42,896 bases of DNA. Source: Halorubrum alkaliphilum. Its GTDB lineage: Archaea > Halobacteriota > Halobacteria > Halobacteriales > Haloferacaceae. The notes under the pieces were generated by a model that did no database searches, was not told the origin of the DNA, and was given only the letters and a program-made list of their open reading frames with translations. How positions within the stretch are numbered: position 1 is the first letter of the stretch; each line of letters begins with the position of its first letter. Location of the stretch: the NCBI RefSeq assembly GCF_017873815.1, contig NZ_JAGGKQ010000025.1:1-42896 (forward strand), given 5' to 3'. A program made the translations under genes and the position numbers. Shown one piece after another: positions 1 to 42,896 of this stretch.

Positions 1-212
1 CTTAAAGCGCCGTTCCGGGTTCCCTCGCGCCGTCGTCGCCGGCGCTACGCGCCGGCTGCCAGAGGGACCTTCGGTCCCTCGCGGTTCGCGCCCTTAAAAG
101 GGCGCGAACCGGGGCGCGCCACCGCGGTGTTCATTTATAAGTGGTCGTCGCAGCCGCTCACAGTCCGTTTAAATACGATCTCGTCGCTATCGATCTGATT
201 TACTCACTCCCA
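1..212 (-). repeat. Dispersed hairpin element, copy A (partial, runs off window start)
   Basis: Read on the minus strand, this begins at about 212 with GGGAGTGAGT. An AT box TATTTAAA (168-175) follows, then the motif CTGTGAGCGG, then CTTATAAAT (133-141) exactly 32 nt further on. The same layout occurs in copies B, C and D. Next come three perfect hairpins: arms 83-95/98-110 (GGTTCGCGCCCTT), 62-69/73-80 (GAGGGACC) and 38-45/49-56 (GCCGGCGC). Copy D has the same three modules in the same order. The right block would lie outside the window. The element begins 83 nt past the stop of the sensor kinase gene and has the same orientation as that gene. No protein is encoded. Confidence 0.75.
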
Positions 213-294
213 ATATCACTCAGTGACGGGTCCGTGTTCAGCACGCGATCCGGTGCTCATCAGCTGTGGTAGGTCTCAACGGAGTCGAACTCTC

Positions 295-2136
295 CTACCC
301 GGATCGGTCGTCGGGGTCGGGTTCACCACCTGAGCCGTCCCGACCGGGTTCGATCGGGATCCGCACCGTCACCAGCGTCCCCCGCGGATCGCGGTCGACG
401 TACTCGACGTCGGCACCGAGCGCATCGGCACCCCACTCGACGACCCACATCCCGAGTCCGGAGCCGTGTTCCAGCGCCGTCTCCCGACCCGACTCGATCG
501 CGTTGACCTCGTGGTCCGGGATCCCCGGCCCGTCGTCCGCAACGGTGAAGACGAATCGTTCGCCGGCGTCGTCGACGGCGGCGTCACCCGCGTCTCCATC
601 GTCGACGCCCTCCCAACGGAGTGAGACGTAGACCCACGAACCGCCGTCCTCGCGCTCGGTCCCCTCGCCGTCGTGGTGTTCGAGCGCGTTCTCGACGGTG
701 TTCTCGACGACCGCGCGGAGGGCGTCGCTTCTGAGTTCGGCGGTCCAGTCGGTGTCGCCCGCGTCCGCGGTCGCTTCCTCGTCGCCGACGATCGAGAGCT
801 CGACCGTCGTGTCGGGGTCGCGCTCACGAGCGTCGGCGACGACCGACTGGACGAGTTCGTCGACCGCGACCGGCTCTGGGTCGGCGTCGGAAAGCAGCGT
901 CTCGACGGTGCCGGCCTTCTCGCCGAGCGCGGCGAGCGCGCCCGCCCGCCGGTCTATCGCGTCCGCCATCCGGAGCAGCTCGGGGTCGTCGAGCCGCTCG
1001 ACGAGCAGCTCGCCGTAGCCGGCCACGACTCCCGCGTCGTTGCGGAGGTTGTGTCGCAGGATCCGGTTGAGCACCTCCAGCTGCTGTCGGCGACGCTCGC
1101 GCTCCGTGACGTCGGAGAGGACGACGGTGTAGCCGACGTGCGTGCCGTTGGGATCGGTCAGCGGCGAGGTCGCGACCGCGTACGTGCGGCGGCGACCGCC
1201 AGTCCCGACGGTGAGCTCGTCGGTTCCGTCCGCGCTCTCGTCGTCGGCCGCGACCGTCACGTCGAGAAACGCGTCGAGCGGTCGATCCCGGGCGGTCGCA
1301 GCGTCGACGCCCAACAGCGACTCGGCCGCGGGGTTGAGCCGGACCACGCGTTCGTCGAGCGCCAGCGCGACCACGGGATCGGTCAGGTCGTCGATAGCGG
1401 TTCGCTCCGCGGCGCGGCTGGTCGTGGGGTTCCGGTCAAACATCTCCGCACGGTTGAACGCGTACGCGTCGAGCAACACGTGCGGAACGAACATCAGGGG
1501 CGCGAGCTGGAGCTGCGGGACGGGCCCGAGTTCGAGCGTCCATGCGACGAGCGCCAGTCCCGGGGGGAGCGAGCTCAACGCGACCGCGGCGCTCTCGCGA
1601 CGGTAGAGGGGGCCGTAGCTCAACAGGGTGTCGACGAGCAGGAACACCGCGCTGGCGACGAGCACGGTCTCGACGGCGACGACGAAGTACGCCCACGGAC
1701 CGAGCGCGTACGAAACGGTCGACACGCCGAAGACGGGGTCGAGCCCGAATCCGGTCCAGAACGCGCCGTGTATCGGGTTCGTGACGAGGACGGCCGTCGA
1801 GAGGACGCCGAAGCCGACGATCGTCGCGAAGATGCGGCTTCGGACGACATCGCTGCGGCCGGTGTACTCCAGCGCGAAGCCGACGAACGCGATCCCCGTC
1901 CAGACGATCCCGAGCCACATCGTCGTTTCGAGAACGACGCGGAGAGTCGGATCCGTGACGAGCAGGCCGATCCCGTAGGAGAGACACCAGACGATCTGTG
2001 CGACAAACACCCCGAGAAACCAGTTCACGCCCGGACGGCCGCGGTGTTCACGGATCGCCCACGCGAGCCCGATCGCCCCCACGCCGCCGGCAATGGAGCC
2101 GACGGCGGGCCACGCGGGGACGATGTCGGAAACCAT
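295..2136 (-). CDS. Membrane sensor histidine kinase (N-terminal multi-TM domain, PAS, HATPase)
   Basis: This 613-residue protein looks like a haloarchaeal signal-transducing histidine kinase. About the first 225 residues form roughly seven hydrophobic segments, which resembles the histidine-kinase N-terminal 7TM sensor domain. A PAS-like domain follows (about 245-345, starting near VVALALDERVVRLNPAAESL). The phospho-acceptor region has the haloarchaeal RILRHNLRN H-box. The C-terminal ATPase shows the N-box VENTVENALEHH, the G1 box DDGPGIPDHE and the G2 box HGSGLGMWVVEW. The signal it senses cannot be read from sequence and no response-regulator gene is adjacent. It lies 55 nt downstream of the zinc-ribbon gene and may be cotranscribed with it. 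Its 3' end faces repeat copy A. Confidence 0.9.
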   Translation of the reverse strand: MVSDIVPAWPAVGSIAGGVGAIGLAWAIREHRGRPGVNWFLGVFVAQIVWCLSYGIGLLVTDPTLRVVLETTMWLGIVWTGIAFVGFALEYTGRSDVVRSRIFATIVGFGVLSTAVLVTNPIHGAFWTGFGLDPVFGVSTVSYALGPWAYFVVAVETVLVASAVFLLVDTLLSYGPLYRRESAAVALSSLPPGLALVAWTLELGPVPQLQLAPLMFVPHVLLDAYAFNRAEMFDRNPTTSRAAERTAIDDLTDPVVALALDERVVRLNPAAESLLGVDAATARDRPLDAFLDVTVAADDESADGTDELTVGTGGRRRTYAVATSPLTDPNGTHVGYTVVLSDVTERERRRQQLEVLNRILRHNLRNDAGVVAGYGELLVERLDDPELLRMADAIDRRAGALAALGEKAGTVETLLSDADPEPVAVDELVQSVVADARERDPDTTVELSIVGDEEATADAGDTDWTAELRSDALRAVVENTVENALEHHDGEGTEREDGGSWVYVSLRWEGVDDGDAGDAAVDDAGERFVFTVADDGPGIPDHEVNAIESGRETALEHGSGLGMWVVEWGADALGADVEYVDRDPRGTLVTVRIPIEPGRDGSGGEPDPDDRSG

Positions 2137-2191
2137 TCGTCGATACCGAGGGGGACGGGCGGCCTAAAGGTGTCGTGCCGCGTCGTGTGCG

Positions 2192-2785
2192 TCAGACGTG
2201 CCGCTCGATGACGCCCTTCGCGGCCCGCCCCTTCTCCTTCCACCCGTAGCCCTCGTCGTACACGTGGCGTTTCGACTCGACGAGCTCCTCGGGAGAAGAC
2301 TCCTCGAAGCCACCGCGGTCCCACGCGCCGGAGCTTTGGAGCCAGTCGACGACGTTCTCCTTCGTCTCCGGCCACGAGAGCCCGACCATCTCGTACCACG
2401 CGACCATCGCGAAGACGGCGTTGTCGTGACAACCGGGCACCGAACCGTGCTCGTAGACGGTTCGCATCGGCTCGCGGGTCGGCTCCGAGACGCGTTCCTT
2501 GAACTCGGCGGCGGTGAGCAGCCTGAGCAGGTCATCGTCGCGAACGACGCGCTGCTCGCGTTCGAGCGTTCCCAGCGCGGCCTTGTGGAGCCCGCTCCAC
2601 TCGTCGGCGACCGCCTCCCGCAGGGCGGGCTCGGTCAGTCCGTCCGCCTCGGCCGTGAGCACGGCGAGGAGGTCGGTGTACGCCTTCTCGATGGTCGGCC
2701 AGCTCACGCCCTCGAACTCGCAGTCGGCGTCGTGGAGACTGTTGGTCGTCCGACAGCCGGGACACGGGTAACGGAACGTCGGCAC
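2192..2785 (-). CDS. Conserved haloarchaeal protein with N-terminal zinc ribbon
   Basis: This 197-residue soluble acidic protein is of unknown function. The N-terminus has a CPGC motif followed ten residues later by a further Cys (CPGCRTTNSLHDADC), which suggests a metal knuckle. The rest appears mostly helical. A stretch around residues 115-150 (EHGSVPGCHDNAVFAMVAWYEM) is rich in aromatic and polar residues and may be conserved. No catalytic motif is recognised. The ATG at 2785 places the knuckle right at the N-terminus, which supports this start. The gene diverges from mdh and lies upstream of the sensor kinase. The family is widespread in haloarchaea as far as I can recall, but I cannot name its role. 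Confidence 0.8.
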   Translation of the reverse strand: MPTFRYPCPGCRTTNSLHDADCEFEGVSWPTIEKAYTDLLAVLTAEADGLTEPALREAVADEWSGLHKAALGTLEREQRVVRDDDLLRLLTAAEFKERVSEPTREPMRTVYEHGSVPGCHDNAVFAMVAWYEMVGLSWPETKENVVDWLQSSGAWDRGGFEESSPEELVESKRHVYDEGYGWKEKGRAAKGVIERHV

Positions 2786-2905
2786 TACGCGCTACTGTGC
2801 GGCCGTCGGAGTTAGGCGTTTCGCGACGCGTCGACGGAAGCTCTCACGGTCGGTTCCGAGCCTTCCGAAACGTTTACTCGCCGCCCGGACTCGAACTCAT
2901 ACGAT

Positions 2906-3820
2906 ATGACGAAAGTCAGCGTCATCGGCGCGGCAGGAACCGTCGGAGCCGCGGCCGGCTACAACCTCGCACTGCGCGACGTGGTCGACGAGCTCGTCTT
3001 CGTCGACATCCCGGACCAGCGGGAGACGACCATCGGACAGGCTGCCGACACGAACCACGGTGTCGCCTACGATTCGAACACGACCGTTCGGCAGGGCGAG
3101 TACGCGGACACCGCCGGCTCGGACGTCGTCGTCATTACGGCCGGTATCCCGCGCAAGGAGGGTCAGACGCGGATCGATCTCGCCGGCGACAACGCGCCGA
3201 TCATGGAGGACATCGGGTCGTCGCTGGCGGAGCACAACGACGACTTCGTTACCGTCACCACCTCGAACCCGGTGGATCTCCTCAACCGTCACCTGTACGA
3301 GGCGGGCGACCGCGACCGTCACCAGGTCGTCGGCTTCGGCGGCCGACTCGATTCTGCACGCTTCCGTTACGTGCTCTCCGAGCGCTTCGACGCGCCGGTC
3401 AAGAACGTCGAGGCGACGATCCTCGGCGAACACGGCGACGCGCAGGCACCCGTCTTCTCGAAGGTGCGTGTGAACGGTCGTGACCCCGCGTTCGACGCCG
3501 ACGAGCGCGAGGAGATCCTCGGTGACCTCCAGGAGTCGGCGATGGACGTGATCAGCCGCAAGGGCGCGACCCAGTGGGGGCCCGCCACCGGTGTCGCGCA
3601 CACGGTCGAGGCCATCCTGAACGACACCGGCGAGGTGCTTCCCTGTTCGGTCGTCCTTGACGGCGAGTACGGCTACGAGGACACCGCTCTCGGCGTGCCC
3701 GCGAAGCTCGGATCGGACGGTGTCGAGGAGGTCGTCGAGTGGGACCTCGATGGATACGAGTCCGACTTGCTCGACGAGGCCGCCGAGAAGCTCTCCGAGC
3801 AGTACGCGACGATCGAGTAG
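2906..3820 (+). CDS. mdh: Malate dehydrogenase (LDH-like type)
   Basis: Interconverts malate and oxaloacetate with NAD(H) in the TCA cycle. The 304-residue length fits the haloarchaeal LDH-like enzyme. The Rossmann dinucleotide site is GAAGTVG at residues 8-14. The substrate-specificity loop IPRKEGQTR (81-89) carries the Arg at 83 that marks malate rather than lactate dehydrogenases. LDSAR (148-152) and EHGD with the catalytic His176 provide the Asp/His pair. A TATA-like GTTTACT lies about 30 nt before the ATG, so a leaderless or nearly leaderless transcript is likely. The gene stands alone. A T-rich stretch at 3871-3880 after it may serve as terminator and as promoter of the next gene. Confidence 0.97.
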
Positions 3821-3870
3821 AGGCGGTTTCGACTCGAACGTCGACGCCCGGATCCGGCCGAACTGCCCTC

Positions 3871-3880
3871 GTTTTTTATC
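3871..3880 (+). promoter_or_regulatory. TATA-like box of the aldo/keto reductase gene
   Basis: GTTTTTTATC is centred about 27 nt before the ATG at 3903, the spacing expected for archaeal TATA boxes on leaderless mRNAs. The T-run could also terminate mdh transcription. Confidence 0.5.
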
Positions 3881-3902
3881 CCCTGCCTCGGTAGCCGGAT
3901 CC

Positions 3903-4706
3903 ATGAGTGCCTTCGACCGACTCGGCTACGGAACGTACAAACTGGAGGACCCCGAGGAGTGTGCCTCAGGCGTCGCACACGCCATCGAGACCGGCTATCG
4001 CCACATCGATACCGCACAGGGCTACGACAACGAGACCGATGTCGCTCGGGGGATCGATCGATCCGAACGCAACCGTGAGGAGCTGTTCGTCGCGACGAAG
4101 CTCTCGACGGACAATCTCTCGTACGACGACGCGGTCGCGACCGCTAAAGAGAGCCGCGAGCGGCTCGGCGTCGACTCGATCGACCTCCTGTACGTCCACT
4201 GGCCGATCAACACCTACGATCCGGACGAGACGCTCCCCGCGCTCGATCATCTCGTCGACGAGGGCGTCATCAACCGTGTCGGTCTCTCGAACTTCCAGCC
4301 GGACCAGTTGGCAGAGGCGACCGACCGGCTCGACGCCGACGTGTTCGCTCATCAGGTCGAGTGTCACCCGCTGTGTCAACAGGACGAACTCCGGGAACTC
4401 GCCCGCGAGAACGACCACTGGCTGGTCGCGTACTCGCCGATTGCGCGCAACCGGGTCGCCGACGTTGATGTGCTTCAGGAGATCGCTGCGAAACACGAGA
4501 CGACGGCCGCAGCCGTGAGCCTCGCGTGGCTGCTCTCGAAGGAGCGCGTCGCACCGATCCCGAAGGCCGCCTCACACGACCACGTCGAGGCCAACTGGGC
4601 CGCACGCGAGTTGACGCTCGACGCCGACGACATCGACCGGATCGACGCGCTCGACCGCGAGGAACGAGTCGTCGACTTCGAGGAGGCCCCGTGGAATCAG
4701 AGTTGA
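3903..4706 (+). CDS. Aldo/keto reductase
   Basis: NAD(P)H-dependent carbonyl reductase of the AKR superfamily, 267 residues. The full catalytic tetrad is visible: Asp36 and Tyr41 in HIDTAQGYDNE, Lys66 in VATKLS and His99 in YVHWP. The conserved IPKAAS segment near residue 220 fits the nucleotide-binding end of the barrel. The reading frame is open far upstream into mdh, but the ATG at 3903 is preferred for two reasons. It gives a normal AKR N-terminus, and a TATA-like box sits 27 nt before it. The sequence resembles the 2,5-diketo-gluconate/prostaglandin-F reductase group. The physiological substrate is unknown. Confidence 0.92.
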   Translation: MSAFDRLGYGTYKLEDPEECASGVAHAIETGYRHIDTAQGYDNETDVARGIDRSERNREELFVATKLSTDNLSYDDAVATAKESRERLGVDSIDLLYVHWPINTYDPDETLPALDHLVDEGVINRVGLSNFQPDQLAEATDRLDADVFAHQVECHPLCQQDELRELARENDHWLVAYSPIARNRVADVDVLQEIAAKHETTAAAVSLAWLLSKERVAPIPKAASHDHVEANWAARELTLDADDIDRIDALDREERVVDFEEAPWNQS

Positions 4707-4753
4707 GCCGGGGCTTGACGGGAGCGGTGAACACTGGAAGCTAGAGCGAATCG

Positions 4754-4789
4754 GTTCGAATCGGGCCCATGTACGGACGTGATTCGAAC
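4754..4789. repeat. Perfect 9-bp inverted repeat upstream of the phn operon
   Basis: GTTCGAATC (4754-4762) and GATTCGAAC (4781-4789) form a perfect inverted repeat with an 18-nt spacer. It lies about 100 nt before phnD and about 30 nt upstream of its AT-rich promoter region. It could be an operator for a dimeric regulator, or a terminator-like hairpin for the preceding gene. The T-loop-like GGTTCGAATC inside it is not part of a tRNA. Confidence 0.5.
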
Positions 4790-4820
4790 GCCGTTCTCGG
4801 CGAGTACTGGTCTCTACGGG

Positions 4821-4861
4821 GTATTATATACAGCTATATATGACTCGTATAAACGTTTATC
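4821..4861 (+). promoter_or_regulatory. AT-rich promoter region of the phn operon
   Basis: This stretch contains TATTATATA, CTATATATGA and CGTATAAACGTTTATC, all much more AT-rich than the surroundings. The last one lies about 30 nt before the phnD ATG and is the likely TATA box. The extra AT boxes upstream could be a second promoter or a regulator site such as a phosphate-response box. That is inference. Confidence 0.6.
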
Positions 4862-4888
4862 CTCGAACGTTCGCGTGATACAGTTGTA

Positions 4889-6034
4889 ATGTCAGACGAC
4901 ACACGGCGGGAACTTCTCAAGAGTACGGCAGCGTGTATGTGTTGTGGCGCGACGCTCGGACTTGCCGGCTGTCTGGAGGAGGAAGGGGAAGCGGAGGACC
5001 CAGCTGACGATACAGGTAGTGACGATGCGGGTGGCGACGCCGGTGATAACTACGACTTCGCGGAGTTCGATCCGCTCGATGCGGACACGTGGTATCCACA
5101 GCTCACCTCGACGTATCTCGACCACGGTTTCGAAACCGGATCGATCGACGAGCTCGACCTATTCGAGGAGCGTTCCGAGCCCCATTACGGGAACCCGCCG
5201 GAACCGATCCCTGACGATGAGGACGAGTGGCTCGACCCCGACATCATCGACTTCTCTATGGTCCCGACGGAGGACCCGGCGATCTACGAGGAGACGATGC
5301 AGCCGCTCATGGACAACATCGAGGCCGAGACCGGTAGAGATGTCGAGTACGTTGGCCTCGACAACTACGCCGCACAGGTCGAGGCAATGCGCGCTGAACG
5401 ACTTCACGTTGCCGGATTCGCGACCGGAAACACGCCGTTCGCGGTGAACAACGCCGGCGCGCGGCCGTTCGGTATTCAGGTCGGTGAGGAGTCGTTCGGC
5501 TACCGTCTGTGGGTCATCACACACGTCGATAACGACCACATCAACGAACTCGACGACCTCGCTGGAGCGGACGTCGTTCACACGGACCCCTCGTCGAACT
5601 CCGGACATTTGGCACCCAACGCGGCGTTCACCGATCTCGGGGTCGAGCCCGGCGAGGACTACGAGATCGAGTTCTCCGGGGGACACGACAACAGTGCGAA
5701 CGCGATCTTCCAGCAGGACGCCGAGGTCGGTCCGATCTGCTCGACGTGTTACGCCCGTGCCCAGGAGCAGGACAACATCGATACGACACAAATCAAGTCG
5801 GTGTGGGCGAGCGCTCCGTTCCCGACGACGGCGTTCTGTACGCGATACAACCTCCATCCCGATCTTCAGGAAGGCATCCGGAACGCGTTCCTCGAGTACG
5901 ACTACCAGGACACCGACATCGCGGACGAGTTCGAGGGTCGCGGTACGTGGACTGAGATCGATTACAACACCCACTGGCACGACATCCTCGTGAACCACGA
6001 GGTCAACGGCGTCGAGTACGAAGAGGGCCTCTAA
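4889..6034 (+). CDS. phnD: Phosphonate/phosphate ABC transporter substrate-binding lipoprotein (PhnD family)
   Basis: Extracellular binding protein of a PhnCDE-type importer, 381 residues. The N-terminus has a twin-arginine motif (TRRELLK) and then a lipobox LAGC whose Cys at about residue 28 would be lipid-modified. Both are usual for haloarchaeal Tat lipoproteins. A Ser/Asp/Gly-rich acidic linker follows (about residues 30-55). The mature part carries PhnD-family features such as FSMVPTEDP near residue 127 and a long two-lobed periplasmic-binding fold. It is the first gene of phnD-phnC-phnE-phnE2. Its ligand could be phosphonate, phosphite or phosphate, and sequence alone does not decide. 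Confidence 0.92.
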
Positions 6035-6041
6035 GCGATAC

Positions 6042-6857
6042 ATGCTGTCGGTCGAGAACCTGGAGAAGACGTATTCGTCGGGCGACGAGGCGTTGAAGGG
6101 CGTGTCGATGGAGGTGAGCGGAAACGAGGTCGTGGCCATCATCGGCCCTTCAGGTGCGGGCAAGTCGACGTTCATCCGGTGTATCAATCAGCTAACGGAG
6201 CCGACGAGCGGCAGCATCGAACTCGATGGCGTCGATCTCACCGGCCTCTCCGACGGTGAACTCCGCGATCAGCGGCGGAACATGGGGATGATCTTCCAAG
6301 AGTACGGGTTGGTTGAGCGACTCTCCGTGATGGAAAACGTACTCGCGGGGCGGTTGGGCTACCTCTCGGCATGGAACGCGTTCCGTCGTGATTTCCCGGA
6401 GGAGGACGTCCGTCATGCGCGGGCAACGTTGGATCGAGTCGGACTCGGTGGACACGACGACAACCGGGCTGACGAGCTCTCGGGCGGACAGCGACAACGG
6501 GTGGGGATCGCACGCGCCGTCGTCCAGCGACCGAAGATCCTTCTCGTCGACGAGCCGACGTCGAGCCTCGATCCCGAGACCTCCCGTGCCGTGATGCAGC
6601 TGCTCACGGAGATCGCCGCGGACGAGGACATCCCGGTCCTCATCAACATCCACGAGGTCGAACTCGCGCTCGAATACGCTGATCGGGTCGTCGGACTCGC
6701 CGACGGGAGGCTCGTTTTCGAGGGATCACCGTCGGATCTCGACGAGAACGCCCGCGACACGATATATCGAGCCACAGCCGAAAGCTCCTCAGATCCGGAC
6801 GGGGACGCGGAAGGCTCCAATGGAACCGATCCACGGATGATCACGGAAAGTAGATGA
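6042..6857 (+). CDS. phnC: Phosphonate/phosphate ABC transporter ATP-binding protein
   Basis: Cytoplasmic ATPase of the importer, 271 residues. It shows Walker A GPSGAGKS (35-42), a Q-loop with [20 protein letters not shown], the ABC signature [14 protein letters not shown], Walker [15 protein letters not shown] and the switch His in [11 protein letters not shown]. The pattern around the Q-loop ([15 protein letters not shown]) is typical of PhnC rather than of other ABC ATPases. It starts seven nucleotides after the phnD stop, and its stop overlaps the phnE start (ATGA), so translation is coupled. A Ser/Asp-rich tail of about 30 residues lies beyond the conserved core. Confidence 0.95.
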
Positions 6858-7738
6858 GTGCGACATCGGACGACCGGTACGCCGAGTACGACGGACAGTG
6901 GAAGCGGCCGACCGTGTTTCGAAGCCACACGGTCAAGTACGCCGTGTATGCCGTCGTATTGCTCTTTGTAGCCTGGAACGTCTGGGCGGTTCGGCTCCCG
7001 CTCGATCGGATCGTACAGGGGTTCGGTTCCGCCGGCGTACTCGTCGGGAACATGTTTCCGCCCGACTTCGGCGTCTCGATCGTCGTTCGGACGACCGAGT
7101 TCGGCGTACCGGTACCGGTCGGGACGAACGTGAGCGACGGTGCCGTGCGGCTCTGGGACGGAATGGTCGAGACGATTGCGATGTCTATCGTGGCGACCGT
7201 CGTCGGCGTCATCATCAGCATCCCGATCGCGGTAATGGCGGCGGAAAACTTGGTTCCGAAACCGGTGTATATCATTGGACGGACGATCGTCTCCGTTTCC
7301 CGTGCGCTTCACGAGTTGGTCGTTGGCATTATCGTCGTCGTCGGGTTCGGCTTCGGCGCACTTGCGGGCGTCGTCGCCCTCGTTTGGGCGACCCCAGGGT
7401 TTCTCGCGAAGCTGATCGCCGAGGACTTAGAGGACATCGATCCGGCACAGATAGACGCCATCCGGTCAACCGGTGCGTCACCGCTTCAAGTCATGCTGTT
7501 CGGGGTCGCCCCGCAAGTCATGCCGCGGCTAATCGGGCTCACGATCTACCGCTGGGATATCAACGTTCGCGCGGCGACGATCCTCGGGGTGGTCGGTGCC
7601 GGCGGGATCGGAAACGTCCTCGTGCGCTCGTTCGACCGATACGACTACCAGTATAGCCTCGCGATCATTCTCGCGATCATTGCGGTCGTGCTCGTCGGTG
7701 AAGCCGTAAGCGCGATCGCCCGACGGAGGGTCCAGTAA
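6854..7738 (+). CDS. phnE: Phosphonate/phosphate ABC transporter permease
   Basis: Integral membrane subunit of the importer, 294 residues with about five to six membrane segments. It has the cytoplasmic EAA-type coupling motif (around [22 protein letters not shown]) that docks on the ATPase. The [21 protein letters not shown] segment is characteristic of PhnE permeases. It overlaps phnC by four nucleotides and the next permease by one (TAATG). Two different permeases in one operon suggest a heterodimeric channel. Confidence 0.94.
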
Positions 7739-8544
7739 TGGCGACCGACATCGCAACACGAAGCGGCGACTGGGAACGATTCGATCGTCGAAAGAAGCTA
7801 CTTCGCTACTTCGGCTTGCTTGGGACCCTGATCGTGACGCTTGCCTCGTGGCAGGCACTCGGCGTCCGGTACACGTATCTGGAGACGGCACCGGAAATGA
7901 CGTTCAACCTGTTCCAGCGGATGTATCCGCCGGACACTGCGTACGCGCCGGAGATCGTCGCTCCGATGATCGCGACCGTTAACATCGCCGTTGTCGGTAC
8001 GATGGTCGCGATTCTGATGGCGATCCCCGTCGCGTATTTGGGTGCGCGGAACACGACCCCCAACCGGTACACCTATTCGCTCGGGAAGTTCCTGATCGTC
8101 GCGTCTCGGTCCGTCCACGTCATCATCTGGGCGCTGATATTCGTTATCTTGTTTGGAACGGGAACGCTTGCCGGGATCCTCTCGGTCGCGTTCCGTTCGA
8201 TCGGATTCCTCGCAAAGTTGCTCTCCGAGGAGATCGAGGAGATCGACGAAACCGCACTGGAAGCCATACAGGCGACCGGTGCTGGTCGTCTGGAGACGAT
8301 GATGTACGGGGTCGTTCCGCAGGTCAAGCCGGCGTTCATTGGCATCTCCGTCTATCGCTGGGATATCAACGTCCGCGAGGCAACGATCATCGGGTTCGTG
8401 GGAGCAGGGGGGATCGGTATGGAGCTACAAACCCGGATCAATTTCTTCGATTGGAACGGTGTATTGACCATTCTGATCGCCATTCTCCTCGTCGTGATGT
8501 TCAGCGAACTGTTCTCCGCGTACGTACGCAAGAAAGTCCGCTGA
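7738..8544 (+). CDS. phnE: Second phosphonate/phosphate ABC transporter permease
   Basis: Paralogue of the preceding permease, 268 residues. It has the same architecture and the same signature region (EAIQATGAGRLETMMYGVVPQV, then RWDINVREATIIGFVGAGGIG). It starts on the last base of the previous stop codon, so the two are translationally coupled. It closes the operon. No C-P lyase, phosphonatase or phosphite dehydrogenase genes follow in the window, so the imported compound is either used directly or degraded by enzymes encoded elsewhere. Confidence 0.94.
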   Translation: MATDIATRSGDWERFDRRKKLLRYFGLLGTLIVTLASWQALGVRYTYLETAPEMTFNLFQRMYPPDTAYAPEIVAPMIATVNIAVVGTMVAILMAIPVAYLGARNTTPNRYTYSLGKFLIVASRSVHVIIWALIFVILFGTGTLAGILSVAFRSIGFLAKLLSEEIEEIDETALEAIQATGAGRLETMMYGVVPQVKPAFIGISVYRWDINVREATIIGFVGAGGIGMELQTRINFFDWNGVLTILIAILLVVMFSELFSAYVRKKVR

Positions 8545-8799
8545 TCGGTAGCCGTCTGTTAAATAATGAATAGGAATCGCTGAGTACGCTGCTGTGAGGA
8601 TTGATCCTGTTCTGTGTCGGATTCACGCACCGTATCCGATATACGGGCATCACCGGTGCCGTACGGATTCGAGCGATCCAGAGGATGAAGCGTTCCGAGC
8701 GATACCACTCTATACGGCTCCGGAGCACCTCGTGCGCCACCGATCCCGAACGTTCCCCTCATAGTCGACTTCTTATCGGTCGGAAGCGGGGAATGGACC

Positions 8800-8961
8800 A
8801 TGAGCCAAGACGAACCCGGGAACTCGTGGTGGCGTCCGATGATCGCCGTGACTCCCGACGCGGACGACGTGCTCCCGTGGATCCGAACGCTCGCCGTCGC
8901 CTCCGGCGTGTTGGCACTCCTCGTGTTGCTGTTCGCGCTGGAGCTCGTCGGCCGGCTCTGA
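8800..8961 (+). CDS. Small single-pass membrane protein
   Basis: A 53-residue ORF. A polar N-terminal half (MSQDEPGNSWWRPMIAVTP) is followed by one hydrophobic helix (about residues 30-52) that runs to the C-terminus. A TATA-like TTCTTATC is centred about 26 nt before the ATG, as for leaderless genes in this window, and this is the main support for a real gene. No family is recognised. The 255 nt before it, back to the phn operon, show no other coding signal. Confidence 0.6.
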   Translation: MSQDEPGNSWWRPMIAVTPDADDVLPWIRTLAVASGVLALLVLLFALELVGRL

Positions 8962-8988
8962 GACCGGAGGCCGAATAAATAGAACCGC

Positions 8989-9528
8989 TCAGTACCGCTG
9001 ACGCGCTTCACCGACGCGTGCTGAGACGGTTCCGTCGCTCTCGACGACGACGATCAGGCTGATGTCATCGGATCCCCAGCCGAGGTCGGGATGACGATCG
9101 ACGATCTCGGCGTTCGAAAGCGAGAGATCCGGGTCGCCCTCACCGTCAGTCACGCTACCGCCATCGTCGTCTCTATTATCGTCGTCTCCACCACCGTCGT
9201 CCGCTCTTGTCGATGCGTCCACCCGCCGTGCCGTGACCCCGTACGGTGCCGGATACGACACCGAGCGCCCACGGAGCGTCGCCGTGTGGCCGGTCTCGCC
9301 CGCGGGCGCGAGCGTCGGCTCGTGGGTCGTCGCCGCGGTCCCGTCCGACTCGTCGACGACCCTGACGACGAGCTCGACGGGCTCATCCGACTCGTTCACG
9401 GCCCGGAGCGGGCGGAACCGGACGTGCGTCCGCGTCGTGTACGCGTTCCATGCGACACCGCCGCCGACCGCGGCGACGAGGCCGCCGATCGACCCCGCGA
9501 TCAGGGTGCGTCTGCTCGTGGAGGGCAT
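8989..9528 (-). CDS. Exported haloarchaeal protein with Tat-like signal
   Basis: A 179-residue protein starting MPSTSRRTLIAG. The twin Arg followed by a hydrophobic stretch (residues 10-27) looks like a Tat signal peptide or signal anchor. No lipobox Cys is present. The remainder is predicted extracellular: a beta-rich part with VELVVRVVDESDG, an Asp/Gly-rich low-complexity insert (about residues 108-130) and a C-terminal part ending in VVVESDGTVSARVGEARQRY. The frame stays open upstream, but a clear TATA box (9551-9560) lies 27 nt before this ATG, which supports it. The protein may bind a ligand or associate with the cell surface, but its function is unknown. Confidence 0.75.
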   Translation of the reverse strand: MPSTSRRTLIAGSIGGLVAAVGGGVAWNAYTTRTHVRFRPLRAVNESDEPVELVVRVVDESDGTAATTHEPTLAPAGETGHTATLRGRSVSYPAPYGVTARRVDASTRADDGGGDDDNRDDDGGSVTDGEGDPDLSLSNAEIVDRHPDLGWGSDDISLIVVVESDGTVSARVGEARQRY

Positions 9529-9550
9529 AGTCGTGGGTTCGGCGACGATG

Positions 9551-9560
9551 AATATAAATA
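9551..9560 (-). promoter_or_regulatory. TATA box of the exported-protein gene
   Basis: Read on the minus strand as TATTTATATT, it is centred 27 nt before the start codon at 9528. It fixes that start in a frame that is otherwise open further upstream. Confidence 0.65.
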
Positions 9561-9663
9561 CCGTCGGCGAGCCGTACCGTCCCGAAACTGGTCGGTCGTG
9601 AGCGTTGGAACCCCCTCCGCCGGGCCGCAGCACCCGAATTTCACTTTCGCTTTCGGGCTCGGG

Positions 9664-9670
9664 TATAAAA
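9664..9670 (+). promoter_or_regulatory. TATA box of the small acidic protein gene
   Basis: TATAAAA is centred 27 nt before the ATG at 9694. This implies a leaderless transcript and settles the start in a frame open for about 600 nt upstream. Confidence 0.65.
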
Positions 9671-9693
9671 GGCGTCGGCACGACGGTCCGGAC

Positions 9694-10095
9694 ATGAGCC
9701 AGTCCACGTTCGACGACGACGACCTGTTCGGCGAGGCGGCCGAGGAGACCCGCGCCGAGGTCGAGGATCATCTCACGGCCGCACGCGACGCCCTCCCGGA
9801 CCCCGACGACGTCTGGACCACCGACGCCGACAACGTGCTCGGTGCCCTCAACGGGCTGAAGTCGGCACTCGACGCGGGCGACGCGATCGATCACGTCCGC
9901 TCGGCGAAGAAGGCGTACGTGCTCGGTGAGCGTGCCGACGCCTTCGAGGACGCCGAGGACCTCGAAGCGGAAATAACGGAGCTGGAGTCGCTCGTCGGGG
10001 ACATCGAGTCGGCCGCCGAGGAGGTCGCCTCGCTCACGAGCACCGTCCCCGCGATCCGCGGCGCGCTTCAGGACGCCGCGAGCGACGAGGAGTGA
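9694..10095 (+). CDS. Small acidic helical haloarchaeal protein (probably DUF5790 family)
   Basis: A 133-residue, very acidic protein predicted to be almost entirely helical. The central part (NVLGALNGLKSALDAGDAIDHVRSAKKAYVLGERADAFED in overlapping pieces) resembles a conserved haloarchaeal family that I recall as DUF5790. The C-terminal third has heptad-like leucines and glutamates (about residues 85-125), consistent with a coiled coil. No enzyme motif is visible. It ends 45 nt before the convergent creatininase-family gene. Confidence 0.8.
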   Translation: MSQSTFDDDDLFGEAAEETRAEVEDHLTAARDALPDPDDVWTTDADNVLGALNGLKSALDAGDAIDHVRSAKKAYVLGERADAFEDAEDLEAEITELESLVGDIESAAEEVASLTSTVPAIRGALQDAASDEE

Positions 10096-10140
10096 TCGGA
10101 GCGGTGGTTCGGTGACCGGGAAGGGCCTTCCGTACCGGCG

Positions 10141-10929
10141 TCAGTCGATATCGCGCTCCACTACCGCCGCCGCGAGCGTCGCGAGCGCGTCGCTCGCGCG
10201 GTCGAGCAGCTCCCGACCCCGTGCCGCGTCGCCCGCGCTCGGGTCGCCGACGACGCCGTTGTCCGTGAACTCGTGGGAGTCGTGCGCGAGGTTCACGCCC
10301 GACACCCACTCGCCCCAGCGGTCGGCTCCGCCGTCGCGGGCGGCCGCGATACGGTCCTCGCGGACGAGTTCGGGGTTCGTCGCGCGCAACAGTGCCGTCT
10401 CCAGCGGTCCCGCGTGTCCCATGTCGCTCGCGTGCTCGCCGACGGACTCGAACCACGTGAAGGCGACGGCGTAGCCGTCGTGTGTATCGTCACGCGAGAA
10501 GCGTCGGGCGACCTCCGCCAGCGCCTCCACGTTGCCACCGTGGCCGTTCACGAACACGACGCGGTCGACGCCGTGGGCGGGAAACGACGCGGCGGCCTCC
10601 CGGACGTAGGACCTGAACGTATCCGGACTCACCCACATCGTCCCGTCGAACCGCCGGTGTTCCTCCGCAACACCGACCGGGATCGGCGGGCCGACGAGCG
10701 CCTCTCCGCAGTCGCCGTCCTCGGCGTCGGGGTCGGCGGCCTCACTAGCGTCGTCCGCCACCACCGATCCGTACTCCTCCGCCGCCGCCTCCGCCACGGC
10801 GACCGCGTTCAGCGTGTCCGTGCCGAGCGGGGCGTGGGGGCCGTGCCCCTCGGTACTGCCGACGGGGAGGTACGCGACGTCGACGTCGGCGTTCCGCACG
10901 TCGGTCCAAGTGGCGTCCGCGAGTCGCAT
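10141..10929 (-). CDS. Creatininase-family amidohydrolase
   Basis: A 262-residue metal-dependent hydrolase of the creatininase/MftE/ArfB family. The metal-binding signature is clear: GSTEGHGPHAPLGTD (24-38) with Glu27, His29 and Asp38, plus FVNGHGGN in the middle and a later Glu in GHAGPLETALLR. Archaeal members include ArfB, the formamide hydrolase of riboflavin and F420 synthesis, and peptide-processing proteins. Which activity applies here cannot be read from sequence and the neighbours give no hint. An acidic insert of about 20 residues (DDASEAADPDAEDGDCGEAL) near residue 60 looks like a haloarchaeal surface loop. Confidence 0.88.
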   Translation of the reverse strand: MRLADATWTDVRNADVDVAYLPVGSTEGHGPHAPLGTDTLNAVAVAEAAAEEYGSVVADDASEAADPDAEDGDCGEALVGPPIPVGVAEEHRRFDGTMWVSPDTFRSYVREAAASFPAHGVDRVVFVNGHGGNVEALAEVARRFSRDDTHDGYAVAFTWFESVGEHASDMGHAGPLETALLRATNPELVREDRIAAARDGGADRWGEWVSGVNLAHDSHEFTDNGVVGDPSAGDAARGRELLDRASDALATLAAAVVERDID

Positions 10930-11037
10930 ATCCTCTCTGCGAGGCCCGGGGTTCTATACTCGGCGGTCGCTCCGGGGAACGACTCCGCGGGTCCTAGCAC
11001 CCGGAGAGTTAATTCGCTACGCGTCGATGACGGAGGT

Positions 11038-11355
11038 ATGACCGACGAGAACGACCCGGCCAGCGCGTACGGCGTGGAGTTCGGCCCGTTGAAGCCGGCG
11101 CTTCGGGAGCACACGTATCCAGTAACGAGATCCGAACTGATAGAACAGTACGGTGGCTTCGAACTCGACCACGCCGACGGGAGCGACCATCTGGAAGCCG
11201 TACTACGAAACGCCGACACGCCGACGTTTCGCGAACCGAGACAGGTTCGCGATGCGATCCTCGCCGAACTCGATCCCGACGCGCTGGCGGCGCGTTCCGA
11301 CTCCGAAACGGAGGAGTCCGACGAGCCGGGCGACTGGAGTCCAACCTCCGTCTGA
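11038..11355 (+). CDS. Small haloarchaeal protein (probably DUF5789 family)
   Basis: A 105-residue acidic protein. The core YPVTRSELIEQYGGFELDHADGSDHLEAVL, followed by a predicted helix ending in AILAEL, matches my recollection of the DUF5789 pattern, a fold of unknown function common in haloarchaea. The ATG at 11038 is chosen because the upstream in-frame sequence has no typical N-terminus and GGAGGT lies directly before it, although the spacing is short for a ribosome binding site. It converges on the ABC exporter gene, with a short A-rich repeat between them. Confidence 0.75.
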   Translation: MTDENDPASAYGVEFGPLKPALREHTYPVTRSELIEQYGGFELDHADGSDHLEAVLRNADTPTFREPRQVRDAILAELDPDALAARSDSETEESDEPGDWSPTSV

Positions 11356-11357
11356 GC

Positions 11358-11399
11358 AAAAACGCCCATCCGAGGAAAAACGCCCGTCCGAGGAAAACG
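11358..11399. repeat. 18-bp tandem repeat between convergent genes
   Basis: The unit AAAAACGCCCRTCCGAGG occurs at 11358-11375 and 11376-11393, and a third, partial copy begins at 11394. It starts two nucleotides after one stop codon and ends about 20 nt before the convergent stop. A termination role for both genes is possible because the complementary strand is T-rich at each unit. Confidence 0.7.
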
Positions 11400-11419
11400 C
11401 GGACGACCGAGTGCGCGCG

Positions 11420-13366
11420 CTAGTCGTCGTCGCTCTCGGCGTCCTCTAACACTCGCGCGGTCCGTTCCTGTGCGCGGTCGATGAACTCCTGTGGGAGTTC
11501 GTCGATCTCGCCCGCTTGGACGCCCCAGAGGTGTGCGTACAGTCCGTTGTTCTCCAACAGTTCGTCGTGGGTGCCGCGCTCGACGACCTCGCCACCCTCC
11601 AACACGAGGATGGTGTCGGCGTCCTTGATCGTCGAGAGGCGGTGGGCGATGGCGAACGTCGTCCGGTTCTCGGTGAGCTCGTCGAGCGAGCGCTGGATCA
11701 ACATCTCCGTCTCCGTGTCCACGTCGGAGGTCGCCTCGTCGAGGATCAGGATGTCCGGGTCCTTCAACACGGCGCGGGCAATAGTGACCCGCTGTCGCTG
11801 GCCGCCGGAGAGTTTTACGCCGCGCTCGCCGACCATCGTGTCGTAGCCGTCAGGGAGGTTCTGTATGAAGTCGTGCGCCTCGGCGGCCTTCGCGGCCTCG
11901 ACGACCTCCTCATCCGTCGCATCGAACGTCCCGTACGTGATGTTCTCCTTGACCGTCCCGTAGAACAGGTACGACGACTGCCCGACGTAGCCGAGCGAGC
12001 GGCGGAGCGACCGCAACGTGACGTCGCTGACGTTCTGGTCGTCGATCCGGATCGATCCCTCGTCGACGTCGTACATCCGAAGGAGCAGCTTGAGCACCGT
12101 CGACTTCCCGGCTCCGGTCGGTCCCACGAGCGCGAGCGTGTCGCCGCCCTCGACCGTGAAGTCGACGTTCTTGATGATCTCCTCGTCGTCGTAGCCGAAC
12201 GTCACGTCGTCGTACACGACCTCACCGTCGTCGACGACGAGCTCGGTGGCGTCGGGGTTCTGTTCGAGCTTCGAGGGTTCGTCCATCAACCCGAAGATCC
12301 GCGCGGAGGAGGCGCGGGCGCGCTGGTACATGTTGATGATCTGTCCGAACTGCGCCATGGGCCAGATGAACCGCTGCGTGTAGAGGATGAAGACGACGAA
12401 CATCCCGACCGACAGCTCGCCCGTGAACGGCCCCGGCGGAGCGTCCTGAAACACCCAGAGTCCGCCGATGATGAACGTGATCACGAAGCCGATGCCGGCG
12501 AGCACCCGGAGCGCGGGGAAGAACTTGATCCGCGTCTCGATGGCGTCCCAGTTGGCGTCGAAGTAATCCATCGAGACGTCGTCGACGCGGTCGGACTCGT
12601 ACTCCTCGGTATGTGACGACTTGATCACCTGAATGCCGCCGAGGTTGTTCTCCAGCCGGGAGTTCATCTTCCCGACCGTCGAGCGCACCTCCGCGTACTT
12701 CGGCTGGATGATCTTGATGAAGACGTACGTGAAGCCGGCGATGACGGGAACCGGCAGGAGCGCGACCAGGGCAAGTTGCCAGTTGATCCAAAAGAGGAGC
12801 ACGCCGATCCCGACGACCATCACGGACATCCGGAACAGCGAGTTCATCCCGTCGTTGAGGAACCGTTCGAGGCGGTTCACGTCGTTCGAGAGGATGGACA
12901 TCATCTCGCCGGTCTGTTTGTCCGAGAAGAAGTTCATGTTGAGCCGCTGCATCTGGTCGTAGGTGTCGGACCGGATGTCGTGTTGGATGTTCTGTGCGAA
13001 CGCGTTGAACCCCCAATTGCGGACCCAGTGGAACGCCGCGCCGAAGAAGAACGCGCCGGCGATGGCGGCGATGAGGAACCAGAACTGCTCGGTCTGTGTC
13101 GCCGGCAGCCACGCCTCCGGGAGGAGCACGAGGGGGATCTGTTCGCTGAACACGGCGTCCTCGCGGAACACCGCATCGATAGCGATACCGAGCATGAGGG
13201 GCGGGAGGAGATCGAGGAGGCGAGCGAAGATGCTCGCCAGAATTCCGACGGTGACGGGGAACGCGTAGTCGCGCCCGTACACGAGGAACAGTCGCTTCAT
13301 CGGGTTCTCTATCTTGTCCCGCTGCTCCTCGAACGGGTCGTCCTTCTCCCAATCTACGCTACTCAT
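11420..13366 (-). CDS. ABC exporter, fused permease and ATPase (MsbA/MdlB type)
   Basis: A 648-residue half-transporter. Residues about 35-340 form the six-helix type IV exporter domain and the rest is the nucleotide-binding domain. Motifs present are Walker A GPTGAGKST, the Q-loop (GYVGQSSYLFYGTVKENITYG), signature [15 protein letters not shown], Walker B ILILDEATSDVDTETE and the switch His in IAHRLSTI. All catalytic residues are intact, so a homodimer could work alone. No second ABC subunit is adjacent. The substrate may be a lipid or drug, but this is not determinable. An acidic C-terminal tail is haloarchaeal in style. Confidence 0.94.
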   Translation of the reverse strand: MSSVDWEKDDPFEEQRDKIENPMKRLFLVYGRDYAFPVTVGILASIFARLLDLLPPLMLGIAIDAVFREDAVFSEQIPLVLLPEAWLPATQTEQFWFLIAAIAGAFFFGAAFHWVRNWGFNAFAQNIQHDIRSDTYDQMQRLNMNFFSDKQTGEMMSILSNDVNRLERFLNDGMNSLFRMSVMVVGIGVLLFWINWQLALVALLPVPVIAGFTYVFIKIIQPKYAEVRSTVGKMNSRLENNLGGIQVIKSSHTEEYESDRVDDVSMDYFDANWDAIETRIKFFPALRVLAGIGFVITFIIGGLWVFQDAPPGPFTGELSVGMFVVFILYTQRFIWPMAQFGQIINMYQRARASSARIFGLMDEPSKLEQNPDATELVVDDGEVVYDDVTFGYDDEEIIKNVDFTVEGGDTLALVGPTGAGKSTVLKLLLRMYDVDEGSIRIDDQNVSDVTLRSLRRSLGYVGQSSYLFYGTVKENITYGTFDATDEEVVEAAKAAEAHDFIQNLPDGYDTMVGERGVKLSGGQRQRVTIARAVLKDPDILILDEATSDVDTETEMLIQRSLDELTENRTTFAIAHRLSTIKDADTILVLEGGEVVERGTHDELLENNGLYAHLWGVQAGEIDELPQEFIDRAQERTARVLEDAESDDD

Positions 13367-13444
13367 TACCGTTCACACGGATGAGGTGCCGAAAGTATGT
13401 TTCCCTCGAACCGAAATGCGTCGGCACGCCTTGCCGGAGCCGTC

Positions 13445-13789
13445 TCATATATCCCGTTTCTCGACGGACGGATCAACGTTCGCGGCCGAGAGGTCCCGCC
13501 TGATCCGCTTCCGAAGGGGGTCCGGGACGCTCGCGCGCGGGACCGGGTGGGCCGTTTCCGCCCTCGCGTCAGTCGAGTTCGGTGCGTCGGTCGTGGAGGT
13601 CGTGTCGGGCGAGTCGGTCGCGTCGCTCGCACCGAGGCCGTTCGGGACGGTCCAGTAGAGGACCGCGTCGACTTCGGCGTAGTACTCCACGGCGAACCGA
13701 TCGTCGCCCCCCTCGTAGTGGACGCGTGCCGCGTCGCCCTCGGCGCGCCAGCCCTCCTGACGGACGAGCGCGGCGATCGAATCGTACAT
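13445..13789 (-). CDS. Conserved haloarchaeal hypothetical protein
   Basis: A 114-residue protein starting MYDSIAALVRQEGW. The N-terminal half alternates charged and hydrophobic residues (ARVHYEGGDDRFAVEYYAEVDAVLYW in pieces), giving a small beta-rich domain that ends at a conserved-looking LYWTVPNGLG. The C-terminal half is a Ser/Thr/Asp-rich linker and then a basic helix (DPLRKRIRRDL). The start at 13789 is chosen because the upstream extension is low-complexity. It lies between the ABC exporter and the SHOCT protein on the same strand. Function unknown. Confidence 0.7.
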   Translation of the reverse strand: MYDSIAALVRQEGWRAEGDAARVHYEGGDDRFAVEYYAEVDAVLYWTVPNGLGASDATDSPDTTSTTDAPNSTDARAETAHPVPRASVPDPLRKRIRRDLSAANVDPSVEKRDI

Positions 13790-13883
13790 GATCGTCGTGG
13801 GAGCGGCGGACACATGTGAGTGTCGGCGACGAGTCGTCGCCGTCGAGTCCAGCGGATCGCTGCCGAATCGCCGGCGGATCGCG

Positions 13884-14297
13884 TCAGTCCTCCCGGATCC
13901 GCTCAACCGCGTCCGCATCGGGCTCTACCGACTCCGCATCGGGCTCGACTCGTCTCCTCGCCTCGTCCGGCGTTTCGGTCTCCAGTAGCGCCTCCAGTTT
14001 CCGCTCGAACTCCTCGTCACCGAGGTCACCGCTGGCGTATCGGTCACGGAGGGTGTCGAGCGCGTCGGCGGTCGACTCAGTGTCGGCGTCGGTCGCTACC
14101 GGTGTATCGTCGTCGGACTCCCCGAACCCGTCGGGCCAGAGGGTATCGACCACCATCGTGCCCCCGATACCGAGCGCGAAGGCGGTCACCGCCGCACTCC
14201 ACCACCCGAGCGCGGCGAACACTATCGTCACGGCGAAACAGAGGGCGAACACCGCGTCTTCCGGGTCCTGTCGGACCCCATCGGGGAGCCGGACCAT
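13884..14297 (-). CDS. SHOCT-domain membrane protein
   Basis: A 137-residue protein. Two hydrophobic segments (about residues 15-52) are followed by an acidic linker and a C-terminal SHOCT motif (LDTLRDRYASGDLGDEEFERKL, about residues 80-101). SHOCT is a short amphipathic module thought to mediate oligomerisation. A TATA box at 14321-14328 lies 27 nt before the ATG, which confirms the start. It is divergent from rnz. Function beyond membrane association is unknown. Confidence 0.85.
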   Translation of the reverse strand: MVRLPDGVRQDPEDAVFALCFAVTIVFAALGWWSAAVTAFALGIGGTMVVDTLWPDGFGESDDDTPVATDADTESTADALDTLRDRYASGDLGDEEFERKLEALLETETPDEARRRVEPDAESVEPDADAVERIRED

Positions 14298-14320
14298 GAC
14301 CGATCGTCCCGCACGGGATG

Positions 14321-14328
14321 TATAAAAA
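14321..14328 (-). promoter_or_regulatory. TATA box of the SHOCT-protein gene
   Basis: On the minus strand it reads TTTTTATA, centred 27 nt upstream of the start codon at 14297. Confidence 0.6.
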
Positions 14329-14436
14329 CCACCGCCACAGCGTGTTTCGTGGGGGTACAGTCACTCGAGAGCGTCGCGGGTCCGGGTCGACGCTGTCATC
14401 GACACCGGTTTACAAACGCCGCTCCGAGAGCCGGTC

Positions 14437-15369
14437 ATGTCCCTTCGCGTCACGTTCCTCGGAACGGGCGGTGCCGTTCCGACCACCGAGCGCGCGCCGA
14501 GCGCCCTGTTCGTCAACCGCGAGGGCGACCGCCTCCTGTTCGACTGCGGCGAGGGAACCCAGCGCGGGATGATGCGGTACGGAACCGGGTTCGGGATCGA
14601 CCACCTGTTCGTCTCGCATCTCCACGGCGACCACGTCCTCGGGATCCCCGGACTCGTCCAGACGCTCGGGTTCAACGACCGCGAGGAGCCCCTGACGATC
14701 CACTGTCCGCCGGGGACCCGTGAGGACCTCCACGACCTCGTCCACGCGGTCGGCCACGACCCGACGTTTCGGGTCCGTATCGAGACGGTCGCTCCAGGAG
14801 AGACCGCGCTGGCGGCCGACGACTACGAGATCCGGGCGTTCGAGACGACACACCGAACCCAGTCACAGGGATACGTCCTCACCGAGGACGACCGCCCCGG
14901 GCGGTTCGATCGGCCGAAAGCCGAGTCGCTTGGCGTTCCCGTTGGACCAAAATTCGGACGGCTCCACTCGGGTGAGGCGGTCGAGGCGACGGACGGAACC
15001 ATCGTCGAGCCGGAGCAGGTGGTCGGCCCCTCACGGCCGGGACGAAAGCTGGTGTACACCGCGGACACGCGCCCGCGTGAGCGGACCGTCGAGGTGGCTG
15101 CGAACGCGGATCTGCTCGTTCACGACGCGACGTTCGCCGACGACATGGCCGACCGCGCCCGCGACACCGCCCACTCGACCGGCCGGGAGGCGGGAGGGAT
15201 CGCCGCCCGTGCGGACGCGAAGCGGTTGGCGCTGATCCACGTCTCCTCGCGGTACGCCGGCGACGCTTCTCCGATCCTACGCGACGCGAGGGACGCGTTC
15301 GACGGCACGTGCCTCCTCCCCGACGACGGCGACCGAATCGAGGTGCCGTTCCCCGACGCCGAGGAGTGA
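14437..15369 (+). CDS. rnz: Ribonuclease Z (tRNA 3'-end endonuclease)
   Basis: A 310-residue metallo-beta-lactamase-fold nuclease that cuts the 3' trailer of tRNA precursors. The metal site is complete: His61, His63, Asp65 and His66 in SHLHGDHVLG, an Asp in YTADTRP, and further His in LVHDATF and ALIHVSSRY. The N-terminus FLGTGGAVPTTERAPSA is typical of the RNase Z family. The length fits the short (ELAC1-like) form. A TATA-like GTTTACAAAC lies about 24 nt before the ATG. Its stop is 26 nt before repeat copy B. Confidence 0.96.
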   Translation: MSLRVTFLGTGGAVPTTERAPSALFVNREGDRLLFDCGEGTQRGMMRYGTGFGIDHLFVSHLHGDHVLGIPGLVQTLGFNDREEPLTIHCPPGTREDLHDLVHAVGHDPTFRVRIETVAPGETALAADDYEIRAFETTHRTQSQGYVLTEDDRPGRFDRPKAESLGVPVGPKFGRLHSGEAVEATDGTIVEPEQVVGPSRPGRKLVYTADTRPRERTVEVAANADLLVHDATFADDMADRARDTAHSTGREAGGIAARADAKRLALIHVSSRYAGDASPILRDARDAFDGTCLLPDDGDRIEVPFPDAEE

Positions 15370-15665
15370 CCGACCCATCTCCCGGGAGTGATCTCGGGAG
15401 TGAGTGTATCGGATCGACCGCAACGAGATCGCATTTAAAAGGTCTGTGAGCGGTAGCGACAACCCCTTATAAACGAGGGATGCGGTGGGCGCGCGCGAGA
15501 AACGCGCGCGAGGTCGCCGGCGCTCCGCGCCGGCTGCCAGAGAATCTTCGATTCTCGCTGGAGTCAGGGGCGGTCGCCGAGCGGTTCCGGCGACCGCCCC
15601 TGACGAGGCTGGGGAGGTCTGAGGCGCGGTGCCGGGTGGGCCTCACGGCTGGGGCTTTGGAGGTG

Positions 15666-16666
15666 CGCTCTTGTGTAGCACATTGTTGATTTCAGAGAGT
15701 AGCTTTGATGGCGTGTTTGAGCGCTTCTCGTCCGGGTTTGCGGTAGAGTTCTCGTCTGAGTTGGAACGCTCGGAGATATTGTGTGAGGCGATCTTTTGAG
15801 ATGCCTCGATGCGGCGAGAGCCACCGTCGCGCCAGCGACGCGTGGCTCTCGCAGGTGTTCACGTGGACCGTCTCGTCGGCGTACTCACCGTCTCCGTGAA
15901 CGACGTATTCGCGGTCGAATTGGTCGTCTTCTTCAAGAGGATCGTACGCGCAAAATCCGTCGGTATAGACGGTGAGAGGCTCCTGCTGGCGGTCAGCCAG
16001 CAGGAGCCGAATCGTCGATTCGTCTGCGGATTTCGCCGGCACAACGTACCGTTGCTCAGTGCCACGATCCACGAAGACGAACACGGGCGGTTTGTCTTGC
16101 TCATACGTTCCGCGCCCGCGTCGAGAGAGACCGCGAGAGCGCGACCAGCGGTCGCGCTCGCGGCCTTTCAAGCCGGCAGAGACGTAAAACTCGTCAATTT
16201 CGACTGGTCCGACGAGCTCGAGTGACGGCGCGTCGAGCGCTTCGGAGAAGCGCTCGACACGCCTGTGGATCGTTTTGTAGGTGACTTTGATTTCACACTG
16301 TAACTGCCTGAGACTCGTGTTAAACCGCAAAAACGCGTAGATCGAAAACAGCCACTTGCGGAGCGCGATCTTCGAATGAGCGAAGATCGTGCCGGTTTTA
16401 TCGTTGAACGTGCGGCCGCAATCCTTACAGAGATACCGCTGAAAGTGCCCGTAGCTGCCGTTTCTGACTGTTCGGTCAGAACGGCAGTGAGGACAGGAAA
16501 CGCCGTCACGCCAGCGAACCTGCTGTAACAGGTCCGCTGCGACCGATTCCGACCCAAACACATCTAGCGGAATCATCCGTGTCGGACACCGCTGACGCGG
16601 TGTCCTTGTCCTCTTCGACTCGATAGCGACAGCTCAACAGTATCAACAATCTCCTACAGAAGAGCG
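15666..16666 (-). mobile_element. IS1595-family insertion sequence (ISH4-like), 1001 bp
   Basis: A complete-looking insertion sequence. The outer ends are inverted repeats of about 25 bp with a few mismatches: both begin CGCTCTT, continue TGTAG after one variable base, and share ATTGTTGAT. The repeat TTGGAGGTG at 15657-15665 recurs at 16667-16675 and is read as a target-site duplication of 8-9 bp. It carries one transposase gene on the minus strand. The size and ends resemble the ISH4 group. The target lies inside the right block of repeat copy B, which dates this insertion after that element. Deleting the IS and one repeat restores the unbroken motif GGCTTTGGAGGTGTTC seen intact elsewhere in the block. 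Confidence 0.9.
15692..16576 (-). CDS. IS1595-family (ISH4-like) transposase
   Basis: A 294-residue transposase with an N-terminal zinc ribbon (Cys28, Cys31, Cys50, Cys53 in CPHC...CKDC), a helix-turn-helix region (TIFAHSKIALRKWLFSIYAF) and an ISXO2-type catalytic domain. Acidic residues are visible in VEIDEFYV and VYTDGFCAY, and the third catalytic position lies in the HVNTCESHASLARRWL segment. RGISKDRLTQYLRAFQLRR is the family's C-terminal signature. The frame is uninterrupted and the terminal repeats are near, so the element could be active. Confidence 0.92.
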   Translation of the reverse strand: MIPLDVFGSESVAADLLQQVRWRDGVSCPHCRSDRTVRNGSYGHFQRYLCKDCGRTFNDKTGTIFAHSKIALRKWLFSIYAFLRFNTSLRQLQCEIKVTYKTIHRRVERFSEALDAPSLELVGPVEIDEFYVSAGLKGRERDRWSRSRGLSRRGRGTYEQDKPPVFVFVDRGTEQRYVVPAKSADESTIRLLLADRQQEPLTVYTDGFCAYDPLEEDDQFDREYVVHGDGEYADETVHVNTCESHASLARRWLSPHRGISKDRLTQYLRAFQLRRELYRKPGREALKHAIKATL

Positions 16667-17003
16667 TTGGAGGTGTTCAACACAGAGTCATCTACTTATA
16701 AGCGAACGGCTGGGGCTTTGCAGGTGTTCACCGTCGATCCGCAGTTAATCACCTATAAACGAGCGGCTGGAACGTTTGACCAGTTTCTCGCAGAGTCATC
16801 CACTTATGAACTGCCGCCAGTAACACCGCTCGATCACTTATAAACAACTACCCCAACGAATTGCGAGACGTGTTCGTCCGATTAGCGTAGTCGGAGACGA
16901 CGCCTCCGAGCAGTCCATCACGATCGAATCACCGGATTTTCTCCGATAGAAGGGCTGTAGCGGGGGTTTTTCAGTGTGGACTCCCAACCGATCGTGATAG
17001 CTG

Positions 17004-17675
17004 ATGTCCACCCCACAGACCGCTGACGGCGACGCTGCCGAATCGCCCTCGGACATGACCCTCCGGGCGCGGTTCGACCGGGTCGACCGCGAGATCGCTC
17101 GGCAGATGGACCGGCTCGGGATCCCGACGCTCCGGGTCGCGCTCGGCATCGTCTTCATTTGGTTCGGCGGGCTGAAGGTGATCGGGGGGAGCCCCGCCGC
17201 CGAACTCGTCGCCTCGACGGTGTACGTCGTCCCGGCGGAGCTTTTCGTTCCGATTCTCGGCGTTTGGGAGGTTCTCATCGGGTTGTGTCTGCTCTACCGG
17301 CCGCTCATTCGGGTGGGGATACTGCTGTTGTTCCTCCAGATGCCCGGGACGTTCCTCCCGATCGTCCTCCTGCCCGAGCAGGTCTTCTTCACCTTCCCGC
17401 ACGAGTTGACCGTCGAAGGGCAGTACATCATCAAGAACCTCGTAATCATCGGAGCCGCACTCGTCGTCGGCGGGACGGTCAGGGGCGGCAACGAGGACGC
17501 GCCCGACGAGACGGAGCCGACCGTCTCCGAGCGGGACTCGGGCGACGCCGCCGACGACACGGACCCCGACGACACGGACCCCGACGCCGCCAACGACACC
17601 GGGTCGGCGGCGACGGAAGCGCCGGCCGAACCCGAGAGCCCGACCGGATACGGACCCGACTCCGGGAAACCTTGA
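17004..17675 (+). CDS. DoxX-like membrane protein
   Basis: A 223-residue membrane protein. A polar N-terminus of about 38 residues is followed by four hydrophobic segments (about residues 42-58, 68-85, 92-115 and 138-155) and a long acidic, Pro/Asp/Thr-rich C-terminal tail of about 65 residues. The first helix with RVALGIVFIWFGGLKVIGG and the later VPAELFVPILGVWEVLIGLCLL match the DoxX/YkgB-like pattern of small quinone- or thiol-linked membrane proteins. The exact partner is unknown. It lies 134 nt downstream of repeat copy B, and a T-rich GGTTTTTCAG about 30 nt upstream may be its TATA box. The HIT gene starts 26 nt after its stop. Confidence 0.8.
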   Translation: MSTPQTADGDAAESPSDMTLRARFDRVDREIARQMDRLGIPTLRVALGIVFIWFGGLKVIGGSPAAELVASTVYVVPAELFVPILGVWEVLIGLCLLYRPLIRVGILLLFLQMPGTFLPIVLLPEQVFFTFPHELTVEGQYIIKNLVIIGAALVVGGTVRGGNEDAPDETEPTVSERDSGDAADDTDPDDTDPDAANDTGSAATEAPAEPESPTGYGPDSGKP

Positions 17676-17701
17676 TACGTCGCGGCGTCAACCGCTCGCG
17701 T

Positions 17702-18121
17702 ATGTCCGACGACTGTATCTTCTGTTCGATCGTCGCCGGCGACATCCCGGCACGGACCGTCCACGAGACCGACGACGTGCTCGCGTTCCTCGACGCGAAC
17801 CCCCTCGCGCCCGGCCACACGCTCGTGATACCGAAAGCCCACGCCCGACACGTGGGCGATCTCGACGACGATCTCGCGAGCGACCTGTTCGCGGCCGTGA
17901 CCGATCTGACGCCACGCGTTCAGGACGCCGTCGACGCCGACGCGGCAAACGTCGGGATCAACGACGGCGAGGCGGCCGGTCAGGAGGTTCCACACGTCCA
18001 CGTCCACGTCATCCCGCGGTTCGAGGGCGACGGCGGCGCACCCCTCCACGCGGTCGGCGGGGAGCGTCCCGACCTCTCCGACGAGGAGTTGGACGCGATC
18101 GCCGCGGATATCGCGGGATAG
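17702..18121 (+). CDS. HIT-family nucleotide hydrolase/transferase
   Basis: A 139-residue histidine-triad protein. The active site HVHVHVIP is complete (about residues 98-105), and the N-terminal CIFC with the later HARH are typical of the Hint/HinT branch, where a zinc may be held by the Cys pair. Family members hydrolyse AMP-linked or phosphoramidate compounds. The ATG at 17702 begins the family's usual N-terminus (DDCIFCSIVAGDIPA), although the frame is open through the upstream gene. It may be cotranscribed with the DoxX-like gene. Confidence 0.93.
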   Translation: MSDDCIFCSIVAGDIPARTVHETDDVLAFLDANPLAPGHTLVIPKAHARHVGDLDDDLASDLFAAVTDLTPRVQDAVDADAANVGINDGEAAGQEVPHVHVHVIPRFEGDGGAPLHAVGGERPDLSDEELDAIAADIAG

Positions 18122-18176
18122 CCCAGCGCAGTCTCGTTCAACAGAGTTAACCACGAAACCGCGAGTAGCGGAGCGT

Positions 18177-18998
18177 ATGCAGGCAACGACGCTCGCGCTG
18201 GTCGGAGCGACCGGTGGCGCGGGGACGACGCGAACCGCGGTCGAGCTGGCGGCGGTCGGCGCGCGCGGCGGCCACGACGTGGCCGTGATCGACGCCGCGT
18301 TCACGACACAGGGGCTCTCGGAGTACGTGCGCGGTCGGATCGGAACCGACCTCACGAGCCTCGTCACCGACGACGCCGGCGCGTCGCTGTCGGCCGCGAC
18401 GTACTCGATCGCGATCGACGAGCCTGACGATGGAGGGGACGCCGAACCGACGAACGCCGAGACCGCGGACGCCGAGCCGACGAGCGAACTTCCCGGACGT
18501 GCCGATGTCGTGCCCGCGAGAGCCCCGTTCGAGCGGGTCGCGCGCTCGAAGACCGCCGAGGCGGCACGAAAGCTGGAACGCCGGATCGACGAGGCGGCGA
18601 CCGGCTACGACGCCGTGATCATCGACGCCGCACCGGTCGGGTCGAACGAGGCGGTCGCGGCGGTCACGACGGCCGACCGGGTCGCCGCGATTCGGCCGGC
18701 GACGCCCCACGGCCGGGACGCACTCCAGCGCCTCCGTGGCCGCGTCGCCGACGTGGGAGCGAGCGTCGACGCAACGATCGCGGTCCGGCGCGGAACCGAC
18801 GCGGAGGCGGACGACGCCTCAACGGCCACGGACCTCTCGGTCCCACTGACTGACCCGACGATAGCGAGCGCGCCGACCGCCGCGGACGGTTCCGACGAGT
18901 ACGTCCGGTCGGTCGTCGACGCCTACACCCGCCTGTTCGACACCGCGCTCGACATCGAGTTCGAGGACGACGGACTGCTCGAACGACTCCGGAACTAA
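18177..18998 (+). CDS. ParA/MinD-like P-loop protein with degenerate Walker A
   Basis: A 273-residue SIMIBI-type protein. The N-terminus has the ParA/MinD pattern (LALVGATGGAGTTRTAVELA), but the P-loop GGAGTT (13-18) has Thr at position 17 where the Lys of the usual GK[ST] should be. Other features are VAVIDAAFTTQGLSEYV (switch-like), a Walker B-like YDAVIIDAAPVGSNEA and AAIRPATPHGRDALQRL. A variable acidic linker sits between about residues 78 and 105. Loss of the Lys suggests weak or no ATP hydrolysis. It could act as a regulator or scaffold. A chemotaxis or partitioning role is not shown by neighbours. Confidence 0.78.
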   Translation: MQATTLALVGATGGAGTTRTAVELAAVGARGGHDVAVIDAAFTTQGLSEYVRGRIGTDLTSLVTDDAGASLSAATYSIAIDEPDDGGDAEPTNAETADAEPTSELPGRADVVPARAPFERVARSKTAEAARKLERRIDEAATGYDAVIIDAAPVGSNEAVAAVTTADRVAAIRPATPHGRDALQRLRGRVADVGASVDATIAVRRGTDAEADDASTATDLSVPLTDPTIASAPTAADGSDEYVRSVVDAYTRLFDTALDIEFEDDGLLERLRN

Positions 18999-19048
18999 GC
19001 GCGGAACGGTCTCAACCGGACACGTCACTAGCGGAAAGGGGGATCCCG

Positions 19049-19570
19049 CTACCGGAGGCCCTCGGGTGCGTCCAGCGCGTCACCGAGCGGATCGTCGCTC
19101 CCGAGATCGCCCCCGAGCGGCGATGAACCGGCTATTCCCGCCTCAACGACGGTCGCGACCTCGGGGAGCGGATCGTGCGTTTCGACGTACGTCGCGAGCG
19201 CGAAGTCGTTCTCGTCGCCGCCCGCCAGAGCGACCGCCTCGCTGCGGGCCATCCGACCGTCGAGCCAGTCACGGACGACCCCGCGACGCGTGGGTGCGAG
19301 GGGACAGACGCCGGAGACGCCGCATCGATGGAGCGTCTTTGCGGCGGTCATCGGCGTCACGCCCGCCTCGTCGGCCGCATCGGCGACGCTTCGACCCGCG
19401 GTGTACGCGTCGACCAGCGTCGCCGTCGCCGCAGCCGTACACGGGAGGTCCGCCTCGTGTGCGCGCAGCCGATCCACGAGCGGCGTGTCCGTGTCGTCCG
19501 CGACGGCGACGCCCCGATCCTGCTGGCTCGCCGTCACCTCCAGCCCCTCCGCGATCTCCGACAGCGTCAT
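19049..19570 (-). CDS. Haloarchaeal protein with HTH-like segment
   Basis: A 173-residue acidic protein. The segment AGRSVADAADEAGVTPMTAAKTLHRCGV (about residues 58-85) has the spacing of a helix-turn-helix, and a second region (RRGVVRDWLDGRMARSEAVALAGG) resembles another short helical repeat. The family is common in haloarchaea, but I cannot name it with certainty. A TATA-like TGATAAAA (19594-19601) sits 27 nt before the ATG and supports the start. It is divergent from the TFIIB gene 160 nt away. A transcription-factor role is plausible but unproven. Confidence 0.72.
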   Translation of the reverse strand: MTLSEIAEGLEVTASQQDRGVAVADDTDTPLVDRLRAHEADLPCTAAATATLVDAYTAGRSVADAADEAGVTPMTAAKTLHRCGVSGVCPLAPTRRGVVRDWLDGRMARSEAVALAGGDENDFALATYVETHDPLPEVATVVEAGIAGSSPLGGDLGSDDPLGDALDAPEGLR

Positions 19571-19732
19571 GAGTGCCGATGGCGGGCAGCGAATGATAAA
19601 ACCACCGTACTGCGGCGAGATGAGCTACCGTTCACCGACCAATAACCGGTCGGTGCGAGCGCGACGATCGGGGCGATCACCCCCCGATCCACCGGGGTTT
19701 AAGTAAGGGATCGGGCCCGAGATACACGTGTG

Positions 19733-20689
19733 ATGAGTCAGGCACGTTCGACCCGCGTCAGTTCGCACCGCTCCGGAAACGCTCGCGCCGACGAGACAAC
19801 CGACGCCGCCGACGAGACGGAGACGATGGACGAGGCCGACCGGTGTCCGGAGTGCTCGGGGCGAACCCGGATCGAGAGCGCCGAGCGCGTCTGTACGGAC
19901 TGCGGACTGGTCGTCGACGCGGACCTGATCGACCACGGCCCCGAGTGGCGCTCGTTCGACGACGACGACACGAATCCGAAACGCACGGGCGCGCCGCTGA
20001 CGCGCTCGCGGCACGACCGCGGCCTCTCGACCGAGATCGGTCAGTCGACCCGCGTAAAGGGGCGCAAGCGTCGGCGGCTCTCCCGGATGCGCACCCAGCA
20101 CAACCGAGCGCAGATCTCCACGAAGCGCGACCGCAACAAGGTGTACGCCTACACCGAGATCCGCCGGCTCACCGGGGCCTTGGAGCTCCCGAACAACATC
20201 CGCGACACCGCCTGTACGCTGTTCGACTCCGCGCAGTCCGAGAGCCTGCTCCGTGGTCGGTCGCTCGAAGGGTTTGCGTGTGCCTGCGTGTACGTCGCCT
20301 GCCGCACGGCCGACGTCGCCCGCACCGTCGGCGAGGTCTGTGCCGAGGCGAAGGCGACAGAGGACGAACACCAAGCCGCCTTCGACGCGATGAACCGCGA
20401 GCTCGGTCTCCCGATCGGTCCGGCCTCGCCCGCGGAGTACCTCCCGCGGTTCGCCTCCGAACTCGACTGCGAGCAGGGCGTCGAGCAGCGCGCACGCGAA
20501 CTCGTCGACCGCGCCGTCGAGGAGGGGATCGCCAACGGTCGGAACCCAGTCGGCGTCGCCGCCGCTTGCCTGTACACCGCGGCGCGTCAGTGTAGCGCCG
20601 ACGTAACCCAGCAGGAGGCGGCCGATGTCGCCGACGTGACGCCCGTCACGATCCGCCGAACCTACGTCGATCTGACCGACGGCGAGTGA
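19733..20689 (+). CDS. tfb: Transcription initiation factor IIB
   Basis: Archaeal TFB, about 318 residues, bridging TATA-binding protein and RNA polymerase. An Asp/Glu-rich N-terminus precedes the zinc ribbon (CPEC...CTDC), the B-reader region (GAPLTRSRHDRGLSTEIG) and two cyclin-like repeats (about residues 120-205 and 215-310), ending in an HTH (TQQEAADVADVTPVTIRRTY). A basic stretch VKGRKRRRLSRMRTQHNRAQ links the reader to the core. The start is ATG at 19733. A GTG three bases earlier is the alternative. TTTAAGTA at 19698-19705 is the likely TATA box. Haloarchaea carry several tfb genes, so this may be one of a set with its own promoter preferences. Confidence 0.95.
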   Translation: MSQARSTRVSSHRSGNARADETTDAADETETMDEADRCPECSGRTRIESAERVCTDCGLVVDADLIDHGPEWRSFDDDDTNPKRTGAPLTRSRHDRGLSTEIGQSTRVKGRKRRRLSRMRTQHNRAQISTKRDRNKVYAYTEIRRLTGALELPNNIRDTACTLFDSAQSESLLRGRSLEGFACACVYVACRTADVARTVGEVCAEAKATEDEHQAAFDAMNRELGLPIGPASPAEYLPRFASELDCEQGVEQRARELVDRAVEEGIANGRNPVGVAAACLYTAARQCSADVTQQEAADVADVTPVTIRRTYVDLTDGE

Positions 20690-20811
20690 GACGCGACGAC
20701 GAGTACTGAAGGACGACGACTGCGAACACTCGTTGCTTCGACGGTTCCATTGAGCCCGTACCGAGTGAGCCGTCCGTCTCGTGTCGAGGGCGAACGATCG
20801 GTGAGCAATGT

Positions 20812-21588
20812 CGGGAGTGAGTCTCCCAAACCGGCAGCGGCGTGATCGTATTTAAAAGGAACGTGAGCGGCTGCGACGAGCGTTTATAAATAAACGATGC
20901 GGTGGCGTGCGCCTCCGAGCGCCCTTTTAAGGGCGCGAGTAGGGAGAGACCGAAGGTCTCTCTGACAGCCGGCGGCAACGCCGCCGGCGAGAGCACGCGC
21001 GAGGTCGCCGGCGCTCCGCGCCGGCTGCCAGAGAATCTTCGATTCTCGCTGGAGTCAGGGGCGGTCGCCGGACTACGTCTGGCTGTCCGAGGCGCGGAGC
21101 GCCTCGCTGCCGTGCGGGCGGCGTAGGCGTTCACGAGAGCAGCGTGGCGCGGAGCGCCACGGGCAGCCGGCGGCTCCGCCGCCGGCGACACCGCAATGAG
21201 GAAGCTTGCGACCGAGTGAGGCGCGTGGTTCGAGAGAGCGGAGCTCTCTCGTCATCGCCGGAAGTCTTTGACTTCCGGCTAGCAGCCAGAATCCAGCGGA
21301 TTCTGGCGACATTGCCAGAAATCTCCGATTTCTGGCTAGCAGTCAGAACGCGGAGCGTTCTGACGACATCCCGAAAATCTTCGATTTTCGGACGACAACG
21401 AGCGTACGCCGCCCGCACGGCTGGGGCTTTGGAGGTCTTCGCCGTCGATTAGTAGTCAACTGCTTATAAACGAGTGGCTAGAGCTTTTGAGTAGTTCCTC
21501 ATAACCTCGTCCAGTTATAAATCGCCGCCAGCAACACACTATTCCACTTATAAACAACTACTCCACCGCATTGCGAGACCTACTCCCG
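20812..21588 (+). repeat. Dispersed hairpin element, copy C (777 bp, most complete)
   Basis: The left end CGGGAGTGAGTCTCCCAA and, at the right, the complement of CGGGAGTAGGTCTCGCAA form inverted termini of about 18 bp. The left block has TTTAAAAGG at 20851 and TTTATAAAT at 20883, 32 nt apart, with GTGAGCGG between. The right block (21402-21588) begins GCGTACGCCGCCCGCACGG. It carries TTATAAAC-like boxes starting at 21463, 21514 and 21547, that is 51 and 33 nt apart, as in copy D. The middle is the hairpin array. It fills most of the interval between tfb and the arginine locus. No protein is predicted. Confidence 0.82.
20919..21391. repeat. Array of fourteen perfect short hairpins (copy C cassette)
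   Basis: Fourteen palindromes have unrelated stems and nearly constant geometry. Arms are 7-9 bp, and thirteen of the fourteen loops are 3 nt. In order the hairpins span 20919-20936, 20944-20962, 20968-20988, 21007-21025, 21031-21047, 21088-21106, 21143-21161, 21166-21186, 21231-21251, 21258-21278, 21286-21306, 21315-21335, 21343-21363 and 21371-21391. The last six all have 9-bp arms and a 28-nt period. Their spacers alternate between CTAGCAG and CGACATTG/CGACATC. The earlier ones come in pairs joined by TGACA, TGCCA or GGCA. Position 21054-21070 holds one arm of the long hairpin of copy B without its partner. Confidence 0.9.
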
Positions 21589-21636
21589 TAGTTATTCGAC
21601 GGACTCGGAGAGTTCGTGGCGCAGTTACGGAATGTT

Positions 21637-21642
21637 TTTATA
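21637..21642 (+). promoter_or_regulatory. TATA box of the Arg-rich ORF upstream of argG
   Basis: TTTATA within AATGTTTTTATATCGG, centred about 27 nt before the ATG at 21667. This is the spacing of leaderless haloarchaeal genes. Confidence 0.65.
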
Positions 21643-21666
21643 TCGGAGATTGGTTATATTCTCATA

Positions 21667-21795
21667 ATGACCGCGGAGGCTCGTCTCGGCGCCGCACTCT
21701 TCCGAGGCCGACGAGCCCCGCGACCGCGACGAGGCGTCCGACCGCCGCGACCGGATTCCGGCGCGGCGCGACGACCGGCCCCTTCGGGCCACTAA
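21667..21795 (+). CDS. 42-residue arginine-rich ORF (possible leader peptide) before argG
   Basis: The ORF runs ATG to TAA and its product has 11 Arg of 42 residues. Ten of the eleven Arg codons are CGA and one is CGT. The first part of its transcript can fold: GGCTCGTC (about 21684-21691) pairs with GACGAGCC, with TCGG/CCGA inside. Near the end, GGCCC/GGGCC form another short stem. It has a well-placed TATA box, and the next gene is argG, an arginine-synthesis gene. This pattern is what an arginine-sensing leader would look like. Against a simple cis-attenuator, argG has its own TATA box at 21902. It could instead be a structured small RNA with a fortuitous ORF. Confidence 0.5.
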   Translation: MTAEARLGAALFRGRRAPRPRRGVRPPRPDSGAARRPAPSGH

Positions 21796-21901
21796 CTTCA
21801 CTTCCCTCGTCGCGTTCGCGCCGTTTCGTTCCGTAGAGCTACTGCCGTGTCCTCCGCGAGCACCGTCTCTACGATTTTGTTACAATATCTAAAGCGACGA
21901 A

Positions 21902-21907
21902 TTTAAG
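21902..21907 (+). promoter_or_regulatory. TATA box of argG
   Basis: TTTAAG in GCGACGAATTTAAGTC, centred 28 nt before the argG ATG. It implies a leaderless argG-argH transcript that starts after the upstream Arg-rich ORF. Confidence 0.65.
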
Positions 21908-21932
21908 TCTATACACCGGGTCTTCCCCAGTA

Positions 21933-23180
21933 ATGACAAGCGTTGCACTCGCGTTCAGCGGCGGACTCGACACCACGGTCTGCGTCCCGCTGTTAAAAGA
22001 GGAGTACGGCTACGACGAGGTCATCGGCGTCAACGTCGACGTCGGGCAGCCGACCGAGGAGTTCGACGAGGCCGAGGAGACCGCCGAGGCGCTGGGACTG
22101 GACATTCACGTCGTCGACGCGAAAGCGGAGTTCGCAGAGCTGTGTTACGACGCGGTGAAAGCCAACGCGACGTATCAGGGCTACCCGCTCGGGACCGCCC
22201 TCGCGCGCCCCGTCATCGCCGAGGCGATCCTCGGCGTCGCCGAGGAGCAGGGCTGTGACGCCATCGCACACGGCTGCACGGGGAAGGGGAACGACCAGCT
22301 CCGGTTCGAGGCCGTCTGGCGCGGCTCCGATCTCGAAGTCATTGCCCCGGTCCGCGAGCTCGGCCTCACCCGCGAGTGGGAGATCGAGTACGCGGCCGAG
22401 AAGGATCTGCCCGTCGAGGCCGGCGACGGCGGCGTCTGGTCCATCGACGAGAACATCTGGTCACGCGCGGTCGAGGGCGGCAAGTTGGAGAATCCCGACT
22501 ACGAGCCGCCGGAGGACATCTACGAGTGGACTGCCGAGCCGGAGGGTGAGACCACTATCGAAGTCGAGTTCGAGGAGGGCGTTCCCGTCGCCGTCGACGG
22601 CGAGGAGATGGATCCCGTCCCGCTGATCCAGCATCTCAACGAGTACGCTGGCGGCTACGGGATCGGCCGTACCGACGTAATGGAAGACCGCATGCTCGGC
22701 CTGAAGGTGCGTGAGAACTACGAACACCCGGCCGCGACGGTCCTCCTCACCGCACACCAGGCGCTCGAAGACCTCGTCCTGACCAAGAACGAGCGCTCAT
22801 TCAAGAAGGGAATCGAGCAGGAGTGGTCCGAAAAGGCGTATCAAGGGCTCGTCTTCGCACCCGTCGTCGACGCGCTGGACGCGTTCGTCGACGAGACGCA
22901 GGACGTGGTGACCGGCACGGCGACCGTGAAGGTCTCCGGCGGCAACTGCCGCGTCGTCGCCCGCGACTCCGAGTACGCCGTCTACTCCGAGGAGATGGCC
23001 TCGTTCAACACCGAGGACGTGGCCGGCATCGCCCAGTCGGACGCCACGGGCGTCGCGAAATATCACGGCCTCCAGGAGCGTCTCGCCAACGACGTGAAGA
23101 AGGCGGTCTCGAAGCCGGAGCTCGCCACGGACGGAAGCGGTGAGGGCGCTGAGACGACGGACGACACCGACCACAGCTAG
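21933..23180 (+). CDS. argG: Argininosuccinate synthase
   Basis: Condenses citrulline and aspartate with ATP to give argininosuccinate, 415 residues. The PP-loop ATP site is at the N-terminus (ALAFSGGLDTTVCVPLL), followed by AHGCTGKGNDQLRFE, which is specific to ArgG. The LKVRENYEHPAATVLL region is also conserved. The C-terminal 20 residues are an acidic haloarchaeal tail. Its stop TAG abuts the argH ATG with no gap, so argG and argH form one transcript. Confidence 0.97.
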   Translation: MTSVALAFSGGLDTTVCVPLLKEEYGYDEVIGVNVDVGQPTEEFDEAEETAEALGLDIHVVDAKAEFAELCYDAVKANATYQGYPLGTALARPVIAEAILGVAEEQGCDAIAHGCTGKGNDQLRFEAVWRGSDLEVIAPVRELGLTREWEIEYAAEKDLPVEAGDGGVWSIDENIWSRAVEGGKLENPDYEPPEDIYEWTAEPEGETTIEVEFEEGVPVAVDGEEMDPVPLIQHLNEYAGGYGIGRTDVMEDRMLGLKVRENYEHPAATVLLTAHQALEDLVLTKNERSFKKGIEQEWSEKAYQGLVFAPVVDALDAFVDETQDVVTGTATVKVSGGNCRVVARDSEYAVYSEEMASFNTEDVAGIAQSDATGVAKYHGLQERLANDVKKAVSKPELATDGSGEGAETTDDTDHS

Positions 23181-24653
23181 ATGACCGACGACGATCCCGA
23201 CACGGCCGTCCGCCGCGACCGGTTCAGCGGCGGCCCCGCCCGCGAGTTCATGTCGAGTCTCGACGCCGACGAACGCATCTTCGCGGCCGACCTCGCGGTC
23301 GACCGCGCGCACGTGGTGATGCTCGCGGAGCAGGGGATCGTCGACGACGCGGTCGCAAGTGAGATCCTCGCTGCCCTCGACGACATCGAGACGGCCGGCC
23401 ACGGCGCGCTTCCCGACGGCGAGGACGTTCACGAGGCGATCGAGACGGCGGTCATCGACCGCGTCGGCCCCGACGGCGGGAAGATGCACACCGCCCGCTC
23501 GCGCAACGACGAGGTGGCGACCTGTATCCGGCATCGGCTGCGCGAGGACCTGCTCGCCGCCGCGGAGGCGACGATCACGCTCCGTGAGGCGCTCCTCGAG
23601 GTCGCGAGCGAGCACGCGGAGACGGTGATGCCCGGCTACACCCATCTCCAGCCCGCCCAGCCGACGACGGTCGCTCACTTCCTGCTGTCGTACGAGGGGG
23701 CGATCGGCCGCGACACGGAGCGCCTGCTCGGCGCGTACGAGCGGACGAATCGGTCGCCGCTCGGCGCGGCGGCGTTCGCGGGGACGCCGTTCGAGGTCGA
23801 TCGAGACCGCACCGCCGAGCTGCTCGGCTTCGATGGGACCGTCCGGAACTCGATGGACGCCTCGGCGGGACGCGACTTCCTCGCCGAGACGACGGCGGCG
23901 CTCGCCACGCACGCGACGACGCTCTCGGGGATCGCCGAGGACCTGATCGTCTACGCGAACAAGGGGTTCGTGGAGCTGTCGGACGACTACTCGTCGACCT
24001 CGTCGATCATGCCGCAAAAAAAGAATCCGGACCCGATCGAGCTCGTCCGTGCTACGGCCGGCACCGCGACCGGAGAGCTGACCGGGCTGTTGACGACGCT
24101 GAAAGGATTACCACGCGCGTACAACCTCGACTTACAGGAGGCAACGCCACACGCGTGGACCGCGGTCGATTCCGTGAGCGACGCGACAGAAGTCGTCGCG
24201 GGCGCGGTCGCAACCGCAGACTGGAACGAGGGGGTGCTCGCGGACGCCGCGGGCGACGGCTTCTCGACGGCGACGGGGGTCGCCGACCTGCTCGCGATGA
24301 GCGGGCTACCGTTCCGGACGGCTCACGAGATCGTCGCGGTGGCTGCCGAGACCGTCTCCGACGATGATACTCCGGAGGCGGCCGCCGCAAAAGTTGACGA
24401 GGCCACTCGAAACGTGACGGACGAGCCCCTCTCGACGTACGTGAGCCGTGAGGACGTCGAGGAAGCGCTCGCCCCTGCCGCCAGCGTCGCGAGCCGCGAC
24501 TCCGCCGGGGGACCCGCTCCCGAGGCCGTCGCCGACGAGCTCGCGACCGCCGAGGTCGAGATCGAGGCCGACGACGCGGCGCTGGCCGACGAGCGGGAGT
24601 CGCTCGCGGCGGCGGCGGACCTACTGGATGCCGAGGTGAGTTCGTATGCGTGA
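23181..24653 (+). CDS. argH: Argininosuccinate lyase
   Basis: Releases fumarate from argininosuccinate to give arginine, 490 residues. It belongs to the fumarase/aspartase superfamily. The conserved HTARSRNDEVAT motif lies near residue 100, MPGYTHLQPAQPTTVAHF near residue 150, and the signature SSIMPQKKNPDPIEL (about residues 274-288) contains the flexible catalytic Ser. It follows argG directly. About 250 nt without a gene separate it from lysW. Confidence 0.97.
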   Translation: MTDDDPDTAVRRDRFSGGPAREFMSSLDADERIFAADLAVDRAHVVMLAEQGIVDDAVASEILAALDDIETAGHGALPDGEDVHEAIETAVIDRVGPDGGKMHTARSRNDEVATCIRHRLREDLLAAAEATITLREALLEVASEHAETVMPGYTHLQPAQPTTVAHFLLSYEGAIGRDTERLLGAYERTNRSPLGAAAFAGTPFEVDRDRTAELLGFDGTVRNSMDASAGRDFLAETTAALATHATTLSGIAEDLIVYANKGFVELSDDYSSTSSIMPQKKNPDPIELVRATAGTATGELTGLLTTLKGLPRAYNLDLQEATPHAWTAVDSVSDATEVVAGAVATADWNEGVLADAAGDGFSTATGVADLLAMSGLPFRTAHEIVAVAAETVSDDDTPEAAAAKVDEATRNVTDEPLSTYVSREDVEEALAPAASVASRDSAGGPAPEAVADELATAEVEIEADDAALADERESLAAAADLLDAEVSSYA

Positions 24654-24778
24654 GCCGACGTGTTCTCTCGGGTGTCGCCCTCGAGTTCGCCGACGACCCG
24701 CACCACCGATGGTCGCGGATCGACCGTCGACGGTGCCGCCGTCCCCGTCCGGGGACAGAATTATTACTGAAATCTGAC

Positions 24779-24800
24779 ACCGGATTTCACACGCCCGATT
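24779..24800. repeat. Small inverted repeat between argH and lysW
   Basis: TGAAATC and GATTTCA face each other across an 8-nt spacer (within about 24767-24790). They lie about 110 nt before lysW and upstream of AT-rich boxes CGATTTAAAACC and GATTATAAG. It could be an operator for the lysW-arg operon or a terminator hairpin for argH. Confidence 0.35.
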
Positions 24801-24899
24801 TAAAACCGCTCTCCGTCCGTTAGATGGTAGTACAGTTCTTGTAAAGCAGATTATAAGTTCGAAGGGTTTATGCGGGTTCACGGTCGAGTAGGAGACACG

Positions 24900-25088
24900 A
24901 TGACGACCGACACCGATCCGGTGCTGGCAGAGGACCCGATCACGGGCGAGGAGATCGAGCTTCCGGCCGACGTCGAGGTCGGCGAGATAATCGACAGTCC
25001 GGTCACGGGGACCGAGCTGGAGGTCATCTCGCTGGATCCCGTCGTGTTGGAGGAGGCACCCGAACTCGAGGAGGACTGGGGCGAGTAG
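24900..25088 (+). CDS. lysW: LysW/ArgW amino-group carrier protein
   Basis: A 62-residue acidic carrier whose C-terminal EDWGE ends in the Glu that is loaded by ArgX. The amino group of glutamate (arginine route) or aminoadipate (lysine route) is attached to this Glu and shuttled through the pathway. The central part keeps the family layout (GEEIELPADVEVGEIIDSPVTGTELEV). The four zinc-binding Cys of typical LysW are absent: DPITG and SPVTG stand where CPxCG-like knuckles usually lie. GGAG six nucleotides before the ATG is a good ribosome binding site, so this ATG is preferred over one 30 nt upstream. Confidence 0.93.
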   Translation: MTTDTDPVLAEDPITGEEIELPADVEVGEIIDSPVTGTELEVISLDPVVLEEAPELEEDWGE

Positions 25089-25129
25089 ATGGTGACAACC
25101 GCCACGACCGCGACACGCGAGTGGTCGAC

Positions 25130-26017
25130 ATGCGCATAGGCGTCCTCTACTCGCGGATCCGCCGCGACGAGAAGCTGCTGTTGTCTGAGCTGCGCGACCG
25201 CGGCCACGACGTCGAGAAGATAGACGTCCGCCGTGAGCGGTTCGGGCTAGAGTCGACCACCGCGAACGTCGGCGATCTCGATTTAGTCGTCGACCGCTGT
25301 CTCTCGACGAGCCGGTCGCTGTACGCGACGCAGTTCCTCGACAGCTACGGCGTTCCCGTCGTGAACGGACCGGAGACGGGCGATGTCTGTGCTGACAAGG
25401 CGAAGAACTCGCTCGCGCTTGCCGAGGCCGACATCCCGACTCCGGCGACGGAAGTGACGTTCACGAAGGAGGCCGCGATGGAGTCGATCGAGGAGTTCGG
25501 CTATCCCTGCGTTCTCAAGCCCGTCGTTGGCTCGTGGGGCCGGCTGATGGCGAAGATAGACACCCGGAGCGCCGCGGAGGCGATCTTAGAGCACAAGGAG
25601 ACGCTCGGTCACTACGAGCACAAGGTGTTCTACGTTCAGGAGTTCGTCGACAAGCCCGGCCGCGACGTTCGCGTACTCGCGGTCGATGGCGAGCCGATCG
25701 CCGCGATGACGCGCTCGTCGGACCACTGGCTCACGAACGCCGCGAAGGGCGGCGAGACGAAGTCGTTCGATCTTGACGATCGCGCGCTCGAACTCGTCGA
25801 TCGCGCCTCGGAGGCGGTCGGCGGCGGGATGCTCGGCGTCGATCTGATGGAAGTCGGCGGAACCGACTCCGGCGAGTACACCGTCCACGAGGTGAACCAC
25901 ACGGTCGAGTTCAAGGCACTCGACGAGGCCAGCGAGGTTGACGTTCCGGCGAAGGTCGTCGACTGGCTGGAGTCAAAAGCCGAGCAGGCGAGCGACGCCG
26001 CGGAGGCACAGGTATGA
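25130..26017 (+). CDS. argX: Glutamate-LysW ligase (ArgX/LysX, ATP-grasp)
   Basis: An ATP-grasp ligase of 295 residues that attaches the amino group of glutamate to the C-terminal Glu of LysW. The RimK-like fold is shown by MRIGVLYSRIRRDEKLL at the N-terminus, YPCVLKPVVGSWGRLMAKI (ATP-grasp core), FYVQEFVDKPGRDVRVLAVDGE and the metal-binding end VHEVNHTVEFK. The ATG at 25130 is used rather than a GTG nine bases earlier because family members begin with MRIGVLYS. The name argX rather than lysX is inferred from its company with argC, argB, argD, argE and argF. Confidence 0.92.
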   Translation: MRIGVLYSRIRRDEKLLLSELRDRGHDVEKIDVRRERFGLESTTANVGDLDLVVDRCLSTSRSLYATQFLDSYGVPVVNGPETGDVCADKAKNSLALAEADIPTPATEVTFTKEAAMESIEEFGYPCVLKPVVGSWGRLMAKIDTRSAAEAILEHKETLGHYEHKVFYVQEFVDKPGRDVRVLAVDGEPIAAMTRSSDHWLTNAAKGGETKSFDLDDRALELVDRASEAVGGGMLGVDLMEVGGTDSGEYTVHEVNHTVEFKALDEASEVDVPAKVVDWLESKAEQASDAAEAQV

Positions 26018-27093
26018 GCGCTGACGACGCGGCCGACGCGGCGACCTCCGACGCCAGCTACACCGCGAGCGTCGTCGGCGGAACCGGCTTCACGGGCGGC
26101 GAGCTGTTGCGGATCCTCGCCGGCCACCCGAACTTCGAGGTCGTACAGGCCACGTCGCGGTCGGCGGACAACATGACTGTCGGTCGCTCGCATCCAAACC
26201 TGCGCGGGCTCGACCTGCGCTTTTCGGATCCCGACGACTTGGCGTCCGTCGACGTGCTCTTCTCGGCGACGCCTCACGGCGTCTCGATGGAGCAGGTCGA
26301 CGAGTACTTCGAGGCGGCCGACACCGTCGTCGACCTCTCGGCGGACTTCCGGCTGCCCGAGGCGGCGTTGTACGACGAGTGGTACGACGGCCATGCGTCG
26401 CCGGAGTACTTGGAGCGTGCGGAGTACGCGCTTCCCGAGCTCAACCGCGAGAACCTCCCCGGTGCCGACCTGATCGCCGGTGGTGGCTGTAACGCGACCG
26501 CGACGATCCTCGGGCTGAAACCGCTCGTGGACGAGGGTGTCCTCGACTCCGAGACCGGCGAGGTCGTCGTCGACGTGAAGGTCGGCTCCTCGGAGGGCGG
26601 TGCCGGCGGCGGCGCGGCCTCCTCGCATCCGGAGCGCTCGGGCGTCGTCCGCCCGTACGCGCCGACCGGTCACCGCCACGAGGCGGAGATCGAGGCGTAT
26701 CTCGGGCTCTCCGTTTCCTTCACCGTCCACGCGGTCGACATGGTTCGCGGCGCGAGCGCGACCTGTCACGTCTTCCCGGATGACCCCGTCTCGAAGGCCG
26801 ACCTGTGGACGGCGTACCGCGGCGCGTACGCCGACGAGCCGTTCATGCGGATCGTCTCGGGCGGCGGCGGCGTCTACCGCTATCCGGAGCCGAAGTCGGT
26901 TGCGGGGACGAACCACGGTGAGGTCGGCTTCGAACTGGATCCCGGGAACCGGCGTGTCGTCGTCTTCTCGGCGATAGACAACATGACCAAGGGGTCGGCG
27001 GGACAGGCGGTCCACGGGGCGAACGTCGCGCTCGGACTGCCCGAGACCGCGGGGCTCGAATTCGAGGGGCTCCACCCCGTGGGGTCGCCATGA
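26014..27093 (+). CDS. argC: LysW-glutamyl-phosphate reductase (ArgC/LysY)
   Basis: A 359-residue NADPH-dependent dehydrogenase that reduces the LysW-bound acyl phosphate to the semialdehyde. The N-terminal Rossmann loop is VVGGTGFTGGELLRILAGHP, and the catalytic Cys lies in GGGCNATATILGLKPL. The His/Arg-rich segment VRPYAPTGHRHEAEIEAYL is part of the active site. Its ATG overlaps the argX stop by four bases and its own stop overlaps the argB start, which shows tight translational coupling. Confidence 0.95.
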   Translation: MSADDAADAATSDASYTASVVGGTGFTGGELLRILAGHPNFEVVQATSRSADNMTVGRSHPNLRGLDLRFSDPDDLASVDVLFSATPHGVSMEQVDEYFEAADTVVDLSADFRLPEAALYDEWYDGHASPEYLERAEYALPELNRENLPGADLIAGGGCNATATILGLKPLVDEGVLDSETGEVVVDVKVGSSEGGAGGGAASSHPERSGVVRPYAPTGHRHEAEIEAYLGLSVSFTVHAVDMVRGASATCHVFPDDPVSKADLWTAYRGAYADEPFMRIVSGGGGVYRYPEPKSVAGTNHGEVGFELDPGNRRVVVFSAIDNMTKGSAGQAVHGANVALGLPETAGLEFEGLHPVGSP

Positions 27094-28046
27094 CGGGCGA
27101 TATCGAGGGGACGGCGTCCGACATCGTCGCCGACGGCGGGCACGACGCCGGCGGCGCACCCGCCGACGAGCCCCCCGTCGTCGTCAAGATCGGCGGCGCG
27201 AAGGCGGTCGACCCGGCCGGCGCGGTCGGCGACGTGGCCCACCTCGTCGCGAACGGGCGTCGGGTCGTCGTCGTCCACGGCGGCTCGACGGTCGTCGACG
27301 AGGTCATCGAGCGGCTCGGGATGGAGCCGGAGTACGTCGAGTCCGCCTCCGGCGTCACCGGCCGATTCACCGACGCGGAGACGATGGAGGCGTTCACGAT
27401 GGCGATGGCCGGGAAGCTCAACACGGAGCTGACGGCGCTGTTCCGCGAGGCCGGCGTCGACGCGGTCGGTCTCTCGGGCGTCGACGGCGGGATCCTCTCC
27501 GGACCCCGCAAGTCGGCGGTCCGCGTTATCGAGGACGGTAAAAAGAAGATCCGTCGCGGCGAGCACTCCGGTCGGATCGAGTCGGTGAACGCCGACCTCC
27601 TCTCCGGGCTGCTCGGCGACGGCTACACCCCCGTCGTCTCGCCGCCGATGGAGGGGAAAGAGAGCGACGGCGGCGTCACGCCAGTCAACACGGATGCGGA
27701 TCGGGCGGCCGCCGCGGTCGCCGGTGCGCTCGACGCGGATCTCGTCCTGTTGACCGACGTTGCCGGCGTGTACGCGGACCCCGACGACTCCGACACGCTG
27801 ATCGAGTCGGCGGCGACGCCCGACGAACTGGCGGCGGTCGAAGACGCCGCTGAGGGGTTCATGGGAAAGAAGGTGATGGCCGCGACGGAGGCGCTGACGG
27901 GCGGCTCCGGTCGCGTCGTGATAGGCGACGCCAACGTCCGTGACCCGATCGTCGCGGCGCTCGGCGGTGCGGGAACGACCATCGAGCGGTCGGCGATCGA
28001 GGAAGTTGAGGAGGCCGCCGAAACGGACGGGGGTGAAACCGCATGA
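27090..28046 (+). CDS. argB: LysW-glutamate kinase (ArgB/LysZ)
   Basis: An amino-acid-kinase-family enzyme of 318 residues that phosphorylates LysW-bound glutamate. After an acidic N-terminal extension of about 27 residues, the core starts at VVVKIGGAKAVDPAG. VVVHGGSTVVDEVIERLGMEPEYV forms the substrate site, and LLTDVAGVYADPDDSDTLI plus GFMGKKVMAATEALTGG form the ATP-binding side. Four-base overlaps on both sides place it in the operon. The same enzyme may act on aminoadipate for lysine in some archaea, but the neighbours point to arginine. Confidence 0.95.
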   Translation: MTGDIEGTASDIVADGGHDAGGAPADEPPVVVKIGGAKAVDPAGAVGDVAHLVANGRRVVVVHGGSTVVDEVIERLGMEPEYVESASGVTGRFTDAETMEAFTMAMAGKLNTELTALFREAGVDAVGLSGVDGGILSGPRKSAVRVIEDGKKKIRRGEHSGRIESVNADLLSGLLGDGYTPVVSPPMEGKESDGGVTPVNTDADRAAAAVAGALDADLVLLTDVAGVYADPDDSDTLIESAATPDELAAVEDAAEGFMGKKVMAATEALTGGSGRVVIGDANVRDPIVAALGGAGTTIERSAIEEVEEAAETDGGETA

Positions 28047-29170
28047 GCGGCTTCGTCTTCTCGGAGAAGCCGATCGAGATCGCCCGCGGCGAGGACGTGT
28101 GGCTGTACGACACAAACGGAAACGAGTATCTCGACTTCGGCGCGAGCTACGCCTGTACTCCGGTCGGCCACTGTCACCCCGACGTGGTCGACGCCGCGAC
28201 GAGCCAGCTGGAGGATCTGATGTACGTTCAGGCGTCGTACCCGCACGCGGCGCGAACCGCGCTGTACGAGCAGCTCGCCGACACCGCTCCCGTCGATGTC
28301 GACAACGTCTGGCTCTGTAACTCGGGAACCGAGGCCAACGAGGCAGCCCTGAAGTTCGCCCGGCACGCGACGGGTCGCGAGAAGATCATCGCGACAAAAC
28401 AGGGGTTTCACGGCCGGACGATGGGTGCGCTCGCGACCACGTGGAAAGGGAAGTACAAGCAGGGGTTCGAGCCGCTCGCGGGCGGCGTCGAGTTCGTCGA
28501 CTACGGCGATATCGACGCCATGCGCGAGGCGGTGGACGATGAGACCGCCGCGGTGATCATCGAGCCGCTACAGGGCGAGGGCGGGATCAACCCCGTCTCG
28601 ACGGAGTACTTACAGGCGGTTCGCGTCGCGACGGCGACGTCCGGCGCGGCGATGATCCTCGACGAGATACAGACCGGACTCGGCCGTACCGGCTCGATGT
28701 GGGCGGCGGACGGCCACGACGTGGTTCCTGACGTTCTCACGACCGCGAAAGGGCTCGGCAGCGGGCTCCCGATCGGCGCGACGCTGTGTCGCGACTGGAT
28801 CGCCGAGAACTGCGGGAACCACGGCTCGACGTTCTCCGGTGGCCCCGTCGTCTCGGCGGCCGCGGGGGCGACGCTCGATGTCCTTGAGCGCGAGGAGCTT
28901 CCGGCACACGCCGCCGAGATGGGTACGTATCTCCGCGAGGAGATCGACGAGCGTCTGGGCGACGAGATCCGGGAGGTTCGCGGCGACGGGCTGATGATCG
29001 GTATCGAGGTGAAGCGCGGCTCGAACCGGCTGTTGCGCGAGTTGGCGATCGAACACGGGATCCTCGCGTTGCCCGCGGGCCGGACCGTGTTGCGCCTGCT
29101 TCCGCCGTTGACGATCGATCGCGACCACGCCGACGCCGTCGTGGACGCGATCGAGGAGGTGATCGCGTGA
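28043..29170 (+). CDS. argD: LysW-ornithine/LysW-lysine aminotransferase (ArgD/LysJ)
   Basis: A class-III PLP aminotransferase of 375 residues converting the LysW-bound semialdehyde to LysW-ornithine, with glutamate as amino donor. The PLP Lys is in LTTAKGLGSGLPIGA. Other family features are WLCNSGTEANEAALKFARHATGR, FHGRTMGAL, and the EPLQGEGGINPV and LDEIQTGLGRTG segments that hold the cofactor. It overlaps argB by four bases, and its stop overlaps the argE start. Confidence 0.95.
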   Translation: MSGFVFSEKPIEIARGEDVWLYDTNGNEYLDFGASYACTPVGHCHPDVVDAATSQLEDLMYVQASYPHAARTALYEQLADTAPVDVDNVWLCNSGTEANEAALKFARHATGREKIIATKQGFHGRTMGALATTWKGKYKQGFEPLAGGVEFVDYGDIDAMREAVDDETAAVIIEPLQGEGGINPVSTEYLQAVRVATATSGAAMILDEIQTGLGRTGSMWAADGHDVVPDVLTTAKGLGSGLPIGATLCRDWIAENCGNHGSTFSGGPVVSAAAGATLDVLEREELPAHAAEMGTYLREEIDERLGDEIREVRGDGLMIGIEVKRGSNRLLRELAIEHGILALPAGRTVLRLLPPLTIDRDHADAVVDAIEEVIA

Positions 29171-30324
29171 TGGCGACCGGGGAAGAGCGCGAGTCGCCGG
29201 TCGAGTCCGCGAACGACTCCAACGCCGCCGGGACGGACGTCGTCGCCGGCGGGGGATACCCCGATGCCTGCGACACGCCGGCCCGGAGGTTGCTGTATGA
29301 CATGGTGTCGATCCCCTCGCCGTCGGGCGAGGAGGAGCAGGCCGCGAAGCGGCTCGTCGACTTCTTCGAGGCCAACGGCCGCGAGGCGTGGATCGACGAG
29401 GTCGGCAACGTTCGTGCGCCCGCGAGCGACGCGGTCCTGTTGACTTCGCATGTCGACACCGTTCCGGGCGACATCCCCGTTGAAGTGAAGCCGGCGGCCG
29501 ATGACGATGCCGTCGGCGAGCCGGGCGAGCCCGTCCTCTGGGGGCGCGGCTCGGTGGACGCCACCGGCCCCCTCGTCGCAATGGCGGTCGCGGCGGTCGA
29601 GACCGGCGTCTCGTTCGTCGGCGTCGCCGGCGAAGAGACGAACTCGCAGGGCGCTCGGTTCCTCATCGAGGACCGCGACGCGCCGGAGCTGTTGGTGAAC
29701 GGCGAGCCGTCCGGCTGGGACGGGATCACGCTCGGCTACCGCGGGTTCCTCGCGGGCACGTACGTGAACACGAGCGAGTCCGGTCACAGCTCGCGGCCGG
29801 AGCCGAACGCCATCCAGCACGCGATCGACTGGTGGCACGGCGTCGAGGAGACGTTCGATCCCGCCGACCCCGATACGCCGGTGTTCGAGCAGGTGACGAC
29901 GAAGCCGGTCTCCATCGACGGCGGACTCACGGATGACGGACTGGCGGTCGAGACGACGATGGAGGTACAGCTGCGCGTCCCGCCGACCCGCACCGTCGAC
30001 GAGGTTCACGAACTGGCGGAGGCACAGATGGCGACCGGCTCGGTTCACTGGAAGGAGCCGATCCCGCCGGTGATGGAGAGCCCGCGTACCGAACTCGCGC
30101 GGGCGTTCCGCGTCGCCATCCGTGAGGCGGGCGGCGACGTCCGGCTCATCCGCAAAACGGGCACCAGCGACATGAACCTCTTCGCGGCCGCGTGGGACTG
30201 CCCGATGGTCACCTACGGCCCGGGGGACTCGGATCTGGACCACGCTCCCGACGAGCGGCTGCCGCTCTCGCACCTGGATCGCGCAACGACCGTGTTGAGC
30301 GACGTCTGCCGGGACCGACGGTAG
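29170..30324 (+). CDS. argE: LysW-ornithine hydrolase (ArgE/LysK, M20 family)
   Basis: A zinc-dependent M20-family deacylase of 384 residues that frees ornithine from LysW. After an acidic leader, the catalytic pattern appears as LLTSHVDTVPGDIPV, RGSVDATGPL, VAGEETNSQGARFLIE and a late TSDMN. A GTG start at 29167 overlaps the previous stop. The ATG at 29170 begins on the last base of that stop (TGATG), and I prefer it. The metal ligands (His, Asp, Glu) are present. Confidence 0.93.
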   Translation: MATGEERESPVESANDSNAAGTDVVAGGGYPDACDTPARRLLYDMVSIPSPSGEEEQAAKRLVDFFEANGREAWIDEVGNVRAPASDAVLLTSHVDTVPGDIPVEVKPAADDDAVGEPGEPVLWGRGSVDATGPLVAMAVAAVETGVSFVGVAGEETNSQGARFLIEDRDAPELLVNGEPSGWDGITLGYRGFLAGTYVNTSESGHSSRPEPNAIQHAIDWWHGVEETFDPADPDTPVFEQVTTKPVSIDGGLTDDGLAVETTMEVQLRVPPTRTVDEVHELAEAQMATGSVHWKEPIPPVMESPRTELARAFRVAIREAGGDVRLIRKTGTSDMNLFAAAWDCPMVTYGPGDSDLDHAPDERLPLSHLDRATTVLSDVCRDRR

Positions 30325-30402
30325 GCGTCGCGGCTTCCGCTGCGACGCCGTCTCGTTTTGTACTGACGTCACGCTCCGAACGGACCTCGTCACCGCGATC
30401 GT

Positions 30403-30456
30403 AGACACGACCACAGACCCCGACACGACCACAGACCCCGACACGACCACAGACCC
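30403..30456. repeat. 18-bp tandem repeat (three copies) just before argF
   Basis: Three copies of an 18-bp unit (CGACACGACCACAGACCC, first base A in copy 1) lie at 30403-30420, 30421-30438 and 30439-30456. The argF ATG is nine nucleotides later. The copies are nearly perfect, so the array is young or held by selection. It sits in the region where a 5' leader or promoter of argF would be, 78 nt after argE. No TATA-like box is evident inside it, so argF may be read from the upstream operon. Confidence 0.9.
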
Positions 30457-30464
30457 CACCGAAA

Positions 30465-31361
30465 ATGCCACTCGCTACCGACGACTTCCTTGACATCGAT
30501 GACGTGACGCCCGCCGAGTTGGACGCACTGCTCGACCGCGCCGCCGCGATGAAGGCCGGCGACACTGATCCTCGGCTCCCGGACACGACGCTGGGAATGA
30601 TATTCGAGAAACCCTCGACGCGGACCAGGATCTCCTTCGAGACGGGGATGACCCGGCTCGGCGGCCACGCGATGTTCCTCGGGCCCGACGACCTCCAGCT
30701 GGGTCACGGCGAGCCGCTCCGGGACACCGCACGCGTGGTCGGACGATACGTCGACGGGGTGATGGCCCGGCTGTTCGACCACGCCGACGTCGAGGAGCTC
30801 GCCGCATACGCCGACTGTCCGGTGATCAACGGGCTCACCGACGAGGCACACCCCTGTCAGACGCTTGCGGATCTCCTAACGATCCGCGAGTCGGTCGGGG
30901 AGGACGCCCACGTCGCGTGGGTCGGCGACGGAAACAACGTCGGGCAGTCGTTCGTCGTCGGCGCGGCGATGGCGGGGATCGACGTGTCGGTCGCGACACC
31001 CGCCGACTACGGCATGAACACGGCCGTCTTCGACCGGGCCGCGGAGTTCGGCGCGGACGTCGAGCCGACGACCGACCCCGAGACGGCCATCGCGGACGCC
31101 GATGTCGTCTACACTGACGTCTGGATCTCGATGGGTCAGGAGGGCGAACGCGAGCAGAAGCTCACCGCCTTCGACGGGTTCCAAGTGAACCGGGAACTGC
31201 TCGCGGAAACCGACGCGAAGGTGATGCACTGTCTGCCCGCCCACCGCGGCGAGGAGATCACTGACGACGTGCTCGAATCGGACCGCGCGCTGGTATGGGA
31301 CCAGGCCGAAAACCGGATGCACGCCCAGAACGCGCTGCTGATCGAACTGTTGGGCGAATAA
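30465..31361 (+). CDS. argF: Ornithine carbamoyltransferase
   Basis: Forms citrulline from ornithine and carbamoyl phosphate, 298 residues. The carbamoyl-phosphate motif FEKPSTRTRISFETG lies near residues 46-60. MHCLPAHRGEEITDDVLES (near 246) contains the ornithine-binding His-Cys-Leu-Pro, and DQAENRMHAQNALL is the C-terminal signature. It follows argE after 140 nt that include a short tandem repeat, and completes the pathway to argG and argH upstream. It is probably cotranscribed with the lysW operon. Confidence 0.97.
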   Translation: MPLATDDFLDIDDVTPAELDALLDRAAAMKAGDTDPRLPDTTLGMIFEKPSTRTRISFETGMTRLGGHAMFLGPDDLQLGHGEPLRDTARVVGRYVDGVMARLFDHADVEELAAYADCPVINGLTDEAHPCQTLADLLTIRESVGEDAHVAWVGDGNNVGQSFVVGAAMAGIDVSVATPADYGMNTAVFDRAAEFGADVEPTTDPETAIADADVVYTDVWISMGQEGEREQKLTAFDGFQVNRELLAETDAKVMHCLPAHRGEEITDDVLESDRALVWDQAENRMHAQNALLIELLGE

Positions 31362-31419
31362 AAACCCGAGCCGGAACGGGGAGCACGCACACGCCTTGTC
31401 CGGTCATCAACTCCCCCGT

Positions 31420-31426
31420 TTTATAT
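31420..31426 (+). promoter_or_regulatory. TATA box of the CARF-HTH regulator gene
   Basis: TTTATAT, centred 26 nt before the ATG at 31449. It favours that ATG over the GTG nine bases upstream and shows that the gene has its own promoter after argF. Confidence 0.6.
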
Positions 31427-31448
31427 CGACGCGGCCGGTGTGAACGCC

Positions 31449-32327
31449 ATGGACGTCACGGCCCCCCGCGTCTCCGAGCGTCGCGTCCACGTCGTGCCGC
31501 TCGGGCACGAACGCGACCGCATCGTCACCCCTCTTCGAGAGCACCGTGCCGACATCGTCTATCTGCTCGCGGACACCCCGAACCGCGAGGCCGACCGCGG
31601 CGTCGTCGACCTCGATGTCGACTTCGACGACCCGGCGGCAACTCGCGTCGACCCGGACGGACTCACCGACTACCAGCGCGAGGCGTGGGAGACGGTCGCC
31701 GGGTTCGCCGAGGTCCGGGTGCTCCCCGTCGAACTCGCGGACGTGTACGACGTGTTGGGCGTGACGACGACCGTCGCCGCCCATCACGGGGCAGGCGGTG
31801 ACGACCGCGCCGCCGGCGCTCGGGACCGAACGAGCGGAACCGGCGACCGGCTGTTCGCCAACGTCTCGACCGGACCCCGTGTCGCCGCGGTCGGCGTCGC
31901 CATGGCGTGTATGATCGTCGGCGCGCGGCCCTACAGCGTCGAGCCAGAGACCCACCGCCACGACGTACGCGAGGAGCCGCTGACGACGGGCGTCGAGCGC
32001 ACCGTCGACCTGCCCTTATATCCGATGGACGCGCCGACCCGCGATCAGGTCGCGATCCTCGGCCGACTGTACGACCGGGCGGCCCAGGACCGGACGACGG
32101 ACAAGTGGAACCTGATCGAGTGGGCGCGCGAGCGCGACCTCGCGTTCCTCCGGGAGGCCGGCGAGAGCCGCACCGCGAAGTACCGCGCGCTGGAGACGCG
32201 GGTGCTCGACCCGCTCCGCGAGCGCGGGTACGTCGAACTCGAACCGGTCGGGCGCTCCGATACGGTTCACCTCACCGGGATCGGCCGTCGCGTCTTCTTC
32301 GCGTTCCAGCACAAACTCGACGCGTAA
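31449..32327 (+). CDS. CARF-domain-like transcriptional regulator with C-terminal HTH (HFX_2341 type)
   Basis: A 292-residue protein. The N-terminal half (VHVVPLGHERDRIVTPLREHRADIVYLLADTPNR in pieces, and later NVSTGPRVAAVGVAMACMI) has the Rossmann-like pattern of the CARF domain of the HFX_2341 family. CARF domains bind cyclic oligoadenylates or other nucleotides in type III CRISPR regulators. The C-terminal half (about residues 195-292) looks like a winged helix (RALETRVLDPLRERGYVELEPVG). No cas gene or CRISPR array lies in the window, and its ligand is unknown. It follows argF but has its own TATA box. Confidence 0.82.
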   Translation: MDVTAPRVSERRVHVVPLGHERDRIVTPLREHRADIVYLLADTPNREADRGVVDLDVDFDDPAATRVDPDGLTDYQREAWETVAGFAEVRVLPVELADVYDVLGVTTTVAAHHGAGGDDRAAGARDRTSGTGDRLFANVSTGPRVAAVGVAMACMIVGARPYSVEPETHRHDVREEPLTTGVERTVDLPLYPMDAPTRDQVAILGRLYDRAAQDRTTDKWNLIEWARERDLAFLREAGESRTAKYRALETRVLDPLRERGYVELEPVGRSDTVHLTGIGRRVFFAFQHKLDA

Positions 32328-32640
32328 CGCATCGGTCGGACGATGCCGATCGGTCGGGTCGTTCGTTTGGTACGTATTGTACGGTCCATCCGGACTGTTT
32401 ACGGCTAACATAGAACGGGTAGCCACTCCTCGATCCAAACGCGTGATGCCCGGTGGAGCGACCGACGCCCTCCACCTGACCGACCCTCCGCACGACCGAC
32501 GCCCCCCATCGCCCCGGACGCGATGGGTCCCCCGCTGACGCTCGTCGCGGTCGCTCCCGGACGTCACGAGACGGCATTCGCCGTCGAAACCGATCCGTTG
32601 TGATGCCGATCTTCAGAAGCGCTCTCGTCTTGACCGATAT
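32328..32640. other. Non-coding interval between the CARF regulator and copy D
   Basis: Just over 300 nt without a convincing gene. I see no TATA-to-ATG pair with normal spacing, no tRNA and no strong hairpin. It contains only short GC-rich repeats such as GACCGACGCCC. Confidence 0.5.
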
Positions 32641-33048
32641 CGGGAGTAAATCTCCCAAATCGGTGGCGACGAGATCGTATTTAAAAAGACTGTGAGCGGC
32701 CACGAGGCTCCTTTATAAATAGACGATGCGGTGGCGTGCCCCGGTTCGCGCCCTCAAAAGGGCGCGAACCGCGAGGGACCGAAGGTCCCTCTGGCAGCCG
32801 GCGCGTAGCGCCGGCGACACCGCAACGAGGGAGCTTGCGACCGAGTGAGGAGCACAGCGAGCGTACGCCGCCCGCACGGCTGGGGCTTTGGAAGTGTTCA
32901 CCGACGATCCGTACTCGACCACTTATAAACGAACAGCTGGAGGGGTAGAAGCGTTCACCACAGCATCATCTACTTATAAACAGCTGCCAGCAACACCAAT
33001 AGCTCGTTTATAAACAACTACTCCACCGTATTGCGAGACCTACTCCCG
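32641..33048 (+). repeat. Dispersed hairpin element, copy D (408 bp)
   Basis: The left end starts CGGGAGTAAATCTCCC and the right end, read in reverse, is CGGGAGTAGGTCTCGC. The left block has TTTAAAAAG at 32680 and TTTATAAAT at 32712, again 32 nt apart. Three hairpins follow with arms 32743-32754/32759-32770 (GGTTCGCGCCCT), 32773-32780/32784-32791 (GAGGGACC) and 32797-32804/32808-32815 (GCCGGCGC). These are the same three modules as in copy A. The right block (32861-33048) carries TTATAAAC-type boxes at 32922, 32973 and 33006, with spacings 51 and 33. It ends eight bases before the hemL stop codon. Confidence 0.82.
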
Positions 33049-33055
33049 GTATCGC

Positions 33056-34393
33056 TCAGATCGCCTCCCGGTACGCCTCCAAAGTCCGTTCGACGTCCTC
33101 CTCCGTGTGCGCGTACGAGGTGAACTGGCACTCGAACTGGTTCGCGGTGAGGAACACACCCCGATCCTTCATCTCCTGCCAGAACACCCGCTCCCATCGG
33201 TCCGTCTCCGCGGCCGCGACGTCAGCCCCGGTCTTCGGACACAGTTCGTACCGGGAGCACGACTGGTTCTGTCGACAGCCGCCCGAACAGCAGTCGTCGA
33301 TATCGTCGGGAGCGTCCCGGGTGAAGATCGTTTTAAACATCGAGTCGGTGCCGACGACGGTGTACTCGGGGGCCTGCTCCGCACATATCTCGGAGATCCC
33401 CTCGCGGAGTTGCCGACCAAGCCGATTGACGTGTTCGTACACGTCGTTTTCGGCGGCGTACTCCAGTCCCGCCTTCCCTGCGGCCATCGTTACCGGATGT
33501 CCCGAGAACGTGCCGGACTGGAACACGTCGCCGGCGGGCGTGAACCCCTCGATGATCTCGGCTCGCCCACCGATCGCGCCGACGGGGAACCCGCCGCCGA
33601 TGATCTTCCCGAACGTCGTCACGTCCGGGGTGACCCCGAACTTCGACTGCGCGCAGCCGAGCCCGCCGACGCGGAACCCGGTGATCACCTCGTCGAAGAC
33701 TAAAAGCGAACCGTGGTCGTCACACAGGTCGCGAAGGGTCTCGTGATAGCCGTCGACCGGCATGACGATCCCCGTGTTCGCGAGGATCGGCTCCACGAGG
33801 ACCGCGGCGATGTCGTCGCCGTGTTCAGCGAACACCTCCTTGGCCGCCTGCGGGTCGTTGAACGGGATCGGGAGGGTATGCTCGGCGAATGACTCGGGGA
33901 TCCCCTTCGTCGAGGGGTGGGCGTCTCCCGGGGCGCCCTCAACGAGCGTCGACTCCTGTGCCCCGTGATAGCCGCCCTGCATCACGACGATCTTGTCGCG
34001 GCCCGTGTGGCCACGGGCGAGTCGCACCGCCGACACCGTCGCCTCCGTCCCCGAGTTGACGAACCGGATCGACTCGACGCTGGGGACGTGTCGCGCCACG
34101 AACTCGGCGTGTTCGACCTCTATCTCGGTCGGCGCGCCGTACATCGGCCCCGCCGACGCGTGTGACTGGATCGCCGCCTCGACCGGCTCCGGAAGGTCGT
34201 GACCGTACAGGAGCGGTCCGTATCCCATCACCCAGTCGACGTACCGGTTGCCGTCGGCGTCGATGACGTGGCCGCCGTCCCCGCGCTCAATGAAGAACGG
34301 ATGTGGCATCGTCGCCCGGACCGAGGAGTTGACCCCACCCGGCATGACCGACAGCGCGCGGCCGTACAACCCGCGAGAGCGCTCGTGATTCAT
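33056..34393 (-). CDS. hemL: Glutamate-1-semialdehyde 2,1-aminomutase
   Basis: A PLP enzyme of 445 residues that makes 5-aminolevulinate for heme and cobamide synthesis. The PLP Lys lies in [42 protein letters not shown] and [13 protein letters not shown] are family motifs. About 40 residues are inserted near residue 350 (DDCCSGGC...SCSRYELC), with five Cys that may bind a metal. This insertion is usual in haloarchaeal HemL as far as I recall. TACTTTCATC (about 34414-34423 on the minus strand) may be its TATA-like box, 27 nt upstream. Confidence 0.96.
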
Positions 34394-34548
34394 ACGGGAC
34401 GGTTGGGCCGGAGGGATGAAAGTAGTTGCCGAGTTCCGGCCAGCGCCGGCGCGACCGCTCGGCGGTCCGACGCGTCCAATGTAAAATACCTCGTTGCGAG
34501 CAGTCGACGGAATCGATTCGTGTTCGAACCGGGCGAGAGGCGACCCGC

Positions 34549-36312
34549 TTACACCGCCTCCGGTCCGGTCGTGCCGGTGCGGACCTGTAGCGCGTCCTCG
34601 ACCGGCATGATGAACACCTTACCGTCTCCGGGTTCGCCGGTCTTCGCGGCACCGGCGATGGCCTCCGCGACCTCATCGGCCGGGATGTCGGCAACGACGA
34701 CTTCGACTTTCACCTTCTGGTGGAGGTCGACGGTGAACTCCTCGCCGCGCCACTGGCCCTTCTTTGCCGGCTGGCTGCCGCGGCCGGAGACGTTCGTCAC
34801 GGTGAGCGAGGGCGCTTTGATCTCCGCGAGCGCCTGTTTGATGTCGCCCAGTTTGTCGGGGCGGACGACCGCAGTAACCATCTTGATCTCCGAGCCCGAT
34901 TCCTCGCCGCCGTCGGCACGCGGGGAAACGTCGTCAGTCTCGGTCGTATCGACGACCGCGGAGCCGCCGTCGGTCGCGACGCCGGGTTTGCCGAACTCGG
35001 GGTAGGTGTCGACGCCGTGTTCGGCGGAGTCGAGGCCGTCGCGCTCGTGTTCGGGCGTGACACGGGCCTGACCGATAGCCTTGAGACCGCCCCACACGGC
35101 GGCGGTCGCGAGCACCGTCCAGATCGTGATGACCGCGACGCCGACGATCTGCGGGACGAACGCGGACGCCTCGATCGAGAGGAAGCCACCGCCGATGACG
35201 CCGCCGCCGATCGCGGTCCCGTTGACCGACCACAGCGGGTAGAGGATCAAGCCGAGCATCCCTGCGCTCCCGTGAACCGGGAAGACGGCACACACGTCGT
35301 CGATCTTCAGCGTCTTCTCGACGAACCGGAAGACGAGCGGGAGCTGCGCACCCGCGAGGAACCCGATCGCGATCGCACCCATCGGCGTGATCAGGTCGGT
35401 CGGACCCGTGACACCGACGAGGCCGGCGAGCATCCCGTTCGCGACGTACAGCGTGTCGACTTTGCCGTTGAGGTACAGCGAGACGGCAGCCGCGCCGATC
35501 GCGCCGAGCCCCATTCCGAGGGCGGTGACCATCGCCACGCTGCCGACGTACGCGAAGTCGGCGAGCGCGATCGAGGTGCCGTCCGCGGCGAGCGGGTTGG
35601 CGGCGGTTCCGACGTTGAAGCCGAACCAGCCGAAACAGAGTACGAGAGTCCCGAGCACGGCGAACGTCATCGAGTGACCGGGAATGACGTTGACGGAGCC
35701 GTCGTCGCCGTACTTGTCCATCCGCGATCCCAGCACCCACGCGGCGGTCAGGCCGGCGACGCCACCGACGCCGTGGACGACCATGCCGCCCGCGAAGTCG
35801 GCGAAGCCGAGACTTGCGAGGATCGGTGCGTCGGCTCCCGGCGCGTACCATACCATACCGGCGACGACCGGGTAGATGACCGCAGCCAGCAGGAAGGTGT
35901 ACGTGACGTACGCGCGAAGCTTCGCGCGACCGGCGACCGCACCGGAGACGATCGTTGCGGCCGTCATCGCGAATACCGCGCTGAACAGCCAGAGCGTCCA
36001 GCCGGTGTCGGCGGACTCGCCGAACATCGTCAGCGGCGACGACGCGGTGCCACCGCCGAGCAGCGAGCCGACGTTGTTCGAGATTCCCATACCGATCACG
36101 AAGAAGACGCCGATGCCGACCGCCCACGTGAGCATGTTCTTCGTGAGCTGGTTCGCGACGTTCTTCGAGCGTACCTGCCCCGCCTCCAGCATCGCGAAGC
36201 CGGCGTGCATGAAGAAGATCAGGAACGTGACCGTCAGCCACCACGTCATGTTGACGCCGGTGACGAGCGCCTCGATGTCACCCTCCGCAAGCAGGAGCGT
36301 CCCGTCGATCAT
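34549..36312 (-). CDS. amt: Ammonium transporter with fused C-terminal P-II (GlnK) domain
   Basis: A 587-residue fusion. Residues about 15-410 form the eleven-helix Amt channel: the N-terminal [25 protein letters not shown] and later [14 protein letters not shown] and [10 protein letters not shown] regions hold the conserved pore His and substrate-binding residues. An acidic linker follows. From residue 477 a P-II domain begins ([19 protein letters not shown]) and ends with the typical [15 protein letters not shown]. The T-loop keeps GRG and RGEEF, but Trp521 stands at the Tyr51 position of GlnB. Normally GlnK is a separate protein that plugs Amt when nitrogen is plentiful. Here it is tethered. 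Confidence 0.95.
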
Positions 36313-36764
36313 ACGTCTCCCCCCGAGCTACCGCAGTTGTCTATCCGATCGTACACGGAAATCGCGTCTTCGTGACCGTTCATCGCTTGAATCACGTCTC
36401 AGGGTCGAGCAATAGTAGTATATAAACGTTCGAGTTGGGTTTCAAAAGAAAGAGACAACATAATACTTCGCGCATCCAATATAAGGATGAGTACAGGGTA
36501 TATAAGGACGTATTCTCGCCGAGCATTCGGTAACAATTGCCGAGAAACCTAACGTCCGTATTGTCCGATAAGTTACAACACGGCCGATCCGATGCCTCAT
36601 CAGGCCGTTTGAACGCGGGCGCGGGGTCGGTGAGCGAATATTGCCACCGCCGAACGAGGGATCGCGGGACACGATCGCCTGAGACGGCCGTAGACACCGA
36701 TTTCAGCCCGTAAAAACGAAAACGAACGTTCTTCAACCCGTTCGACGACGGGCGTGCGTGCCCG
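36313..36764. other. Long non-coding leader region of amt
   Basis: About 450 nt between radA and amt have no convincing gene. It is more AT-rich than the flanks. It contains TATA-like boxes at about 36417-36427 (TATATAAACG), around 36475 (AATATAAGG) and at 36498-36507 (GGTATATAAGG). One nested hairpin is described separately. The first box read on the minus strand could serve amt with a leader of about 80 nt. Nitrogen-dependent control here is plausible, but the sequence does not prove it. Confidence 0.55.
36506..36557. repeat. Nested inverted repeats upstream of amt
   Basis: Outer arms GGACGT (36506-36511) and ACGTCC (36552-36557) enclose TTCTCG (36513-36518) and CGAGAA (36541-36546). Inside lies a small CCGA/TCGG hairpin (36519-36522/36527-36530). 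A TATATAAGG box overlaps the left arm. This could be the start of a small RNA or a regulator site 200 nt upstream of amt. Confidence 0.5.
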
Positions 36765-37802
36765 TTATTCGGGCTTCAGTCCCGCGCCCTGGACGCGCAT
36801 CACCGCCTCGCCGTCAGCGAGGTTCGGCGCGTCGACGAGTCGGACGATCCGCTTGTCGTTTTTCGACTTTCGGAGGTACATCCGGAATGTCGAGGCGTGT
36901 CCGAGGATGTTCCCCCCGATCGCCTGTGTCGGGTCGCCGAAGTACGAATCGGGGTTCGAGGCCACCTGATTGGTGACGAGGATGGCGGTGTTGAACAGGT
37001 CGCCGAGCCGCATCAGGTCGTGGAGGTGTTTGTTGAGCTTCTGCTGTCGGTCGGCGAGCTCTCCGCGGCCGACGTACTCCGCGCGGAAATGCGCAGTGAG
37101 GGAGTCGACGCAGACGATCCGGATGGGCCAGTCGGTCTCCTCGTGCTCGCCGGCGAGCTCCTTGGCCTTCTCCGCCAGCAGAATCTGGTGGTTAGAGTTG
37201 AACGCCTTCGCGACGTGGATCTGGTCCAGGAAGGCCGCGACGAGCTCCTCCATCGCCTCCTCGTCGCTCGGAGTTCCCTCGATTTCGCGTTTCTCCATCT
37301 CGTCGGCGAGGATCTCGTCGTCGAGACCACGGACCATGTCGTCGATCCGCTCGGGACGGAACGTATCCTCGGAGTCGACGAAGATACAGCCGCCCTCAAG
37401 GCCGCCGTTCTCCTTCGAGAGCTGGACGTTGACAGCCATCTGGTGGGTCACCTGTGACTTCCCGGACCCGAACTCGCCGTACACCTCGGTGATCGACTGC
37501 GTCTCGATACCGCCGCCGAGCAGGTCGTCGACCTCGTCGATCTGCCAGGAGAGCTTGCCGATCTCCTGACGGCGTTCGAGCACGGTGGCACCCGTCTCGA
37601 AGCCGCCGACGTCGGCGGCGTCACGGGCGGCGTTGATGATGTCGCTCGCGGAGGACTCGCCGATGTCGGCGGTGTTCGACATCTCGCCGGGGCTGGCGAC
37701 GGCGATCGATTGGTAGCTCTCGAACCCGTTCTCGACGAGCTTGTCTGCGGTGGCGGGGCCGACTCCGGGGAGGTCTTCGAGTTCGTCTTCAGGCATGTAC
37801 AC
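36765..37802 (-). CDS. radA: DNA repair and recombination protein RadA
   Basis: Archaeal RecA/Rad51 recombinase, 345 residues, forming filaments on single-stranded DNA. An N-terminal helix-hairpin-helix ([17 protein letters not shown]) precedes the ATPase core. Walker A is [13 protein letters not shown], Walker B is [14 protein letters not shown], and the L1/L2 DNA-binding loops and the C-terminal [21 protein letters not shown] are present. No intein interrupts the coding region. A TATA-like CTTTATATCC lies about 25 nt upstream of the ATG, so the gene is probably transcribed alone. Confidence 0.98.
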
Positions 37803-37949
37803 GGAGGTTGTGCGGCTTCGGATATAAAGGCTGGTTTACACCCGAGTGAAAGTGAAAAACGGAAGATTCGACGATCCGAGATGGTTCGGCACCGTATATA
37901 ACCCTCCGCGACGATCCCGCTGGCGGAGTCGTCGCGGAACTGAACGGGG

Positions 37950-38450
37950 TCAGAAGCCGACGCGCCGGACGTACGACAGTTCGCGGATCTCGACGAGCAG
38001 TTCGCCGGGGATCTCCGCGTCGGTGATGACGTACAGCTTGGGATCGTCGGTGAACTCCGGATCCTCGCTCAGTACCTGTCGGATCGAGACGCCGTGATCC
38101 GCGAGAATCCCGGTCACCTCGGCGACGATCCCCGCCTCGCCGGCAGACGCGACCTCGATGGTGAGCACGGTCAGATCGAGAACGGGTGCCAGATCCATCA
38201 GACTCGGCACCGAGGAGATGTTCGTGAAGATGCGTTTCAGTTCGGGGTCTGCCAGAATCGCGTCCGTCGTCGAGTCGACGACGCGGCGGTCGACATCGAG
38301 TTCGCGAGCGATCCCCGTGTACGGGATCTCGATCCCGCCGGAGACGACGCGGCCGTCCTCGTTGACCGAGAACCCGCGCTCTAAGAACAGCCTGATGACG
38401 GCCTGCTGGCTCGGGGACCCCTCGAACTTCTCGAGGATCTCGTCGAACAT
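37950..38450 (-). CDS. HTH and ACT-domain regulator of amino-acid metabolism
   Basis: A 166-residue protein. The N-terminal half (about residues 1-80) looks like a winged helix (GIARELDVDRRVVDSTTDAIL). The C-terminal part (about residues 92-160) is an ACT domain (LTIEVASAGEAGIVAEVTGILADHGVSIRQVLSED), which usually binds amino acids. The order fits the archaeal family annotated as regulator of amino-acid metabolism with an ACT domain. The gene has its own TATA-like CTTAAAAAC about 29 nt upstream. A target among the arginine genes is possible but not shown. Confidence 0.88.
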   Translation of the reverse strand: MFDEILEKFEGSPSQQAVIRLFLERGFSVNEDGRVVSGGIEIPYTGIARELDVDRRVVDSTTDAILADPELKRIFTNISSVPSLMDLAPVLDLTVLTIEVASAGEAGIVAEVTGILADHGVSIRQVLSEDPEFTDDPKLYVITDAEIPGELLVEIRELSYVRRVGF

Positions 38451-38502
38451 ATGCTACGGATGCTCGTCACGAGCGCTTAAAAACCGGGGTGACGTGTTGG
38501 CG

Positions 38503-38973
38503 TCAGTTCGCAACCACGGCGTAGACGCCGCCGAGAACGACGCCGTAGGCGACGTGGCCGATAAGACTCTCGACGCCGACGTTCGGCAGCGGCGGCGCAC
38601 CGCCGAAGCCGACGGCACCCAGCCAGATCGGCATCACGATCACCGCGAGTGCGACCCACACGAGGAGGCCGTAGCCCGCACCGACACCGAGGCTCGTTCC
38701 GACTGACTCGCTCAGTTCCGGCTTCAGGCCCGCGATCGCGGCGAAGCCCAGTCCGATGATCGCGCCGTGAGACATGTGGATCGCCCAGCCGATCGCGCCG
38801 GCGGGGCCCTCGATACCGTACATCGCCGGGATCCCCATTTCGAGGACGGGGGGCGTCATCACCGACATCATCGCGCCGAAGACGAGACCGCCGACCAGCC
38901 CGCCGGCGACACCGGCCTGCCAGTCGCCAGCCTCAGTCAAAGTATTCGTCGCTGTCGCGGTTTCGGTTGCCAT
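38503..38973 (-). CDS. Conserved haloarchaeal membrane protein
   Basis: A 156-residue protein with about four membrane segments after a short polar N-terminus. GGLVGGLVFGAMMSVMTPPVLEM, IGWAIHMSHGAIIGLGFAAIAGL, GAGYGLLVWVALAVIVMPIWLGAVGF and LIGHVAYGVVLGGVYAVV mark the helices, and Gly-rich packing and a conserved-looking His in the second and fourth are noticeable. The ATG at 38973 gives a family-like N-terminus (MATETATATNTLTEAG). Upstream starts only add polar residues. Function unknown. Confidence 0.78.
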   Translation of the reverse strand: MATETATATNTLTEAGDWQAGVAGGLVGGLVFGAMMSVMTPPVLEMGIPAMYGIEGPAGAIGWAIHMSHGAIIGLGFAAIAGLKPELSESVGTSLGVGAGYGLLVWVALAVIVMPIWLGAVGFGGAPPLPNVGVESLIGHVAYGVVLGGVYAVVAN

Positions 38974-39115
38974 AGCGAACGGAACGTTGCGAGGAACAGT
39001 TGAATAGCTACTCCGGTCGTGTGCCGGTAACACAGATGTCACCAGTATTTATATACCAGTAGTTTCAGCCATCTGAAAATAAGCGTGGAAAACAACGGAC
39101 GTGCGCCGGACGCGC

Positions 39116-39691
39116 TCATCCCTCGTCCGGGACGGCCGCCTGTAGGCCGAACCAGTGTTCGACGGTTCCGTCGGCGGCAGGTACCGGAACGAGCGAGACC
39201 CGGTTGACGAACGGTGTACCGTCGGCACGATAATTGCGCAGTTCGACGGTAACTCTGCTCCAGCCGCGAATCGCTTCACGAAGGGCTCCGACCGGATCGG
39301 GATCGGTCTGCGGGCCCTGTAGTCGTCGGAGGTTCCCGCCTCGTAGCTCCGCGAGGCTGTAGCCGGTGAGTCGGCGTGTGGCACAGTTAGCGTACAGGAC
39401 CGGATTGTCCTGATACGCCGGACCGGTGAGGACGACTCCGATCGGCGCGGCCGCCAGCGTCCGGGCTCGCCACACGAGTTCCCCGGCTGGGGCAGACGCA
39501 TTGGGGAGGGTTGCCGGCGGATCGAACGTCTCCGGTGTCGCCGCGAGACGCTCCGTGTCGAATCCGTGTTCCGCCGTGAGTCGGTCGACGGTCTCGCGGA
39601 ACGACTCGATATCGGCGGTCAGTACATTTTTAAGTGCTGCCCGCAGTTCTGGCTGGGGCTGAAACGGTCCGTCCACACACTCATATAACAA
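39116..39691 (-). CDS. PAS-domain protein of LOV type lacking the photoactive Cys
   Basis: A 191-residue protein with a single PAS domain (about residues 80-185). The pattern NPVLYANCATRRLTGYSLAEL, then GGNLRRLQGPQTDP, then VELRNYRADGTPFVNRVSLVPV matches the LOV consensus closely. However, the photoactive Cys of GRNCRFLQG is replaced by Leu121 in GGNLRRLQG, so it cannot form the usual flavin adduct. It has no kinase or HTH output domain. The start is uncertain, because the best codons are TTG at 39691 or GTG at 39676. A TATA-like GGATTATG lies upstream of the latter. Confidence 0.78.
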   Translation of the reverse strand: MLYECVDGPFQPQPELRAALKNVLTADIESFRETVDRLTAEHGFDTERLAATPETFDPPATLPNASAPAGELVWRARTLAAAPIGVVLTGPAYQDNPVLYANCATRRLTGYSLAELRGGNLRRLQGPQTDPDPVGALREAIRGWSRVTVELRNYRADGTPFVNRVSLVPVPAADGTVEHWFGLQAAVPDEG

Positions 39692-39728
39692 GCCGAGGGC
39701 ATAATCCGTTCCGTCTCGTCTCGTCGAG

Positions 39729-39905
39729 TCAGTCGACGGTGTCGGGAGCGCTGTCGTCCCGTCGAGCGAGAACGATCCCGGCGACGAAGAGAGCAGCGCC
39801 GACGAGGAGTAGCCCGACCGTGAGGAGGGTGTCAGAGACTAAGACGCCAGCTCCGACCATGCCCGTCGCAGCGATGTGAAGGACAGCAGTCTGGTTCACA
39901 GCCAT
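39729..39905 (-). CDS. Small two-helix membrane protein
   Basis: A 58-residue ORF with two hydrophobic stretches (about residues 8-26 and 29-47) separated by a polar turn, and a charged C-terminus (ARRDDSAPDTVD). It has an ATG start and an AT-rich GTTTTGATA about 20-25 nt upstream, weaker than other promoters here. It ends about 40 nt before the PAS-protein gene on the same strand. No family is recognised. Confidence 0.5.
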   Translation of the reverse strand: MAVNQTAVLHIAATGMVGAGVLVSDTLLTVGLLLVGAALFVAGIVLARRDDSAPDTVD

Positions 39906-40104
39906 AGTACGTGGAGGAGTATCAAAACACTACGGTTGTTCCGAAAGTGCGGACTATCTCGGGGTTCGGGTGCCGTGAGTTCCGTGCGTTGATCGGTGGA
40001 GATCCACCCGTAGCGATTCGATCGGCGGCAGGACCGCATGTGGTTTAATTTTACCGGAGTACCCGACCCGACCCCTTTTCAGCGATGGCGACGAACTTGA
40101 ACCC

Positions 40105-42294
40105 GTGTCAGAGTCGTCGCATCTGCGGTTCTTCCCGTACGAAGAGCCGTACCCGAACCAACGCGAGGCGATGGACAGGGTCGCCAACGCGCTGGATCGG
40201 GGCCAAGACGTGCTGTTCGAGGGCGCGCCGGGGACGGGGAAAACCCTCTCTGCGCTCGTGCCCGCGCTCGAACACGCCCGCGAACACGACCGGACGGTCG
40301 TCATCACGACGAACGTCCACCAGCAGATGCGCCAGTTCGTCGAGGACGCGCGAGCGATCACCCGTACGGAGCCGATTCGGGCGGTCGTATTTAAAGGAAA
40401 GTCGTCGATGTGCCACATCGATGTCGACTACCAGGAGTGTCAGACCTTACGGGACACGACCCGCGAACTCGTCGAGACCGAGGAGGAGGTCGCCGAGCTA
40501 GAGGCCCGCCAGCGCGAACTCCTCGCGGAGAGCCGCGAGGGCGACGCGGGGGCAGCGGAGGCTCGCGAGGCGATCATGGACGAGCTCGACGACGTAGAAG
40601 CCGAGATGGAGGAGTTCGAGGCGACCAACGTCTGTGAACACTACCACAACAACCTGACACGAAACACGGACGAGTTCTTTTCGTGGCTCTTCGAGGATGT
40701 CCGCACGCCCGAGGACGTGTACGAGTACGCCGACGAGCGCGAGCTCTGCGGCTACGAGCTGCTCAAGGAGGGGATGGAGGGTGTCGACTTGGTCGTCTGT
40801 AACTACCACCACCTGCTCGACCCGAACATCCGCGAGCAGTTCTTTCGGTGGATCGACCGTGACCCGTCGGAAATAATCACCGTGTTCGACGAGGCACACA
40901 ACGTCGAGGACGCGGCCCGCAAGCACGCCTCGCGAGCGCTCACGGAGAATACGCTCGAATCCGCGCTCGAAGAGCTTTCCGAGAGCGACGACTCCCGTGC
41001 GGACGCGGCCGAGAACGTGATCGGTGCGTTCCGAGCGGCACTCATCGACACCTACGACGAGGCGCTCGGGTTCGGCGCACGCGAGGGGGTTGGAGAGAGC
41101 TGGGAGGACGTTTCGATCGCCAACGACGACCGGCGCGACGACCTCACGCTCGCGTTCCTCGATCGGTACGAGGGCCGCGGCATCGACACCGAAGCGGAGC
41201 TTGCCGTCCAACTCGGACAGGCACTCGACGAGGAGTATGAGCGACAGTACCGGGAGGGAGAGACCACGAGCCGGAAAGAGTCGGGAACGCTCCAAGCTGC
41301 CCGGTTCGTCTCGACGTGGATGGACGAGGGGGCGGCGATGGGCCAGTACCCCGTCGTCTCGGTGCGCCGCGACGGCGGCACGGACGAGGTGTACGGACGT
41401 GCGGAGCTGTACACCTGTATTCCCCGTTCGGTCACCTCGGCACTGTTCGACGAGGTGGCGGCCTCCGTACTGATGAGCGCGACGCTCCGCCCGTTCGACG
41501 TGACGGAGGACGTGCTCGGGTTGGAGGACGTCGCCACGCTCGCGTACGGGATGGCGTATCCCGAGGAGAACCGACGGACGTTCGCGGTCGACACCCCCCC
41601 GCTTTTCGCCTCTGAGCGCAACGACCCGGAGACACAGGCGGCGGTCGGGGGGCTCCTCCGCGACGCGATCCGATTCACTCCGGGCAACACGCTCGCCTTC
41701 TTCCCGTCATACAGCGAGGCCGAGCGGTACTATGAGCGACTCGGCGGGGAAACGGGAGTCGGCAGCTCCGAGCTCGGAGAGCTGTACCTCGACGGCTCCG
41801 GCGAGGACGAGGAGGAGCTTCGACGGGAGTTCACCACGAGCGAGAACGCCACGCTGTTCACCTCGCTGTGGGGAACCCTTGCCGAGGGAGTGAGCTTCGA
41901 CGGCGACGACGCGAGAACGGTCGTCGTCGTGGGCGTGCCGTACCCGCATCTCTCCGACCGAACGGAAGCGGTTCAAGAGGCGTACGACAGAGCGTTTGCC
42001 GACCGCGACCGGACGAGGGATCCCGGATGGGCGTACGCGGTCGAGATCCCGACGATCCGGAAGACGAGACAGGCGATCGGCCGGGTCGTCCGCGGGCCCG
42101 ACGAATACGGCGTCAGGATCCTCGCGGATCGCCGATACACGACGGCCGACATGGGAAAGTACTCCGTCCGGAACGCGTTCCCACCGGAGGAACGTGAGGA
42201 GCTACTCGATATCGACCCGACGAAGCTCAAGTTCGCGATGTTGAACTTCTACGCCGATCACGACGCCTACGACGGCCCGCCGCCGGAGCCGTGA
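40105..42294 (+). CDS. XPD/Rad3-like superfamily 2 helicase with four-Cys cluster
   Basis: A 729-residue ATP-dependent 5'-3' helicase of the XPD/DinG family. Walker A is GAPGTGKT (40-47), the DEAH box is 262-265 (VFDEAHNVED), and motif VI is QAIGRVVRGPDEYGVRILADRRY. Cys103, Cys112, Cys177 and Cys215 probably hold a 4Fe-4S cluster. Between the second and third Cys is a charged helical insert (about residues 115-172) rich in Glu and Arg, likely a coiled coil. It starts with GTG. CCCTTTTCAG about 28 nt upstream may be its promoter. The family works in repair and recombination. Confidence 0.92.
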   Translation: MSESSHLRFFPYEEPYPNQREAMDRVANALDRGQDVLFEGAPGTGKTLSALVPALEHAREHDRTVVITTNVHQQMRQFVEDARAITRTEPIRAVVFKGKSSMCHIDVDYQECQTLRDTTRELVETEEEVAELEARQRELLAESREGDAGAAEAREAIMDELDDVEAEMEEFEATNVCEHYHNNLTRNTDEFFSWLFEDVRTPEDVYEYADERELCGYELLKEGMEGVDLVVCNYHHLLDPNIREQFFRWIDRDPSEIITVFDEAHNVEDAARKHASRALTENTLESALEELSESDDSRADAAENVIGAFRAALIDTYDEALGFGAREGVGESWEDVSIANDDRRDDLTLAFLDRYEGRGIDTEAELAVQLGQALDEEYERQYREGETTSRKESGTLQAARFVSTWMDEGAAMGQYPVVSVRRDGGTDEVYGRAELYTCIPRSVTSALFDEVAASVLMSATLRPFDVTEDVLGLEDVATLAYGMAYPEENRRTFAVDTPPLFASERNDPETQAAVGGLLRDAIRFTPGNTLAFFPSYSEAERYYERLGGETGVGSSELGELYLDGSGEDEEELRREFTTSENATLFTSLWGTLAEGVSFDGDDARTVVVVGVPYPHLSDRTEAVQEAYDRAFADRDRTRDPGWAYAVEIPTIRKTRQAIGRVVRGPDEYGVRILADRRYTTADMGKYSVRNAFPPEEREELLDIDPTKLKFAMLNFYADHDAYDGPPPEP

Positions 42295-42318
42295 GTGGGG
42301 CGATCGTGACCGTGCCGA

Positions 42319-42690
42319 TCACGAGGGCGCGGTCGAGAGGAGGAACACCGTCCCGCCGACCACGACGCCGAGGAGAACGGTGATGACGACGTGAACGACC
42401 GTCATCGTGGCTATCGCCCGCAGTGGCTCCTCGTCGTAGCTCCAGCGGAACATGGCCGCGTCGAGCGCGAGTGCGACCGGCACCGTCAGAGCGGCGGGAA
42501 CGGAGAACGCTCCGCCGACGACGCCCACCACCGCGGGAAGCGGGCCGACGTACAGTGCGCGACGCGGGTCGACCGAACCGAGGACGTTGCGGGCGGCGAG
42601 GTGTGCGGTGACGGAGAGGAACAGCGCGAACAGGACGGTGGTCCCCAGCACCGCGGCGGGTGTCACCGTCTGTGCGGGCAGGACGAGCAT
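42319..42690 (-). CDS. Small haloarchaeal four-helix membrane protein
   Basis: A 123-residue protein with four hydrophobic segments (about residues 12-32, 45-60, 62-78 and 93-118). TAHLAARNVLGSVDPRRAL between helices 1 and 2 is the most distinctive part. The ATG at 42690 is used because a TATA-like box (42711-42720 on the minus strand, CCTTTTATTC) is centred 26 nt upstream. A longer GTG-initiated form would add only 12 residues. Function unknown. Confidence 0.75.
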   Translation of the reverse strand: MLVLPAQTVTPAAVLGTTVLFALFLSVTAHLAARNVLGSVDPRRALYVGPLPAVVGVVGGAFSVPAALTVPVALALDAAMFRWSYDEEPLRAIATMTVVHVVITVLLGVVVGGTVFLLSTAPS

Positions 42691-42811
42691 GCCCGACGCT
42701 AGGCGGCGAAGAATAAAAGGGGCCACGAGATCGCCCGGTCATGGCCGATGGACGCGACCGCCGCGATAGACGCGACCGTCGTCGACGCGATCAGCATTTT
42801 CGAGGTGGAGC

Positions 42812-42854
42812 CCCCGACCTCAAGGAGCGAACGGAGTGAGCGAGTAGGTCGGGG
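42812..42854. repeat. Hairpin at the window end, possible IS200/IS605 edge
   Basis: CCCCGACCT (42812-42820) pairs with AGGTCGGGG (42846-42854) around GAGCGAACGGAGTGAGCGAG. That loop sequence is common in haloarchaeal repeats and in the ends of IS200/IS605-type elements. A short ORF MGRHNRHTPT... begins just after it and runs off the window. The context is too short to decide. Confidence 0.35.
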
Positions 42855-42896
42855 AGGAAACCGACATGGGACGACACAACCGCCACACCCCGACCG

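Follow-up and report, generated by a model that had tools for sequence, protein, structure and literature searches.

The window, i.e. the whole stretch of 42,896 nt of Halorubrum DNA analysed here, carries an array of short hairpins (20919-21391) in the intergenic DNA upstream of argG. The array lies within a region (20801-21570) that is the main of four copies, in this window, of an element dispersed through the genome. The parts of this main copy are as follows.

20801-20898, plus strand: promoter-like 5' module GTATTTAAAAGG...GTGAGCGG...GCGTTTATAAATAAACGAT, at the same place in many copies of this genome
20883-20890, plus strand: TATA-like box TTTATAAA within the promoter-like 5' module
20899-20910, plus strand: conserved start of the RNA element, GCGGTGGCGTGC, common to the copies
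20919-20936, plus strand: hairpin 1 (7 bp, TTTA loop), which is hairpin A of the element itself and a homologue of helix 2 in alignment A1
20944-20990, minus strand: two-hairpin module 1, inverted (hairpins 2 and 3, linker TGACA), with the same arms and linker in loci L010, L012 and L016
21005-21052, plus strand: two-hairpin module 2 (hairpins 4 and 5, linker TGCCA), found in L009, L026 and L041
21053-21075, plus strand: deletion scar, the core GAGGCTGGGGAGG...GGTGGGACTCAAAGGGGC being gone between direct repeats GGGGC[G/A]GTCGCCGGA (by-eye comparison)
21071-21112, plus strand: module 3, its first hairpin degenerate and its second being hairpin 6 (21088-21106), intact in L013 and L023
21109-21128, plus strand: 5' arm of a long-range closing stem, 95% complementary to 21402-21421 (repeat search)
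21139-21194, minus strand: module 4, inverted (hairpins 7 and 8, linker GGCA)
21170-21244, plus strand: what remains of the RNA element's 3' domain (GA-rich interior helix), a match of covariance model R1 with 20.8 bits
21227-21256, plus strand: left half of a T-type module, GGTT-CGAGAGAGC-GGA-GCTCTCTCG-TCATC, which is hairpin 9
21257-21313, plus strand: type-II module, copy 1 (hairpins 10 and 11, linker TAGCA, end CGACATT), repeat family D1
21314-21370, plus strand: type-II module, copy 2 (hairpins 12 and 13), from the repeat comparison
21371-21397, plus strand: right half of the T-type module, CCGAAAATC-TTC-GATTTTCGG-ACGAC, which is hairpin 14
21402-21421, plus strand: 3' arm of the long-range closing stem (repeat search)
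21419-21436, plus strand: conserved 3' tail GGCTGGGGCTTTGGAGGT, common to the copies
21437-21570, plus strand: 3' flank with TTATAAA-like boxes

The array is composed of one native hairpin and about six modules of ~50-57 nt: two inverted, two direct (one of them degenerate), and two tandem type-II units enclosed in a T-type module. Compact copies, L048 among them, have no module 2 at this site. Relative to L009, compared by eye, the core deletion of the main copy amounts to ~86 nt. The orthologous element upstream of argG in genome G024 has kept its core, hence the loss in the copy of the window is secondary; at the same locus, the T-type module of G024 holds one type-II unit as compared to two in the window. 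Covariance model R1 scores the main copy weakly (24.3 and 20.8 bits), as is expected for a copy without the core. With its core lost, the main copy is probably no longer a working RNA.

The original prediction had described 14 short hairpins between 20919 and 21391, and exactly 14 perfect ones are counted there (perfect arms of at least 7 bp, loops of 3-6 nt). In 500 dinucleotide-preserving shuffles the same region holds a mean of 0.29 and a maximum of 3 hairpins. Restricted to arms of at least 8 bp with 3-nt loops, the count is 12 versus 0.03 expected. Regarding their dimensions, given as arms of 8-9 bp and loops of 3 nt, the loop size is right for 13 of the 14 (the first loop has 4 nt), while the arms extend from 7 to 10 bp. 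A strict 28-nt period had been assigned to the last six hairpins; their start-to-start distances of 26, 28, 29, 28 and 29 nt give ~28 nt without strictness, and this period is the module repeat. Their spacers do alternate between CTAGCAG and CGACAT(T/C).

The stems, described as unrelated, are so only in part, as 21257-21313 and 21314-21370 are tandem copies of a 57-nt unit with 70% identity. The two units differ at 5 stem pairs, all 5 compensated, and their loops change freely. Compensated arm changes, including those in the orthologous copy of another species, support the earlier claim that geometry rather than sequence is selected or homogenised. The claim gains further support from two-hairpin modules of many genomes, in whose T-type arms 675 of 687 pairs (98%) are Watson-Crick, with 2 G.T and 6 A.C. 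The loops of these modules are closed as C-NNN-G in 100 of 103 distinct hairpins, versus 45 of 90 isolated background hairpins.

The array is almost certainly neither a product of chance nor a CRISPR array nor a coding repeat. Twelve long triloop hairpins where 0.03 are expected speak against the first. A CRISPR array, already rejected in the original prediction, is contradicted by repeats that are non-identical (70%) and by spacers that are the conserved part. As for a coding repeat, the period of ~28 nt is not divisible by 3, and the element is intergenic. In enterobacteria, REP/BIME arrays and naRNA4 are intergenic palindrome arrays with alternating linkers, some of them transcribed, and the REP arms are conserved in sequence. 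The present array is like them in its intergenic position and in its series of palindromes joined by alternating linkers. It differs in that its arms vary freely while geometry and linkers are kept, and in that its host is an RNA of ~250 nt.

Three further copies of the host element are present in the window.

15434-15664, plus strand: second copy, core partly preserved, R1 match at 15527-15664
32680-32897, plus strand: third copy, short and core-less, R1 match at 32773-32890
1-180, minus strand: fourth copy, cut by the contig end

Behind the copy at 15434 lie a minus-strand ORF (15692-16576) and, at 16708, another tail, which gives the impression that the 3' part of this copy was split by an insertion sequence. 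Searching the genome itself with the array region gave 82 BLAST matches at ~40 places and the model search 84 matches; the element occurs ~75-84 times in this Halorubrum genome. Common to the copies are a promoter-like 5' module with TATA-like boxes, the start GCGGTGGCG(C/T)GC, a variable hairpin body and the tail GGCTGGGGCTTTGGAGGT. Most copies of this genome hold the core GAGGCTGGGGAGG...GGTGGGACTCAAAGGGGCAG, which the main copy of the window is without. Compact copies of ~250 nt are found in other Halorubrum genomes. Of 58 copies in other Halorubrum, 24 have TATA-like boxes, clustered 12-21 nt ahead of GCGGTGG. Between 0 and 13 triloop hairpins are present per copy. A 57-nt unit composed of tail and TATA-like box is tandemly repeated in L015, L025, L032 and L040.

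Further rearrangements were observed in single loci. In other families (L108, L116, L121-L124), the 3' stem arm together with the tail is tandemly repeated, the tandem spacing being ~55-75 nt overall; such tandem 3' arms could compete for one 5' arm. The segment between the arms GCCGTGCGGGCGGCGTA and TACGCCGCCCGCACGGC is inverted in L017, L019, L020 and L182 with respect to other copies, an inversion of the hairpin domain that leaves the closing stem unbroken. L017, a copy of this genome, also carries, at ~1460-1500, a hairpin with a 17-bp arm of nearly pure G/C runs (GGGGGCCCCCCCCCCCC), which could be an assembly problem.

For the host element, a structure of 47 pairs was examined in alignment A1, made from 28 compact copies of other Halorubrum species. 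In this structure, 98.0% of the cells are paired and both sides change at 28 of the 47 pairs, the copies being related and the paired cells and pair counts not being independent events. On four of five measures none of 500 shuffles reaches these values, on the fifth 2 of 500 do, and the signal is lost when the partners are moved by 1-3 columns. Since the structure was derived in part from A1 itself, evidence independent of it weighs more. The helix between core and tail occurs in matched versions, CAAAG:CTTTG in 98 copies, GAAAG:CTTTC in 21 (other families) and CGAAG:CTTCG in 8. One pair of the main helix is U-G in 47 cases and C-A in a single one (related copies included), which identifies the sense strand as the one that folds. 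Moreover, R1, a covariance model built from other Halorubrum alone, finds homologues in other families. Covariation beyond the controls and strand-specific wobble thus characterise a structured non-coding RNA, and the compact host element encodes such an RNA in strongly conserved form. Its TATA-like boxes suggest that it is transcribed from a TATA-type promoter of its own.

Among large structured multicopy RNAs linked to dispersed DNA elements are HEARO and omega-RNA. The host element is like them a long, branched non-coding RNA tied to a dispersed DNA element, but no associated nuclease gene was found at 80 loci and no Rfam family was matched. The comparison with Rfam 15 (window and 8 element-bearing loci) gave 0 matches above gathering score. 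In the literature searched the core sequence was not found in print, and broader searches gave only a paper on Haloquadratum mobile elements. In G176, G105, G053 and other genomes of several genera, the core forms divergent pairs on opposite strands, separated by ~45 nt, which would suit two RNAs with a common start region.

Of 243 Halobacteriales genomes, 152 hold the core motif (at most 1 mismatch), the highest count being 145; named hosts are, among others, Halorubrum, Haloarcula, Haladaptatus, Natrinema, Halobaculum and Haloparvum. The reversed motif, used as control, is near zero, and outside Halobacteriales the core motif is at chance level. In two further Halorubrum genomes, the model finds 131 (G018) and 158 (G026) matches; within the genus, copy numbers range from single figures to ~150. 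Copies are intergenic and, by heuristic gene calls, most often in convergent gene pairs (34 of 82) and least often in divergent ones (9 of 82). A recurrent neighbour or partner gene, including tnpB, tnpA or a nuclease, was not found among 80 loci.

These data bear on the nature of the ~250-nt RNA family, which may be a host regulatory or chromosome-organising RNA instead of a selfish element. This is a serious possibility, albeit one towards which we do not incline. The preference for convergent and avoidance of divergent pairs agree with it, as do the very conserved core and the chromosomal location: all 131 matches of G018 are on its 3.05-Mb contig, the main chromosome, viral contigs hold no exact core, the phage collection searched gave no match, and four plasmid records match. 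The turnover of sites at argG points the other way, an intact element being found in a minority of 30 Halorubrum examined and being missing or deleted in the rest. So do the differences in copy number within one genus and the chromosomal spacing, which is random (CV 1.0) with no regularity found. Owing to differences between species in the intergenic DNA on either side, comparison of occupied and empty argG loci gave no exact element ends.

The two-hairpin modules are not confined to the RNA element. Searching plasmids with the array gave a match at the 3' end of an IS605 tnpB of Halobacterium DL1, and the same units are found in further tnpB ends and at other intergenic sites of many haloarchaea. 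Best defined is the T-type, GTSGTT-[CGAGA...]-TSATSA-[CGAAA...]-AACSAC, a module of ~55 nt with the inverted repeats GTSGTT/AACSAC in most cases. Its junction pattern occurs in 123 of 146 genomes. The 50 modules extracted comprise 40 distinct first and 40 distinct second hairpins, with ends and linkers in common. Their flanks show no excess of palindromic target sites (mean 2.32 versus 2.49 in shuffles). No target duplication was seen between occupied (L183) and empty (L048) copies of the RNA, compared by eye and being different copies, and no mobilising enzyme for the modules was identified near 80 element loci. The case for mobility therefore rests on recurrence in unrelated contexts, from which the modules appear to be mobile. 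A few of them (L308, L312, L313) have striking palindromic flanks.

Similar features are known from SMR-A repeats of Haloquadratum walsbyi, which are ~110 bp long, have prominent inverted terminal repeats, generate no target duplication and have been reported inside the near-terminal palindromes of IS605/PATE-type elements (Dyall-Smith et al. 2011, PMC3119063). The modules are likewise haloarchaeal, short and non-coding, have inverted terminal repeats (T-type) and are found repeatedly in IS605-type elements. They differ in length (~50-57 nt), in consisting of two triloop hairpins with variable arms, and in flanks that are not significantly palindromic; several modules lie at tnpB ends, yet flank palindromes do not exceed those of shuffles. 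Owing to the other length and to the lack of a palindrome preference, we do not file the modules as SMR-A, HqIRS42, HqIRS43 and HqIRS55 having been compared by description only.

The presence of the same modules in the RNA family and in IS605/IS1341 raises the question whether this family derives from IS605/IS1341, as a standalone omega-RNA or a PATE. A GA-rich hairpin and a TGGGG...GTTCAC-like end are also common to both. Such an origin is nevertheless quite improbable, given that R1 has no match in the tnpB loci L305, L306, L308 and L314 and that neither tnpB nor any other gene is a consistent neighbour at the 80 loci. For the same reasons, we do not file the host RNA as an IS605 omega-RNA. 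PATEs are dispersed haloarchaeal elements with near-terminal palindromes related to IS605 ends and without coding capacity (PMC3119063). The host element is also dispersed, haloarchaeal, palindromic and devoid of coding capacity, but it has a conserved RNA core and tail, covariation in multiple helices and no model match at the tnpB ends tested. As an explanation of the whole, PATEs were dropped in view of the core/tail covariation, the A1 structure and the missing model match in tnpB ends.

The original prediction of one device read as structure is thus partly supported. The array is not a single device, being about six two-hairpin modules inside one copy, deleted for its core, of a structured RNA element that is present many times. 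To the alternative 'in DNA or RNA' the answer differs between the host element, which is read as RNA, and the array hairpins, which look like DNA-level palindromes. The DNA character of the hairpins is indicated by their loops, GNA or TNC being found in 54 of 103 distinct hairpins versus 12 of 90 isolated background hairpins. Both loop classes are balanced in the copies of this genome (43 and 43), and a loop and its inverse are both seen in 11 of 19 arms that have several loops. Element hairpins with a single mismatch have G.T in 2 cases and A.C in 4. The sequence d(C-GNA-G) forms an unusually stable DNA mini-hairpin. Strand-symmetric loops, loop inversion and perfect arms are better explained by template switching in DNA, or by an activity that recognises extruded hairpins, than by selection on RNA, and suggest that the array hairpins are palindromes kept perfect at the DNA level.

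Conversely, the array itself could be a functional RNA, e.g. a multi-hairpin RNA that binds protein or organises the nucleoid, with arms kept by selection on RNA pairing. The host element, with its strong covariation, is an RNA of the sense strand, all changes between the tandem units are compensated, the modules occur where RNA is structured or in RNA-like surroundings (tnpB 3' ends, for example), and perfect arms could equally reflect strong RNA-pairing selection. We consider it unlikely, as G.T is no commoner than A.C in the hairpins, compared to 47:1 for U-G over C-A in the element's own helix, and as loops occur in both orientations. Moreover, the number of triloop hairpins differs between copies from 0 to 13, and the main copy is without the conserved core.

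Taken together, the array is probably a module-loaded, core-deleted copy of a dispersed haloarchaeal structured-RNA element, its arms being kept by a process that acts on geometry. This explanation builds on the direct observation of anatomy, copy number, RNA structure, compensation and modules elsewhere. The compact element (~250 nt) would have a TATA-type promoter of its own that drives a non-coding RNA with a high degree of structure; in this RNA, the defining core GGGACTCAAAGGGGCAG would pair with the tail CTGGGGCTTTG and so enclose a long branched helix. The main copy would have received about six two-hairpin DNA modules, each of ~50-57 nt and with a ~5-nt linker between its hairpins, one type of them being bounded by the inverted repeats GTSGTT/AACSAC. 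They would have come in either orientation, some of them nested or as tandem duplicates. Each module would fold out as a pair of side hairpins. The geometry-acting process that holds the arms perfect would most likely be palindrome-perfecting template switching or a hairpin-recognising mobilising enzyme on DNA.

Only tentatively do we propose that Halobacteriales possess a previously uncatalogued class of large structured RNA, with up to ~150 chromosomal copies per genome and with self-nesting modules that are recognised and copied by shape. If true, RNA and modules would jointly form an RNA-structured genome element of a new kind, mobilised by machinery that recognises shape. An order-wide RNA element with up to ~150 copies, strict structure and no Rfam entry represents a large blind spot in archaeal genomics, and is either a major class of host RNA or among the most successful non-coding elements of archaea. 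The two-hairpin modules offer a clean natural case in which geometry is kept and sequence is not. With them one can directly test whether palindromes become perfect through template switching or through an enzyme that recognises hairpins, and in what way tnpB ends and structured RNAs cope with additional hairpins.

Downstream of the main copy, an ORF of 42 codons (21667-21795, plus strand) with 11 arginines begins ~27 nt after a TATA-like TTTTATA box and ends ~140 nt before argG. Arginine-rich ORFs of 39-42 aa with 11-14 Arg precede argG in 29 of 30 Halorubrum, their lengths changing by whole codons. The ORF at 21667-21795 looks like an arginine leader peptide that would serve argG attenuation, which would be unusual for archaea.

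Follow-up and report, generated by a model that had tools for sequence, protein, structure and literature searches.

The arginine operon and its leader

The window, by which we mean the whole 42,896-nucleotide stretch of Halorubrum alkaliphilum DNA analysed here (contig NZ_JAGGKQ010000025.1), carries on its forward strand the genes for argininosuccinate synthase (argG, 21933..23180; NF010392, 652 bits), argininosuccinate lyase (argH, 23181..24653; TIGR00838), a LysW/ArgW-like carrier with the C-terminus EDWGE (24870..25088; assigned by sequence and position, its annotated start being uncertain), an argX/lysX ligase (25121..26017; TIGR02144), argC (26014..27093; TIGR01850), an argB-type kinase (27090..28046; NF010661), an argD-type aminotransferase (28043..29170; TIGR00707), an argE/lysK-type hydrolase (29167..30324; NF003367) and ornithine carbamoyltransferase (argF, 30465..31361; TIGR00658). 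Judging by these assignments, the genes make up the complete glutamate-to-arginine pathway. An earlier note on this DNA had placed an arginine-rich open reading frame directly before the arginine operon, and indeed argGH-lysW-argXCBDEF lies downstream of it.

This leader ORF (uORF; 21667..21795, forward strand) encodes a 42-aa peptide, MTAEARLGAALFRGRRAPRPRRGVRPPRPDSGAARRPAPSGH, followed by a stop codon. Our recount agrees with the composition given earlier: 11 of the 42 residues are arginine, ten of them encoded by CGA (codons 13, 15, 16, 19, 21, 22, 25, 28, 35 and 36; 21703..21774, with orthologous CGA clusters elsewhere) and one by CGT. The TATA box said to be well placed is TTTATA (21637..21642), 30 nt upstream of the uORF ATG, so that the uORF is predicted to be leaderless, and argG does possess the separate TATA box attributed to it (TTTAAG, 21902..21907), 31 nt before its own ATG. 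Since CGA makes up only 11% of the arginine codons in 16 genes of the window (43/388), the bias of the uORF is far from chance (10 CGA among 11 Arg codons; p ~3e-9); in argG and argH together, CGA accounts for 2 of 41 arginine codons. The arginine content is equally deviant, as 11 Arg among 41 uORF codons has a probability of ~1e-5 given the 5.7% of Arg codons in the same 16 genes. The uORF is real and its placement is not due to chance. A tRNA-Arg(UCG) gene is present in the genome.

Conservation within the genus

Our genus set comprised 52 genomes, all of which except G019 yielded an argG match with leader DNA; the alignment comprises these 51 upstream regions. The DNA is near-invariant from the uORF start to ~21830, the sequence following the stop codon being conserved to the same degree as the ORF itself. 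The start codon is ATG, or GTG in two genomes; insertions and deletions within the uORF measure 3 or 6 nt, i.e. multiples of three; and the stop is either a TAA following the GGCC hairpin or a TGA/TAG in its loop, without exception. Entropies at the three codon positions (0.20/0.43/0.28) lack the third-position excess typical of coding sequences, suggesting that constraints at the RNA level dominate, or act alongside coding constraints, in holding the letters of the uORF. The near-invariance of the DNA, together with an apparent loss of stop codons in some genomes, had prompted the idea of a non-coding structured RNA. As the sole explanation this was rejected, because the seemingly lost stops are TGA or TAG codons in the loop and the indels are multiples of three.

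A conserved unit upstream of argG in haloarchaea

A search of the order with the whole leader DNA gave clear matches only in the genus and a sister genus (g3), the weaker ones resembling chance hits to CGA-rich DNA. Such a search being uninformative beyond the sister genus, we anchored the comparison on argG and collected the upstream DNA of 43 further haloarchaea, and then of 28 more, beyond the genus. The combination of TATA box, ORF and stop hairpin was found by automatic search in 119 of 122 haloarchaeal argG upstream regions. Two of the misses belong to the genus (L037 and L043) and have a uORF that is visible in the alignment, with a hairpin beyond the limits of the search; the ORF of the third (L134) is Arg-rich but deviant. 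Later counts exclude L048, L129 and L135, for which the automatic pick was wrong or unclear. The order of elements is conserved: a TATA box, a leaderless ATG ~31 nt further on, an ORF (21-76 codons) whose 5' part forms a stem-loop, CGA codons clustered 4-8 codons ahead of the stop, the stop itself within or adjoining a covarying G+C-rich hairpin, and a G-poor spacer. Most genomes have 29-33 nt between the start of the TATA box and the ATG, which fits a leaderless transcript.

When the ATG was picked from the TATA box alone, it was in frame with the CGA/stop motif at 129 of the 135 loci having a start, and in 41 of 43 cases in a set of named genomes for which the motif had been fixed beforehand. 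Genomes whose TATA box is weak, or which have no start where one would be expected, are omitted from these counts (16 from the larger test and 11 from the named one). In the larger test, the score used to choose the stop also took the start into account, which was not so in the named-genome test. The in-frame starts span some 25 ORF lengths and several dozen genera, and we consider this agreement the strongest evidence that the uORF is read, its translation being inferred. The sampled genera are not independent lineages, so the counts overstate the number of evolutionary events; the maintenance of the frame over some 25 lengths is nevertheless robust to this reservation.

Codon usage points to the same end of the ORF. 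In 62 distinct leaders from outside the genus, arginine makes up 47.5% of the last nine codons and occupies codon -5 in 85% and codon -7 in 76% of cases, mostly as CGA. CGA supplies 187 of the 265 arginine codons in these nine positions versus 32 of 187 in the remainder of those ORFs, where usage is ordinary. The gap between the final Arg codon and the hairpin is usually 0-2 nt, and the stop lies within the hairpin in 59 of the 62. A C-terminus of the form R-R-x-[GA]-x recurs, the rest of the peptide varying freely between genera, so that the Arg run and the hairpin-encoded tail are the only recurring parts. The comparison of codon use across relatives, proposed earlier as a check, thus found the CGA cluster conserved in haloarchaeal argG leaders; the condition that would have refuted an arginine-sensing leader, homologous loci without the ORF or its Arg codons, was checked among relatives and was not fulfilled.

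The degenerate pattern CGACSGGSCCN(2-5)TAGGSCC occurs in 120 of 293 genomes of the order, about once per genome. The motif CGACCGGGCCNNTAGGCCC has 78 matches in 84,980 genomes, 57 of them haloarchaeal; argG follows immediately in 54 of these, and three are truncated by the end of the available DNA. The remaining 21 are scattered among bacteria, which by our estimate is about the number expected by chance. The leader is present in five further haloarchaea and was not found before argG in 23 non-haloarchaeal Halobacteriota. In genomes of family f6, a recurrent variant, CGACSGGSCCGTAGTAGGGCC, constitutes a second match to the degenerate pattern beside the TAGGCCC-type one (G083:C1:342376, G093:C1:922527 and G056:C4:55468).

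RNA structure of the leader

Stems overlapping the Arg codons, which the earlier note had foreseen, are well supported. The 5' arm of stem P1 (21672..21685, forward strand, as for all elements below) lies within the uORF and pairs with 21710..21722, an arm that covers CGA codons 15, 16 and 19; in the genus, compensatory G-C to A-U changes occur at two of its pairs (in 11 and 3 sequences). A long-range helix of 9 bp joins CGA codons 21-22 (CGCGACGAG, 21725..21733) to a segment 3' of the stop (CTCGTCGCG, 21806..21814) that is as conserved as the ORF. It is invariant in the genus except for one broken pair in one genome, and in the sister genus (L071) its arms are different yet complementary (CGCGACGACGA/TCGTCGTCGC). 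An internal hairpin, CCGCGACCGG-ATT-CCGGCGCGG (21745..21766), is not present in this sister genus. As a general feature, pairing between the CGA run and sequence further 3' was rejected: it is clear in three genera only, namely the window's, its sister and one more.

Hairpin P2 (GGCCC-CTTC-GGGCC, 21777..21790) is directly followed by the stop codon TAA (21793-21795); the stop thus comes just after the hairpin in the window, versus in its loop in most other genera. As a MAFFT alignment of the P2 windows yielded no useful columns, the arms were compared directly. Among 16 arm variants of at least 5 nt, native arms form 4.94 of 5 Watson-Crick pairs versus 3.40 for arms exchanged among the variants; by this comparison of sequences the arms of P2 covary. 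Whole leaders give a mean folding z of -1.8 relative to shuffled sequence, against 0 for the control, and the 30 nt 3' of the hairpin contain only 11.5% G and are unstructured. We found neither a U-run adjoining P2 nor a classical terminator after it, the spacer being C/T-rich and not strongly U-rich. Archaeal termination is, however, of a different kind. An Rfam covariance-model search of the leader gave no match, even at E-values up to 5.

Promoter layouts

A second TATA box (GAATTTA) precedes argG in 34 of 63 distinct leaders, the window included, and is likely to give a leaderless argG transcript. The other 29 have no TATA box before argG, so the leader RNA must be the 5' leader of argG there, and argG presumably depends on the leader promoter for its expression; in these single-promoter lineages, to which Natronomonas and Halococcus belong, argG begins ~80-138 nt 3' of the uORF, without a U-tract terminator near P2. 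The window's genus has a TATA box for argG itself, so the leader there probably adds to a basal promoter, and as this box is intact and conserved, the leader may not control most of the argG mRNA. A T-rich tract (TTTTGTT, 21875..21881) recurs in type-B sequences and could be the end of the leader RNA or an element of the second promoter. More broadly, a TTTATTTCnnAATCTAAA-like motif is found in the window (21875-21900) and in two-promoter genera at a near-constant distance before the second argG TATA box; by eye, it occurs only in lineages having that box. It may be a terminator of the leader RNA or an operator for a regulator.

A probable cognate leader upstream of ilvB

Leaderless ORFs of 23-31 codons, typically ending in ATT ATT GTA GGG GTN (or GCN) and a stop, are also found upstream of ilvB. 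Their stop sits inside a GTAGGGG/CCCCTAC hairpin that is followed by a G-poor spacer. A fixed scan detected them in 19 of 30 genomes, the identical scan on argG giving 34 of 40. The encoded peptides end in IIVGV or IVGA (L334-L363; L349 in the genome of the window), a design like that of the argG leader, and the codons concerned are rare in the genes of the arg operon (ATT, 2 of 91 Ile; GTA, 4 of 244 Val). Upstream of leuA and trpE, the fixed scan returned only scattered non-cognate ORFs, and a simpler scan without the hairpin test found no cognate leader at hisD. A match between amino acid and pathway in two operons would be hard to explain except by leader-peptide control.

Proposed mechanism and alternatives

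The earlier suggestion of an arginine-sensing leader is strengthened by the observed conservation of the reading frame, the Arg cluster with its CGA bias, the stop within a covarying hairpin, the link to argG and the Ile/Val version at ilvB. We propose, with a probability of roughly 0.7, that the leader in the window acts in cis through its leader peptide, controlling the arginine operon in response to charged tRNA-Arg(UCG). The leaderless transcript would begin at the uORF, with ribosomes translating while RNA polymerase proceeds. When arginyl-tRNA(UCG) is scarce, the ribosome would stall in the CGA run; as this run ends 0-2 nt before P2 in most genomes, a ribosome held there should mask the 5' arm of P2, as well as the CGA arm of the long-range helix in the genus of the window, and the operon would be expressed. 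With plentiful arginine, the ribosome would reach the stop in or beside P2 and depart, P2 (and the long helix) would form, and expression would be lowered via premature termination or else via lost translation or stability. The leader would control all argG mRNA in single-promoter lineages (29 of 63 distinct leaders) and add to a basal leaderless transcript in second-TATA lineages, including the window's genus. Codon-specific stalling, raised earlier as a possible mechanism, is the best-supported reading after comparison of several dozen genera; in the absence of expression data, stalling is inferred, as are transcription and translation of the leader, the OFF/ON direction and the step acted on.

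For that last step, termination dependent on the archaeal factor FttA has been put forward as a means of policing transcription-translation coupling, but FttA has a preference for RNA rich in U (PMC11616081), which, set against a C/T-rich spacer, counts against termination after P2. Translation or decay remain possible targets, because a stall at Arg codons of the Salmonella speF leader acts through Rho and mRNA decay (PMC6386406). Control of translation or mRNA decay instead of termination, a sub-case of the proposed mechanism, would suit single-promoter lineages, where argG follows on the same RNA ~80-138 nt past the uORF with no U-tract terminator near P2, and sits less well with the leaderless argG promoter of many lineages; no systematic search for a helix sequestering the argG start underlies it, and we regard it as possible but rather unlikely.

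Other explanations depart further from the tRNA-sensing leader. If free arginine, not tRNA charging, stalled the ribosome on the Arg-rich peptide in the manner of the fungal attenuator, the recurrent R-R-x-[GA]-x C-terminus and the nearness of the stop to the Arg run would be accounted for; but the peptide is otherwise unconserved, ilvB shows the same arrangement with ATT and GTA, and the preference for CGA among Arg codons is limited to the cluster, which indicates codon/tRNA sensing and makes peptide arrest improbable. About as improbable is a free-standing structured small RNA, transcribed from a promoter of its own, ending at the T-tract and either working in trans or leaving argG unaffected, whose ORF would be a by-product of CGA-rich stems. 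It would explain the near-invariance of 21667-21830 in the genus, with post-ORF DNA equally conserved, the indifference of substitutions to codon position and the separate argG TATA box, but not the frame held over some 25 ORF lengths, the in-frame stop in the hairpin, the multiple-of-3 indels, the 29 of 63 leaders without a second TATA box or the Ile/Val version at ilvB. A small arginine-rich protein acting in trans, for instance by binding RNA, is compatible with a conserved and probably translated ORF; we consider it very unlikely, as the ORF is always attached to argG, its length ranges from 21 to 76 codons, and the free variation outside the C-terminal Arg run would speak against trans action. 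Mere composition has a negligible claim: CGA/GAC repeats are common in the G+C-rich DNA of haloarchaea, and many weak matches to the ORF region fall elsewhere, but non-coding repeats are refuted by the conserved frame, codons, hairpin and linkage to argG.

Relation to known systems

Like bacterial attenuators (trpL, hisL, ilvL, Corynebacterium ilvBNC), the leader precedes a biosynthetic operon and has a short ORF enriched in the amino acid which that operon makes, overlapped by RNA stems that may be alternatives to one another. It meets the criteria of a short, conserved in-frame ORF in the 5' leader (co-transcription being implied where no second TATA box exists) and of a cluster of end-product codons (Arg at -4 to -8; Ile/Val at ilvB). 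The archaeal leaders differ in being leaderless, with the ORF starting at the RNA 5' end, in having the stop codon within the hairpin, in using rare A/T-ended cognate codons and in lacking a U-run terminator right after the hairpin. The fungal arginine attenuator peptide (arg-2/CPA1 uORF) is likewise encoded ahead of an arginine gene, and is a conserved peptide that arrests the ribosome with free arginine. In the haloarchaeal leader the codons are conserved and the peptide is not, so that a conserved arrest peptide is lacking (only the Arg run and the hairpin-encoded tail recur). T-boxes and other amino-acid riboswitches also reside in 5' leader RNAs of amino-acid genes; the haloarchaeal leader, in contrast, has no Rfam match and its conservation tracks the reading frame. 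Salmonella SpeFL/orf34 is also a short leader ORF, with consecutive Arg codons by which it senses arginine and a hairpin by the stop, but controls ornithine decarboxylase, starts from a Shine-Dalgarno sequence and acts via Rho and RNase G; rare versus frequent codon identity is immaterial there, whereas CGA is conserved in the haloarchaeal leader (PMC6386406).

We found no report of an archaeal leader-peptide attenuator in the literature searched, which did not extend to subscription papers; a review of archaeal transcription-translation coupling mentions none (PMC8116511), and argG goes unmentioned in the main text of Haloferax papers dealing with start sites or ribosome profiling. We lean somewhat towards the broader view that leader peptides sensing amino acids are in general use in haloarchaea, for Arg at argG and for Ile/Val at ilvB at the least. 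Each would be a leaderless ORF with rare cognate codons close before a stop-bearing hairpin, acting through transcription-translation coupling, and the system would be a first case of leader-peptide attenuation in archaea. If so, coupling would serve gene control in archaea, a genetic handle on coupling and factor-dependent termination in living archaea would be at hand, and the logic of bacterial attenuators would have arisen or persisted in a second domain with a distinct layout.

Neighbouring sequences

Upstream of the leader lies a gene for a TFB-type transcription factor (19730-20689), scoring under the family cut-off. Between the two, about a dozen near-perfect short palindromes stand in a row (20920-21420; e.g. 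CCGGAAGTCTTTGACTTCCGG, CCAGAAATCTCCGATTTCTGG and CCGAAAATCTTCGATTTTCGG), and a similar stretch exists in L034. Palindromes resembling these, several of them perfect (e.g. CACCAGACTACGTCTGGTG), have enlarged the 76-codon leader of L124 in frame. A 29-bp stretch (21560-21588) is repeated at 33020 and in contigs C5, C6, C7 and C10 of the same genome. Elsewhere in this genome, an array of at least 10 tRNA genes (C13:31300-35700; L319, L312), possibly a provirus or mobile element, includes a second tRNA-Arg(UCG).
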